Shown here piece after piece: positions 1 to 64,000 of a stretch of DNA of 64,000 nucleotides. Numbering within the stretch: the first letter of the stretch is position 1; each line of letters begins with the position of its first letter. A model generated the notes under the pieces. The model saw only the letters and a program-made list of their open reading frames with translations, did not search any database and was not told where the DNA came from. The DNA is taken from positions 558,001 through 622,000 of the forward strand of contig JAACJP010000010.1 of assembly GCA_013368375.1 (NCBI GenBank), given 5' to 3'. The position numbers and the translations under genes were made by a program. The stretch comes from Tricholomella constricta. Lineage: Eukaryota; Basidiomycota; Agaricomycetes; Agaricales; Lyophyllaceae.

Positions 1-976
1 CCTGGGGGATCGGCCTGGGGGCTGGTGCGGCAGGAGCGCGGGGGGCGGGGGGAGCGGGAGCGGGAGCGGGAGCGGGAGCGGGGGCAGTAGCGAACGCCCA
101 TCGTGCAGCTGCGGTGGTGGGCGGGCGGCTGTCGGGCGCCTTTGTCGGGACCATCCGACGGTGGAAGTCGTCCTCCGACCTCATGATGAAGTCTTGAGAA
201 CGAGCGATCCTCAGCCACTCCTCAATCTTCTCATCGTGCGGGCGACCCGTGGTGATGCTTCCGAGTCGCCTCGAGAGCTTCGGGTCCATTCCCCGACGGA
301 ATTTGAGGACCAGGTGACGCCCATCTGGGTAGCCCACCTTGACCCACAGGGATCGGAACGAGTCGATGTACTCGTCGATCGATCGACCGTTCTGGAAGTA
401 CGCCGTCGACTCCAGGATGAGCGCGGCATCGGCGACCTCGTCGAAGAGGAAGAACTCGCCACGGAAGGTGTCTTCGAAGTCCTTCCAGGCGGGAAAGACG
501 TCCTTGGCGGTTCCGAACTGGAACACCCGACTGACGAAGTCGGCGGCTCGCCCGTGCTGCATGTACGACAGCACCCATACTATTCGGGCGTGGTCGTCGG
601 CGAAACTTCTCCCGCACAAGGAGAAGTAGAGCTTGCAGGCGTTCAAGAACGCGTGACCGCCCGATCGGGCGCCGTCGTAAATGGGAGGGGGCGACGGTCG
701 GAGGTGGTGCGATCCCGATCGCGGAGAGCCTGGCAGCGGGGTGGTCGTCTCAGGCGGCGGGGGGGTCGTGTCTGCTTCGGGAGCAGCGGGGGTGGGATTG
801 GGGGGTGTCCCCGACATGAATTTTTCGAAAAGAGCGGAGAGGCGGTCCATAGAGGCCGAGTTGGAGGTATTGGAGGCAGAGAGAGCCGAAATTGTGGCTT
901 CCATATTCGCCAACCGCTCCTCCGTCGTGAGGAAGGGAGAGAACGGTCGCTGCAACATGTCACCAAATTCGGACAT
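1..976 (-). CDS. Gag polyprotein of gypsy copy, 3' end outside the window
   Basis: The minus-strand frame is the same as Gag of the complete element at 19388-20632. It appears open from an ATG at 976 to the left edge, although I did not translate every codon. The upstream ATG used in the complete copy is ACG here, so translation would have to start at the next Met (MSEFGDM). The visible part covers the coiled-coil-like N-terminus, the Pro-rich linker, the capsid-like core and the start of the Ala/Pro repeat before the zinc knuckle. The simple GGGAGC repeat at 38-84 is that Ala/Pro linker. Whether the copy is functional cannot be judged from this piece. Confidence 0.7.
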   Translation of the reverse strand, partial: MSEFGDMLQRPFSPFLTTEERLANMEATISALSASNTSNSASMDRLSALFEKFMSGTPPNPTPAAPEADTTPPPPETTTPLPGSPRSGSHHLRPSPPPIYDGARSGGHAFLNACKLYFSLCGRSFADDHARIVWVLSYMQHGRAADFVSRVFQFGTAKDVFPAWKDFEDTFRGEFFLFDEVADAALILESTAYFQNGRSIDEYIDSFRSLWVKVGYPDGRHLVLKFRRGMDPKLSRRLGSITTGRPHDEKIEEWLRIARSQDFIMRSEDDFHRRMVPTKAPDSRPPTTAAARWAFATAPAPAPAPAPAPPAPRAPAAPAPRPIPQ

Positions 977-1103
977 CTCGAAACGGGACTGGACGGGCGA
1001 TCGGGGCGAGCGCGCGTTGGACGGTCGCGTGTAGCAGACGCGTGTTTCGGCGCGGAAGCGGATCGGTCGGCTTCGTCGGGTTTCTAGAGTTACTCTATTC
1101 TGC

Positions 1104-1600
1104 TGTTAGGGCGACCTCAGCGCAGAGCTTAGTCGTGCTGGCAGAGGGGAATCCAATGTTATATTATGTACGATTAGAGAGAATGTAAGTAGACCTACCT
1201 GGCAGAGGGGAATCCAATGAGAATAGAGTAAAGGATTCCCCCATGTCAGGAGGATGACTATATACGAGTAACTACTTGAGGGCCGGCTCTCTGGGGTGTA
1301 TGGTACGTAAATGATAACGGATGGGCAGCGGCGCGTGTATGTACACGTTCCCGACGCTGTCCGATCCTCGTGGCTCAGGGTGCAGGCGCACGAGGTCGGG
1401 TGACCGACGTCGGGATGTCGGGAATCGGGATCGGGCGCGCGCTGGAAGGGGAAGTAACGACAGGAAGTTATAAGTATGTACACCGATGCTTGGGGCGGAG
1501 CGTCGGGGTCGGGATCGCGATCATCTGGGGAGCGGTCAGTCACGTGCTCGTCCGAGGAATCGGATGGTCACGTGATCACCAAACAGGTGTTCCCCTAACA
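1104..1600 (-). repeat. 5' LTR of the left gypsy copy
   Basis: A 497-bp LTR that starts TGTTAGGGGAACACC on the minus strand and ends CCTAACA. Most of it matches the gypsy1 LTRs closely, including the TATA region and the two copies of the ATTGGATTCCCCTCTGCCAG block. The outermost 90 or so bases of U3 are different sequence, so this copy represents a U3 variant of the family. A sequence complementary to the internal 'ttactctattct' lies just inside the LTR, as in gypsy1. Confidence 0.88.
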
Positions 1601-2445
1601 GGGACGAGCATCAGAAGCTCTCTATCTCTCGGCCTGTCGCCAGGAGCCGGCCAAACCAGAAACGAGACTTCGAGAAGCCCTGGACCATGGTCCTCGACGG
1701 CGCCTCCCCTGAACTAAGGGCTTTCCTCCTCTGGCAACAAACCTTCGCCGTCTCCCGCGAACTAGCTTTCCACGCCCTCCCCTTTGACAAAGACGCTCGC
1801 TCCTGGGTCATAATGAATATATCCGGCGACGCAGTGGAGGAAGGAGACCAAGCCAGAAACGAAGCCCTGGGCCGCATCAAGTCAACCCTCTGGCACAACT
1901 CCCGTTTCCGCACAATGGTGAACCGTCTCACCTCCGCTAGCAGCCTCTGGGGCTCCGGCTCCGTCAACGAACGAGTCGTCGCTGCAACAAACACTTTTGA
2001 CCTCCGCTTCATCGATACCGATGATGTCAACGGCCGGAAAGCACCTATCTGGCAGCTCACCGGGAAACCCCTCACCGACGACCATAGGCTCCATGCCGAC
2101 TATCTCAACATCGTCCGAAACATCCCCTACTGGTTAGGATTTCACCAACTCCTTACTGAGAAAAGGACAGTCGAATGCTCATGGTGTAAATCAAACACCC
2201 ACCCCGCACACGCATGTCCTTTCCCGAAGACCCCCGAATGGCTCGGTCCCCTACCCGACAACAACGAACGTCACAAGAAGCGTCTCGAAGCAATGTCAGA
2301 TACCGGGGGAGAGAGCTCCAACTCACGAGGGCATAGCAGAGGCCGCGGCCGCGGCCGTGGCCGCGGTCGCGGACAGGGCAGGGGGTACGGCAGAGGATCA
2401 CCCAAGTCGAACGAAGGGTGGACCCACGTCACGTACCACAATTAA
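1601..2445 (+). CDS. LINE ORF1 protein, 5'-truncated
   Basis: Gag-like RNA-binding protein of the LINE. The first available Met is at 1687, with a good start context (accATGg). The same frame continues upstream without a stop to the LTR edge at 1600, and the peptide just before the Met is also protein-like, so the true start is probably lost to the gypsy insertion. A CCHC zinc knuckle is visible (C-x2-C-x4-H-x4-C: CSWC...H...C) around 2177-2218. It is followed by an Arg-Gly repeat tail (2341-2395) typical of RNA-binding proteins. ORF2 lies downstream on the same strand. Confidence 0.8.
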
Positions 2446-3026
2446 CTACCATACCTAACCTGTCATGTATGCTCACAAGTACCCTCGACCTATGTAATAC
2501 AGGGGTAGCCCCATCGGCTCCCCTTCTTTCCAATCAACCTACCTTTCCTCACCGTGCGTAACGTACGTATCCGATCCCTCGTCGGGGAGTGGTTTTCTGT
2601 CAGGAACCACAAAGTCGAGATGTGTCCGTGCTGCTACCCCGCACGCATCCCGCAACGTCCGAAGATGAATTTACTGACTGACCCACAGGACAGGTAATCG
2701 GAAGACGTCAAGAAAATGGTAACTTACGGCCGATAGGGTGGGGCCATGTCGAGTTTCTTTCGGCCACTTTCTCTCGAAGTCGTAGCTCCTCCTGCCGGAA
2801 TACGACCAGAAAAAGATCCACCCCAAATGTGCATGGCCTCGCAAGCCTGCACTGTGTATAGGAAGGTATACGACTTGCTACTAATAGTAATATAACACAG
2901 ACTCCACCCCCAACCCGCGGTACAAGCAACAACGGCAACGAACTTGACGCCTCCAGAGGGGAGCCATGTCCACCCGCCGACAGCCTCCCCAATGAAGGAA
3001 GCTCAAGGTTAGGAGGCGGACAGGCA

Positions 3027-6000
3027 GTGCGAGGCCGACCGGAGTCCAGGAACAACTGGACGTCAACCGGTGCTCTGGACGATGATCGAAGGTCCACTGC
3101 GCCCGGTGGATTCACCACCCTAGGGCACCCTGGCTACCGAGCCAGGAGAAGCGCAAATACGCGCCCTCCAAATGGAGAACATACAATGGGAGAGGGCGCG
3201 AGCCCCCCCACGCAGTCAGCGTCCACCGTGCAGTCAGCAGGTAGCCCGCAGTCAGCGGACCCCGGTTCCACCCCAAGCGGAGAACCGGATGTAGAGGAAG
3301 GGCTCAACCCCACCCCTACAGAGCAAAGTCAGCGTCAAGCTACTAGCTCGGGCACCGAGAACCCGAACACGCCACAAACAAGTGCCCAAAACGAGCCCAA
3401 CATACCCCCCACACCAGAGCCTCGAACGAACCCACAAGGGAAAAAATCCAAACGTGGTAGCCTCGGCCTAGCCACCCTTAACATCAAAGGTGGCGGGTCA
3501 CACACCACGCGAGGAAAATGGCCACACCTGTGGCAGATCATGCGGGAACAGAGCCTCGATATCCTCGCTATACAGGAATCACACCTCGATGACCTGCGCA
3601 GGGATGAAATACAGCAAATGTTCAGTGAGCAAATACATATCCTAAACAGCTGGGATCGTACAAATCCAAATGCGAGAGGGATAGCCTTCATCCTCAATAA
3701 AAGGACTACACGCTGGAAGGAAGCCAAAATTGACGAATTAATCCCCGGGAGAGCAACCCTCCTGCACATCCCCTGGCATGAGAGTAACGTAACAAAGATT
3801 ATGGGTGTATACGCACCAAATAATACAAACGAGAATGCCGAATTCTGGGAAGAGCTAGAACAGAAATGGAGATCTGGAGCATTCACGAAACCTGATATCC
3901 TCCTAGGCGACACAAATTTTGTGGAGGACTCCATGGACCGAATCCCCACTAAGCCCCCCCCTCTAGCCCCAGCCGTAGCGCTAGGGACCCTTAAAACTAG
4001 CTTCGGCCTCATTGATGGCTGGAGACAAACCTTCCCTACAATGCGTAAATTCACCTTCAGAACCGAAAGAGGGGACTCACAATCCCGCCTCGATAGGATA
4101 TACATCTCGGAAACCCTAATCAGATTCAGCCATAGCTGGGAGATCTCGAACACTGGGCTCAGTACTGACCACAAACTCGTCTCTGTACGAATCCTAAACC
4201 CAGCTTCCCCGTACCTTGGACGGGGTCGATACGCCATCCCAAACGCACTGCTGCAACACAAAGACCTCCGAAATAAAATCACGGAACTTGGCAAGCTATA
4301 CCAGAAAAAACTTGATAAACTCGACGACAAACCCCGGGACAGAGAAAATAACCCACAACGAGAGCATAAAATCTTCAAAGATAAACTAGTCAAAACCATC
4401 CGTAAATATGCTAAAACGGTCATGCCAAGGATTCAGAAGACCATAAACAACCTAGAGAAGGACAGAGATGACATCCTTAACAATACAGGAATCGACGATA
4501 GCGAAAAACGCACCACTGCCGCGCTCTTGGACGAACGTATCACTCAACTTGAAAAAGTGCGCCATAACAGAGCCAGGGACAACCTCGCCACAAAATGCCG
4601 CCTAGAAAATGAAACAAACTCTAAGTTCTGGTACCAACTGAATAAAGCAAAGAAACCTAGAGACACGATAGCCGCCCTTAGAAATCCCAATGTTGACCCC
4701 CCAACGCTCGTCCGTAAATCCTCCGAAATGGCCCAAATAGCCAAGCAATACCATGAGAACCTCCAGAAAGAAGGAATCCCTGAAGGGACAAATGTCGACG
4801 CCATAACGGATAATGTCCTCCAACATATAAACAAGTCCCTAGATGGACAAAAAAAGGCCCAACTAGCACAGCGTATCAGCAAAGCAGAAGTACGCCAAGC
4901 AATACGCGACCTACCTAAAGGGAAATCACCCGGTATCGATGGCCTCACCCACGAGCTATGGGCCATGATGCTCGGAATGTCTGAGCAAAAACAAGAAGCG
5001 GAAGAAGAACCTCTCGAAACTCTCGACGTCGTTGCTGCCCTCACCAGAGTTTTTAACGACATCGAAGAATATGGTGTCGAAGAACATACCAATTTCTCCA
5101 AAGGCTGGATGTGCCCACTATACAAAAAGAAGGATAGAACTGACATCAGTAACTATCGACCAATTACCGTCCTTAACTCAGACTATAAAATATTTACCAG
5201 GGCACTCACCACAAAACTAGCCGTTGCAGTACCCGAACTAATCCATCGTGACCAGGCCGGGTTCATGAAAGGCCGCAGAATAGAAGACCAAACTGAACTA
5301 GTCAAAATGATCATCAATAGATGCGAAGCACAAGACGAAAACGGGGCAATAGTCTGCCTCGACCAGGAAAAGGCATATGACAAGATTAACCATACCTTCC
5401 TCTGGAAGAGTATGCATAAATTCGGCCTCCCGAATGAGCTGATATCGACTATCAAACACCTCTACCACAATGCCGAAACGGTCATAATACTGAATGGCGA
5501 AGTCAGTACCCCATATAAAGTAATACGGGGAGTGCGACAAGGCGACCCACTGTCGTGCTTACTTTTTAACCTCGCAATAGAGTCCCTTGCCCAGATGCTC
5601 CGGGATTCCGACCTAGAAGGCTTCCAGATAAAGGATGACTGCGAAAGACTGATCGCGACCCTCTTCGCTGACGACACCACCGTCTACCTATCCCAGAATG
5701 ACAACTTCCCAGACCTCCAGGATATTCTTACCAGGTGGTGTAATGTGTCCGGGGCATCCTTCAATGTACCAAAGACCATGATAATCCCGGTTGGTAACGA
5801 AGAATATAGGAAGCGAGTTGTCCTCGAACGGAGACTCCAGCGAGACTCAACTGAAATTCCTGCGGGCATCCACATCGCCAACGATGGCGAACCCACGAGA
5901 GTACTGGGGGCCTTCGTAGGAAACCATGTTGATCAACTTGACGTATGGACCCCCACTATAGAGAAAATTACCAAAGACCTGGAGATCTGGAATAAAGGGT

Positions 6001-8294
6001 ACCCAACCCTTAAAGGACGATCAAAAATCACAAAAAACATCATAGGAGGCTACACTCAATTCCTAACCAGGGTGCAAGGTATGCCCAAGGTAGTCGAGAA
6101 CCGCCTCGATAAAATGAGCCGTGAATATATGTGGAACGGAGCGAAAATCCCACCTGTGAACCGGGCAACACTCAACCAAGAAACTAGCAAAGGAGGCCAG
6201 AAATGCCTAAATATCAAGGCTAGAAACGAAGCTATAGAACTCACGAAACTAAGGTCATACCTCAGATTCGACGACGAGCGCCCGCGATGGGCTAAGGTAG
6301 CCGACGAACTTATGGGCCGAAACATCTCTACACGCCGTAGAGTGCGAGACGAAACCTCGATCGTCAACCCATACCTGCAAAACTACACCGTCAAGACCAG
6401 GATGTCAAACACGACTCTCCCCGAGTCCCTAATCAGAATGCTACGTACCGCAGACAAACACAATGTCTCCTTCGCGCCAATTGCCCTCAGCACAGAATTA
6501 AAAAACGAGATGCCGATGTGGTACCACGTAGGAGTCACAAATAACAAAACCCTCATAAATAACGACGACTGGGCCCGATGTCAGCGCCATAACCATAAAA
6601 TCACCACCGTTGGAGAAATGCTTACATACATTAACAAACGCCCCACACCAGGCGAGAGAACACATAAAGAAAGAGTCAACTGCGCCTGTAAGTGCTGCCA
6701 GAGATCACGTCGACTAGGATGCCAAAATCCGGATAAGTGTAGGAAAGTAGGAAAGAAATCCCTGAACGCACTAAGCGATAAATGGCACCCCAAATCCAAC
6801 CTGGAACTTCAAGTCGCACCGAACGATGAACTGCCAGAGATCGGACAAAGAGGCGAGGACACAGATAGCCCCATAACGTTCAACCAGAATTACATAACAC
6901 AAGACAACCTAACAAATGGGATACGAGTCTTCATCAATGACAAAACCCAGACAAACTCACCAGCGACGCCGATCCGTGACAACACAGATAACACCCCAGA
7001 AATAAGAGTCTGGACGGACGGCTCATGTATCGCCAACGGCGATGAAAATGCACGAGCCGGGAGCGGCCTCTGGTACGGAGAAAATGACCAACGAAACCTA
7101 GCCATCAAACTGCCCCTAGACATGGAACAGTCGAACAATTCTGGCGAAGCCGCAGCCATCCTGATCGCAGCCCGGAATGCACCCCCCAACGCTACGTTGC
7201 ATATCTTCAGTGACTCCAAAATAGTCATCGAAGGACTTACAAAAAATTTAAATACCTGGGAAGACAAGGGATGGATAGGAATATCCAATAGAACGATCCT
7301 TAAAGCTACAGTTGCTCAGCTTAGAGCGAGAAAAGGGACCACCCTCTTCACGAAGGTCAAAGGACATAGTGGTGACGTCGGAAATGACGGAGCGGACGCC
7401 CTAGCAAAGATGGGAGCGATGAAAAACGAAGCGGATGCCATAGATCTACAGATCCTCGAGAATTTTGACCTTTCGGGCGCCAAGCTGTCCACCATGACCC
7501 AAGCACTCCTATACAAAGGTATTATGGAGCAGGAAACGGTCAAGACTAGAAGAAAAACACTGATACACCTGGATATCGTTAGACACACAATACAAGAAAA
7601 GATGGGTGACTTACCATCCGACAGCCGAATCTGGCAATCCCTTTACAACAGGGACATATCCAAAAACATAAGCGCCTTCCTATGGCGTGCGATGCACAAC
7701 TCCTACCCCATCGGAGATTTCTGGTCCCAAATCACCAACTTCGAGCATCGATCGAAATGCCAGACCTGCGACACCGAAGAGTCCATGGACCATATTCTCA
7801 CGGAATGCCCAGACTCCTGCCAGGGCACCGTCTGGCGTCTAGCTGAAACCCTATGGGCGAAGAAAGGCTTCCCGTGGTTCCCACCATCGCTCGGGCAGCA
7901 GCTCGGATGCGCCCTAATTAATTTCAAAGACGGGGAAGGCAAACTCAAAGTAGGAGTCAGTCGCCTCTACCGAATCATCATGTCAGAATCCACACACCTG
8001 ATCTGGAAATTGCGCTGCGAATGGCGCATTGGAAGAGAATCTGATCCCGAAAGAAAACATACCGAAAATGAAGTCGTAAACCGTTGGTTTGAAGCTATTA
8101 ACCGACGCTTAAAATTTGACTGCCTGATGACGGACAATATGAGATATGGGAGGAAAGCTATACGCTCCTCCCTAGTGAAACAAACCTGGGAGGGCACCCT
8201 CCAAGACGAAGAAAACCTACCAACAAAATGGTACACTAAAACCGGGGTTTTAGTGGGTAGGGGGACAGAACACCCGAGAGGGCGTAATCGCTAG
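3027..8294 (+). CDS. LINE ORF2: APE endonuclease - reverse transcriptase - RNase H polyprotein
   Basis: A 1755-residue ORF without interruptions. After a Pro/Ser-rich leader of about 145 residues comes an APE-type endonuclease (about 147-390), with IQESHL, GDTNF, SRLDRIY and STDHKLV. The reverse transcriptase (about 600-900) has YRPITVLN, the QAGFMKGR region, GVRQGDPLS and the active-site FADD near residue 880. A Cys cluster (CACKCC...C...C) sits near residue 1218. RNase H (about 1325-1465) shows its acidic residues in WTDGS, SGEAAA, FSDSK and GNDGADALA. A CQTC...H...C zinc motif near residue 1577 matches the zf-RVT region. All catalytic motifs look intact, so this ORF could be functional even though ORF1 is broken. 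Confidence 0.95.
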   Translation: MRGRPESRNNWTSTGALDDDRRSTAPGGFTTLGHPGYRARRSANTRPPNGEHTMGEGASPPTQSASTVQSAGSPQSADPGSTPSGEPDVEEGLNPTPTEQSQRQATSSGTENPNTPQTSAQNEPNIPPTPEPRTNPQGKKSKRGSLGLATLNIKGGGSHTTRGKWPHLWQIMREQSLDILAIQESHLDDLRRDEIQQMFSEQIHILNSWDRTNPNARGIAFILNKRTTRWKEAKIDELIPGRATLLHIPWHESNVTKIMGVYAPNNTNENAEFWEELEQKWRSGAFTKPDILLGDTNFVEDSMDRIPTKPPPLAPAVALGTLKTSFGLIDGWRQTFPTMRKFTFRTERGDSQSRLDRIYISETLIRFSHSWEISNTGLSTDHKLVSVRILNPASPYLGRGRYAIPNALLQHKDLRNKITELGKLYQKKLDKLDDKPRDRENNPQREHKIFKDKLVKTIRKYAKTVMPRIQKTINNLEKDRDDILNNTGIDDSEKRTTAALLDERITQLEKVRHNRARDNLATKCRLENETNSKFWYQLNKAKKPRDTIAALRNPNVDPPTLVRKSSEMAQIAKQYHENLQKEGIPEGTNVDAITDNVLQHINKSLDGQKKAQLAQRISKAEVRQAIRDLPKGKSPGIDGLTHELWAMMLGMSEQKQEAEEEPLETLDVVAALTRVFNDIEEYGVEEHTNFSKGWMCPLYKKKDRTDISNYRPITVLNSDYKIFTRALTTKLAVAVPELIHRDQAGFMKGRRIEDQTELVKMIINRCEAQDENGAIVCLDQEKAYDKINHTFLWKSMHKFGLPNELISTIKHLYHNAETVIILNGEVSTPYKVIRGVRQGDPLSCLLFNLAIESLAQMLRDSDLEGFQIKDDCERLIATLFADDTTVYLSQNDNFPDLQDILTRWCNVSGASFNVPKTMIIPVGNEEYRKRVVLERRLQRDSTEIPAGIHIANDGEPTRVLGAFVGNHVDQLDVWTPTIEKITKDLEIWNKGYPTLKGRSKITKNIIGGYTQFLTRVQGMPKVVENRLDKMSREYMWNGAKIPPVNRATLNQETSKGGQKCLNIKARNEAIELTKLRSYLRFDDERPRWAKVADELMGRNISTRRRVRDETSIVNPYLQNYTVKTRMSNTTLPESLIRMLRTADKHNVSFAPIALSTELKNEMPMWYHVGVTNNKTLINNDDWARCQRHNHKITTVGEMLTYINKRPTPGERTHKERVNCACKCCQRSRRLGCQNPDKCRKVGKKSLNALSDKWHPKSNLELQVAPNDELPEIGQRGEDTDSPITFNQNYITQDNLTNGIRVFINDKTQTNSPATPIRDNTDNTPEIRVWTDGSCIANGDENARAGSGLWYGENDQRNLAIKLPLDMEQSNNSGEAAAILIAARNAPPNATLHIFSDSKIVIEGLTKNLNTWEDKGWIGISNRTILKATVAQLRARKGTTLFTKVKGHSGDVGNDGADALAKMGAMKNEADAIDLQILENFDLSGAKLSTMTQALLYKGIMEQETVKTRRKTLIHLDIVRHTIQEKMGDLPSDSRIWQSLYNRDISKNISAFLWRAMHNSYPIGDFWSQITNFEHRSKCQTCDTEESMDHILTECPDSCQGTVWRLAETLWAKKGFPWFPPSLGQQLGCALINFKDGEGKLKVGVSRLYRIIMSESTHLIWKLRCEWRIGRESDPERKHTENEVVNRWFEAINRRLKFDCLMTDNMRYGRKAIRSSLVKQTWEGTLQDEENLPTKWYTKTGVLVGRGTEHPRGRNR

Positions 8295-8518
8295 TAGGCA
8301 TCGGTAGCAATGATTCGAAAGATGAGTTACCTGTGCCCACTGGCCTTATCTGTCACCGATTCCCACACTGTTTGCATTAAATCATGCACTCGTGTATAAC
8401 AACATTTCCCCGCTGTGGCTTGCAATTTCCCTAAATACGGAGTGAAACTCTCCGTCGACACAAAGCGAGGTGGCGAGGCTGACTTTGTGAGCTGTCTCCA
8501 CCTATAACAACGCACCAC

Positions 8519-8519
<1 letters not shown>

Positions 8520-8558
<39 letters not shown>
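8520..8558 (+). repeat. LINE poly(A) tail (39 A)
   Basis: A run of 39 adenines marks the 3' end of the LINE, as expected for target-primed reverse transcription. The sequence beyond it is gag-like DNA of the old gypsy2 element. An A tract this long without substitutions suggests a fairly recent insertion. Confidence 0.95.
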
Positions 8559-8560
<2 letters not shown>

Positions 8561-8701
8561 TCGAAGGTCCCTCTTTCACACAAAGAAGACCTTCACCACC
8601 ACCTTTCAAAACCTCCCCTGCCTCAACAGGACACATGATGCAAGGGACCTTCGGATCTAACAGGTCCAGGCTGGAACACAACATTTTCCAACCAGGCCAA
8701 C

Positions 8702-9437
8702 ATGAGGGGGACTTTTCCTCAGCCAGTCAGGACCCTCAATGACCCCTACCCCGGACCCCCTCGAACGTATTCAACCTGTCCTACCAACTCGCCACCCCCA
8801 AATATCCCTCCTTACTACCATCCGCAACGACCTTCGGACCTCCGCCTTCAAGTAACCAGACTCCCGGGTTGTACTACGAAAGGTTGAAACACCCGGAGAT
8901 GTTCCAGAGGAGGGATAGGGCTCGAGAGGAGGGACAGGGACAGTTCGCTCGTCAACAAATCCAGAGTCCTACAAACCTCTCTGGGCGAATAATGCAAACA
9001 CCTCCAACACCTCCACATGACCTCTGATCGGACCTTTGGCGGGACCCGCACACCGCACGACACCGGAAACGACTCAAGGAAATAGGAATGCACGCCTGAA
9101 CGCCGAAAGTCATGATCAGGACCCGGACACAGGTAAGGAAGGTAAGGTGCAGGATCAAGAAATTGCATAGGACGACGAAGAAGCCCTGCAAGCCAACAAT
9201 TTCAGTTTCAAGAAGTCAACACGCCCCTGGGTGAAGATCGCCAAAGACGTAAAGCAACAACAGATTCGGGACAAAGCCTGCATCCTATGCGGTGACCCGG
9301 AACACTGGATGCGCGACTGCCCAACAGCAAACGCCATGGGCAGAGCCACCTACCTCATCGGCGACGACATCTTCAAATTCCATCACAAGACGGAAGAGGG
9401 AAACACGGGGGCGATTCAGGACTTGCCCAGGCTCTGA
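8702..9437 (+). pseudogene. gypsy2 gag remnant with CCHC zinc knuckle
   Basis: Broken gag sequence in more than one frame. A Pro-rich stretch occurs near 8702-8885 and a stop interrupts the next piece at about 9026. From about 9195 a frame reads into a clear zinc knuckle (CILCGDPEHWMRDC, C-x2-C-x4-H-x4-C, about 9280-9321) and ends with a stop at 9435-9437. The piece is directly after the LINE poly(A), so the start of gag lies on the other side of the LINE insertion. Confidence 0.65.
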
Positions 9438-9539
9438 ATCGCGAAGGTCTAAAACCGGACCTTGACACAAAACTACGCGCAACGGCATTATCGACAACGG
9501 ACACCCGCACAGTAACACTCTCCTCTCACTCGTCACTGG

Positions 9540-10377
9540 CATTTCTAATACACCTCACGTCAAACAGAGGAGGAGAAGAACCCGAAAACACGCTTATCGA
9601 CAGCGGAGCTACCGACAACTTCATGGACTCTGACATGGTGACATCACGAGGGCTCCACCTTGAGGAGCTCAACCCTCCAATAAACCTTTGCCTATTTGAC
9701 GGAGAATTCTCCGCATCGGGCAAAATCACACACTATACCACCAACGACGTCAAATTCAGTGACGGCATCACGCAGAGGATAAGATTCTTCCTTACAAAAC
9801 TCCACGAGACAGCTACGATAGTGCTGGGACTATCATGGTTGAAGGAAGTCAACCCCCGAATAAAGAAGACCTCTGCATTACGCTACAAAGAGGGTCAAAC
9901 AGCAAAATCGAAGGATCACTACCGGACCTCCAAAGAAAAAAGGAAGTTGCTCCAACAACGACAGGCACAGGAACTCAACGCCTACCCTCGCGATCAGCTT
10001 GCTCCTTCACGATCGAAGTACAGTTGGAAGGATCCTCAACGCAACTACGGGCGCTTATTGATAGTGGGGCGGCGGGCAACTTCATAACACAATCCTCGTG
10101 TACAAAGCCGGAACCTCTCGCCAACCCCATGACCCTACAACTGTTCGATGGAAACCCCAGCAGAGGTGGAGCCATTTCACACCATAGTCCCGAAACAATC
10201 AAACTTGAGAACGGACTAGAGTATAAGGTCGACCTCCTCATAACACAGTTACACCCAGCCACGCCACTAGTGCTCGGACTACCTTGGTTACGGGAAGCAA
10301 ATCCAGACATCGACTGGCGAGAAATGACCATGACCATGGAACAAGGAGCAGGACTAGCCGCGATATCGCTTTTCTAG
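9540..10377 (+). pseudogene. gypsy2 aspartic protease region, two retropepsin-like domains in different frames
   Basis: Two successive protease-like modules are visible. The first has the active-site motif LIDSGATDNF (near 9593) and ends with the hydrophobic VLGLSWLKEVNP block. The second has LIDSGAAGNF (near 10054) and the matching VLGLPWLREANPDIDW block. They are in frames 2 and 1 respectively, with the frame changing near a run of five C at about 9851-9855. Ty3/gypsy elements normally carry one protease, so this is either a duplication within the element or a chimera of two related copies. Confidence 0.65.
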
Positions 10378-10395
10378 AAGACACAATGGGGAACC

Positions 10396-10734
10396 ATGAC
10401 CCTTGAGAAGGAGGAAGACGTCGAAGCTCTGAAACCAGCCAACCCCCTTTCGGAAAAACAACCCCTCCTTAGGGACCTCCGGGACAACGACAACGATCAG
10501 ACCTCCAACGACATCAGGAAGGAGGAAGACAACCGCCCCAACACCAACAAACTCCAAGAGGAAGTACCAACATCGACAATCGAGTCGCTGTCACGGCCAA
10601 AAATGGTTTCCACTGAATCCAGCATGAAAATCCCACACTGTGACAATAGCGCCTCTGGAAAAGAAATTGCACAACAGAGAATAGAAACCACCACACAGAT
10701 AAGATCGATCTTATCTTATCAAATTCACAGTTAA
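10396..10734 (+). pseudogene. gypsy2 acidic linker between protease and RT
   Basis: A 112-residue open stretch rich in Glu, Asp, Asn and Thr (MTLEKEEDVEALK...). It has no recognisable domain and ends at a TAA just before the repeat-rich insertion. A charged, low-complexity spacer between protease and RT is common in fungal gypsy polyproteins. It is counted here as part of the broken pol gene and not as a separate gene. A perfect 20-bp palindrome lies at 10697-10716 within it. Confidence 0.45.
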
Positions 10735-12365
10735 GTGCACCCCCGAGTCTGTATAGTGCAGCGGATAAAGACACTCACTCAAGTTCTCAGAAAATTTATC
10801 ACATAATCCAACTTGTATTCTGGAACCTTCCCAATATTCCGGAAACCCTTGTCAAGGGCAGAGATCTCTCGAATCTTACTCCTTCAAGGCATTTGATATA
10901 GATCGCCTGGATCTTACCCCGTCAAGGCATTTGATATGGACCTGACCGAAATCGGCCAGCAGATCTACCTATTGTTCTCTTCATATAGAAATATGCTGAC
11001 AAAGATCATCAGGAGTCATGGATGAGTAAGCTGCACCTACCTGTATATAGGAATATGCTGACTAAGCCTAGATAGCAAAAATGTATATAAGGGAGAGGGA
11101 AAGTCGTATCTCCCCAAGTACAATACGGCATAAAGTAACCACCTGTTATACGGTACCTCTTGTAAGGTATACACACGTGCGAAAGCCGTAGAGCCTAACT
11201 CAGACTCAGTACTTCACCGTCGTCAGATCCGTCTGCCAGACACCCTCCCTCATTGTCAGATACAGCGTCAGATTTCATAAGAGCTTGCCCGCTAAGGTTC
11301 TCGGTAAGTGGTCAACAGTGACCGCTGAGACATTTTAGGTGCCTCCTCTTCATCCGTCGTCAGATTTACTTCTGCACGAACCCCTTCATCACTGTCCGAT
11401 ACAGCGTCGAGGCACATATTTCTCTTTTAGGTTCCACATCCTTCGTCACTGTCAGATACAGTGTCAAGGCACGTAGTTTCCCATATCCTTCGTCACTGTC
11501 AGATACAATGTCAAGGCACGTAGTTTCCCATATCCTTCGTCACTGTCAGATACAACGTCGAGGCACGTAGTTCTCGATATCCTTCGTCACTGTCTGATAC
11601 AGCGTTGAGGCACGTAGTTTCTGATATCCTTCGTCACTGTCCGATGTAGTTCGAAGCACGTATTTTCCAGGTCCAGCAATCCTTTGTCACTGTCTGATAC
11701 AGCGCCAAAGCACATATGTCCAGCATCAATTAGTCAGCACCATTAGCATCAGTCACGACCATCAGCATCAGTCACATCTATCAGCATCAATCACAATCAT
11801 CAGCATCAGTCAATCATCAGCATCACACTTTGTTCATCATTGTCCACAGCACCGAAGTATAGTCCATCGTCATCATTGACATAGCTCGTCATCGTCGTAC
11901 ACAGCGTCGACACCTATCTCCATCAGATCAAGTCTGTTTCACACCGTTTCAGCATCAGACCTTGTCCATCATTGTCCACAGCCCTGCAGTATAGTTCGTC
12001 ATTATCAGATATAGCCCGTCATCACCGTACACAGCGCCAATGCCTATCTTCATCAGTTCAAGTCTGTTTCGCACCGTTCCTTCAGTAGTCAACAGAGGAC
12101 AACACAGCGATCAATATTCCCATGGTTACATCACTTTCCCACAGTCACAGATTTTACAAGTCAAGTCACATCAAGTTATATTACATCACCTATTTTCCCA
12201 CGATCCCTTCAGGTGTATCAAGTCTTTGAGGACACTAATAAACTATTTATAGGTCATTTACAGGTTACACTTGATACTACAAATTTCCTCAAACATCCAG
12301 GTAACTTCCCGTTGCATTCAGCTAGCTTCCGGTAGCCCTGGACACTTAGTTAAACAAACTTAAGT
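10735..12365. repeat. Non-coding, tandem-repeat-rich insertion in gypsy2
   Basis: About 1.6 kb without protein-like ORFs separates the protease part from the RT part of gypsy2, where gypsy elements normally have coding sequence. It contains a TATA-like stretch (tgtatataaggg, 11081-11092), a pair of similar 'tcaaggcatttgatat' blocks near 10887 and 10922, and a 47-bp tandem array. It also holds a string of about 20-bp 'atcagcatcagtca' units (11725-11830) and a block of about 133 bp repeated at about 11829 and 11961. The five bases TTAAG occur at both possible edges (10731-10735 and 12360-12364), but the ends are not TG...CA. It could be a solo LTR of another element family; this is unproven. 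Confidence 0.5.
11438..11672. repeat. 47-bp tandem repeat array (five units)
   Basis: Units begin atccttcgtcactgtc and contain 'gataca..gtc.aggcacgtagtt'. Four consecutive copies start at 11438, 11485, 11532 and 11579 with exact 47-bp spacing, and a fifth, diverged copy follows at 11626. Poorer copies lie on both sides (about 11345-11437 and 11679-11725). The units touch each other with no unique spacer. Confidence 0.9.
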
Positions 12366-15300
12366 GTGACATCGCAAGAGGAGGTAACAGGACGGAGCCG
12401 CACCCGAAAACCACCTCCACTGAACTACTTTCCTCCAAACATTCCGAGGTCAAAATTCAAATCCCACCCCAAACAGAAATCTGCAACGTCCCCAACGACA
12501 GAAACACAGGAAGAAGAGGAAACCAACCCGGAAACGGAGGTCGAAGACGAAACCGGAGAGGGAGAAGAGGACGTCGAAACACAAAACATCCGCCTGATCA
12601 GAGCGGCGCCATTCGCAAACCTCATCAGAGACGGAGCTACGGCGTTCCAACTACACATCTCCTCCACCGAACAGGAAGAACACCTCCACGCCAATAACAC
12701 CTCTGACGATGAACCCAAGCAACCCAAGACAGAAAAGGAAATCTTTGAAGAAGTCGTACCTCCGGAGTACAGGGACTTCGAAGACGTATTCTCAGCGGGC
12801 GAAGCGAAAACCATCCCCCACACAGACCTTACGATCACACAGTGGAACTCGATGAAAACACCACCCCTCCCTTCAGAAAGATATACAACATGTCCGAACT
12901 GGAGTTAAAAGCCCTAAAGGATTACATCGACGAGATGCTCGGTAAAGGGTTCATCCGACCGTCGAGTTCATCAGCAGGAGCTCCGGTACTGTTCGCAAAA
13001 AAGAAGGACAGATCCCTCCAACTATGCGTGGACTATAGAGGATTAAATCGGATCACCAAGAAGAACCGTTACCCCCTACCTCTGATCGGAGATCTCATAG
13101 ACCGACTTCAAAAAGCGAAAGTATACTCAAAGATTGACCTCCGAGTGGGCTACAACAATGTACGCATAGCTCCGGGACACGAATGGAAGACAGCTTTCCG
13201 CACCCGCTATGGACTTTTTGAATACCTGGTAATGCCCTTCGGCATGACAAATTCACCCGCGACATTCCAACACTTCATGAACAACATTTTCCACGACATG
13301 AACGATGTGTTCATAGTGATCTACCTCGACGACATCCTGGTTTTCTCGGAGACCTTAGAGGAACATCACGGACATGTTCGGAAGGTCCTCGAAAGGCTCC
13401 AGAAACACAACCTTCATGCAAAACTGGAGAAATGCACCTTCCACACCACGGAGATCGAATACTTAGGCGTCATTGTATCCCCCGGCAGAGTAAAGATGGA
13501 CCCAGAAAAAGTCGACGCGATCAGGAAGTGGCCTAGACCAACAAAGGTCAAAGAACTCCAGTCATTCCTAGGTTTTGCAAACTTCTACCGACAATTTATT
13601 GACAATTATTCCGGCATAACGAAGAGGTTAAACAAACTCACGCAAAAGGACACAATCTGGAAATGGGATTCCGAATGTGAAGGTGTCTTCGAGCTACTAA
13701 AGAAAGCATTCTCCTCCGCACCCATCCTGCGACATTTTAATCCTCAACTGCCGGTGATACTAGAATGCGATGCTTCCGACTTTGCCATAGCAGGGATCAT
13801 CTCCCAATTTGACGAGACATCGCAAGACTTACGTCCTGTCACCTTTTACGCGAGAACCATGATCGACGCGGAGCTCAACTATGACATCTACGATAAGGAG
13901 CTCCTAGCAATCGTGAAAGCGTTTAAGCAATGGAGGGCCTACCTTGAGGGATCTCCCCACCGCATTCAAGTGTACTCCGACCATAACAATCTGCAATATT
14001 TCTCCACGACCAAGCAACTCAGTCGCAGACAAGCAAGATGGTCGGAATGCCTGGCGAACTTCGACTTCCAGATAAACTACCGACCCGGAAGACTGGGAGC
14101 GAAGCCAGATGCCCTCACACGACGAGCGGAGGTATACCCCAAGAAGGGCTTCGAACAGGATCATAATTTGTTCAATAACCGCATCATCATACCCCCCGAA
14201 CGGTTGAACGCATCTCTAATCTTGAACGAACAACTCCTGTTGAACAATGTCCATAACGCACCCCGAGATGAGTTCTTCGAGAAACATGCACCCAAACCCG
14301 GAGAAGAATCCTCTGCATTCTCATTATCCAATGATCACAAGCTACTCCTTCGCAACGGAAGAATCTATGTACCTGACCATTCCAGACTACGCCTCGACAT
14401 CCTGCAGCAACACCACGACCACAAACTGCGCAGACATCCAGGGATCAGAAAGACCACACAACTCATCATGAGGACATATTTCTGGCCCGGATTACGGAAG
14501 GAGGTCGCCCGATACGTCCGAAGCTGCCACGCTTGTAAAAGAGCGAAAGTCCCGCGCCACAGCCCTTATGGATTATTAAAACCACTACAGATTGGACGAT
14601 GGGCATGGACCTCCATATCCATGGATCACATTGTGGAACTACCAGAATCGGACGGGTATGATGCTATCCTGGTCGTAGTATGCCGCCACACCAAGCAAGG
14701 CATCCTCATACCCTGTCATACAACGGACACAGCAAAAGACCTTGCCCAACTATTCCTGGAACACGTCTTCTCCAAACACAGACTGCCCGACGACATCATC
14801 TCCGACAGAGGCACTCTCTTCGTCTCCCGCTTCTGGAGCTCGCTGTGCAAAGCCCTGGACATCAAATCGAACCTTTCGACCGCGTACCACCTGGAGACCG
14901 ACGGCCAGACGGAACGGGTAAATCAGACACTGGAACAATACCTCAGGATGTACGTGAACTATCTCCAGACCAACTGGCGGACACAGCTCCCTCTGGCGGA
15001 GTTCACGTATAACAATACGACCCATTTGACCACGGGAGTGTCCCCTTTCTTTGCGAACAAGGGTTATCACCCCCGCCTGACAATTTCTATAAAAGACATA
15101 CCAGCGAAAGAAGCACAGGAGGTAGCTGTAGACCTCCGGACCCTCCAAAGCTACCTCCACCAAGAAATAGAGATCACAAACGAAGCCTACAAACGATTCG
15201 CGGACAAGAAACGGGACCCCACACCAGACTGGGCTGTAGGAACGGAGGTATGGCTCGACTGTCGGAACATCAAGACGAAACACCCCTCCAAAAAGCTGGA

Positions 15301-15678
15301 CCACCGGAGATTGGGCCCATTCAAAGTCCTACAAAAGATCTCCAGCCACGCGTATCGACTGGAACTACCTCCGACACTGAAAGGAATTCACAACGTATTC
15401 CACGTCAAGTTACTCGAGAAACACGAACATGAGAACTTCCCAGGACGATCAAACCACCTCCGCAGACGATCGAAGTCGAAGGCGAAGATCACTATGAAGT
15501 AGGACGAATCCTGGACTCCCGAACACGAGGGAAACACGTCCTCTATCTAGTACAATGGGAAGGGTATGGCCCCAAAGACGACACCTGGGAACCAGCAAAA
15601 AATATAGAAGGAGCAAAGGACATGGCCCTTGAATTCCACCGACTATTCCCAAGAAAGCCACGGGACCCCACAATTTAA
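12366..15678 (+). pseudogene. gypsy2 pol: RT - RNase H - integrase - chromodomain, frameshifted
   Basis: The long central frame (12842-15502, 886 aa) carries RT motifs (CVDYRGLN, YLDD near 13322), RNase H, and an integrase with an HHCC zinc finger (about 14410-14540). The integrase acidic motifs are MDHIVE, SDRGTLF and the QTERVNQ region. It is broken at both ends. Just before RT the upstream frame (12366-12908) shifts near 12831-12840. After integrase the frame shifts near 15451-15457, and a complete chromodomain follows in another frame (about 15454-15678: HYEVGRILDSR, LVQWEGY, TWEP). The acidic segment before RT ends with the usual EVVPPEYRDFEDVFS block. Two frameshifts plus the upstream damage make this a pseudogene. 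Confidence 0.85.
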
Positions 15679-16697
15679 AAGACACTCGACGAACACTCAC
15701 GCACATCAACACATCACGAAAATTATGCAAATTCTCTCAAGGTTAAACTCTACTATATGTATTCAACCACCAGCACAACAATATCACAAAAAGAAAAAAT
15801 ATCAAGAAAAAAGAAAAACAAACGAACGAACTTCGGACTGTAAATATTTAGCAAAAAAGGAATGGAACGAAGGCCAAGACACTGCAGAAGGGACCGACTA
15901 CTCGATGCGACGACGCTTGGAGGGACCCGCATTGGAAGAAGAACCGCCCTCATGACCACCTCCCACCTCCCCAACCAACCCTATCTCCAGGGGACGCATC
16001 GACACAATGTCCTGCTCGTCATCGGCGATCAACTGAGACTGAGATACGAACTCTGTCGCGGGTGAGCGAAGGGCGGTGAAGAGCAAGGAAATGCTCGAAC
16101 GCGGGGAACGGCGACTTGGGATCGACGGGGGGCAGAACAGCTCGAGGAGCGAGTGCCGCTCAAGAATCTTGTGGGTGCCATCGATGATACTTCGGACCGG
16201 CGACGCCTCCAACTCGATGAGGGCGCAACGCAGAGCACCATCCGCAATATACATGTCGGACGCGAAGGCGGTACGCGCAAGGTCGAGGGCTACAAAAAGT
16301 TTCAGAAACGAGAAGGAGAGAATGAAGGGAATCGAAACTCACCGTCAACGCGAGTGCGGAGGTCCAAGGCGTGACCACGCCAATAATCCCTAACCTCCTG
16401 AAGGTGGACAACGTGCCCCTGCAAACCAGCAACCTCATCCTGAAGAACCGATACCTCCATCCGAAGATCCTGAACCTCCGCATCACGATCAACGTCTACG
16501 ACCTCCGAAGTCTGCGCCTGCAGATGAAGGAAGCGCTCGCGTTCATCGGCGAAGTCGGACAATACACCACAAAGATGGGACTTGGCACGCTGACCCTCGA
16601 CCTGAAGAAGCTCGACTTGAACAGAGAGGGCCTGCGCGCGCGCGACCTCCTGGTCATAGAGGCGTTGAAGACGAAGGTACTCCTCAGACGAGGGAGG

Positions 16698-17154
16698 TGT
16701 AAGGGGACGTCCGGATGGGCAGAGGCGAGCAAAGAGCGCAAGCCGCCGCGAGCCTAGATAGTCCTAAATACGATCAAGTCAGCGATAAGAGCGCGAAGCG
16801 TGATGAGGGCGACGAGAGAGTAAGCCTGAGAGTCGATCAATGTGTAAACCCGAAGATACTGTTATTGTTCAGGTTGGAGATATCCTATCTCCAACCCTAG
16901 GCTTATATACTACATCGCCGAGCCAGTGACTAAGGCGGTATGTAAGAGCGCTGACTACTGATGAGTAAACAACTGTCCAGCTGACTGATAGGGATCTAAG
17001 TAGTGGTGTCAGTGTGGGATAATAACTACGAAAGGGGCGTAAGAACAGTGGAGCGGTCAGCAAGCATGTCTAAGACGGGGGCCATGGGGGCCGATGACAG
17101 GAAGCAAGAGACTAAGCAACAGATAGGAGTGGGCGCACGGTGCATCCCCTTACA
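16698..17154 (-). repeat. 3' LTR of the KH element
   Basis: 457 bp, differing from its partner at only a few positions, for example one extra base in 'gctgactactg' and the base before 'cttaca' at the far end. In element orientation this is the downstream LTR and is preceded by the polypurine tract at 17155-17167. Confidence 0.95.
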
Positions 17155-17167
17155 TCACCCCCCCTCT
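17155..17167 (-). promoter_or_regulatory. Polypurine tract of the KH element
   Basis: AGAGGGGGGGTGA on the minus strand directly abuts the 3' LTR. It primes plus-strand synthesis. The core GGGGGGGTGA followed by TGT is identical to the gypsy1 junction. Confidence 0.8.
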
Positions 17168-17199
17168 AGCGTTCGTCTACCACGACAAACTCAGTTTCT

Positions 17200-18204
17200 T
17201 CATTTTTTGGGCCACGGCGTCCCCCGTCGGGCCGTTGGGCATGGAGCGATAGGGCTGGGGACGGAAGTGCCAGTTGTGATGCAATGAACGTCCATCGGCG
17301 TTGCAGGGATACTGACTGACATAGGGGAGGGAGCTGTGGAGCGGGCGAGCGGAGAGGGCGCGCGCGTAGGGTCGGGTCGGGTGTCCATTGCGGTCCGAGG
17401 CGTGGGTGCCGCGCTGGGAGGACGCAGGAGGGCGTCACGGGTAGGGGAGCTGGTGCCGGTGGGGGCGGCCGCCCTGCTATACGACGGCCTCAGCGTACAG
17501 GTGATAGGAGCTGCCGGCTCCCGTAAAATGTTCAAAAGGGCGGGAGGTAAAGGGTCCCTGTGAGCCGGGGCAGGAGGGAGAGGCTCCCGACGAGCAGGGG
17601 CCGGCGCTGCAGGGGCAACCGGCGCAGATTTTGCCTTCTTCTGCTTCTTAGGTACGCGCACGCGTTGGCGAGCAATGCGCTTCCCCAATACAATAAGAGC
17701 ATCACCGATCTGCCGATCAGTGCCCTTGATAGAGACTAGGCGCTGCCGGTCCTCATCTGGCCCCATGGTGAAGGCCGAGACGCGAGCGCCGGAGAGGTCG
17801 TGGATTTGTTTAAGTCCCTTCCCTCGAGAGCCGACGATGTGTGGCATCAGGGAGTCTGGGAACTCCAAGCCGATCAGATATTGGTCAGCCTTCCCTTCCG
17901 TAGAGTGGAATTCCCCAGAGAGGTGGAAGGACGAGGGGTGGCCAGTATTGGCAGTAGAGCGGCCGCTCTTGCGAGGCAGAGGAGCGGGGGGAGGAGGTTT
18001 GTTAGACAATGGAGGGGCTTTGGAAAGCGCCGCCGTAGTAGCGACAGCGATAACGGTGCCCTCTTCAAGGGCCGATAGACGAGCCTCCATGGCCGAGAGT
18101 GCCAGTCGCGTCTGGCGTACAACACGGGCCATGTCTTCCAGTTCTGCCGTCGAGAACACGCCCGAGAGAGCAGGCTGAGAGGCAAGAGGGGTAGGGGTAG
18201 TCAT
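17200..18204 (-). CDS. KH-domain Gag-like protein of the small LTR element
   Basis: 334 residues, the only ORF of the element. The N-terminal 60 residues are helix-forming (STAELEDMARVVRQ...ALSAMEARLSALEE). After a Pro/Ser linker comes a KH domain (about residues 105-180): DQYLIGLEFPDSLMPHIVG, the GxxG loop as GSRG, then GLKQIHDLSGARVSAF, and a final helix GDALIVLGKRIA. A Lys/Arg-rich patch follows (VRVPKKQKKAK), then a long Pro/Ala/Thr tail. There is no CCHC zinc knuckle, protease or RT. By position it corresponds to Gag, and the KH fold would supply single-strand RNA binding in place of a zinc knuckle; that role is inferred. The start at 18204 lies about 100 nt inside the 5' LTR. Confidence 0.85.
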   Translation of the reverse strand: MTTPTPLASQPALSGVFSTAELEDMARVVRQTRLALSAMEARLSALEEGTVIAVATTAALSKAPPLSNKPPPPAPLPRKSGRSTANTGHPSSFHLSGEFHSTEGKADQYLIGLEFPDSLMPHIVGSRGKGLKQIHDLSGARVSAFTMGPDEDRQRLVSIKGTDRQIGDALIVLGKRIARQRVRVPKKQKKAKSAPVAPAAPAPARREPLPPAPAHRDPLPPALLNILREPAAPITCTLRPSYSRAAAPTGTSSPTRDALLRPPSAAPTPRTAMDTRPDPTRAPSPLARSTAPSPMSVSIPATPMDVHCITTGTSVPSPIAPCPTARRGTPWPKK

Positions 18205-18292
18205 TGTCAGAGATTATGAGAGGGTTGGGGTGTGTGAGGACACAGAGGAGTTAGGTGGGTGTGCGACGAGCTAGAGGGGCAGGCCGCGTAGG

Positions 18293-18305
18293 AACCTGAA
18301 CAACC
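18293..18305 (-). promoter_or_regulatory. Self-primer binding site of the KH element
   Basis: Immediately inside the 5' LTR the minus strand reads GGTTGTTCAGGTT. Its TTGTTCAGGTT part is a perfect 11-nt complement of AACCTGAACAA inside the same LTR (18473-18483, minus reading). No match to the usual initiator tRNA-Met primer site (TGGTAGCAGAGC) is seen. This layout is that of Tf1/sushi elements, whose mRNA 5' end primes its own reverse transcription. Confidence 0.75.
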
Positions 18306-18761
18306 TGTAAGGGGACGTCCGGATGGGCAGAGGCGAGCAAAGAGCGCAAGCCGCCGCGAGCCTAGATAGTCCTAAATACGATCAAGTCAGCGATAAGAGC
18401 GCGAAGCATGATGAGGGCGACGAGAGAGTAAGCCTGAGAGTCGATCAATGTGTAAACCCGAAGATACTGTTATTGTTCAGGTTGGAGATATCCAATCTCC
18501 AACCCTAGGCTTATATACTACATCGCCGAGCCAGTGACTAAGGCGGTATGTAAGAGCGCTGCTACTGATGAGTAAACAACTGTCCAGCTGACTGATAGGG
18601 ATCTAAGTAGTGGTGTCAGTGTGGGATAATAACTACGAAAGGGGCGTAAGAACAGTGGAGCGGTCAGCAAGCATGTCTAAGACGGGGGCCATGGGGGCCG
18701 ATGACAGGAAGCAAGAGACTAAGCAACAGATAGGAGTGGGCGCACGGTGCATCTCCTTACA
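18306..18761 (-). repeat. 5' LTR of the KH element
   Basis: 456 bp. In element orientation it is the upstream LTR. It contains a TATA box about 34 nt before the segment AACCTGAACAA, which is complementary to the sequence just inside the LTR. The few differences from the other LTR point to a recent insertion. Confidence 0.95.
18511..18517 (-). promoter_or_regulatory. TATA box in the KH element LTR
   Basis: TATATAA on the minus strand, about 34 nt upstream of the self-complementary segment at 18483. That would place the transcript start at or near the primer sequence, as self-priming requires. The same motif is present in the 3' LTR. Confidence 0.65.
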
Positions 18762-18811
18762 GGAGGGGAGGGAACCGGGGCAGCAGGGGGGGTCGAAATC
18801 AACATGGCGGG

Positions 18812-19301
18812 TGTTAGGGGAACACCCATTCACGCCCTCCGACGCTCACCGACTGTCTCCCGACACGTGCGATCACTCCCGACCGATCGCGCCCCCAACC
18901 CCGACGCTCCGACCCAAGCGTCGGTGTACATACTTATACATCCCTGTCGCTACCTCCCCTTCCAGCGTGCGCCCGATCCCGACGTCCGACATTCCGACGT
19001 CGGTCGCCCGACCTCGTGCCAGCACCCTGAGCCACGAGGATCGGACAGTGTCGGGAACGTGTACAGACACGCGCCGCTGCCCATCCGTTATCATTTACGT
19101 ACCATACACCCCAGAGAGCCGGCCCTCACGTAGTTTACTCGTATATAGTCATCCTCCTGACATGGGGGAATCCTTTACTCTATTCTCATTGGATTCCCCT
19201 CTGCCAGGTAGGTTTACTTACGCTCTCTCTACCGTACATAATATAACATTGGATTCCCCTCTGCCAGCACGACTAAGCTCTGCGCTGAGGTCGCCCTAAC
19301 A
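18812..19301 (+). repeat. 5' LTR of gypsy1
   Basis: 490 bp, from TGTTAGGGGAACACC to CGCCCTAACA. The TATATAG at 19142-19148 is about 33 nt before the segment ttactctattct (19175-19186) that matches the primer site. ORFs read inside it on either strand are not conserved protein genes. Confidence 0.97.
19142..19148 (+). promoter_or_regulatory. TATA box of gypsy1 LTR promoter
   Basis: TATATAG in U3, 33 nt before the self-complementary segment at 19175. This is normal TATA-to-start spacing if the transcript begins with the primer sequence. Confidence 0.65.
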
Positions 19302-19303
19302 GC

Positions 19304-19315
19304 AGAATAGAGTAA
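19304..19315 (+). promoter_or_regulatory. Self-primer binding site of gypsy1
   Basis: AGAATAGAGTAA, two bases inside the 5' LTR, is the exact reverse complement of 19175-19186 in the LTR. No tRNA primer site is visible. The arrangement fits Tf1/sushi-type self-priming, in which the 5' end of the mRNA folds back, is cleaved and serves as primer. Confidence 0.8.
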
Positions 19316-19387
19316 CTCTAGAAACCCGACGAAGCCGACCGATCTGCTTCCGCGCCGAAACACGCGTCTGCTACACGCGACCGTCCA

Positions 19388-20632
19388 ATGCGCGCTCGCT
19401 CCGATCGCCCCGCCCAGTCCCGTTTTGAGATGTCCGAATTCGGTGACATGTCGCAGCGACCGTTCTCTCCCTTCCTCACGACGGAGGAGCGGTTGGCGAA
19501 TATGGAAGCCACAATTTCGGCTCTCTCTGCCTCCAATACCTCCAACTCGGCCTCTATGGACCGCCTCTCCGCTCTTTTCGAAAAATTCATGTCGGGGACA
19601 CCCCCCAACCCCACCCCCGCTGCTCCCGAAGCAGACACAACCCCTCCGCCGCCTGAGACGACCACCCCGCTGCCAGGCTCTCCGCGATCCGGATCGCACC
19701 ACCTCCGACCGTCGCCCCCTCCCATTTACGACGGCGCCCGAACGGGCGGTCGCGCGTTCTTGAACGCCTGCAAGCTCTACTTCTCCTTGTGCGGAGGAAG
19801 TTTCGCCGACGACCATGCCCGAATAGTATGGGTGCTGTCGTACATGCAGCACGGGCGAGCCGCCGACTTCGTCAGTCGGGTGTTCCAGTTCGGAACCGCC
19901 AAGGATGTCTTTCCCGCCTGGAAGGACTTCGAAGACACCTTCCGTGGCGAGTTCTTCCTCTTCGACGAGGTCGCTGATGCCGCGCTCATCCTGGAGTCGA
20001 CGGCGTACTTCCAGAATGGTCGATCGATCGACGAGTACATCGACTCGTTCCGATCCCTGTGGGTCAAGGCGGGCTACCCAGATGGGCATCACCTGGTCCT
20101 CAAATTCCGTCGGGGAATGGACCTGAAGCTCTCGAGGCGACTCGGAAGCATCACCACGGGTCGCCCGCACGACGAGAAGATTGAGGAGTGGCTGAGGATC
20201 GCTCGTTCTCAAGATTTCATCATGAGGTCGGAGGACGACTTCCACCGTCGGATGGTCCCGACAAAGGCGCCCGACAGCCGCCCGCCCGCCGCCGCAGCTG
20301 CACGGTGGGTGTTCGCTACTGCCCCCGCTCCCGCTCCCCCCGCCCCCCGCGCTCCTGTCGCACCAGCCCCCAGGCCGATCCCCCAGGGCATCCCAATGGA
20401 CGTAGATCGGATGCGCGATCGAGTCGCGCCTGCCGACGACCACTGTTTCCGGTGCAAGAAGAAGGGTCACTACTCTCGTGACTGCCCTTTGCGCTGGGAC
20501 GTGCGCCACATGCTCGACGATGAGCTAGAGGCGCTTATCATGGAACGTCTAGCTCGCAAGGACACTGTCCCTGCCGACCCGACTCCATCGTCGGCCGACG
20601 CGACCGTCTCCGACGCCGAGGAGGGTTTTTAA
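19388..20632 (+). CDS. gag: gypsy1 Gag polyprotein
   Basis: 414 residues. The N-terminal region has a predicted helix (EERLANMEATISALSAS) and a Pro-rich linker. The capsid-like retrotransposon gag core runs from about residue 115 (FLNACKLYFSLCGGSF...) to about 280. An Ala/Pro repeat (about 310-340) precedes the CCHC zinc knuckle CFRCKKKGHYSRDC near residue 353. The protein packages the element RNA in virus-like particles. A second Met (MSEFGDM) occurs at residue 15 and is the first Met in the left copy. The stop codon TAA at 20630 overlaps a slippery heptamer that gives access to pol in the -1 frame. Confidence 0.93.
   Translation: MRARSDRPAQSRFEMSEFGDMSQRPFSPFLTTEERLANMEATISALSASNTSNSASMDRLSALFEKFMSGTPPNPTPAAPEADTTPPPPETTTPLPGSPRSGSHHLRPSPPPIYDGARTGGRAFLNACKLYFSLCGGSFADDHARIVWVLSYMQHGRAADFVSRVFQFGTAKDVFPAWKDFEDTFRGEFFLFDEVADAALILESTAYFQNGRSIDEYIDSFRSLWVKAGYPDGHHLVLKFRRGMDLKLSRRLGSITTGRPHDEKIEEWLRIARSQDFIMRSEDDFHRRMVPTKAPDSRPPAAAAARWVFATAPAPAPPAPRAPVAPAPRPIPQGIPMDVDRMRDRVAPADDHCFRCKKKGHYSRDCPLRWDVRHMLDDELEALIMERLARKDTVPADPTPSSADATVSDAEEGF
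20623..20629 (+). promoter_or_regulatory. Predicted -1 ribosomal frameshift site GGGTTTT
   Basis: The sequence G GGT TTT in the gag frame fits the X XXY YYZ slippery rule and is followed at once by the gag stop TAA. The pol frame is -1 to gag and is open through this point: after the slip it reads TTA ATC ACA and on into pol without a stop. A downstream RNA structure was not tested. Confidence 0.6.
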
Positions 20633-20643
20633 TCACACAACGG

Positions 20644-23600
20644 GTGGAACGTACGCCCCCGTTGTCTAGTTGTAATCGGTTCGCTCCTTTATCCGTAGAA
20701 TACGCCAATACACCTAATATTGCTGCTATTCCGACGAGTGATCCGACCGACAAAGACGTACAAAACCCCTCCGACCCGACGACACCGATCGCAGTCGCAA
20801 AGCCGATCGCCCCGTCGCGTCGTGGCCTACCCCGCTGGGAAAAGCGACTTCCTAGTCGCTTCATCGCCGCTGCCTCCCCCTGCCCCAGATCCCTGTGGCT
20901 CAACGTCGAACTGGAGACCACCGACACCCAGGAGTCGCATGCCGTCACTGCCCTAGTGGACAGCGGAGTGACCGGCAGTTTTCTCAATGTCGCTTTCGTC
21001 GAGAAACACAAGCTCACGACCAAGGTGCTTAGTCGGCCATCCCCGGTTTACAATGTGGACGGCACCCTCAACGAAGGCGGTTTGGTCTCTTGCATCGTAG
21101 AAGCTGTCTTGCGATACAACGGTCATACCGAACGAGCCGTCTTCGGGGTCACCCAGTTAGGCAAGCAAGACATGATCCTCGGGTTCAACTGGCTTAAAAA
21201 CCATAACCCCGAGATCGATTGGGAGACCAAGGAGGTGAAGATGAGTCGCTGTCTGACGCAGTGTGACACCTGCAAGGACGAGGTCAAAGCCGATCGGCGC
21301 GCACGCACCAGAGTGCGCGCAGCGATCCGCGCCTGTCGAGCCGACGGTATCCCGATGACTGAGCCCGACCTGCGAGCCCCGACCAACCCATATGTTGAGG
21401 ACGACTCTGATGAGGAGGAGTTCCTCCCTTACACCCCGATCCTGGAGGAACCTGACCCAGAGTCTGACGACTTCCTGGTGGAAACCTTCCTGAATGGCGA
21501 TCGCATCTTCGCGACCGCGATCCATCCGACTCTGACCGCCGAACATATTCGGGCCAGCCAAACGACATCGCAGCGACTTGCGGAAGTGCACGCTGCTAAC
21601 TCCGTGCCCAGAACTTTCCGTGACGCAGTACCGACCCACCTCCACAACTTTGAAGATGTCTTCTCCAAAGTCGCATTCGATGAGCTTCCAGAGCGCAAGC
21701 AATGGGATCATGCCATCGAACTGGAGCCGGGCGCGTCGCCGACGGGCACGAAGGTCTACCCGCTCTCACCGGCAGAACAGGTCGAACTCGACGCGTTCCT
21801 CAAGGAGAACCTCGAGACAGGTCGCATCCGACCGTCCAAGTCGCCCATGGCGTCGCCGGTCTTCTTCATCAAGAAGAAGGACAGGTCGCTCCGACTGGTT
21901 CAGGACTATCGGACGCTCAATGCGCTCACAGTGAAGAACCGATACCCGCTGCCCCTCATTAGCGAACTGGTGAATAACCTTCGCGGCGCGCGGTACTTCA
22001 CCAAGTTGGACGTCCAATGGGGGTACAACAACGTCCGGATCAAGGAAGGCGACGAGTGGAAGGCAGCGTTTCGGATGAATCGCGGCCTCTTCGAGCCGCT
22101 CGTCATGTTCTTCGGCCTCACGAACAGCCCCGCCACATTTCAGACCATGATGAATGATATCTTCCGCGATCTGATCGCCGAAGGTGTTGTTTGCGTGTAC
22201 CTCGATGACATCTTGATTTATCCAAAGACGCTAGAGGAACACCGTCGGGTCACGCGACTGGTACTGGACCGACTCCGCAAACATCAGCTGTTCTTAAAGC
22301 CCGAGAAATGCGAATTCGAGCAGACTAAGATCGAGTATCTCGGGCTGATCATTTCGCAAGGGCAAGCGGAAATGGATCCGGTTAAAGCCGCTGGAGTGTT
22401 GGAATGGCCGGCGCCGAAGAACAAGAAGGAGGTTCAAGCGTTCCTAGGCTTCACCAATTTCTACCAACGGTTCATCCAGGACTTCTCGCACCACGCCCGA
22501 CCCCTGTTCGATCTGACGGGCAAGGACGTCGCCTGGCGGTGGGGAGAGTCGGAGCAGTCGGCCTTTGCCCTTCTGAAGTCTGCGATCACGTCGGGGCCAG
22601 TCCTCATGTTCCCCGACGACGACCGACCGTACCGCATCGAAGCCGACTCGTCCGACTTCGCAACGGGCGCGGTCCTGTCGCAAGAATCACCGTCCGATGG
22701 CAAGTGGCACCCGGTCGCGTTCTACTCGAAGAGCTTGAATGCCGTCGAGCGGAACTACGAGATCCATGACAAAGAGATGCTGGCGATCATCCGGTCTCTG
22801 GAGGAATGGAGACACTTCGTAGAAGGCGCAAAGCACAAGGTGGAGATCTGGACCGACCACAAGAACCTTGAGTACTTCCTCACCGCGAAGAAACTCAATC
22901 GGCGTCAAGCCCGATGGTCGCTTTACCTCGCTAACTTCGACTTCGCCCTCCACCACCGTCCTGGCCGTAGCATGGGCAAACCCGACGCGTTATCGCGTCG
23001 CCCCGACCATGGCGACGGAAGCGCCGACAACGCCAACATCGTGCTGCTCAAACCAGAATTCTTCGCCGTTCGTGCAACTGAAGGCCTTGCACTGGTCGGA
23101 GAGGAGGATGATGTGCTGAAAGCGATCCGCAAGGGCAATCGCGATGGGGCTCAGGAGGATGCGGTCGCGAAAGCGGCTCAACTGGTCAAAGCATCCAAGA
23201 TCGCCGGCCGCTCCCTTCGCTTTGGCGAGTGGGGAGAGGAAGGCGGTCTGCTCACGTTCCGTGGACGGATCTATGTCCCGAACGTCCCAGACCTTTGCCG
23301 ACGCATTGTGGAGCAGCACCACGACTCCAAGGTCGCCGGTCACCCCGGTCGCTGGAAGACGCTCGAACTGGTATCGCGCAACTACTGGTGGCCCCAGATG
23401 TCGCGCTTCATCGGTTCGTACACCAGCACCTGTGACATGTGTCTGCGCACGAAACCTCGCCGCCAACTCCCCGTCGGACAGCTGAAGCCGCTTCCCATCC
23501 CCGAAGGCCGATGGAATGTCGTATCAGTCGACTTCATCACCGAACTTCCAGAGTCCAACGGCCACGACGCGATCATGAATGTCGTGGATTCGGTCGGAAA

Positions 23601-24663
23601 GCGCGCGCACTTCATCGCGTCGCACACGACTTGTTCGGCCCTGGGAGCTGCGAACCTCTACCGTCGCCACGTCTGGAAGCTGCACGGTCTCCCCGACGCA
23701 TTCGTCTCCGATCGAGGTCCACAGTTCGTCGCCGAGTTCATGCGCGAACTGTACAGACTCCTGGGTATCAAGCTGTCGGCCTCGACGGCATACCACCCAC
23801 AGACCGACAGACAGACGGAGCGTGTCAACCAGGAACTGGAACAGTTCTTGCGAGTCTTCTGCAATGAGCGCCAGAACGATTGGGAGGATCTCCTGCCCAA
23901 CGCCGAATTCAGTTACAACAACCATGTACATTCGGCGACGCAGCAGACCCCCTTCCTGCTTGACACTGGTCAGCATCCGCGCATGGGCTTTGAGCCGCGT
24001 CGGGGCGCTTCCAAGAACGAGTCAGCCGACGAGTTCGTGGAGCGCATGAAGGAAGCACAGGAGGAAGCCAAGGCAGCGCTTTCAAAGGCCAAAGACGACA
24101 TGGAGCGGTATTACAACCAGCGACACGCCCCAACGCCCGACTACCAGCCTGGCGACAAGGTATACTTGGACGCGACCGACATTTCTACGACCCGACCGTC
24201 TAAGAAGTTGTCGCATCGCTACCTTGGCCCTTTCGTCGTGCAAAGGCGAGTCGGCCCGCTTGCATACCGCCTCCTGCTGCCTCAGTCCATGAAGCGCATC
24301 CACCCAGTCTTCCACGTCGTGAAGCTCATCCCCGCCGTTGCTGATCCGATCGAAGGTCGTCGATCCGATCCCCCTCCGCCCCCCGACATAATCGACGACG
24401 AACCCCATTACAAAGTTGAAAAGATCCTCGATAGCCGAACCTTCCGCAAAAAACTACAGTACAAGGTCCTGTGGAAGGGCTATGGTTACGAAGAAGCTTC
24501 TTGGGAACCTCGCGAAAATGTCGCCGCCCCCGATCTGGTGCGAAAGTTCCACCGTGACAACCCTGACGCTGCCTGCCACATTCGTGGCATATTCACGTTA
24601 TCCCCGGCCGTCTTTGCCACCGCGGCCCCGCACCGAGTCGTTGCAATTCAAAAGGGGGGGTGA
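20644..24663 (+). CDS. pol: gypsy1 Pol: protease - RT - RNase H - integrase - chromodomain
   Basis: 1339 residues counted from a GTG; the frame extends upstream into the end of gag, so expression by -1 frameshift is more likely than a separate start. The protease has LVDSGVTGS near residue 106. RT has VQDYRTLN and the active site YLDD (about 22198-22209), followed by RNase H with EADSSDFA and the DHKNLEYF region. Integrase shows the H-H-C-C finger (HHDSKVAGH...CDMC) and acidic motifs VDFITELPES, VSDRGPQF and the QTERVNQ region. The C-terminal chromodomain (HYKVEKILDSR, VLWKGY, SWEP) has its aromatic cage residues. All motifs look intact. The final TGA abuts the 3' LTR. Confidence 0.96.
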   Translation: MERTPPLSSCNRFAPLSVEYANTPNIAAIPTSDPTDKDVQNPSDPTTPIAVAKPIAPSRRGLPRWEKRLPSRFIAAASPCPRSLWLNVELETTDTQESHAVTALVDSGVTGSFLNVAFVEKHKLTTKVLSRPSPVYNVDGTLNEGGLVSCIVEAVLRYNGHTERAVFGVTQLGKQDMILGFNWLKNHNPEIDWETKEVKMSRCLTQCDTCKDEVKADRRARTRVRAAIRACRADGIPMTEPDLRAPTNPYVEDDSDEEEFLPYTPILEEPDPESDDFLVETFLNGDRIFATAIHPTLTAEHIRASQTTSQRLAEVHAANSVPRTFRDAVPTHLHNFEDVFSKVAFDELPERKQWDHAIELEPGASPTGTKVYPLSPAEQVELDAFLKENLETGRIRPSKSPMASPVFFIKKKDRSLRLVQDYRTLNALTVKNRYPLPLISELVNNLRGARYFTKLDVQWGYNNVRIKEGDEWKAAFRMNRGLFEPLVMFFGLTNSPATFQTMMNDIFRDLIAEGVVCVYLDDILIYPKTLEEHRRVTRLVLDRLRKHQLFLKPEKCEFEQTKIEYLGLIISQGQAEMDPVKAAGVLEWPAPKNKKEVQAFLGFTNFYQRFIQDFSHHARPLFDLTGKDVAWRWGESEQSAFALLKSAITSGPVLMFPDDDRPYRIEADSSDFATGAVLSQESPSDGKWHPVAFYSKSLNAVERNYEIHDKEMLAIIRSLEEWRHFVEGAKHKVEIWTDHKNLEYFLTAKKLNRRQARWSLYLANFDFALHHRPGRSMGKPDALSRRPDHGDGSADNANIVLLKPEFFAVRATEGLALVGEEDDVLKAIRKGNRDGAQEDAVAKAAQLVKASKIAGRSLRFGEWGEEGGLLTFRGRIYVPNVPDLCRRIVEQHHDSKVAGHPGRWKTLELVSRNYWWPQMSRFIGSYTSTCDMCLRTKPRRQLPVGQLKPLPIPEGRWNVVSVDFITELPESNGHDAIMNVVDSVGKRAHFIASHTTCSALGAANLYRRHVWKLHGLPDAFVSDRGPQFVAEFMRELYRLLGIKLSASTAYHPQTDRQTERVNQELEQFLRVFCNERQNDWEDLLPNAEFSYNNHVHSATQQTPFLLDTGQHPRMGFEPRRGASKNESADEFVERMKEAQEEAKAALSKAKDDMERYYNQRHAPTPDYQPGDKVYLDATDISTTRPSKKLSHRYLGPFVVQRRVGPLAYRLLLPQSMKRIHPVFHVVKLIPAVADPIEGRRSDPPPPPDIIDDEPHYKVEKILDSRTFRKKLQYKVLWKGYGYEEASWEPRENVAAPDLVRKFHRDNPDAACHIRGIFTLSPAVFATAAPHRVVAIQKGG
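24650..24663 (+). promoter_or_regulatory. Polypurine tract of gypsy1
   Basis: aaaagggggggtga directly before the 3' LTR, overlapping the end of pol. It primes plus-strand DNA synthesis. The last ten bases and the start of the LTR match the KH element junction. Confidence 0.8.
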
Positions 24664-25153
24664 TGTTAGGGGAACGCCCATTCATGCCCTCCGACGCTCA
24701 CCGACTGTCTCCCGACACGTGCGATCACTCCCGACCGATCGCGCCCCCAACCCCGACGCTCCGACCCAAGCGTCGGTGTACATACTTATACATCCCTGTC
24801 GCTACCTCCCCTTCCAGCGCGCGCCCGATCCCGACGTCCGACATTCCGACGTCGGTCGCCCGACCTCGTGCCAGCACCCTGAGCCACGAGGATCGGACAG
24901 CGTCGGGAACGTGTACAGACACGCGCCGCTGCCCATCCGTTATCATTTACGTACCATACACCCCAGAGAGCCGGCCCTCACGTAGTTTACTCGTATATAG
25001 TCATCCTCCTGACATGGGGGAATCCTTTACTCTATTCTCATTGGATTCCCCTCTGCCAGGTAGGTTTACTTACGCTCTCTCTACCGTACATAATATAACA
25101 TTGGATTCCCCTCTGCCAGCACGACTAAGCTCTGCGCTGAGGTCGCCCTAACA
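24664..25153 (+). repeat. 3' LTR of gypsy1
   Basis: 490 bp, same ends as the 5' LTR. It begins directly after the TGA of pol. The differences I could see from the 5' LTR (four positions in the first 250 bp) are all C/T or G/A changes. Confidence 0.97.
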
Positions 25154-26110
25154 GCGGGGGGGAAGGATGCAACGCCAGTGCGAGAGAAAGTAAAACCTTC
25201 GGCACGAGAGCGAAGCCATACCAAGGGGATCCCCAACTGCCTAGCGGCCACTTCTAGGCCATGGTCCAACGAAAGCGAGCACAGGGAGTGCGCTGCACGG
25301 CAACCGACACAGGGCAGGGTCCCGCGAAGACGGACCTCCTGAAACTGACAGGACAGCCGACGCTCCCGACAATGATCACACTAACGAAGACCCCAAAATG
25401 GAATCAACAATTGATTGCAGAAAAAGGGCGACACTTACCGGCGCATGCGTCTCACACCATGCCAAGGAAGGAGGAACCCGCACAGCGGTACGCAAGATCT
25501 CCGCCAACAGCTCATCCGTCAAAAGGGACCCCCAAGACAACGAGGTCGCCGCCAGACGTGACACAGGATCGCTGGCCGGTTCAAACTCAACCTCAGGAGT
25601 GGAGGAACGAGGACGCCGGATCTGTCGAGATAGAACTGGCAGACGAATGACCAAACGATGATCGGGAATTGAGGGAGGTGCGGGAGAAGATTCGGGGATC
25701 GCCCCGACACTCTCATCAACAAGTGTGGTGATCCCAGGGAGAGAGGACGCCGGAGAAACGGGTCGGGGCACGTCAAGGAATGCCACACGCGCCCGATCTT
25801 CGACGAACAGATGCGTCAACTTGGAATCGCGCAAAATTGAGCCATGGTCAACGGAGGCGGGGGCCGCGATATCGGGATTGAAGGACGACATGAGAAGGAC
25901 GAATAGAAGATGGAGGAGAAACAAACAACCTAAGTTTTTTCTCTTTCGATCTCCGAGATCCTCAAAAACACCCACAAGGACCTACAACAGAGACCAACAC
26001 GTGCCCCTCATGTGACCGCGCACGACCCAGAAAGGAGAATAACCGCCACACTCCCCGTATTCGAACATTTTTTCCGCGTCTCAGTGGTTCGACGCTTGAG
26101 GAGGGGGTAA

Positions 26111-26455
26111 TGTCACGACCGCCCCTAAACTTGCAATCCCTTATGCTTTCCCACACACGTCCATTGTATATATGATGGCACCACTTCTTTTCAGACTCTT
26201 TACCTCGATATTACCAATTGTTAAGACTAGTTCTCGTTCTCGTTTTTGTTCTCTCTCTCTCTCTCAATTTACTCTGCTCCACACTCGTATCACTTGAGCT
26301 CATTCGTTCGAACAAGCCCCGGTGATCGTCTTCGTCAACGCTCATGACCTCCGAACACCCCTTCGAAGGCCGTCTTCCTTGACGAACGTCAGGCCTGTCC
26401 GCCTCGGTGGTCCTGGAATACCGCCATAACCAGCGTGCTTACACAGGTCCTAACA
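26111..26455 (+). repeat. 3' LTR of gypsy2
   Basis: 345 bp, from TGTCACGACC to GGTCCTAACA, which are inverted-repeat ends (8 of 10 positions). A polypurine tract (gaggagggggtaa) directly precedes it, and a TATA-like tgtatatatg lies 55 bp in. No second copy is in the window because the 5' end of the element is outside. The boundaries rest on these features alone. Confidence 0.7.
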
Positions 26456-26965
26456 CTTCAGCTTTGACCCCGGGAGGATCCTGGGCCTCGACCTGGTCGT
26501 CGGCAGCACTATCAGTTCCTGGGGTGCCAGATGCACCTCCAGCCTGATTCGTTTTCTCGCTGGAAGAGGGGAAAGGGTCGAGGCAAGGAGTAGACAAATG
26601 AAGGATGGGCGGAATGGGAGGGGCGGTACTTGATGAGCAAGCGTGGTGAGGGGTGGGTACGGAGGAATTACGAGGGTTCTCGGGATGAAGGGACAGAAAT
26701 GAAGAAGTTGTAAGAGTCTGTGTAGCGGAAGGCTCAGCGAGGTACGCGGGACGCGAGCCAAGAAGAGTCGGACGTGACTCAAGGAAGACGGCGGTTCAGG
26801 ATCAAGGGGCGTGATCCCTGCGCCTGTCACGCGACAAAACGCGTCCCTCCTTCATCCCGTGCCTCCTTTCGGAGGACGTTCAATTCCCTCCTTTCTCCTG
26901 CGCTGAGGTCACGTGATAACCGTCGCGTCAATTAGTGCGAGTCGTGTAAACAACATGTCAAATCA
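26456..26965. other. Spacer right of gypsy2, possible gene remnant
   Basis: A minus-strand open stretch (26450-26830) has a hydrophilic piece in one frame and a Leu/Pro-rich piece in another, and neither gives a recognisable protein. It may be the end of a host gene cut by gypsy2. Otherwise I see nothing here. Confidence 0.3.
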
Positions 26966-27055
26966 ACTCACACTGAAGGCAAAGGTCAATATTTCAATCA
27001 AAAAATCAACAAAGAACGCTAAAGTTTGAAGCGCCTCACCGGACAAAAAGAAATC
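26966..27055 (+). repeat. Left inverted-repeat block, matching 44950-45088
   Basis: The segment containing acactgaaggcaaaggtcaa and, further on, cgcctcaccggacaaaaa pairs with the reverse complement of sequence near 45 kb. By hand, about 45 of 56 bases match in the first part and 25 of 27 in the second. The right copy has an extra piece of about 45-50 bp between the two parts. It may be one end of a large composite element. Confidence 0.7.
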
Positions 27056-28190
27056 AGACTTAGAAAAGGGTTAAATGATGTATTTGGCTTGCATAACTTG
27101 TACCAACAACGCCTTCAAACTTGAACTAGACATTGATCATGAGAATTTTGATTTGATGTTCTTTCACTTCGTCAACATGCCTTTGAAACTTGGGTCTGAA
27201 AGTCAGTGGTACTTTTGCCGCTCACTCGCTCATGCATCAATCTCTCACACCTCATATTTGTTGACCTTCAAAGCTTCAAGCTTCAAAGCTTCAACTACGG
27301 TGGGCTAGGCTGGGGCTGGGACCGGGCTGTCCGCGTCCGTTCCGGTTGGCGCTCATCGCCACCGTGCTCGCGCTCACTCCCCACGGCGGTTTACAGCTGC
27401 ATCCGCGCCTCGATGTGCCCTCGTGCTCTGCATACTCCGCACGGGGCTGTGCTCGAACTCTGTTGACCTCCTCCCGGCGGCGCCGCGGCACTCGGCAGCG
27501 CGAAGAAAGCAGCAAATACCACCCATCGCACCCGACACAGCGACACGACGACACACACACACACGATGGCGCGATGGCGGCCAACCCAACCCAACACCAC
27601 CACATCACACAGCGCGGACACGACGACACGACCACCCACACAGCGCACCCGACACGACGACACGACGGCGGCGACTTGGGGGGGCAGCTCGCAGAACCCA
27701 CCAGCGCCCCCCACCCCTCCCCCGATGCATCATGGACGACGACGACACCACGATGACATCAAACCCCACACACAGCATGAATAGGCTGTGGTACATGCAT
27801 GCGCAGGGCTCGCCGCGACGGTTGGGACTTGGATGTGGCTGGCGGGCTTTTGGTGATGCTCTCGCTGCGCTGTTGGTGCATGTACTTCCTGTCCTGCTGC
27901 ATTGTCTCACCTGCTCTATATTCTAGCTCGGAGCTCATTGGATCTGCTGTGGAATCGGGACTGATGCCAGCTGTGCTCTGCATACACGGCACGGGGCTGT
28001 GCTTGAGATCTATCGACCTCCTCCCAGCGGCGCCGAGGTACTCACTCACACCAGTACCAGCACACCACACAACAAGCACACGTGCCCCGACCGACACATT
28101 GATACGCCGCCGTCGGCGGTGGGCAACCGTCTACAGCGGTCTCCGATCAGGATGATTGGGACTTGATGTGTGGCAGGGCGCTCGGGCGCT
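27056..28190. other. GC-rich, repeat-bearing non-coding stretch
   Basis: I see no convincing gene. A block of about 70 bp (tgctctgcata...cacggggctgtgct...) occurs at about 27423-27492 and again, about 80% similar, at 27973-28046. Between them lies a simple-sequence region of cacgac/gacacgacgacac units (about 27530-27670). ORFs here are low-complexity and overlap on all frames. Confidence 0.6.
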
Positions 28191-28265
28191 CTTTCCTACC
28201 TCCCTCTCGTGAAGACCTCACCCTCCGACCATCTCGCTGTAACTTTGGGTTCTAGTGGGTCTGAA

Positions 28266-29033
28266 AAGAGTGGTAAGTGTTCTTCCCCTTTTTGTTTCTT
28301 CTCTCTTCTACAGATGCTGATGGATACCATTAATTTTTGACGGGTTCCCGACCCTGTGCGACACCTGCTTCGGACCTTCATGCATCGTGCGATCGATTTC
28401 GAGATCAGGCTTTCGTACCATGAGCGCATCCTGAAGATGCTCCCAGAGGCTATGCAAGCGCCTGATGCACACACCATTCCCGAGCAGCCGCCCTGGCCTA
28501 GTTTCAAATAAGATGATCCAGGTCCGTCTACACACATGTGCACGACTTCTCCTACCCACTCACGTACCTACAGTAAACCCACACCACTACACGGCCCAGT
28601 CCGTGCACAACCTCTTCCGAGGACGCGCCAACGCCGAAGACATCATTGCACCTCCACAGCCTCGAAACAACACTCGAGGGTGCAGAGGACGCAGACATCG
28701 CCCTGCTCCGTCAACCTCAACGCCACCGTGCGCTCCATTGCGCTGCAGTCCCTTCTGCACACTGGCTCGCGCCCTTTCTCGTACGTGTTCAATGCCATCG
28801 AGCGCTACCTGTCCCTCCTCCGCTCCATCACCTCCGCCGAGGCCAAAGCAGGGATCCTGAGCGCCGCAGCCGCATTCTGGAAGGGCAATTGCCAGATGGT
28901 GGGCATCGTGTTCGTTAAGCTGATGCAGTACCAGATCGTGGACCCGATGTACGTCGTGGTGTGGACGTTTGCGAACCACGCACCGGTACCCAGCATGCAT
29001 GGAGCTTCCACGTCAGGAGCAGGGACAACATAA
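28266..29033 (+). pseudogene. Fragment of nuclear cap-binding protein CBP80/NCBP1 (C-terminal part), frameshifted
   Basis: CBP80 is the large subunit of the nuclear cap-binding complex, built of MIF4G-type helical repeats. Here one frame gives VRHLLRTFMHRAIDFEIR and LSYHERILKMLPEAM, ending in a stop at about 28510. Another gives LFRGRANAED (about 28610), and a third gives LLHTGSRPFSYVFNAIERY and FWKGNCQMVGIVFVKLMQY, QIVDP, up to a stop at about 29033. These match, in order, the middle-to-C-terminal part of CBP80 as I know it. The frame changes and stops show decay. The N-terminal part is not upstream; a piece of it lies at 34.8-35.1 kb on the other strand. Confidence 0.72.
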
Positions 29034-29077
29034 TGGATTGAGGAGCGTGTAGACTATATTGTTTTGAAATATGAAAG

Positions 29078-32000
29078 CTAGTTTGCCCAATACCTTGTGC
29101 GTAAATTGTAATGGCTGCGCACTTCTCTATATCGCACTGCCCTTGCAACATCTGCACGGCGGATGGTATCATGGACACCAACACTCAATGGCAAGTTCCC
29201 AAGGGGTCCACCACCACCTCCACCACCTCCACTGCCTCTACCTCCCAGATTGTGTTGCACTGGCTGCTGAGTCCCCCTGTGAGTCTGACGAGCTGAATTA
29301 CTGGCTGTGTTTTGTGTGTTCAAAGGTCTAGTAGCAGATCCACCTGCATTCCATGAGGACTGCCTAGGCATGATTGTTCCATGTAAATCGCTGCTGCGAA
29401 ACAGCCTGCAAAAATTCAGGTCAGAGAAGGCACCAAAATCAAGAGGAGCGCACCATATGCAATTTTCCTCGGTTTGGATATAAAAACCCCACCGGGTGTA
29501 AGAAAAGTTGAATTCATCTTCACGGCATCGTTTCTTATATTGCATGCATATAGACATGCCAAGGTCTTGATCTTCGTGCTGCTGGCTCATATAGTCAGTG
29601 CACACAAAAAGATTACTGCCTGTTGAGCCCAGTCGGTTCAAGGCTTTTGCCCCATCTCCAGAATGTTCCCCAAGAGTACTGGTAAGAGGAGGATACATTC
29701 CACGTGCAAGCGCAACCAGAGTATCAGCTGCCTGCATAAGATTTCAGTCACTCTTCACAGCTACATGTGAAATTGTACTTGCTCGAGCATGCTCAAATAG
29801 CTGCTTGATCTCTCCTTCGGTAGTGCCCTCCATTCCTGCATATAAAGTATAGGCATCTCCTGGACGCCCTCCTTGAGGGATGCGAGATCCAATTGCACGC
29901 ATGTGGCCATATTTCCAAGACTCGAAGGTTCGACCACGCTTCAATGGCCGAAACTTGGATGCATTCTGATGGTGCTGCATCAAGTGACCCAAGGTTGGGT
30001 GGGTTGCAGCGCGGAATTGAACAGCACCAATCTGATCCAAGTTTAAGATACAACTTTGGCAAAAATTGAAAGTCACTCACCATTTCACTCATGTTGTCTG
30101 CATTTAAAAATACTGTAACATCACGTCCACAAGCCTCGAAAACTTCTTTGCGGTGGGAAATGATTTTGAGCTCAAGTTCTTGTGGAGTTACGAAATTTTC
30201 TTTCGCAAGATGTTTTTTCCCTTTCTGTTTGCTTATTTTAGTAGATTATAAAGTTATAAAGCTAACACATACAATTGACAAAAGGCGATCACCCTCAGGT
30301 GCACACGTTAGAGCGCTTCCGGCCAGATGTGCCACATCGCGCTTGAAGGCAAGATGCACTGTAACACAGCGCTGGTCAAGGGGTTTCGAAGCACACAAGT
30401 TACAAAAAGTCTTGAAGTTAGAGCCCAACAGATCTGTGTCAAGCATAGGAGAGTCAACATCCATCTCATCTGTTAGTTGTGCAACAGAGGTGGATGGTGA
30501 TGGCTGGCGTGAGGGTTGGGGAGTCCCATGAGCTGAGGAGCCAAAAGAAGAGGCAGGACTAGATCTTCGGAGAGATGGGCCAGGAACATTCAAGTTTAGA
30601 GCAGTACTTTTAGTATTTTTGTGGGCTGCTTTTTTACTGCGCTGAGGTTTGTGAGAAGCTGTCGATCCAGTACGAGGATGAAAAGAACGATTTTTGACTT
30701 CCTTGTTATGCTTCCGAAGCAGGTTTGTCTCTTGCAAGATAAGTGCCAGCCTAGAGTGCATAGTACCTGGATGTGCTACTTGATATTTCACAACATCCAG
30801 GCCTCGTAAATCCCTATGAATGAGCACGAGGTCCCAGTTACAAGGCTGCAAAAGAATATCAGTCTTATATCTGGTCAAAAAGCTGCCAAAGGTACATACA
30901 TAGATATTTGAGCGCAGTAAAGTGGGCTTCAACCATGCTTCCCATGCTTCTTCAAAGTTTGTCAAATTTACAAGAAAAAAGACAGCAGAGGGATTTGATG
31001 CCGAGGGAATAATGCACCCCTGTGCACTCAAAGCTCGAACAAAGGTATCGATGTCGTATTCAGTGTGTTTGTGTTCTGAATGGCAAATCTGTTCAAATTT
31101 CATGTCAAATTTGACTAGTCAGGGATAGTAAAATTTATTTACCTGACCTGGTTCAGCAGTTTTCTCAAATACAGCAGCTGGAGTCCAAGCATCAAGAACC
31201 TCTCCAAAAGACTCTTTCCACGAGTGAAAGCGGAAACTCCTAGCTATATACGGAGCAGACATCTCAAGACGAGTATCCAGAGAGCAGATCAAACCCAGTA
31301 TGTCAGCTAGCCCAGATGATTGAACAGCAATAGTCCAAGAATGAGACTTGAAAACAGTCGCCGAGACTGCACGCATTTGCCGCAGAGCATCAATAACATG
31401 AAGAGAAGAATCTGTCCACTAGAATAGTATTTATTGTACCAGAATACTTGTTCAATTGATAAGACTCACCTGAGAAGAATCTGTGCCCAAATGAAAGAAT
31501 GACTTTAAATCTTCAACCCATCCAGTGCACACGGTAAGCTGCGCATGGTCTTCTCTGATAGATTTATTCCATTCTGCGTGATTTCGAGCTGTAAGTGCTG
31601 GTGGTCCTTGAGCATCACTGTGGGGACTAGGAGGTTTCTCTTCATCTTCTGATTCGATATCCGGAAGTAACATATTGTTTTTCGATGGAACCTGAGCAGA
31701 TTTCAGTTGTGATGGCATTTCAATATCATATAATGACTTACAATGTCCCAATGCTCTTCTTGCGCCATCTCCAGACACTCGAGTGCAGCCTCAGATTTAC
31801 CACAACTCTGCAGCCAAAGAACATGGATGAGAAGGAGTGCTGCCCCACTAACAGGCAGTTCAACACCACAGCTCTTCTTTGCCCACCTGGGCAGCAGTTC
31901 AGCCTGTCCACTAGTCAGAAAGAATCAATTAGTAAAGGAGAGAACATACCCATTCCTGTGTAAACAATTCCTTGTGAAGAGCCATCACAAGATTGTGAAA

Positions 32001-32132
32001 GCTTTTAGAGAACTGTCTAGGAAAGTTCATCTCCTTGTGAATCCATTCTAAAAAAGTAGAGCTAAAGAGAGAGTGATCCATGTATTGAGCATTAACTGGC
32101 AGTAGAACTGGTGGAAATGGCCTGAGATCCAT
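29078..32132 (-). CDS. Candidate 2OG-Fe(II) oxygenase-like protein, multi-exon
   Basis: No named gene is recognised. Starting at MDLRPFPPVLL, a consistent set of exons with short GT-AG introns can be followed to the stop at 29078. Introns that check out in frame include one near 31930-31970, one near 31090-31140, and one between NCIW and LFRSSDLHGT near 29395-29450. The C-terminal third contains SQQHEDQDLG (an H-x-D), then EFNFSYTRWGFYIQT, then SSDLHGTIMP (a second His). That spacing and the HGT context recall the metal-binding triad of double-stranded beta-helix dioxygenases, including the TET/JBP group known in basidiomycete transposons. The assignment is tentative. The middle part is Ser/Pro-rich with MDVDSPM, and the tail is Gly-rich. 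It lies 220 bp downstream of the integrase gene on the same strand. Confidence 0.5.
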
Positions 32133-32354
32133 GATCTGCCCTCATCAGAACAGATCAGATAATGGTGGCAGGTTCATATGGAATAATAACACACCTTTGA
32201 AGTGTAACTTGTGTATTTGAAGATGCTAGGAAGATGGGGACCACCAATACAATGGAGTTGGAGTTGGACTTGGACTTGGAATTGGAAGAATTTCACGCCG
32301 TGAAGGTTGCTCTCTGATCACATGATGATCCCAAAAAATAAATCATTTATTGGT

Positions 32355-34143
32355 CTATACACGTAGGATATTTGTTGCAACTCCAAGTGCGTCAATCCAA
32401 AGCAGTCGACGTGATGGCATATCACCGGCCATGAAAGTAGGTAAAGTTGCAAGCTGGGTGTCAAGAAAATTAAGCTGCTCTGCGGAGAATGGGCATCTCG
32501 GACAAGATACATCAACATGTGACAAATGGTCGGGGTGATTAGTGAGGAAGGGATTTGACGGATCACCATCGTCAGCATTATTTTCATCGTGGTGGGCTCT
32601 TGTAGCATCATCCATGCTATCCCAGTCTATCCCAAATCCAGCAAAATCTTCATCATCAATGGATTCGTCAATTTGCACACCTCGGTGGCCGTTTTCAACC
32701 ATTCCATAGAGGAACATGTCGTGAGGAGACTGGTGAGAATCATTTCTGCGTGAAAGTGTATGGTGATTCCATGTCTCAGCCCACACCTGAGCATCATGAT
32801 TGATTGAGTTAAGGAAGAGGTGATGAAGGAGCCAGATGTGCGCGTCGAGGTGGGCATTAAGTCCATCGTGTGCCTCAAGGATACGAAAGAAGTCTTTCCA
32901 CTTTCTTCCGAATCCACGGGTGACGTCTACCCAGAGACGCTCAATTCGGATGTTGTGTACACTCCTGGCAATAGGTTGGCACTAAGCCAAATACATGAAA
33001 TTATGATACCGAGAACAACGTACTTTCCCCATATGTATGAACCACGTCCCTCTCCCCGAACTTCTTCCATTCTGGATGCAACCAAGAGGTTCTCGGTACC
33101 ATGATCGCCGCGTGTACGACTTGGGTAGCCAAAGACTGCAGCGATGTCTTCAAACAGACAGAGGACAGTCTCTGCTCGATTATTGTTGCTGGCATGAATG
33201 CCCAGTGAAAACCGAGAGAAGCCATCAATAAACGCATGGATGACGATCTTCCAATGAATAAGCCCTGGTAAATCGATTAGATGCGGGGATATCACACAGT
33301 GAAGCTGACTGACCATGCTGTCCATCATGGTGCCAAAGAGAGTTGGGCCCTGGTACAGAATACACTCGGCGCTGAATGCGGCGCGTTGCGAACGTTGATG
33401 TTGTGGGGCCAATGACACGGAGGTAGGAATCTAAAATCCTTTGGCGTGGGACATGTTCTCCAATTCGTAAGAGGTAGCCGTCAATCATTCGTCTTCGAAA
33501 TGATGGGAATTGTTCGTAGATATTGAGCATGACCTGGTCCAGTTCGGCGTCTGAGATCTGCAACAGGTCAGAAGAGACACCTGATGAAAATATGCGCTCA
33601 ATGGATCCATTTGTATGTTGAACATCTGTATACACGGGAGGCCCGGGCGAGGATAAACCAAATTCCACGAGTCGGCGGCGAATTGTTCGAGCACTACAGC
33701 CATAGATGTCGGCAATCTGCTGGCGTGTGGCACGTCCGGTGGAAAACCTGGCAAGGTCCTCAGGCTTTATATCAATGCGCGGGTGGCCTTGGGTTCCATC
33801 GACTACCATGCTACTATACGCGACTGGTGGTGCATCTGGGAAATCGGAAGAGGTGGTCGTTGCTTCATCTAGGGCAGCCACCATACGCCCAACACTGCTC
33901 TGAACAGTTTGAAGGTCATGTGCTGGCAGTAGATGGGCGTGCTACAATCCCCAAATGTATGTAGCTGGGCAGTACTTGTACAGAATGCAAACTCACTAAA
34001 CGAACTCCTGCCTGAAATTCCAGACATAGCCTCTTCTGTTCCCCAAGTCTCGCGGCATCCCCGATTTGAGTACGCAACGCGAGGTCCACACTCCTTGTGA
34101 GTTCTTCATAAGTGACACTGATGTTGTGCAAGGGGATGGCCAT
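32355..34143 (-). CDS. rve-type integrase/transposase
   Basis: DDE integrase of the family found in many basidiomycete and animal repeat elements. The start chosen is MAIPLHNIS; the frame is open further upstream, so an earlier start is possible. A helix-turn-helix (ATRQQIADIYGCSARTIRRR) is followed by RRRVY-like linker sequence (RRIQRRVYSVPGPNSLWHHDG), which contains the first catalytic Asp. After a short intron (about 33268-33319, GTCAGT...CCAG) comes IHWKIVIHAFIDGFSR, then RGDHGTENL (second Asp). After another intron (GTACGT...CCAG) comes SVHNIRIERLW (catalytic Glu). The C-terminal part has an acidic stretch and CPRCPF. Frames join across the introns, so the gene looks intact. Confidence 0.75.
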
Positions 34144-34789
34144 CAAGTATTGATGGCCTGAACAGAGAGAAAAGGGTTTAATCCTCAGCGTTGTGGTGTA
34201 AGGATCAAAGACGACTATATTTGTACCTAGACAGAGAGAAAAGAGTTTACTACTAGTCTGTAAGTACAAAGAATGAATGAGTGACAGGGAGATTGACTCA
34301 CATCCTCAGTGTCGTGGTAGTAAGAAACAAAGACAACTGAGGATGCATAGGCGTGATCGTGAAAGGTGAGCGCGCTCTGAGTTAAGGGCCGGTCACAGTC
34401 ACGGAAACGTATGCTATGAGAGCCAGGTGAAAAATGCCTGCCACACGTCTCGTCCTGACCGTCATGTGGACTGCGACCACCGAGTGAGCCGTAGAGCTTG
34501 CGGATGGACTTGCCCACGGCAAGGCCGACAGTGGAAGGCGAGAGCTTGCGGAGTTCGGTTGTGCGAAGACTCGGGGAGAATGAGAAGCGCGCCAAGAATT
34601 GTCTGAGTATGGGAAGCTTAATCGTTATTTTCTCGAGTAAACAAGTAACGGAGAGACCACGCACCATGATCGTGCTTTCGAGCTGCCAGTCTTTGCCTGC
34701 AACTGGCTCAACATCCGAAGGGGTAGGTGCACTGGGTTTGGGCTTGAACGCGCCAGGTTCCACTTGGAGTACTCAGTGTGAGGAGGTGA
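34144..34789. other. Spacer with an unassigned minus-strand open stretch
   Basis: A minus-strand frame (34227-34763) is open and mildly protein-like (PSDVEPVAGKDWQLESTIM, then LARFSFSPSLRTTELRKL after a possible intron). It has no recognised domain, and it may be the continuation of the adjacent CBP80 fragment's transcript or a remnant of another gene. Two similar stretches of 'acagagagaaaag' occur at 34163 and 34231. Confidence 0.3.
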
Positions 34790-35084
34790 GCACATCACTG
34801 CAGTAAAAGCCTGTAGGAGCGCGACTATGGACTCGGGAGAGATGAGGCGCGCAACTGTGAGGTGAGCGAAGACATGAATCTGTTGGGGAGAAGGTAAGCG
34901 AGTGATTTACTGAGGACGAGAGGCGACGGACACATAACCAGGCTTCTCGCCACGACAGTTGGTCGAGATAGGCCTGAAAACTTTTCCAGAAGTCTTCAAG
35001 GACAAGAGATAGGTCTCGATTAGCTAATGAATGTAAGAAATTTATAGACGACTCACTTGGGGGGCACTGGAGAAGGATGCTCAT
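34790..35084 (-). pseudogene. Fragment of CBP80/NCBP1 N-terminal half
   Basis: After a short first exon (ATG at 35084, GTGAGT donor) come ANRDLSLVLEDFWKSFQAYL and DQLSWREAWLC, then an intron-like gap. The next piece, IHVFAHLTVARLISPESI and VALLQAFTAV, matches the N-terminal MIF4G-type region of fungal CBP80. Homology stops after FTAV. The start codon overlaps the stop of the minus-strand gene on its right (ATGA). The rest of CBP80 is missing here; the C-terminal part is 6 kb away in the opposite orientation. Confidence 0.55.
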
Positions 35085-38000
35085 CTCAGCTTCTCATTCG
35101 TTGAACGCTGAACACTCCAATCGCAGTCCGAATCGTATTCCATTAGACACGGGGAGTGGAGTTGGGCACATCGCGGTGGATGAAGTGGGCGGTGTCTACT
35201 GGGTTTGGCGCTGTTGGGCGATCTGCTGTTGCTGCTGTAGGGGGATTCAATAGAAATGTTGATTTGCGGTATGGAGATGGGGGTGAGGGGCGGAGACGGT
35301 TGGTGTCGAGGGTGATTAGAGCGCGATTGCGGCTGCGGCTGCTGCTGCTGACGTTGGCGTTGGCCTCGGTAATTGAACTGCTGCTGTTGGCGCTGTTGAG
35401 GGATCTGGTGTTGGTGCTGTATCCTCGGCAGCTCTCTTCCGTGCCCAAACGACCTTGCACGCTGCAATTGCGCCTGGAACACTCCACCCTCACCCACCGC
35501 TTGTCTCGCTCTTCAGTGCAGTGCGGTAGATCTGCGACTGTGGTCTCGTTACCGGTGGCAGTGCCCGCACCGCAGAGGCAGGGGAATCATAGATCTGGGA
35601 GTGTGCTTTCCTCTGCTGCTGCTGGGGTTGGAATTGGGACTTTGACTGGGGCTGCACCTTCCCTCCTGGTGTGTGCAACACCATCCTCCCTTGTCCTTGC
35701 CCCTGCCCCTGCCCACCGCCCTCTCCCCGATTGCCCTGCATCTTGAACTCCGATCTAGGCGGCGGCGGCGTGTGGTCCAGATCTAGCTCATACCCGCGTG
35801 GACTTGAAGGCGCTCTCCCCTTCTCGGTTGTGGTTGCGGAGTCGGGCTCGGACTCGGACGAGTATTCGTAGCTGTTTTCTGTCAGAGGTCACCACCGCAC
35901 TCGGTGAAGATGATGTGCGTATGGGTGGGAGCGTCGTCTGAGGCGATACCGACTGCCACATCCGTGATAAGCTCCCTATAGTCCACACCAAAGGACTGCG
36001 TGAGCTTCGCCGCGCCGCCTGCGCGCCTGGAAGTCTGTCACCTCGGGGCCGGCGAGGATATGCTGTAATCAAACCCGATAGACATGATTGAGGTGTGCGC
36101 AGGGAGCGAACGGCGGCGCTCCGACTTGCCGGAAGAGGCATTGGAAAGGCGGCAATCGCCGCTTGTGCCGCCGGTGGGGGTGCGTGTCAAGGGCTGCAAT
36201 GGCGGGGGAATGGTCATGTCGCCTGAGCTAAGGTACTCATGGAGCTCCGCAAGCGACTCTCTGTCATCCTGCACAAGCAAAGGTGAGACTGGGCGCCAAC
36301 GAAAATTAAACTTAGAGTAAACGTACCCTATCAATAATGTCATTGAGCGAGTTGAGCGAATCCTGGTAATGCGAATACACGATCGACGTCCGCTTTTGGA
36401 AGTCGCGGTCCCGGGAGTCGCTGTGTCCCTTGGGCAGTAGCGCCTTGTTCGACTCTGATGTCCCTGGCCGGTTGTCCTTGGACCTCTTCGGCTTCGAGTA
36501 GGACGAGCGGTTGGGATTGCGCAGACCAGTCACGGGTGGTAGGCTCTCGCCGGGCGATGTCCAGCCCGAGATCATCTTGTGTCCAGTGATAGCGGCTGAA
36601 TTGGAGACCGATGGGGAGGGTGAGCGGCGGGTGTGGTAGAGCGTCTGCGGGGGCGCAACGCCAAAGACCTACATAGCTCGTCAGCAAGATAACCACTGGG
36701 ATGAGCAAAGTGTGCATACCTTCTCCATCTTCTGTGCCCGCCGGACGTTGATCGCCTTCTCCTTCATGTTGAGGTCCTCCTTAATCCTGTCGACCTCATC
36801 GGACCATGTCGAGCTATAAGCAGCGGCCGAGCTGCTCCGTCTGCGTCTCAGCCACGCCTTCCTCGTCGCCTCTTCGTTCTCGGGCAATGTCGCCATGACC
36901 ATGTTTGGCTCGACCGGGGGTAGCGAAGGTTCAGACTCGTTGAAGCCCAGGACGAGGTTCACAGGGACGCGACCAAGGAAACGATGGACCTTTGCAAGCT
37001 TATCGCGCTTGCGCCTGCGGAATTCTTCTGCCTGTTCTTCTGGGGACATGTTCTCAAATAGTGATTGCGCAGAGGGCGAAGACGGGCGCCGGCCACGAGT
37101 TTGTGGAGCGGCCTTGTTCGGCGTGGCGAGAGTGGCCGAGCCGAGGTCATCTGACAGATCGATGAAGGACGTCGGAGAAGACATCCTAATTTCGTCTTGT
37201 GCGTGGATGTCGGCATCAGGAGAAGGAGAAGATCTCGTCGTGGCATTGAAAAATGACAGATCTTCGGGACTAAGGGGTTCAGAGTGCCTTCCGGCATGAA
37301 TTTGCATGTACTCCAAGGCAGGCAACCATTCACCCTGCTGGTTTATGGCAAGGTCGAGGTTGGCTGCCGCACCTCGCTCATGTCGACTGTTACTAGAAGA
37401 AATCGGAGGCAAGACAGGGGCCTTGGTGGAGCGAGAAGATTCCTGCTGCTGAGGGAAGGCATCCGGGCCCGGGGGCTGGCCAAAGACCTGGGCAAGCTTG
37501 CGGTTTTTCCTGATGAGATCAGAGTGTTCATCGAGATCAAGAAAATTTGTTGTTGGAGGTAACTTGGTCGACAGCTGCTTCGGCTCATCGTACCGGTGCT
37601 GGGGTGAGATCTTGGGAGATGATCTGTTGAATATGGGCTTCGGGGCCGTCGGTAAGGGTGGTTTCGGAGAGGAGGTGCGGGACGGGGGCTGGGAGTGAGT
37701 GCGGTGGTGGTGGAGTTCGGGGAGAGTAAATTGGGGGACGGCAGGCGAGAGAATGTCCATGAAGGACTGGCGGCCGTTGTTGCGGTCGTTGACTGGCGAG
37801 GCCGGCTGGAGAGAGGATGTGCGGTTGGAAGGCATTATAGGGACAGGGTCAACAGAATGGTACATATCATGCGGGTGAGAGTGGGCTGAGGATGCAGGAT
37901 AAATGGTGCTGGATATGCTGATGCGGGGGTCTATGGTGGAGGCAGGTCCGTATGTGGTCGTAGACGAGGACGAGGACGTTGATGATCGCCGCGAGCCGTG

Positions 38001-38765
38001 GGAAAGCAAGGGTCGTCGTTGGGGACCCTCCAAGCCTGGTGGCGTCCAGACTCCGCTGACGGACGACGTTGACCGTCGCCGGATGTCCAGCACGAGCTTG
38101 TCGTTGACTTGGCGCATCTGTGGTCGCTGGTTACTGTCTGCTAATTCAATCGCATTAGCTACGTTGTCGCTATGTTTCATAGGGAACGCACCTGTAATAT
38201 TTTTAAGCTTGAGCAGCTTACCCTTGGCACGGGCTCGTTCGCGCAGATTATTGAGAGGCGGGTGAGGGTTGTTGGAGACGTTGGGGTCGATGAAGAGAGC
38301 AAAGGGCAATTTACCGATGCCAAGCAACTTGTCAACGCGTGATGGTTGGGAAACATGCAGCGTATCGACGCTGCTGCCAACCACTGCTGCCATCTCATCA
38401 GCCCCTGCAGCCGACGAATCACGAGTCTCCCTTTCCTCCACCTTTGGTCCCGGATTGATATACGGGTTCTCCTCCGCCGTAAACCTCGCCTTTGTCTCCT
38501 GCATTAGCGGGCTCCCTACTTTAGGCGACGTAGGCGACCTCGGCGACTGCACTTTCCGTGAGTTCCGTCGTGGCGGCGGCGGCAGTCCCACAGTTACTGG
38601 CAGCCCAGACTGTGGCACTTCACGCGTCGCCGATGTCGCCCACACACCCCGCACCTTTTCGTCGTACTCCAGCAGCGCGTCGAGATTCGGTGAGATAATC
38701 AGCGAGGTCGGGACATGAGCGCCGTGGTGTGAAATTTGATGCCCAAGCCGACCAATGCCGACCAA
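35081..38765 (-). CDS. Large Ser/Pro/Gln-rich protein of unknown function, multi-exon
   Basis: The main exon starts at 38765 (MVGIGRLGHQISHHG). It contains an in-frame 54-nt intron (about 38138-38191, GTGCGT...TTAGCAG) that could be read through. Further introns lie at about 36669-36720 (GTATGC...TATGTAG, joining KMEK to VFGVAPPQTLYHT) and about 36275-36327. Two more weakly supported introns could extend it into SYEYSSESEPDS and the Gln-rich part near 35500. The simplest reading stops at 36038. The protein is disordered, rich in SPxK/SP sites, with a charged helix EEQAEEFRRRKRDKLAKVHR and a conserved-looking KMEKVFGVAPPQT block. Function is unknown. It runs divergently from the ATAD2-like fragment, 128 bp apart. 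Confidence 0.6.
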
Positions 38766-38893
38766 GGCCCAACTTGGACAAACAGCGTGACGTGTCGCGT
38801 CGTGTCGCGTTCGTTTGTTTAATCAGGTGATCTCATCCTCAGGTATATAAATCTCCTGCAGTTTGTCCTAATTTCCCTGTTTTCTGACGCTCA

Positions 38894-41098
38894 TGAACCA
38901 GCCTCTGCAGTTGGAGCATCTGGCCGCGGTACTCAGTGGACTTGGCGCCCTGATACCCAGAGTGCGGCGTCAGTCTTTACAGCATCATAGTTCTCCTCTA
39001 GGCTCTCGACTGAGTCATTGGTGAGTATCTTTCATCCTGTTGAAATTCTTCTGGGATCTAATTCATAACTAGACAAGATCGATGACCTCGCGCCCACGCA
39101 TTCAGCCAAGCAGGATCAAATTCATGCGTCCATCATCAGCACTCTACTTGCGCTGATGGACAGGCTGGACGGGCGCAGCCAGATTGTGGTCATTGGCGCG
39201 ACTAACAGTCCCGAAGCATCGTCTCGCCATTCGCACGACGCAGATGCCGATGAAGATGATGATGTGACGACAAAGCTAAGCCGAACATCTGGTACTCTAC
39301 TCGCAACAGAACGAAGAATCAGACGCGTTCGCAATCCTCTGCCACCACCACCACCACCACAGCAAGGCCCAAAGATCCAGGGCCCTCCCAGCGCCCCCAA
39401 CGCCTCACCTGATGTAATGCTGCATGAGCCTCCCAGGAAGAAGAGGACGTCTACGTTGACCATACGTCCTCTGGCGCCTCTGCCGACGCAGATGGCTCGA
39501 TCGACGATGCACCACAAAGCTCCTCCGACCTTGAGCCAGAAGAGGAGGGAGACGGCAAGCCATACGCCCTCCGGCAACAACAGCGAATCAATTATACGAT
39601 CCCACCAGCGCTCGAGGAAATGCGGAAGCCACCACCGAAGGCTAATGGCGGCGAGTAATGGTGATCATGGTGGGGGAGACCCTGCACGGCGGCGCCCGGG
39701 GTGAGTTCTATTTCGGGCTGCCTGGACTCGAGGCACGGGAGAAGATATTGGGGATCATGACGAAGGGGTGGGCCAGGTGGGGCGAGGAGGTTGAGGTGGG
39801 CGAAGCGGAGGAGGCGATGGGGAAGTGGCAGCCCACTGAGAAACTGAAGGGCCTTGCAAAGCTTACGAAGGGGTATGGAGAGGCGAACTTGAGGGTGACT
39901 TGCGGTTTTGAGATCTGCCTTTGTGTGGCGGCTGATTTTTCTATTGCTGCTGAAGGCCCTGTGCACGGAGGCAGCACTCAATGTCCGCAGATATACCCTC
40001 GAACGAGAGGCTGCTGTTGAAGCCGAAGATGATTGGTGTCGGCTTGAGGGACTTTATGATATCCATCAAGAGTGCGCACCTCTCCTTCAATGCTTTCTAA
40101 ATGTCTCTCATGGCATCCAGAACTCGTGCCCTCATCTGCAAGATCAACCTTGTCATCAGCAACGCCTCTACCTCCATAATTCGGCCCGTTGTTGAATGAT
40201 GCTCTGGAACGTGTCAAGACCGCGATAGGCTGTGTGCTGCCGATGGAGAAAAGGCTTACTGCTCTCGAAGAGGCGATGTTCGAGGATGATGACGGAGAAA
40301 AGGGGGCATTGGAGAGGGAGATGCTCATGCAGGGTGCGTTCTCATGGCATTATTCTGGCACTCAATGCTAACATACCCCTAGCTATGCAGACTCTTCGTG
40401 TCTATCGTCCTGAGGGCATGGGCTAGGGCTACGTCGGAGCTGCTGCATTGCATTATCTAGAAGGGTATCACATTCAGACTTTGGAACTGGCCATCCTGAT
40501 GAGTGACTCAACACGAGTGAGTGAGATGAACTTCACACAATGTCTCTATCGATTGACCGGACGATCATAGACTATAGAGGCAGGTATTGTCCAGCTTTTC
40601 GTCGAGGCTAAGCGCCATCAACCTTCTGTGATTTACATTCTCTCTCTTATGGGATGGTGCGCCGCCGTGCCTGCGGCTTCGCGTTCAACCCTCCGCACCA
40701 TGCTTGATACACTTACCCCCACCGACCCCATCCTTTTACTCGTAGTGGTTGACGGCGATTACCTAGACCTCCCATCCGATGTCAAGGCGTGGTTCGGCCC
40801 CTCCAAGGACAACCGCATCGAGCTCACTTCACCCTCTCTTTCACACCGCATCGAATTCTTCGCACTGCTCATCAAGGATGTCAGGAGACCGCCAAACCAT
40901 TTTGCGGACGGCATCAAGAGGAAGCTGAGAGTGCTTGAGAAGCTCCCAATTGCACCGCTGCTGGAACCTCTAAAATTGACTGCAGCAGAGTTGGCAGTGC
41001 AGGAGGAGAATGACCAGCGGGTTATCACGCTGCTCAAGTATCGTCTTGGACCTATTTTGACGGAGCTGAAGCGCAAGTTCAAGAGGTTTACCAAATGA
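38894..41098 (+). pseudogene. Shuffled, truncated copy of an ATAD2/Yta7/Abo1-type AAA+ ATPase gene
   Basis: Yta7/Abo1/ATAD2 proteins are bromodomain AAA+ ATPases that act on histones. Here the pieces are: AAA part 1 (KIDDLAPTHSAKQDQIHASI, LLALMD, VVIGATN, about 39075-39215); then N-terminal-type sequence (acidic DADADEDDDV, RINYTIPPALEEM, about 39216-39660); then AAA part 2 (EFYFGLPGLEAREKILGIMTKG, about 39700) and the second-half region up to the stop at 41096-41098. The N-terminal piece sits inside the AAA domain, the Walker motifs are missing, an in-frame TAG occurs at 40424-40426, and there is no bromodomain. The final 156-codon stretch (PTDPILLL...YRLGPILTELKRKFKRF) is still well preserved. 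Confidence 0.75.
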
Positions 41099-41281
41099 GT
41101 AACGGTACGTCGTCGTTTTAGGTGTCTTTTTACGTTCCACTCATTCCCTTTAGGAGGAGTATAATTTTGAGGAGGAGTTGAGTATTGAGAAGAGGGACTG
41201 TACTTGACTTTCTTTCACCTTCAAATTAGATGTTATTGACACTATATATCAACACTCTCAATTTATGTATTCGTAATTCTA

Positions 41282-44200
41282 TTATGCATTGTTGTAGCTG
41301 TCTGTACTGTTGTCGACGATTGCCGAAAGCCACAGATTGAAAGGGGTGGAAGCATCCATTGGCGCATCTGCATACTCGGCCTTGAGAAGGGATTTTGTGT
41401 CCTCGTTGAGAAGGATATCCAGTGTTTGAGAACAAACGTGCAGATGGGACCCCTATAATTTTTTTCAGCACGCTCCAAATGAAATTCAGAAAAGTAACTC
41501 ACGCTGGCAGTAGCAAGCCTTTGAGATGAATCAAACGTATTCACAAAATTTATCTGAAGATCAGGGATGAGGCACGTAGCCACGGCAGATGACAATACAT
41601 ACCAGTATTTGCTGAAAGTTTCCTGTCAAGTACTCGGAACCCGTAACGGCCTTCAGGAATTCACGAGCTCGAAAAGCAGGGTGGTTAGAAGGAGGGTCGC
41701 GGTCTTCAGACCCTTCGCCGGTGGGATATCCTCGGCCACGCAGGTAGCGTGCAATGGATTGAAGGCAAAGGGCTTCCAGGTGATTTTGCGCTTCATTTCC
41801 TTCCAAATTCGTGTTGGAGACCCGAATTAGTTGTATGACTTGGTCGGGATGGACAACGACCCGACCCAAGTAGAGACTGTTGACAATACGGAGAGTTTGT
41901 TCATATTCTCCAAATGACTGTTCAAAGAATGGTGAGCCACAGTCTTCTGATATCCAAACAAGATAGCTCACCTTGATAAATGATAATGCCTCTGATGATG
42001 CATGTGCAGGCGAGCCCTCAACAAACTGGTCGTCAAATCCTGATTTGAGGGCCACAAAAAGTGGGTTTTGATGGATGCTGGCCCAGTCGGTAGTGCCAAA
42101 TATAAGTCCAGATGTCAATTGGCGCTTGATGGCATCTAACGATGAAGAGGTCAGTGAGCGAATGTAAGAAGCCTGTGAAGCGGTTTGAGATTTCTGTTTT
42201 TTCTTTCAGCAGCTAAAATTACGCACAGTTACGTTGGGAATCAGTTCATATATAAGTGACATCGGATCTTGTCCTTGCGGGAGGCTAAGTGTGGAGTTGC
42301 CAGAATCATCAGTGATGGTTCGGGGTGGCCAGGTAGCAAGGCGGTTTGCAATGTTGGGAACAGTTTTGCGGATTAGGTCTTCATCGGTGGTGCCATTAAA
42401 TTTGTGAATGAGATGTAAGAGCAAAAATGGTGATATTGGCGTGATTGGATGACGATGAAGCAGAGTCAGGCGCATGATCATTCCATAAGCGGTGAAAGCA
42501 AGGATGTCGCCAGCGGAGGGGACCAGTCCTGGGACAAGCAACGGAGTGTATAGATCATCAGAAATTCTTGTCCAATGAGTCGAGTTGTTGACCACGAGTC
42601 GTAGAAGAGCAGCCCAGGTCGATCTGGCAGGTCCGTTGCCAACACCCTCTCCCCTGTAGTAATATGAAGAAGATTGAAATAACACATGAATTTGCTGACG
42701 TACAATGACACTCGCAGGCGACTTCCAAAAAGTGTTGCAATGTTGAAATTTTGAATAGAGAGAGTGCGCGCGAGGTTCAATGGTGGAGGCCTGCAGCCGA
42801 TGCAGGATATGATGTTAGAAAAGAAGGCATGGGCAGCCTCGTCTGTGGTTTCTGCATAAATACAAAGCTCCTCATCGTAGTCCAGCTCTGTAAGAAACAA
42901 AGCAGCAACCTCATCAGACCATATCTCCAACGTGTCGAGATCATCCTGTGGTGCAAGGGCAGTCGATGGCATGGCAGGCAGGGACGCAGAAGGCATAGTA
43001 GTGGAGGCAGTAGCTGGGGCAGAAGCTGGGGCTGCGAGGTTCTGGAGCTGAGGATCAATTGTGAATAAAGGTGACGAGTTGGGGGCTTCTGTCATTTGGA
43101 GATCAATACTTTCGTTCTACATGTACGTGTAAGTAAACGTTAACTGAATTGGTAACCAACACTTACTGTCTCAGGTTGATCACATCTTTCATCGCACATG
43201 GGATTACTGGAGGGCTCATTTATCTGTGGTGTATAGGATCGGTTCCACATCCGTCGAGCCAGACACATGTGGGATCCAGTGCCATTCAGTGGACCTATAA
43301 TGGTACTCTGCATAGGAACTATATACGCCAATGAGCTTTATTTTGAGGATAAGTAATGGATGAACTCACCAATGAAGATAACTTGTCTTTCAGTTTCACG
43401 TCTGTTCAACGGATTGGGTACAGATGGGTCTGAGACGACAGAGTAAGATGGCCATCTGCTCGTCTGTTTCTGAAGTTCCTTCTGCGTTAGCAGGGCCAGT
43501 GAGTGGGGATAAAGCCAGAGTAAAGTTCCGCTTGTGGAAGAGCGGTTGGTCTTTCCCGCGGATAGAAGACCCCATTGAATCCAAGTATCAGACGTATTTG
43601 TGCTTGATGGAGACGGATGGGGGGACATTGTTACTGAAAAAGCGAGGTGTCGGTTATTGAAGTGGGTGAGAAGGGATTGATTGAGGTTTTGTAGGACAGG
43701 GTCTGTTGGAAGGCCATGGAGATCGAGATCGTATGCAAGTCCAATTGTCTTGGCCCTTTCTATGAACCACAGCATTTTCTGTGGTGTTGGAGCTCGTAGC
43801 TGCTTGAACCTCTCATCTTCAGCGTCTGGATCGAGCGTTCCGTAGATCTTGAAAAAAATAAGCAGTGTGTGATGTATATTCACGGTAAAGGCTTACAGGT
43901 TCAGGGTGGATGCACACGACGAACTCGTAGGCCTGCACTTTCGCAGATGTGGAGGATCGTGGGGCGGAAATCCTATTTGAGGGCCTGTGGGTTGAGCGAG
44001 CCCTTGGCCGAGGAACTATAGGAAACGTCGAGGGGCCAGGGTTAGACGCAACCCCCATGGTCCGCGTGGGAGCCATTGAGACAACCGCAGGCTGGTGTCG
44101 CTCATACGAAGCCCGTCGTCGGTCATTTGTGCTGGCATTGGAGGAAATGGATTGATTTGCTGATGAAGCCGGTTGCAGTGGCGACGTGTAATGTTGAGGT

Positions 44201-44626
44201 TGAATAGAGACATTATTGTTGGAATTGGGTAGTAAGCGAGTGGGAACAGAAGATGGTTGAACGGGTTGGCTGAATATTGAAGGGGGGTTCCATGGCAGTA
44301 GACTTGGTGGAGCAGGAATTGAAGGTTCGAGATTGTGCATAAAATAAGGTGCCTGGCAGTGGCGACAGGTCGATCGGCCACCAGGTGTTGGGTCATTCTG
44401 TCAAAAAATAAGTGTGGTTTACTAACTGAAAGAAATGAAAATATACCGTTTGGAATCTGTTGTCCGAGTCTCGGCAGGTGCGGGGCTCTAGAAAAGGCCC
44501 GGGAGCAGGAGAAGGTGAGTGATCATCGAGTGAGTGTCCACAAACACAGCCAGGGTCACCATGCTCCTGGTAGACTGCTTGGCACTGACAAAAGCGGCAT
44601 GGGTGCCGCCCTTGCACGACGGACAT
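41282..44626 (-). CDS. HECT-like protein with N-terminal Cys-rich region, multi-exon
   Basis: A series of exons with short introns can be followed from MSVVQGRHPCRFCQCQ (44626; an upstream Met at 44761 is possible) to NSTDSYNNA and the stop at 41282-41284. The N-terminus has paired Cys/His motifs (CRFCQC, CVCGHSLDDH, CRHCQ), followed by a Ser/Pro-rich linker. The C-terminal half resembles a family of Agaricomycete proteins with weak similarity to HECT E3 ligases. The last exon has HVCSQTLDILLNED after the block SSQRLATAS, the place where HECT C-lobes carry the catalytic Cys. HECT function is a guess. No stop or frameshift was seen in the exons checked. Confidence 0.5.
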
Positions 44627-44949
44627 AAAGAAAAAGCAGAGTGTCCAAAATGGATGATCTGAGAGCGCCCCAAAAAGTGACCGGCCACATTCAGACCGAT
44701 TGGCCAGAGCCCAAACAGGAGCTATCTCAGATGCTCTCAGGTAAAGGCAGCTTTGAACCAATTGAGAGCACCATCAAGAATCTATTAGCAAGACGTTCAT
44801 GTTGGCAAAAAGACTGCGACAAGGGGAGAGGCTGTGCAAGGTCAACGTCACAACAACAGGTCATGATGACAAAGTGAGGCGTGGGTAAACATCAAGGTCA
44901 ACATTTGCAAGTCAAAGACATTGTCGCGATCACTCTAGGTCAATGTTTT

Positions 44950-45088
44950 TGTCCGGTGAGGCCCTTCATACTAAAGGTGTTCCTCCCATTCAATAATGAT
45001 TCAATATTTCGACCCAGGGGAACATGTTTTGCATTGTTTATTGATTCTTTGACTGAAAATATTGAACTTTGCCACCAGTGTCACTTCG
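44950..45088 (-). repeat. Right inverted-repeat block, matching 26966-27055
   Basis: Reverse complement of the left block, with an extra piece of about 45-50 bp. The best stretch is tttttgtccggtgaggc on the plus strand. Weaker similarity continues inward to about 44860. It lies just upstream of the HECT-like gene. Confidence 0.7.
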
Positions 45089-45705
45089 CGGCAACACCGA
45101 GGTTCTGTTTCGACCACTTCAAGGAATGTTCGACAAGTTTAAACTCAACCGCCCTTGGTTTTGCCTTTGGTATCTAGGTTTCGAGCCAAATTTCCACTGA
45201 CTTGGTATATACTCGAATTCCATAGTCTTCGGGAGTGGTCCGCAGAGCAAGGCTGCTGAAAGGGACCTTCACACATCAGACAATACACGAGAGGCCATAA
45301 AATGAAACTAAATTGCTATTTGACTATATACTTATCACATACGGGTGGATGATTGCTTGGGGATCGTGGTCATGGTCATGAAGGGTGGTGTATATATAAA
45401 GTAGTATAATATCTAACATCAACGCGGAGGTGTCAGCGTTTACCATACATCCATACGCCGAGTACGGTACATGAACGTGAATGTGAACGTGAATATTATG
45501 AAGAACAGTGGTTGCCGGGATGTGAGGTGTGGGTTGCGGGGCGTGAGTGTCAGTAAGCACGGACAGGCGCGCAAGGTCTAGGTGGGGGTGCGAGAGCGTG
45601 GGGTGCGGGCGCAGGTGCGAGTCTCCAGTATCCAATAATAAGGTCGTGACGGCGAGAGCATTAAAAGACCACATCAAATCCAAAACGTATTTCATCCGCA
45701 TCCAC
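45089..45705. other. Intergenic stretch downstream of LCB2
   Basis: I see no gene. It should include the 3' UTR of the LCB2 gene. A short run of gaacgtgaat-type repeats is at 45472-45495. Confidence 0.6.
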
Positions 45706-47861
45706 TCACATCTCCGCCAGCTCCACCGCGCTCTCCACCACGCGCTCAATATCCCATCTTTCCCTCTTTGGGATACCATGCTTCAGATCCAGTACGTCCC
45801 CTATCTCATCGCACGCGCGGAGCACACAATCTACATCCTCCTTCGTGTGCGCTGCGCTGACGCAGAAGCGCACACGGGAAGTGACGAGGGGCGTGGCGGG
45901 GTACGCGACGACGACGACGATGATAGGCGTCTGGCGGTCCTTCATCATGCGGTGGAACATGTTCATCTTGCCAGGGTTGAAGAGGAGGAGGGGGACAATA
46001 GGGGAAGCGGGGTGGCCGTAGGTAATGAAACCCAGCTTGATGAGCCCGCGGTGGAGGTATCGCGAGTTGAATGCGAGACGGCGCAGGCGGGAACGGCCTT
46101 CCGTGCCGGAAGCAAGCAGCGGCGGGAGAGTGAGCCACGGAGGGAGGGAGGAAGGTGATGCGGGTCCGGGATGAGTGGCGGGAACAAGAGCACCAGCATC
46201 AGCTGTGGAGGGGGGAACGCTGACTCCCATGATACTAGCCATGCTGGCGATGACCTGGGTGAGAACGGGCGGGGTCATCGCTTCTGCGTAAGGTCCAAGA
46301 TGGCCGCGTATGCGCAGACGGTCGATGAGTGCCTTGTTCCCTGCAATGTATCCGCCTGCCGCGCCGAATGACTTGGTGAATGTTCCCATGAGGATATCGA
46401 TGGAGCGGGGGTTGACGCCAAAGTAGTCTGCGACGCCACGTCCGTGTGGGCCGAGGGCGCCAATGGAGTGGGCTTCGTCGACGAAGAGATAGAACTGGAA
46501 CGAAATCAGGTCCTGACAGGCGAGAGTGCTTGGATTGACATACCTTATACTTCTTCTTCAACTCAAGGATAACAGGCAGGTTGACAAGAGTTCCTTCCAT
46601 ACTATACAGCCCCTCCACAATGACAAGAATCTTCTTCCACGGGCGATGAGTCTTCGGCTGGCCCTGACTAATGACCTCGCGCAACAGCGCTTCTAAGCTC
46701 TCCATGTCATTGTGCTTGAACATGCGTACGTTTGCACCGCTGAGACGCGTCCCGAAGCGGATGGACGCGTGGTTGAGTTCATCTGAGATGACAAGGCAGC
46801 CTTTGCTCACAAGCGCCGGGATGAATGCCGAATTCGTTGCGAAACCCATCGAACTGATGAGCGCGTCCTCCATGCCAACAAACTGGGCCACCAGCGCTTC
46901 CGTGACAGTGTGCAGGTCGCTTGCACCACCCTCAAGGAGTGCACCGCATGTAGTGACACCATAGCGGCAGACAACCTCCTCAACTGCGTCGGCGCATCCA
47001 CCGCGCGCTTGAGCGAAACCAAGGTAATTGTAGGACGAGATATTGAGTGCGCGTGTGCGTGCTCCAGTGAGGATGTGCGTGTGATTGTAGTCTGGGGAAA
47101 TGCGGTCAAGGAGAACGATAGTGCGACCGGCAACGCCAGTGACGGGCTGAGAGAAGCATTCGTCCATGCGGGTCTTGAGTCGACGGGTGTAGAAGGAGTC
47201 AAAGTCGGAGTTGAGAGGTGCGTATCCCTGAAGGGGCAAAAGTTCAGATCAGAGAGTCAGGGGTACATGGTAAAGTAAGAAAAGAAAACCAAGGATCAGA
47301 ACAGGGAAAATCTGAACACAAACTCACGTTTCGGGGAACGAGATGGGTATAAGATTTCGGGCTGAACCTCTTTCCGAGAAAATCGCGAATGTGTCCAATA
47401 ACGATGAGGATTAGATAGCTGATGTAGGTGGAGAGCAGAATGTAGTACGGGGGGTCCTGCTCGACATGGGCTGGAACAGGTTCACCGGCGGTGTGCTGGG
47501 AGGTGAGACGAAACTGTTCGTTGGCACAGTGGCCGAACTCTGTGTGCACGGTGGTAAAGACCTGCTCGGAGGTAGGGGGACGAGCCGGGAGGGCAAGACC
47601 ATCTGCGTTGCAGTCATCAGACTCGTTGAGGACGGTGTCCTCGGATGATGAGGTGATGGAGGAGGAAAGGGAGAGGGCGGGGGTCGCGGTGGGGGCTCTA
47701 CCGTTGCGGGCACGGGCGTCTGCCTGGGAGAGGGCGGAGAGATAGGACGCGGCGGAGGCCATGGGGGCCAGGGACTGCGACGAGCGTTTCTTGAACATGG
47801 ACGGCGTCGGGGAAGCTATATTGAGGGCCATGGGCGACGGCAGGGGCGACGAGGAAGGCAT
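45706..47861 (-). CDS. LCB2: Serine palmitoyltransferase subunit 2 (LCB2)
   Basis: Catalytic subunit of the ER enzyme that condenses serine with palmitoyl-CoA, the first step of sphingolipid synthesis. Three exons: start at 47861, introns 47228-47327 (GTGAGT...TTCAG) and 46495-46543 (GTATGT...CCAG), stop at 45706. The N-terminal region has a transmembrane segment (YYILLSTYISYLILIVIGHI), as expected for the ER anchor, before YTHLVPRN. The PLP-dependent fold shows SSYNYLGFAQ, DEAHSIGALGPHGRG and the PLP-binding lysine in GTFTKSFGAAGGYIAG. The length, about 640 residues, is slightly above the yeast protein because of a Ser-rich leader. An upstream in-frame Met could add residues at the N-terminus. 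LCB1 is not in the window. Confidence 0.95.
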
Positions 47862-48038
47862 CGTGAACGACGGAGGCGACGACGAGCACGGCGGAGAGAG
47901 TAGGATTCGAAAAATTAGTTAGGACTGGTCAGTCAGTGTGCCTCACGTAAACGGCAACGCTTGTAATTATTTGCGCCCCGTTGTTTCGGTTTCACAACTC
48001 GTCTCAAACAAAATCACAGATCTGTCTTAGCATTTGAT

Positions 48039-50287
48039 CTAATTCTCAACCAGTTTACCACTCGACCATCCCGCCAGCGTCGTCGTCTGCTTTAACCACC
48101 CGACCAGCTCCTCTCTCCTCACCTGCGTCCCCTTGTCGCCTTCCGTCTTCACCTTCACCTTTTCTCCGTCCACGAACTGCCACTTCTGCTCCTTCACCCG
48201 TACAAATCCGGCTGCCAGTTCTTCCGGCGCAATAATGATTGCGAACGGCACCTCATCCTTCTCGCTCGCCGCGAACTGGGCCTGGTGCTTCGGTTTGTTC
48301 TTTGCCAAAAAGTCCGTCTGCACAACACTCCCGTCAAAACTTACTCAACATTTCTGCCTCGAGACTCACCTTGATCCCCGCCTCCCGCAGCTCTTGCACA
48401 AGCTGCACGCGCTCCTTCAGCAGCCCATCGCCCATACTCACCACATACGCCATCGTCTCCTTACTCCGCATGCCTTTTTCTACCCACTTGGGCCACACGA
48501 TCGCAAACACCCGGTCCATCCCAATGCTTACTCCGACACACGGGAGCTCGTGCGCCTTCTTTCCCTCCGCCGCTGCCGCTGCATTGAACATGCCAACAAG
48601 GCCGTCATAGCGCCCGCCCGCCGCGATCGAGCCTACTCCCACTTGCGACTCGTCCACCTCTTCCTCTTCGCCGTCTGCGGCTTTTGGCTTCTTGGACTTC
48701 TTGGGTGCGGGTGCAGGTGCAGCCGTGCCGTCAGCAGCTGCAAGCGCGTTGGCCTCTGTGAACCCAGGCGGCGCAGACGCCTCAACGATCGCCTCGTAAA
48801 TAATACCCGTGTAATAGTCAAGCCCACGCGCAAGCGAGAGATCAAATGAGATCTAAGCAACGCAACTTATTTAGCACCAACACACCCAAACGACTTGGAA
48901 CCTACCTTGTCGAGCACTTTGTACGCGTTTAAGAGAGTAAATAGAATCCCCATCTCATTGAGCCCGTTTTTCGCGCTCTTATTTGCAGTGAGCGCCGCGT
49001 CTGCGTTCAACTTTTCCAGCAATTCCGGCCCTCCTGTTGACCTTCATGAGCCGTGTCGCTGTACTTTCCGATAACCACAAATACTAACCCTTGTGCTTGA
49101 CATATTCGCCAATTTTATCCGCGATCGCGGCATCTAGTCCCTTCTCATCCGTCATCTCCTTTTTCACTTCCACCCAAGGAAGCTACAATCCTAGTTAGAA
49201 ACTCTACACATATATGAGATTTACAATCACACACCTTGTCTAGTTTATCAACCGCCGACGAGATGGAGCGGATTTTCTCTGCAGGGACACCGCACACCTC
49301 AAAGATGCCATCGAGAATCTTCCGGTGATTGACCTGCACAAAAGCCTAAGCCCCAAGTTCACACATACGGTGAAGCACCGCACCCACCTTGACCGTAAAC
49401 TCCCCCACATCAAGCTTCGTCATTATCGTGCACAGCAAACTCAACAGCTCCGCGTCCGGAATCATAGGATCCCACGTCCCCGAGATATCAAAGTCCTATC
49501 CAAAACCTCAGCCATCAGCTTCACCCACTGCCCGAACAAGCCTCACTCACTGCCTGCAAAAACTCCCTCATCCTGCCCTTGCTCATAACTGGATTATCCC
49601 TCCTATAAACCTTGCCAACCTGCCACAACTTCGAGTGCGTATTATTTGCGCCCACCATGGCCAAGTACCTGGCCAGCGGCACCGTATGGTCATACCTCAA
49701 CGCAAGCTGCTCCCCTCCCTGGTCCATAAGATCAAAAATCAGCTTCGCATCCTCCCCATACTTGCCCTGCAATATATCCTTGCGCTCAAAGACGGGCGTG
49801 TCGAGGCATGACCCGCCATACGCCGTGAAGCAGTCCTTGACGATCCGCTCAATGTGCTCGCGGCAGTACATCTCCGCGGGGCTATAGTCGCGCGTGCCCT
49901 GTGCTGCTGGAGTCAGCAAATCGGACCACCACCACCAACACCAAAGCAGGCGCACGCCGCACGCACCTTGGCAGTCTTGAGCATCAGCCGCTCGCGTTTC
50001 TTGCCAGCGTCCTTCCCCGCCGCGCCGCCTTTGGCTAGCGCCAGCGCGCGCTGCAGATCCCCGAGGCTCTTCTTGGCCTCATCCACGAGTTCCTGCGCCG
50101 CGCCCTGCTTGCGAAGGTCGTTAAAGCGGGCCTTCTGCTGCTCGATCTCGAGCTGTATCGCGTCTGGGTCGGGGGACATGGTGTGGGTGCGTCTAGTGTG
50201 GGCAGAGAGTATAAGAGAGGCGGAGCGTGTTGGATGAAGGGGGGATCGATGGATGAGACGGAATGCAGTTCTTGCCAGTAAAAGCAT
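48039..50287 (-). CDS. HTS1: Histidyl-tRNA synthetase, cytosolic and probably mitochondrial
   Basis: Class II aminoacyl-tRNA synthetase. Two in-frame starts are visible. The first, at 50287, gives a 36-residue leader rich in Arg/His/Ser without acidic residues ([15 protein letters not shown]...). The second, at 50179, gives [16 protein letters not shown], a WHEP-like helical hairpin. The core has [42 protein letters not shown] then DFDI after an intron, the histidine motifs [10 protein letters not shown] and [11 protein letters not shown], and the C-terminal anticodon-binding domain ([14 protein letters not shown]). At least six short introns interrupt the gene. Yeast HTS1 makes both forms from one gene by the same device. 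The 3' end is 178 bp from the LCB2 start. Confidence 0.95.
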
Positions 50288-51309
50288 TCCGTTTCCAAAT
50301 TTCGCTATCGGCCGTCACTTTTTCCTGCGTGACTCGTCCCATGACCCCGATCACCTCGATCACATCAATCCCGCCTGTCCTCATCCATCATCATGATCAT
50401 GAACTGGCATGGCCCTTGGTGGAAGACGAAAATTACGAGTTATCATAGATTATAGGGTAGATATGTTACGTTGGCTCATTTATGATATGATAAGTAATGG
50501 CTGTCTGTAGTGACTATACTTGTGTTCTGAGTAGTCAGGGGGTCAAAGAAAACAAAGAAATCTGTGCTAGCAGTATCGCTCTTCCTACCCAGCTCTTTCA
50601 GCTGCGAGCTCAAAGTGTTCCACCGATGCATTCTCAAAGTGTTGCAATGTGTCCTGGTAATTTACCAAATTTGCCTCAGTGTCCAACCACACCTTGTCAT
50701 CATCTGAAATTTGTTCTTGCCATGATATACATGCAGTAATATCATCCTTGCACATCTTTATGTGCTGTATGAAAGTGGCTAGGCCTATTTTTAGCGTATC
50801 GAGAGGTTTTATCGACATTTCAAGTCGCGTCGTCAAAGATCGCCGAGGGTTAGTCAGTCTTGTCGCGTCGAGTATGGACGAATCAGCCGATTTTTTGGCC
50901 CTGCAGAGGGTCAGACTGCATTCTTAGATGGTGATGTACCATGGGTGGATGATCAAAGCAAAACTTTGGTAGAAGTATGGCATATGAACCCCGGAAAATT
51001 CTGTAGGCTAGCTATGGGTCATGGTGTATACGGGCAAGTGCCCAAATTCCCCCGCATGTCGATGGAAGCCAAAATCCATGGGCACAGCATATTATGGTTC
51101 AGTAAAGCTATGGTTTAGGAGGCGAGACAGCTTCGACTGCAGTGGTTTTGCAAAACAAAATCAGCATTGCGCCCAAGTCTTAGGTAAGTAGGTATATATT
51201 GTTAAGATAATTTTTCAGTCCATCTCTCTGACACCATCCCAGTCATCTGCCTATTCGATCAACCTACAACACAGATCAGCCTCAACGTAGAAGAAGACAA
51301 AACGAACAC
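50288..51309. other. Intergenic, with one small doubtful ORF
   Basis: This holds the promoter of the synthetase gene and the 3' flank of the methyltransferase gene. A minus-strand ORF of 83 codons (50585-50836: SIKPLDTLKIGLATFIQHIK and KVWLDTEANLVNYQDTL) has protein-like composition but no start context, partner exon or family I recognise. It could be a transposase remnant. Confidence 0.4.
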
Positions 51310-53142
51310 CTACGAAGGCTCCTCCTTCAAGTTAACATGGATGCTAGCGTGATTGGGCACACCATTGATACGGTGGAACGCGTTCAAGTTCTTGTGCATC
51401 GTGATCTGGAACACCGATGCCGATCCTTGCCTGTACACACACCATCAGCCTTGGACACTCCGAACAAAGCGGTAACTGGCACACACCGGCTGGAAATGAC
51501 ACTGTACGCAAGGAAGAAGGCCCAGATCCTGTACCAGCGGTCCCCGTATTTGGCGAGAACCTTCTCCTTGTTCGAGAGCCAGTTCTTGTACCACCTGTAG
51601 ATAGTAGCCGAATAGTGCACGCCAAGAACGTCGACGTTCTTGATCTCAAAGCCAGCACCCTCCAACTACGGTAATGCACACGTCAGCACGCGTGCATGCT
51701 GGATAGCCCTGGAACTGCGCACCTTTCCGATGACCCAGCCGAGCGAGCAGCTCGCGTCCGCGCCAGGGAAGACATACTTGTTCATAAACAGACCCCAGAT
51801 GAGGTCTTCAAACTGCCAAGAGGGACGGATACCGGCGACCTGGAAGACGAAGATACCATCGTCGTCGAGAAGGTCGTATACCTGGCTCAAGAATTGCGAG
51901 TAGCGGCGGACACCAACGTGCTACGGATAGGCTGATCAGCATTGGGGTTTAATACAGACGGAAGCAACATACCTCGGCCATCTCAAGACTGACGATCTTG
52001 TTGTACGCGCCTTTACCTACGGGGAGGTCACGGTAGTCGGAGCAAATAATGCGCGCCTTGTCAGAGGCGACCTTGATTAAAGGCAGAACCGTTAGCCGAG
52101 AACAATAGACCACCATTTATGACACACACGCCGTTCTTCGCAATGCGCTCAGTACCGAATTTAGCCTGGTTGATCCCGAGAGTGACACCGGTCGCGTCGC
52201 ACCCGTAGTTCTTGGCAGCATACGCAACAAGCGTGCCCCATCCGCAGCCAATGTCGAGAAGTCTGGTAAACGCGTCAGCAAGGGCGCTACACCGTAATTT
52301 ATAGATACATACTTGTCCTCGGGTTTGAGGTTGAGTTTCTCGCAGACAACGGCAAGCTTGTTGTCTTGAAGAGTCTCAAGGGATTGCTCAATGGTGTTGT
52401 CCGTGACGATGCCCGAGGTGTAGATCATGCGTGGACCGAGGAACCATTCATAGAAGTCATCACCGCCTACAGACGTGGCGTTGGTACACGTAACGGAAAA
52501 AAGAAGCGCGACTTACGGTCGTAGTGACCCCTGACCTGTTCCTGATCCTGTTCCTGAGAATGGGAGATAACCTCGGGGAGGAAGACGGTGAACACGTATT
52601 TGAAAAGCTCGGGGGTAAAGGTCATGCGGGCCCAGTCATGACGCTGCTCCATGATATCCAGGACGTCGCCTGGGTACCAAAAAGCGTTATGTGTGAATAC
52701 GGCGTTTTTCAATTCGCAGGTGCGGCTGGAACGCACCGTTGAACTCAATTTTGCCGTCAAAGTAGGCGTCGTGGAAGACCTGCATGGGGATTTTGTTCTT
52801 ACCACTGTAGAGCTTCTTCATGTCTGGGTCCTTGATGGTGATATATTCTTCGATATCCTTGCCAGGAAGAAGGACCTTGTCGTTCCTACGGGCACCGTAC
52901 ATGCTGATAAGAGTCCAGTACGCGACGGTTATGGGAACGCCGGTAATGACAACGAGAAAAAGGTAGGTTTTGAAGCCGCCACGGTTTACGAGAGGAAGGA
53001 ACGACTTGAGAATGTAGGGAACGACGACAACGCAGGCGGCAAGATGGTAATTGTTGAATGCACCGTTGCCCTCAGCAAGGCCAATGACAGGGGCATTTTT
53101 GATGGCTGGCGAGCTGGTTGCCCGCACGGTGTTGGAGGACAT
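51310..53142 (-). CDS. Sphingolipid C9-methyltransferase
   Basis: Membrane-bound SAM-dependent enzyme of the cyclopropane-fatty-acyl-phospholipid synthase superfamily that adds the 9-methyl branch to the sphingoid base of fungal glucosylceramide. The start at 53142 (MSSNTVRATSSP) gives two transmembrane segments (LAACVVVVPYILKSFLPLV and TYLFLVVITGVPITVAYWTLI). The SAM-binding motif is LLDIGCGWGTLVAYAA, followed by GVTLG, ICSDYRDLP and VSLEMAEHVG. The C-terminal part has FVFQVAGIRPSWQFEDLIWG and YSATIYRWYKNWLSN. Seven or so introns of about 50-60 nt; stop at 51310. The reading frames join at each intron I checked. It works downstream of LCB2, encoded 3.4 kb away. Confidence 0.93.
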
Positions 53143-53243
53143 GACGGGAGGTGAGAGAGCCAGTGACGCGACATTTTTTGATTTAAGCACTGCGGCTGTT
53201 TGCGGGTGCTTGGCCGCGACGGGAGAAAGGGAAAGAAAAAAAG

Positions 53244-53327
53244 TGAGTCGACCCAGGTTCGAACTGAGGACCTTCTGTGAGTAACGGGTTGTTAGACAGA
53301 TGCGATAACCAGCTACGCCATCGACCC
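53244..53327 (-). tRNA. tRNA-Val (anticodon AAC) with a short intron
   Basis: An 84-nt gene whose parts fold as a standard cloverleaf. The acceptor stem GGGTCGA pairs with TCGACTC (one G-U), and the D arm is GCGTAGCTGGTTATCGC. The anticodon stem is TCTGT/ACAGA with loop CTAACA...C (anticodon AAC), and the T arm is CTCAG-TTCGAAC-CTGGG. A 10-nt intron after position 37 contains GTTA, able to pair with the anticodon TAAC. A run of seven T follows as the Pol III terminator. It sits 101 bp upstream of the methyltransferase start, on the same strand. Confidence 0.93.
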
Positions 53328-53379
53328 CTGAGAACGTGGCGCGAAGGTCACACAAAAAGGGTGTGCGGTGTTGTGAGCT

Positions 53380-54576
53380 ATGTCGGACGCGGTGGTTGGT
53401 TCGCTGACGACAACCACGATGTCGCAATTCACGTCGCACTCGCCGCCGCCGCTGCGCCATCCAGTGCCTACGCATCCAGCGTACATCCCCGAGCCACCTC
53501 CAACGCCATCCTCGCCGCAGGGCTACCAGCGCTTCTCGTCGTCGCCCGGGCCAGCTCCCCAATACCAGACCCACCACGTCCCCGCCTACACTTCGCCGTT
53601 TCAGCACTCCCAGCCCCCGCCGCCCCCGCATCTTCAGCACCAGCAGCAACCCCAGCATCCCCCACCTATCCCCCAGCCCGACTTTGCAGCATGGGGTATG
53701 AACGACGCGACTGCGCAGATCGGCATGCAGCTCGGCCAGAGCGCTGTCGCTGCAGGGCAAGAATACGTTCAGCGCAACTTTGGCACCATTTTCCCCTCGA
53801 CGACTCTCAAGCACCACTTCAACGTCTCCAACTCGTATGTAATCCACAAAATCAAGCTCATCCTCTTTCCATGGCTGCAGAAGCCCGCGGCGTGGCGGCG
53901 CAAGGTCCAGCGTTCCGAGTCAGGGCAGTCCGCAGAATGGGCGAGCCCGCGCGACGACATCAACAGCCCCGACCTCTACATCCCCCTTATGGCCATCGTC
54001 ACATACATTTTACTCTGCGCCCTCCACGCTGGTCTCCAGAAGCAGTTTCATACAAAGGTGCTGGGTGAGAGCGCCTCGCGCGCCATTGTCGTAGTGATTC
54101 TCGATTTTGCGTTCGTCAAACTCGGGTGCTACTTCCTCAATGTGCAGGGCTCCAGCCAGGTCGTCGACCTCGTAGCATATGGAGGCTACAAATTCGTCGG
54201 GTGCGCGTGTCCATCGACCTCCTTTCGCTAACCCATTAACTAACCATCTTGTCCAGCGTGATATTCGCCCTCCTTCCAAGCTTCCTCCCGCGCGCGCCAA
54301 TTCTTAACACCATCCTCTTCATCTACGCCTTCCTCGCGAACGCTTTCTTCCTCGTGTGTCTCCCTCTCCGTTCTATATCCGTACTGGCTAACACTCCCAC
54401 AGCTGCGCTCCCTCCGATCCGTAATCCTGCCCGACCCCGCCGTGCAGCTCGTCTCGAATCCGAACCCGACGAGCACCGCGACGCTCACGTCCGCCGCTCG
54501 CCGCCGCCGCATCATCTTCCTCTTCCTCGAGGCCATCTCACAGGTGCTTTACATGGCCGTTTTGGTTCGCATCTAG
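53380..54576 (+). CDS. YIF1: YIF1 family ER-Golgi trafficking membrane protein
   Basis: Yip1-interacting factor, a multi-spanning membrane protein of COPII vesicle traffic between ER and Golgi. The start at 53380 gives a Pro/Gln-rich cytosolic N-terminus of about 100 residues. The conserved YIF1 core follows: MQLGQSAVAAGQEYVQRN, then YVIHKIKLILFPW, DLYIPLMAIVTYILLCALH, and several membrane segments up to the end (FLFLEAISQVLYMAVLVRI). Two introns, 54201-54256 (GTGCGC...CCAG) and 54354-54402 (GTGTGT...ACAG), join in frame; stop at 54574-54576. A second Met at residue 14 is an alternative start. It is flanked on both sides by inverted tRNA-Val genes. Confidence 0.93.
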
Positions 54577-54914
54577 GTTGAGTTTCCTCTACGTGGTCTG
54601 TGTGTGTTAGCTCCTGCACTGGGCGTACGGCACCCGCACTGTGTGTTGCCTCTTGCTCGCGTCTTCTTGCTACTTCATCGGAGGCTTATCGCAGTCATGT
54701 TTTCGGGGCGTGGTGTGGACGGCTCAGTACGTAGGTTTAATATTTGAAGCGCAGCGTATCGTTGGGGAGCCCACGCAGGGTCTAGTCAATAATCATACAA
54801 TACGGGAGGAACGCATATACCTGAACCTCCTTCAGTTCTATTCTTCTCAGCCTTTAACTCACAGTTTAGCGACCATCCCACTGGCCTGGAGCATTTGGCC
54901 GCCACCAGCAGCAA

Positions 54915-54998
54915 GGGTCGATGGCGTAGCTGGTTATCGCATCTGTCTAACAACTCGTTACTCACAGAAGGTCCTCAGTTCGAACCTGGGTCGACTCA
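54915..54998 (+). tRNA. tRNA-Val (anticodon AAC), second copy
   Basis: Identical to the copy at 53244-53327 except for one base in the intron (ctcgtta instead of cccgtta) and lying in the opposite orientation. It has the same cloverleaf, anticodon loop and B box (GTTCGAACC). The tail has a run of four T (55002-55008 region) as a weak Pol III terminator. Confidence 0.93.
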
Positions 54999-55677
54999 TT
55001 ACCTTTTGCTCCTAGATGTGTCTTGCTTTTTCTTTCTACTCGGGTTCTTCGAGTTCTTTCCCTCAATTATTGGTACGACTCGAACGCGATGCCAAAATGT
55101 CCTTCATCCGAGATTGTTTTTGAGTAAAGATACTGAGCCATGACTGTGTTGCATCCTTCTGTGTGCCCTCTCAGGGGTTCTTCGGGCTTCCCTTTCTTCA
55201 TAACGTGCGTCGCTAGTTACATTCACAGTCAACGGCAACTAATCTTATCATATTGCGATCTTTGAACTTGTTCCCACCTTCTTTGATAAACGGCACAGTC
55301 AAATCGTGGCACGTCGATATTTCCTGACCGTTTTCAACTCCGATGCCCTACAGGAGCAGCAGTCGTCTCAAGGAGCTCGCTTCAAGTCACCGCCTTACTT
55401 CTTAGGAACCCACGCACACTGGCAGGCAGATCAACCGCACGTTGCAGTGATATAGCACAATGCACGTAGACCACTTTAGCCAATACGGGAGAATTGGATA
55501 AGGGCGTATAAACTGCACAATCCGCATAAGTAATCCAAGATACAGTCGTATCTGCGCAGTGAAATTTCACCTCATAATCAACCATTTCCATGGTCACAAG
55601 TGTATGGAGATTGGCAAACTTTTTTGCTAGTGTCAATATATCCAGTTACTGACTAAAACCACCCTGCCAGCCCGCTT
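54999..55677. other. Intergenic between tRNA and beta-galactosidase 3' end
   Basis: I see no gene. ORFs shorter than 90 codons overlap here on both strands and none shows a conserved motif. Confidence 0.6.
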
Positions 55678-58600
55678 TTACCCTCTCAGCTCCTTCCAGT
55701 CAGGATTATTCACCCCAATCCCCTGAATGCCACCCTCATAAACCGTTCCCCTCACCAGCCTCACCCCTGGGATCCTTAGGTCACCCTCTTCATCCCCAAG
55801 ACTCCACAAACTGATGGCGAGGACGTTAGGGCCGCCGTAGTCGAGGATGCCCTCGTGCACGACGAAGGAGGTCTGCGGGCCGATGTTCGCGACACGCTTA
55901 CCGAGCTGCCAGCCGTTTATGTAGAGCTGGGCTGGGGGATGCAAATTAGGATTAGACAGAAATCAGAATTAGATAGAGGAGGATATGCAAAGGAGCTGAC
56001 GAACCGCGATAATGTCCGGGCTCTGCGTCAAACACGACAGAAAGCGGGATGTCGTAGCCCGAGGGCAGGTCAAGGTCGAACGTCGTGCGGAAGAATCCAA
56101 CCTGCAAACGGCGAATTTCAAGGTTTGAACTGACCCACACCCCAAGAACGAAAGAAAAGGTATTTTTATGGACTTACGCCGGGTTTATCGAGGCCCTCAA
56201 ACGGCGTGCGGGTCTCCCAAGCCGCGTCGTCGAACTTTGGGAGGTGCCACCCCATACGCTGCATGCGTAAACAATTCATCAGCGAAGAGTTACTAGCAAG
56301 CCTTCGCACTGTTTACCTCAGCATACAGGCCACCTGGTCGCTCATCAGTTTCCGCGTCAATGAACAAAAGGTGGTGCGAAATGAGTCGAACCTTCATTCA
56401 AGATCTTCCTTGTCTTATCAGGAAAGTCCTCGCCGCCAAGATTGCCTGCGAGCCTCCATTTAGTGAACTGCGCCGTCGGCGGGCGACCCTCCAGGTAGTA
56501 GCCCTACGTAGATACGAATCCCACATCGAGTCACAGCTGTACACTAAACTTCGACTTGAGTGCTTACCTGAATACCCCGCGGTTGCTGCAGATCCCGCTG
56601 GCGACCCCCAGGGGTGCAGCAAACGATCTGGCCCGCGAGGTTCCCGCCCATATGGCTGTGGCACCGTTCATGTCGGGTAATGAGAACGAAAACAAGGGCA
56701 GAAAGACACGATCGCGACGTACTCTTGCAGCACGGTGACATGATTTTCGCCGAAGCGCAGCATGTCTGGAGACACGGGCCAGCTCTCATTGTTGGTCGCG
56801 AGGCGGGTATCCGAAGGCCCTAGATAATACTCGTTGAGCCAGACGGAGGCCGCAAAATGGATGCCGCCTGAGACGCTGATGTTAACTGCCGTGGGCGCGG
56901 GGAGAGACGTGTCGTGCTCAAAAGTGCCTTGCCAAAGTAAATTACCACCCTATCGTTGTCGATGATAAGATCGTAACAAGACGAACCGCAACTTTAGAAT
57001 TCAAACAAAGGAAATAATAGAGCGGACGCACATGGAAGCCGTAGTCGTCGGCATAGAGTATCCACGGGCCGCCATAGTACGGAAGGAACGTATTAGTAGT
57101 GTTCGTGTGGCTCGCCTCCACGAGTGCCGCATCATCGAAGGTCGACTTGATCTCGGGAAGGGAGTCCGCATATTTCCAGCGCGCAGTCATCAAGTCCGGA
57201 AGCTTAACGTGGGCGTTTGAAGCATGGAGCTGTGCCTGCCACGAGCCCGCGTTCGTTCGTTTCAAGCCCCCGACGCGCTTTCCATTCCAAGTAATAAAAT
57301 TCAGCGCCTTAGGTCCATATACAGTGAGCGTCGTCGCGCCCGAAAGATCCCCTTCCAAGGCGAGTGTTTCCCCAGCTAGCGCTGCGGTTCGGATGAGGTA
57401 CGGCCCAGAGATGAGCAAGGGCGCCGAAGCGCCGACGTCTATGAATTCAGCAAACTCGCCCTTTCCAGCGATGGTGGGCATCCAGAAATTTGTGGCCGTG
57501 TCGTAATCCGCAATAAGGATAACAATGGTTTTCCTAGGAGTAGAGATTCTAACTGTTGTCAACCCTGGCGCCAATGTGAAGTTTATGATGAAGGCTTGGT
57601 CATTCTAGTGGTGCATCAGCGGAGATACCTTCAAGTTAGATGTTGGTATGCCATAACACAAACCTTGACGAACTTTGTATGGATTTTGCTTGGACCGAAG
57701 GTGGCGATGGTCGGAGCGACTTTCAACAAAAGAGCTACCTCGTACGTCAATCCTGACGTCCCATACACAACGAGAGCGTCATCTCCATCAAGCTTGAACG
57801 CCGACAAGAGCATTGCAGTCGAATAATGAAGTTTCGAAGAACCAAACTTCAGGTCAGCGCTTGGAAAAGAATTGGAGCATCAAATTCCGCGAAAGGAATA
57901 AGGAGGAATGAAGTACCTGATGATAATTGAATCGCGGCCAAGTAGAGTAGCGCTTCCGCCCAATTGTGGTACTGTTATGTTGCGTGAGCCCACAGTCGGC
58001 TTCAAAGATACCACGGCGCTAGAGCGATGATCACAGATGAAAAATAATGTGGGAAGAAGTTAACCATACGGATCGCTCGACTTGGTGTGTCGAAGAATGT
58101 AAAACGACGATCCCGTTTCAGGACTTTGCAGATGAGTTGTCGAGACTCCAAGGGTTGTCGTGTTGTCCTCACCTAGTATTTTGGAAAAGTTAGCTACCTA
58201 ATTCCTGATCGGTCAATAGTTTCACCTTTCCACTTCGTCATCCGGAAGTCTGCAAAGGATCGGAGGAAAAGTGATTGCAACTTGAGCTCCCCGTATTTAG
58301 CTGAAAGCTCGCGTGATTCTGTTACCGCCGCGCCATAGTCCTAGTACGACGATAGTCAGAAGGATGAGTCTCGAGGTCTAGGCACTGGGAAGGTACATAG
58401 GACGTATATGCATCTGTTATAGAGTTAGACGAGTTCAGATCACGGGTTGGGTTCAACATACTCGTATACGGAAGTTGTCCCCATGACGTTCCGCCCTGCG
58501 CATGGTTAGGGTGCACTTGCACACCAGAACGATGGCTCACATAAAACATATAATAGCTGACCTATAAAATCGCGAATTGAATATGGAGACATATTACTGA

Positions 58601-60031
58601 GAGAAAAACACTCACTGCGGTCACTCCGTTTGCCCAGAGGTGGAAATTATGAACGCGCTGAAAGCTTGACAGAGCTCGGTCTCCTACTTGTAAGAAATGT
58701 CAAACACTGCTTACTTGGGATTTGTTAGCTCTCGACAGGCGGCGTAACCGCCAGCTGAACCCCATCTATCGTACGAGCCACCTTGGAACCTAACGTCTCA
58801 TCATATTAGTCTTATCGCACTCGCAATGACAGTCAGGCACCTACTCCGGGAACATAAATGGAATCTCCGGAGTGACAGACTCATGATATGTCCTCCAAGT
58901 AGTAGGAATATCTCTCCAGACGCTAGGGTTTGAGCAGTCGAATGCTAGGAAAACAGTGAGTTTCTTTCTTATATTCGTCACAGTGACGTCGATACGTACT
59001 GACTGGATAGGCATCGATCCCATAGATGTCTGCAGAATCAACCAGATTTCGATACATGCCAGGGTCATTGACCATGGTAGGGACGACCTGCATATATTTC
59101 ATTATGTCTCTGCTGGAAAGGGCGTGAGGCTTCTGTACTCACAATCCCAAGGTCTAATGCCCTTTCGCGAAGTTCTTCGACATACTCATTTTGGCCAGCT
59201 TAGGGTCCAACGTCGTCAGGGACCATGCATCATGAGCGACTTTGACGGACGGTGAGACGCTGAGGACTCACGTCCATTGTAGTACTCATTCTCAATCTGC
59301 AGCATAATCACAGGACCACCAAGCGTAATTTGATTCCTTGCGATTACGGGAATCACAGCATTCCACTGTTAGTATCCATCATATTAGTCTCGTAAGCTAC
59401 GAGAATCAGAAATGAACGCACATAATCCTGCCAGGCATTGTGAAAATTTGTATCGTTGCTTCGAATCTCACCGTTGTATGGATTCCAATACGGGTCACCA
59501 GGAATCGTCGCGACATGTCCTGGCAGGCCGCCTGCAGTAGTTTCGGCACTTTCCGTTTCAACACCTTCAGTACATCTGTATACTTCCCTGAAAATAAATG
59601 TCTTACTTGATGTATGGTCCGGGCCTTGCGATAATCCATATACCAGCCTCTTTGGCAGCGTCAAACAATGGCTGCAAGTCATTGATACCTGTCATATCAA
59701 TGACGCCTGCTTTTGGATTGAGGAGATGCCAGTGGACATAGATTGAAAGCGCATTAAGTCCGGCGGCCTTCGCTTTCTGGGTAATATCTTTCCACAACCC
59801 AGGAACAGGTAGTCGCCACGTATGAAATTCACCCGCTTGCAAGAAGACCCTTTTGCCGTGAATGAAGAACGAGTAAGGATCCCATCCGACTTGGTCAGTC
59901 AAACCGGTATTGTTGATGTACGAGTTCTGAACGCCGAGAGAGGGTACGTGTAGGCTACCCGTTACCCCGATGCTGCTGACGGCCCCAAGTAGCACGAGAG
60001 ACACAAGTTTAACTGACGAGGTGAGATGCAT
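55678..60031 (-). CDS. Secreted beta-galactosidase, glycoside hydrolase family 35
   Basis: Hydrolyses terminal beta-galactosides of plant or other polysaccharides outside the cell. The start at 60031 gives a signal peptide (MHLTSSVKLVSLVLLGAVSS). The GH35 barrel begins with VFLQAGEFHTWRLPVPGLW, GLNALSIYVHWHLLNPK and IWIIARPGPYI. Near 59280-59330 is GGPVIMLQIENEYYNG, with the acid/base Glu. The nucleophile Glu is split over an intron near 58845: FMFPE joins FQGGSYDRWG. Downstream are the beta domains (ALEGDLSGATTLTVYGPKAL, near 57300) and the jelly-roll C-terminus ending NNPDWKELRG. Many introns of about 50-60 nt occur; the exact count was not resolved. The usual length of about 1000 residues fits the span. 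No broken motif was found. Confidence 0.93.
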
Positions 60032-60736
60032 CGCCGCAGAACGAGGTACGTGGTGGCATAAACAAATTTATAGCGTATTCTCCAGTCTGCTGACCGACTA
60101 AACAGCGACCGGACCCTGTGCGGTCCGGAGACGGAGAAATATCTGCGATGAAGAAGAACACGCAGAAGGAAGAAAGGGATGCATATTGAGACAAGACGTC
60201 GCCCAGGTTGACTGTCAGGTAAGTAGCAGGACCAGGCTAGGAGAAAATACCGGAAAGCCGACGATTCGCACAGGCAGGCTTTGGTGTACACTAAGACAAT
60301 GCACTTGAGAGAGATACTTCTGGCATATCCACCGATGACAAATGGTGGAAGCTGTACACAGACGACTCGAAGGAGAAACTGCATTTGGAAGCCAAGTGGA
60401 GCGGAGATCAAAAGAACAATAATTGGATTTTCGGCTGCCGACACACCGCGAAAACGCGTCTGACGAGGGCTGACGGTTGAGATGATGGGAGTCAAGTGTG
60501 CGCAGTCAGTTGATATTGTTGTGATGTTGTGGAATCTGGGTACAGATTTTACACAAACTAGGCGAGGTAAATTCCCTGGCCCGTGTCTGAACCGACATCG
60601 AGCCCGAATGGTGTTGACCGAACGGACGATCGGAACAAATAGAGGCCCAAGGTACCTGGAGAGTCTATTTTATTGTTCATGAAGCAACGTACATGGTCTA
60701 ATGATACAACAGTCTGTTTATTCGAAGTCGATGTGT
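60032..60736. other. Intergenic, promoter region of the beta-galactosidase gene
   Basis: The 3' end of the transporter gene and the 5' flank of the hydrolase gene share this 700 bp. No gene is visible. A near-palindromic tccggagacgga and GC-rich boxes near 60110-60140 could be promoter elements; nothing firmer can be said. Confidence 0.5.
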
Positions 60737-63700
60737 CTAGCTCGCGAGGGTCGGGCTGGACACCACGTTTTCAAGGTTAGCAGGTGATAATCAACGGCAG
60801 GGCGTATAACGCACCCAAAAGTCTCTCCGTCAGGGAGAGTTTTGAAGGTAACATTCCGCCAATCAAGAGTGTTCCTGAACACTTGGTTGCCCCACCTGCA
60901 GAGGCGGATTAACGAATTTCAGCAAAATGAAAACACAAGGTACGCACCAGCCTCGAATAGTGTGTTTCCCAATGGTTCCATTGAGCGGGTATTGTAAGCT
61001 GTCAGAACGTACAATTGTTGATCACTGCAATGTGAAGATTTCGCGAATACATACCAGAAAAATACGATAATTACACCCACAGCCGTCCCGGCATCCAACG
61101 CCGCCGACAGTACATCTATCATCAAGCAGCCAATCGTAAGCAATGAATTATCATGACACAGACGACAAGAGAACGTACAATTATATTTAGCCCAATACGC
61201 GAAATTTCTTCTCCTCACAACGAACTGGAAGAGAAAGCCTATGATTGCCCATGGTACGTAGTTGACGGCCGTTGCAGGTGGGATCTGACCCACTCCTGAG
61301 AAGATAAGGCTGAGGTACGAGTCAGCGAATCAGGACATGTGGATTAGAGACACGTTGCAGCTGTCTTACGGGAAGCTAGTGATTACCTTTGTATCAGCAC
61401 TCTATTATAGAGCAAAAGCGAGGACAACACTTACTTTAGATAGTTTAAGATACTGTTTGGATATCGTCGAGTGATGAGCCAGAGGATAACGGGGCAAGCG
61501 GCGCCGATAAGAAAGAAAAATGTCAAAGCTAAGGAGTCGTAAAGTTAAGGTTAAGGAGTAGCTCCACAAAAGAATAATTGCTTTACCACTTTGATTCGTT
61601 TCAGCTTATGGACTCATCATTCTACGGATTAAGATCACTTACTAGTAGATCTGTCCTTTGGAAAATTGCAAAGCAGGACCGATAACGCCCCACTACGGAC
61701 GAAAAGTCAGAATTGTGAACTGACAAGACGATATGGGGAGTTACAATTATAGAAGCTGTACCGAAGACGTGTGTGGAGGCGCACGTGAAGCTATGGAAAT
61801 GAATTAGCATCTCTCGATCCCACATTCATTTAGAAATTCGGCACGAACTTGTCTTTCTGCTCCTTATCACAGAGATCCCTGTGAAAGTTCATATTCTTAG
61901 CGGCGGAAACCCACGTCCACGCAGGACTTACGGTATATTCGTAAACATCCTGCGCGCCGTCAATAAACACTACCGACGACAATTGGGACAAAACTTTTCT
62001 CACCATGATTGAACTCCGAGTTGTACAGTTCCAGCGATGATGGTGGCAACAACCTGCGATATCGGGTATTGGACAAGTCCTTTCCAAAGGTCAATCCGTT
62101 ACACATACCTGACACCAAAACATCGGTCGTGGTGGGACCTGTTCACCGCATTAGACGCGGGTCATTAAAGGATCCGGATCACACTACCTTCATGTAACTG
62201 CCGACTCCACGTATCAGCACCCGTAAAGTTAGGTAATTTAAATCCGGAGAAACTCACTGGCCAAGTTTGAAATCCGCCGTGAATTGCATAGCTAGAAGAA
62301 TTACTGTCAGCTCACCATCCATTGATATCAGCAAAGAAACCATGCCTTGTGCCATGGTGATGTATCCATACGTCTAACACGGAGAAAATTATTCCAAGAT
62401 CCATGATAAACGGAACATAAATTGGAACCATACCTTGAATCTATCAAAGGAAAAAAATTTATTTAATGAATAAGAGACGGCGAGAAGGGTGACGGAGAAA
62501 AGGCGGAGCGAAAGCATACATCATCATTGCATTTGGCTTTCCTAAAATAGTATCCGTGTCCATGTCAGCGATACGTGATATGAGAAGGGTCGAGCAATCC
62601 CCACCTGGTATCATGAACCCAATAATCAACTCCGTGATGACGCTGGAGGATAGCAGCCAGTCAAGCCTTATTATGGTCGTACACTTCACAGGCTGAACGA
62701 TACGCACTTGAGTCCAATTTGCCGATTGGTGATGGCCTGAATCATGCCTACGGAATCATCAGAAGGAAGTGACATGACAATGACAAGGAATTACCTATAG
62801 GAATCACGTATACGACGGCTTAGAAAGTTTGTCAGTAAGTACGCAGGGGGTTAAGATCGCAGGCCTTACAAATAGTCAACGCTATGACCAATGCCCATAT
62901 AGTCATGCCCGCTTCCCAAACTTGAATGCAGACGCAGGCAAATGTAAAGGTGACGGCTAGCACAGTTTTGCGTTAGCGTGCAGTCGAGGTAATCCATGAA
63001 ATACAACGGTTCTCACCAAAAATACAGAGATAATACCACTCGGGAACTAGATTTAGTTGCGACCCTTATTTAATTATCGCTGTTGAAATGATAAAACGAA
63101 CTGCACAACCTTGAGGATATCTCTCCATGAGTCGTGCATGGATATCGGGAGGCTCTCGCAGCGATTGTTTGAACTGGACCTTAATTGGTTTCCAGAAGTG
63201 GATGATGGCTGGAACGCAAAATAAGCAAGTACGGTCGTTGGATACAGTCTTATTATTACCATGGCTAATTGTGGCTACAGTGGCAAGAGGATTAGTTTGG
63301 AGATTACATTTAGCAGTCGCAACACTCACCGGTTATGGACAGGAATGACAGTCCATACGAAATTACAAAAGTCACACTGCATGATTTCTAAGCTTCTTCA
63401 ACACAGAATAATAGGCTGAAACTCACGAAAGGTACACAGGGCTGTATTCCCTATACGCCTGGACGCGGATACTGGCATTGTCGTCGATGATTCGTTTTAG
63501 GTCGTATATCTTTCCTTCGTTGTCGAAAGCATTGATGGAAGAAACGCTACCATCAATGCATGTTAGTTGATAACGCATTGAAGGTAATATAGGACGCACG
63601 GCATGTACTGGCTGAACCAGATGTTTTTGTACTGTCCCGTGGGCGTAATCAGCACTTGGAATCAAAAGTCATTTGAGGCGAATACGAACGTATAAAATGG

Positions 63701-64000
63701 GTGTCAAAAACCCTGGAAAGAGTGAGCTTCAGGCTTTCTGGAAATCCAACAGTGAACTTACAATAGAAGAAGAAGAAACCAATCATAACATTAGCCTCAG
63801 CCCACCCTACATGCCTATGAGATCAATCGAATAAAGGCGATAAATGGGAGCTTTACAAGGTGTCGCAAGTCTGGAAAATTGAGTGAGATTAAACACGGAA
63901 AGGCATCAGCTGGTAAACTTACGGGCTTCCAATGAACGCAATTTGGGCCCAGTCAAACGTTAGTAACGAAAACCCCAACCCACTCCGGTATCCAAACATC
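60737..64000 (-). CDS. OPT-family oligopeptide transporter, 5' end outside the window
   Basis: Plasma-membrane, proton-coupled transporter of small peptides, of the fungal OPT family. At the right edge the protein reads GLGFSLLTFDWAQIAFIGSP, a hallmark of the family, followed after introns by the SQYMP-like region (KNIWFSQYMP) and AYREYSPVYLS. The last exons give VNYVPWAIIGFLFQFVVRRR, YWAKYN, LSAALDAGTAVGVIIVFF, and finally WGNQVFRNTLDWRN, LPDGETFG and the stop at 60737. The gene has very many short introns (often 50-60 nt), so the ORFs on this strand are small pieces. The N-terminal third is beyond the edge. Confidence 0.88.

Follow-up and report, generated by a model that had tools for sequence, protein, structure and literature searches.

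The window analysed here, a stretch of 64,000 nucleotides from Tricholomella constricta, holds a complete LTR retrotransposon, which we refer to as the KH element after its only main gene, and a neighbouring full-length chromovirus, referred to as element B (Table 1). The LTRs of the KH element, which the first-pass annotation had already matched to each other, differ by three substitutions and one gap, have the ends TGTAAGG..CCTTACA and are bordered by a GGAGG target-site duplication. The left flank is itself a repeat, matched by all 40 scored candidates (the best 40 of 108), 33 of them at least 94% identical with the window itself counted. All three paralogous flank copies that we fetched run uninterrupted through the insertion point with a single GGAGG, and by eye these empty sites differ from the joined flanks by 0–2 substitutions in about 100 bases. 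The KH element displays the features of an LTR retrotransposon, i.e. an LTR pair, TG..CA ends, a target-site duplication, a primer-binding site (PBS) and a polypurine tract, the last of these (AGAGGGGGGG) as had been claimed. Between the LTRs lies one main ORF, the 334-codon frame noticed at first reading, and the other ORFs in the same orientation are of at most 103 aa. On the opposite strand, a 167-aa ORF overlaps the main KH ORF.

Table 1. Features of the KH element and of element B, in positions of the window
Feature	Position	Strand	Remark
Target-site duplication GGAGG, first copy	16693..16697		Sequence and empty sites
KH element, complete LTR retrotransposon	16698..18761	-	2064 bp
3' LTR of the KH element	16698..17154	-	457 bp in element orientation
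Polypurine tract AGAGGGGGGG	17158..17167	-	Followed by TGA and the 3' LTR
Main ORF	17200..18204	-	334 aa
PMDV motif in the KH protein tail	17287..17298	-	As before the zinc knuckle in Ty3 Gags
KH domain	17668..17880	-	Residues 109–179; predicted order β-α-α-β-β-α, GXXG loop GSRG
Predicted N-terminal helix	18061..18150	-	Residues 19–48; coiled-coil-like by eye
Primer-binding site TTGTTCAGGTT	18293..18303	-	2 nt inside the 5' LTR edge
5' LTR of the KH element	18306..18761	-	456 bp in element orientation
Putative self-primer AACCTGAACAA	18473..18483	-	Within the 5' LTR; 11/11 complementary to the PBS
TATATAA box	18511..18517	-	Begins 34 nt upstream of the self-primer
Target-site duplication GGAGG, second copy	18762..18766
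Element B, full-length chromovirus	18812..25153	+	Copy of the likely helper family; same self-priming signature
LTRs of element B	18812..19301 and 24664..25153	+	Target-site duplication GCGGG
Gag of element B	19388..20632	+	Retrotrans_gag, CCHC, PMDVD motif
Pol of element B	20644..24663	+	Protease, RT, RNase H, integrase zinc-binding, SH3_Tf2-1, chromodomain

The protein encoded by the main ORF is laid out as a predicted helix, a basic and proline-containing linker, a KH domain and a Pro/Ser-rich tail with the PMDV motif and, close to the C-terminal end, TARRG. The KH domain, originally proposed from the letters alone, was recognized by the KH_1 profile over residues 114–170 with 25.9 bits (cut-off 21.5); no other domain passed its cut-off in the main ORF, i.e. 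no zinc knuckle, protease, RT, integrase or Retrotrans_gag, the first four of which had been called absent from the outset. A search with the NCBIfam profiles gave no match above cut-off, and a sequence search of solved structures returned weak matches to IGF2BP2, NOVA-2 and hnRNP K (best E value 9.6e-4). An AlphaFold2 model built on 66 family members (mean pLDDT 62.9) predicts the KH fold and the N-terminal helix with confidence, leaves the remainder at low confidence, as in disordered regions, and contains no predicted capsid fold. Foldseek placed hnRNP K KH3 first (E value 3.7e-6, TM score 0.86 by target length) among 35 matches at E ≤ 0.001, with the ten best structural matches 21–31% identical. 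By profile and predicted fold this is a type I KH domain, with the GXXG loop. It resembles hnRNP K, PCBP and NOVA in this fold and loop, but differs from them in being the only KH domain of a short mobile-element protein that otherwise consists of a helix and a low-confidence tail. The first-pass annotation had considered the KH fold as the RNA-binding module of a Gag-only parasite, of which the KH domain and the sole main ORF stand. As to the Gag, no capsid domain was found and BLASTP with the Gag of element B gave no significant match.

Further copies were sought in the genome of Tricholomella constricta (44.1 Mb, 118 contigs). The DNA search gave at least 41 matches (with the best 40 of 70 candidates scored) and a search with the KH protein gave 24, and together they define 18 copies with internal sequence, where the two pieces on contig C28 count as one broken copy, as do the two on C32. 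Another 20 of the DNA matches comprise LTR sequence only, no two of them near enough on one contig to frame another element. Both LTRs are complete in ten copies, all of which have perfect 5-bp target-site duplications, nine directly and the tenth, L043, after correction of borders misdrawn by a few bases. The LTR ends of L043 read TAATA. The paired LTRs of these ten differ by 0, 0, 1, 1, 1, 3, 5, 6, 8 and 8 substitutions in about 456 positions (L043 being the last), in agreement with the recent movement that had been suggested. The full KH ORF is open in nine of the 18 copies (333–336 aa), it stops at residue 327 in L007, and the remaining eight are truncated or broken.

Selection was assessed in eight of the 36 possible pairs of full ORFs, four across and four within two subfamilies, the dN/dS comparison that had been called for at the start. 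Across subfamilies, dN/dS was 0.30–0.38 for the whole ORF, 0.25–0.39 for residues 1–104, 0.07–0.27 for the KH region (residues 105–190) and 0.42–0.53 for residues 191–334; within subfamilies it was 0.26–0.41 for the whole ORF and, on few changes, 0.00–0.49 for the KH region. These data show that the KH gene is kept by purifying selection, and the weak constraint on the part after the KH domain lends no support to a strong requirement for the tail. The KH element is thus a genuine LTR element, non-autonomous and recently mobile, whose KH gene is under selection.

Relatives of the KH protein are found well beyond this genome. A first search gave 12 proteins and a profile search, with scoring of the 7991 candidates that had most words in common, at least 85 at E ≤ 1e-3. 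Metagenome sources account for 75 of these 85 rows, and the named hosts are Tricholomella constricta, Crepidotus variabilis and Collybia nuda. KH_1 matched every one of 66 aligned members, and in none of the 66 did we detect a retroelement domain, a CCHC knuckle or a D[ST]G motif (0/66 for each of the two motifs); the second glycine of GXXG is kept in all 66 and the first in 63. The 63 aligned relatives from outside the Tricholomella genome are 27–41% identical to the window protein. Among the 75 metagenome relatives, 44 are of full size (at least 320 aa), and their contigs measure 1.3–1.9 kb in 31 cases, less in three, 1.9–3.5 kb in seven and more in three, in a tally that leaves out ten of the 85 rows (five from Tricholomella, three others from NCBI and two with no recorded size). 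The median of the 44 is 1636 bp, and the expected RNA of the window element is about 1.61–1.79 kb. As a control, eight metagenome rows of helper-type Gag had a median contig of 2.8 kb (one-sided p 0.0007), although this set is small and was obtained with a single-sequence query and a stricter cut-off than the KH set. This suggests that the metagenome relatives may be short expressed units too. In the IMG/VR and GTDB genome contigs no relative was confirmed, which is what one would expect if the element is fungal.

A primer site had also been proposed, and one is indeed present at the inner edge of the 5' LTR; however, it is not evidently complementary to a tRNA and pairs instead with the element's own LTR. 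The complement of the PBS stands at LTR position 278–279, 33–34 nt after the first base of TATATAA, across the copies. The 11-nt complementarity is perfect in nine of the ten complete copies, L033 having one change on the LTR side, and nine of the ten possess TATATAA, L002 being without the exact string. When the RNA was folded from the self-primer start, its first 12 bases paired with the PBS in both the minimum free energy and the centroid structure, and the 5' end of the element B RNA, with a complementarity of 12 nt, likewise paired with its PBS in both; the total folding energy of the 5' RNA was unremarkable against shuffled sequences (z −0.13 for the KH element and −0.77 for B). Matches to the KH LTR over at least 11 nt were found for 13 of 4357 random 30-mers from the window, and matches to the B LTR over at least 12 nt for 22 of 4332, so that match length alone is modest evidence for self-priming, and the case is made by the fixed position, the spacing from the TATA box and a paired base change. 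The last was seen by eye in a second chromovirus family (L047), where one PBS base differs and the matching LTR base differs too, such that GAATAGAGTAA with TTACTCTATTC in element B becomes GAATAGTGTAA with TTACACTATTC in L047 and complementarity is kept. A tRNA-type PBS was set aside by inspection, as the LTR edge lacks TGG and the site is accounted for by the self-complement. With its RNA start placed from the TATA spacing, the KH element has a PBS complementary to its own RNA 5' end, as in self-priming elements of the Tf1/sushi type, and is probably self-primed. Such a PBS is proposed for Tj1 in PMC4600332, which states that it was first shown for Tf1.

Element B, which like the self-priming signature had gone unremarked at first reading, offers a candidate source of the missing enzymes. 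The integrase core (rve) of its Pol scored 28.3 bits, below the cut-off of 32.6. The two elements have AGGGGGGGTGATGT in common at the junction of polypurine tract and LTR and no other 12-mer, which means that the KH element did not arise recently from B by deletion. At the LTR tips, the two KH subfamilies read TGTAAGG/CTTACA and TGTAAGG/CTAACA, B reads TGTTAGG/CTAACA and the second chromovirus family TGTCAGG/CTAACA; the sequence found in common between KH element and chromovirus is confined to the junction and these tips. The junction with TGTAAGG, AGGGGGGGTGATGTAAGG, occurs exactly 16 times in the genome, each time by position in a KH element, and with one mismatch at 224 further places, as against none for the reversed control; all 84 one-mismatch junctions among the best 100 of the 240 places read TGTTAGG or TGTCAGG. 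On contigs 1–10 a junction lies 1765–1814 bp downstream, on the same strand, of 39 of the 49 RT_RNaseH_2 sites listed and is missing from the other ten, the listed sites being among the best 150 candidates out of 747. Many copies of the likely helper, with long open pol frames, occur in the same genome. The simplest reading of these sequence data is that the RT/RNase H and integrase of the B-type chromovirus lineage would serve the KH element.

The tail of the KH protein provides a further possible connection with the chromovirus. Many KH tails hold [TS]PM[DQEN][VI], frequently followed by D, and relatives often read PMQVD, while the window protein reads PMDVH, without the D. Among 58 KH tails of at least 100 aa, PM[DQEN][VIL] occurs in 43 (shuffled mean 0.43, maximum 3) and is followed by D or S in 34 (shuffled mean 0.1, maximum 2). 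Of 29 CCHC-bearing Gags drawn from 42 relatives of the element B Gag, 28 have a PMDVD-type motif that ends up 11–13 residues ahead of the zinc knuckle; 20 of the 29 are from the Tricholomella genome itself, and eight of the other nine have the motif. All these counts come from related family members and are not independent. We read the PM[DQEN][VI] motif as a putative remnant or mimic of the Gag linker, and to our knowledge no function of it has been described.

Given these properties, we compared the KH element with known types of LTR retrotransposon. The TR-GAG elements of plants, such as AT5TE33540, for which PMC8704663 reports new insertions although most enzymes are not encoded, resemble the KH element in having two LTRs and a single ORF; however, as described there, the TR-GAG ORF is a Gag and AT5TE33540 resembles a potentially autonomous element of its own family, whereas the KH-element ORF encodes a KH domain with no Gag domain, with Retrotrans_gag, CCHC and a significant match to the helper Gag all missing from the KH proteins searched for each. 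The short LTR elements TRIM, Helenus and Ajax similarly have a PBS and a polypurine tract and are likely trans-mobilised, Helenus being reported from three Agaricomycetes, according to PMC10886601; that study gives TRIMs as less than 1000 bp with no mobilisation proteins, in contrast with the 2064 bp and conserved ORF, under purifying selection, of the KH element. Like the KH element, Tj1 and Tf1 have a PBS that is complementary to a 5' stretch of their own RNA, and the SH3_Tf2-1 and chromodomain of the likely helper are a further resemblance; but Tj1 encodes Gag, PR, RT and IN (PMC4600332) and the KH element none of these. It also carries no RNase H, and thus differs from an autonomous Ty3/Gypsy element. 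The KH element is set apart by these tests from TR-GAG, TRIM and autonomous Ty3 elements, and is a variant of the non-autonomous LTR retrotransposon. In the literature, searched by titles and abstract openings with few subscription papers, we found no LTR element encoding a KH protein.

Our preferred reading, to which we assign a probability of roughly 0.5, is that the KH element is a satellite LTR retrotransposon of a self-priming Ty3 chromovirus, with its KH RNA-binding protein as a partly Gag-mimicking adaptor; we infer the RNA start, the helper dependence, the RNA that is bound and the adaptor role from the observations above. The RNA would start within the LTR, roughly 34 nt downstream of the TATA box, and its 5' end would fold onto the PBS and prime the element. 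The chromovirus RT/RNase H would then copy it, also using the common polypurine tract, and the chromovirus integrase would act on the similar LTR tips and leave the 5-bp duplications. The KH protein would most likely bind its own element RNA and bring it into helper particles, and/or may aid annealing of the RNA 5' end to the PBS. It would in part mimic Gag, with a helix, an RNA-binding domain, PM[DQEN][VI] and a basic tail, but no capsid domain. This Gag-like adaptor is put forward as a hypothesis, from the short tail motif and the parallel layout.

Other roles for the KH protein were weighed against this reading. The protein could be directed at the host, acting on element or helper RNA at the level of silencing, export, stability or translation, while packaging relied on RNA signals alone. 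Its fold is closest to hnRNP K/PCBP KH domains, and the KH-element leader is 43% C with six overlapping CCC as against one in B, a C fraction (0.43) modestly richer than that of the whole internal region (0.37). However, C/T-rich leaders are common in fungi and a Gag-type tail motif has no obvious place in such a role, which we consider unlikely. Rather improbable too is that the KH protein truly replaces Gag, building the particle or RNP itself and taking only Pol from the helper: by eye its layout does parallel that of Gag (a helix-rich start, capsid, PMDVD, zinc knuckle), but a capsid fold is not predicted, and outside the helix and the KH domain the model is mostly of low confidence.

Maize Bs1 is an example of an LTR element with a captured host gene, and the KH gene might similarly be a host RNA-binding KH gene taken up by a gene-less LTR element, with no role in transposition. 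In favour of this, other KH loci do exist: of the 32 KH_1 matches in the genome, 16 lie in KH-element copies and 16 at five other loci, the nearest of which, C23:574, is 35% identical over 65 aa. At this identity no recent host source is in sight. Furthermore, as the 63 aligned outside relatives, known at the protein level, all have KH_1 and no other retroelement domain at their 27–41% identity, a recent capture of the gene does not apply; at that level, no relative in our set resembles the captured host gene fragment against which the first-pass annotation had warned. With the KH region under purifying selection as well, we regard a mere passenger as quite improbable. Least probable of all is that the KH element degenerated from a larger autonomous one, with KH as Gag plus pol, that is absent from this genome. 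Nine outside relatives do lie on contigs above 5 kb (P0006, P0011 from Crepidotus variabilis, P0014, P0050, P0060, P0061, P0065, P0076 and P0077 from Collybia nuda), but all 16 element-type KH_1 matches and all 16 places with the KH LTR–PBS junction (up to two mismatches, genome-wide) sit in short KH-element copies, with no longer element found, and most full-size relatives from metagenomes have contigs of about the size of the short-element RNA.

Non-autonomous LTR elements are mostly regarded as gene-less or as carrying a normal Gag. More tentatively than for the window element itself, we suggest that a widespread class of satellite LTR elements may exist in mushroom-forming fungi, in which the sole gene would be a Gag-mimicking KH protein, the KH domain would select the RNA in place of capsid and zinc knuckle, and the self-primed RNA would ride in chromovirus particles. 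As the likely helper is present in many copies with open pol in the same genome, the question is open to testing. If true, a selected, non-Gag RNA-binding protein as sole gene would represent a third way of retrotransposon parasitism, and these elements would provide a natural system for the choice between parasite and helper RNA and for assisted self-priming.

Element B, a chromovirus of the likely helper family of the KH element (the non-autonomous LTR retrotransposon whose single ORF has a KH domain), sits 50 bp from that element, and both are inserted in the same repeat. This insertion host of the KH element (window 16398-16697) is itself repetitive, with at least 94% identity in 33 of the 40 scored matches, and a genome-wide pattern count of the PPT-LTR junction of element B gave more than 200 occurrences. 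Two further KH-element copies are each in two pieces (L039 and L044 on contig G000:C28; L040 and L045 on G000:C32), and a subsequent insertion or rearrangement appears to have broken them up. On C28 the pieces are approximately 5.8 kb apart, close to the size of a chromovirus. Of the other ORFs, the longer looks, by eye, like a LINE, and the Ty3 pol ORF seems to belong to another lineage than element B.

Other repeats and ORFs, with element B, in the window
Feature	Position	Details
LINE-like ORF, 1755 aa	3027-8294	endonuclease-RT-RNase H by eye
Tandem repeat	11387-11668	47-bp unit, ~6 units
Ty3 pol ORF, 886 aa	12842-15502	RT, RNase H, SH3_Tf2-1
Element B, full-length chromovirus	18812-25153	490-bp LTRs, TSD GCGGG, self-priming signature

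Immediately ahead of the self-primer, the LTR segment complementary to the element's own PBS, the KH-element LTR carries a near-perfect palindrome, GGTTGGAGATA..TATCTCCAACC (window 18480-18504 and 16872-16896), and the self-primer of element B is flanked by the pair GGGGAATCC/GGATTCCCC; these might possibly form a structure aiding priming or cleavage. LTR-PBS complementarity is maintained both in element B (window 18812-19315) and in L047, a locus of a second chromovirus family (G000:C1:898300-899600), despite one base pair differing between the families, as read by eye for L047, which provides a natural covariation test of self-priming.
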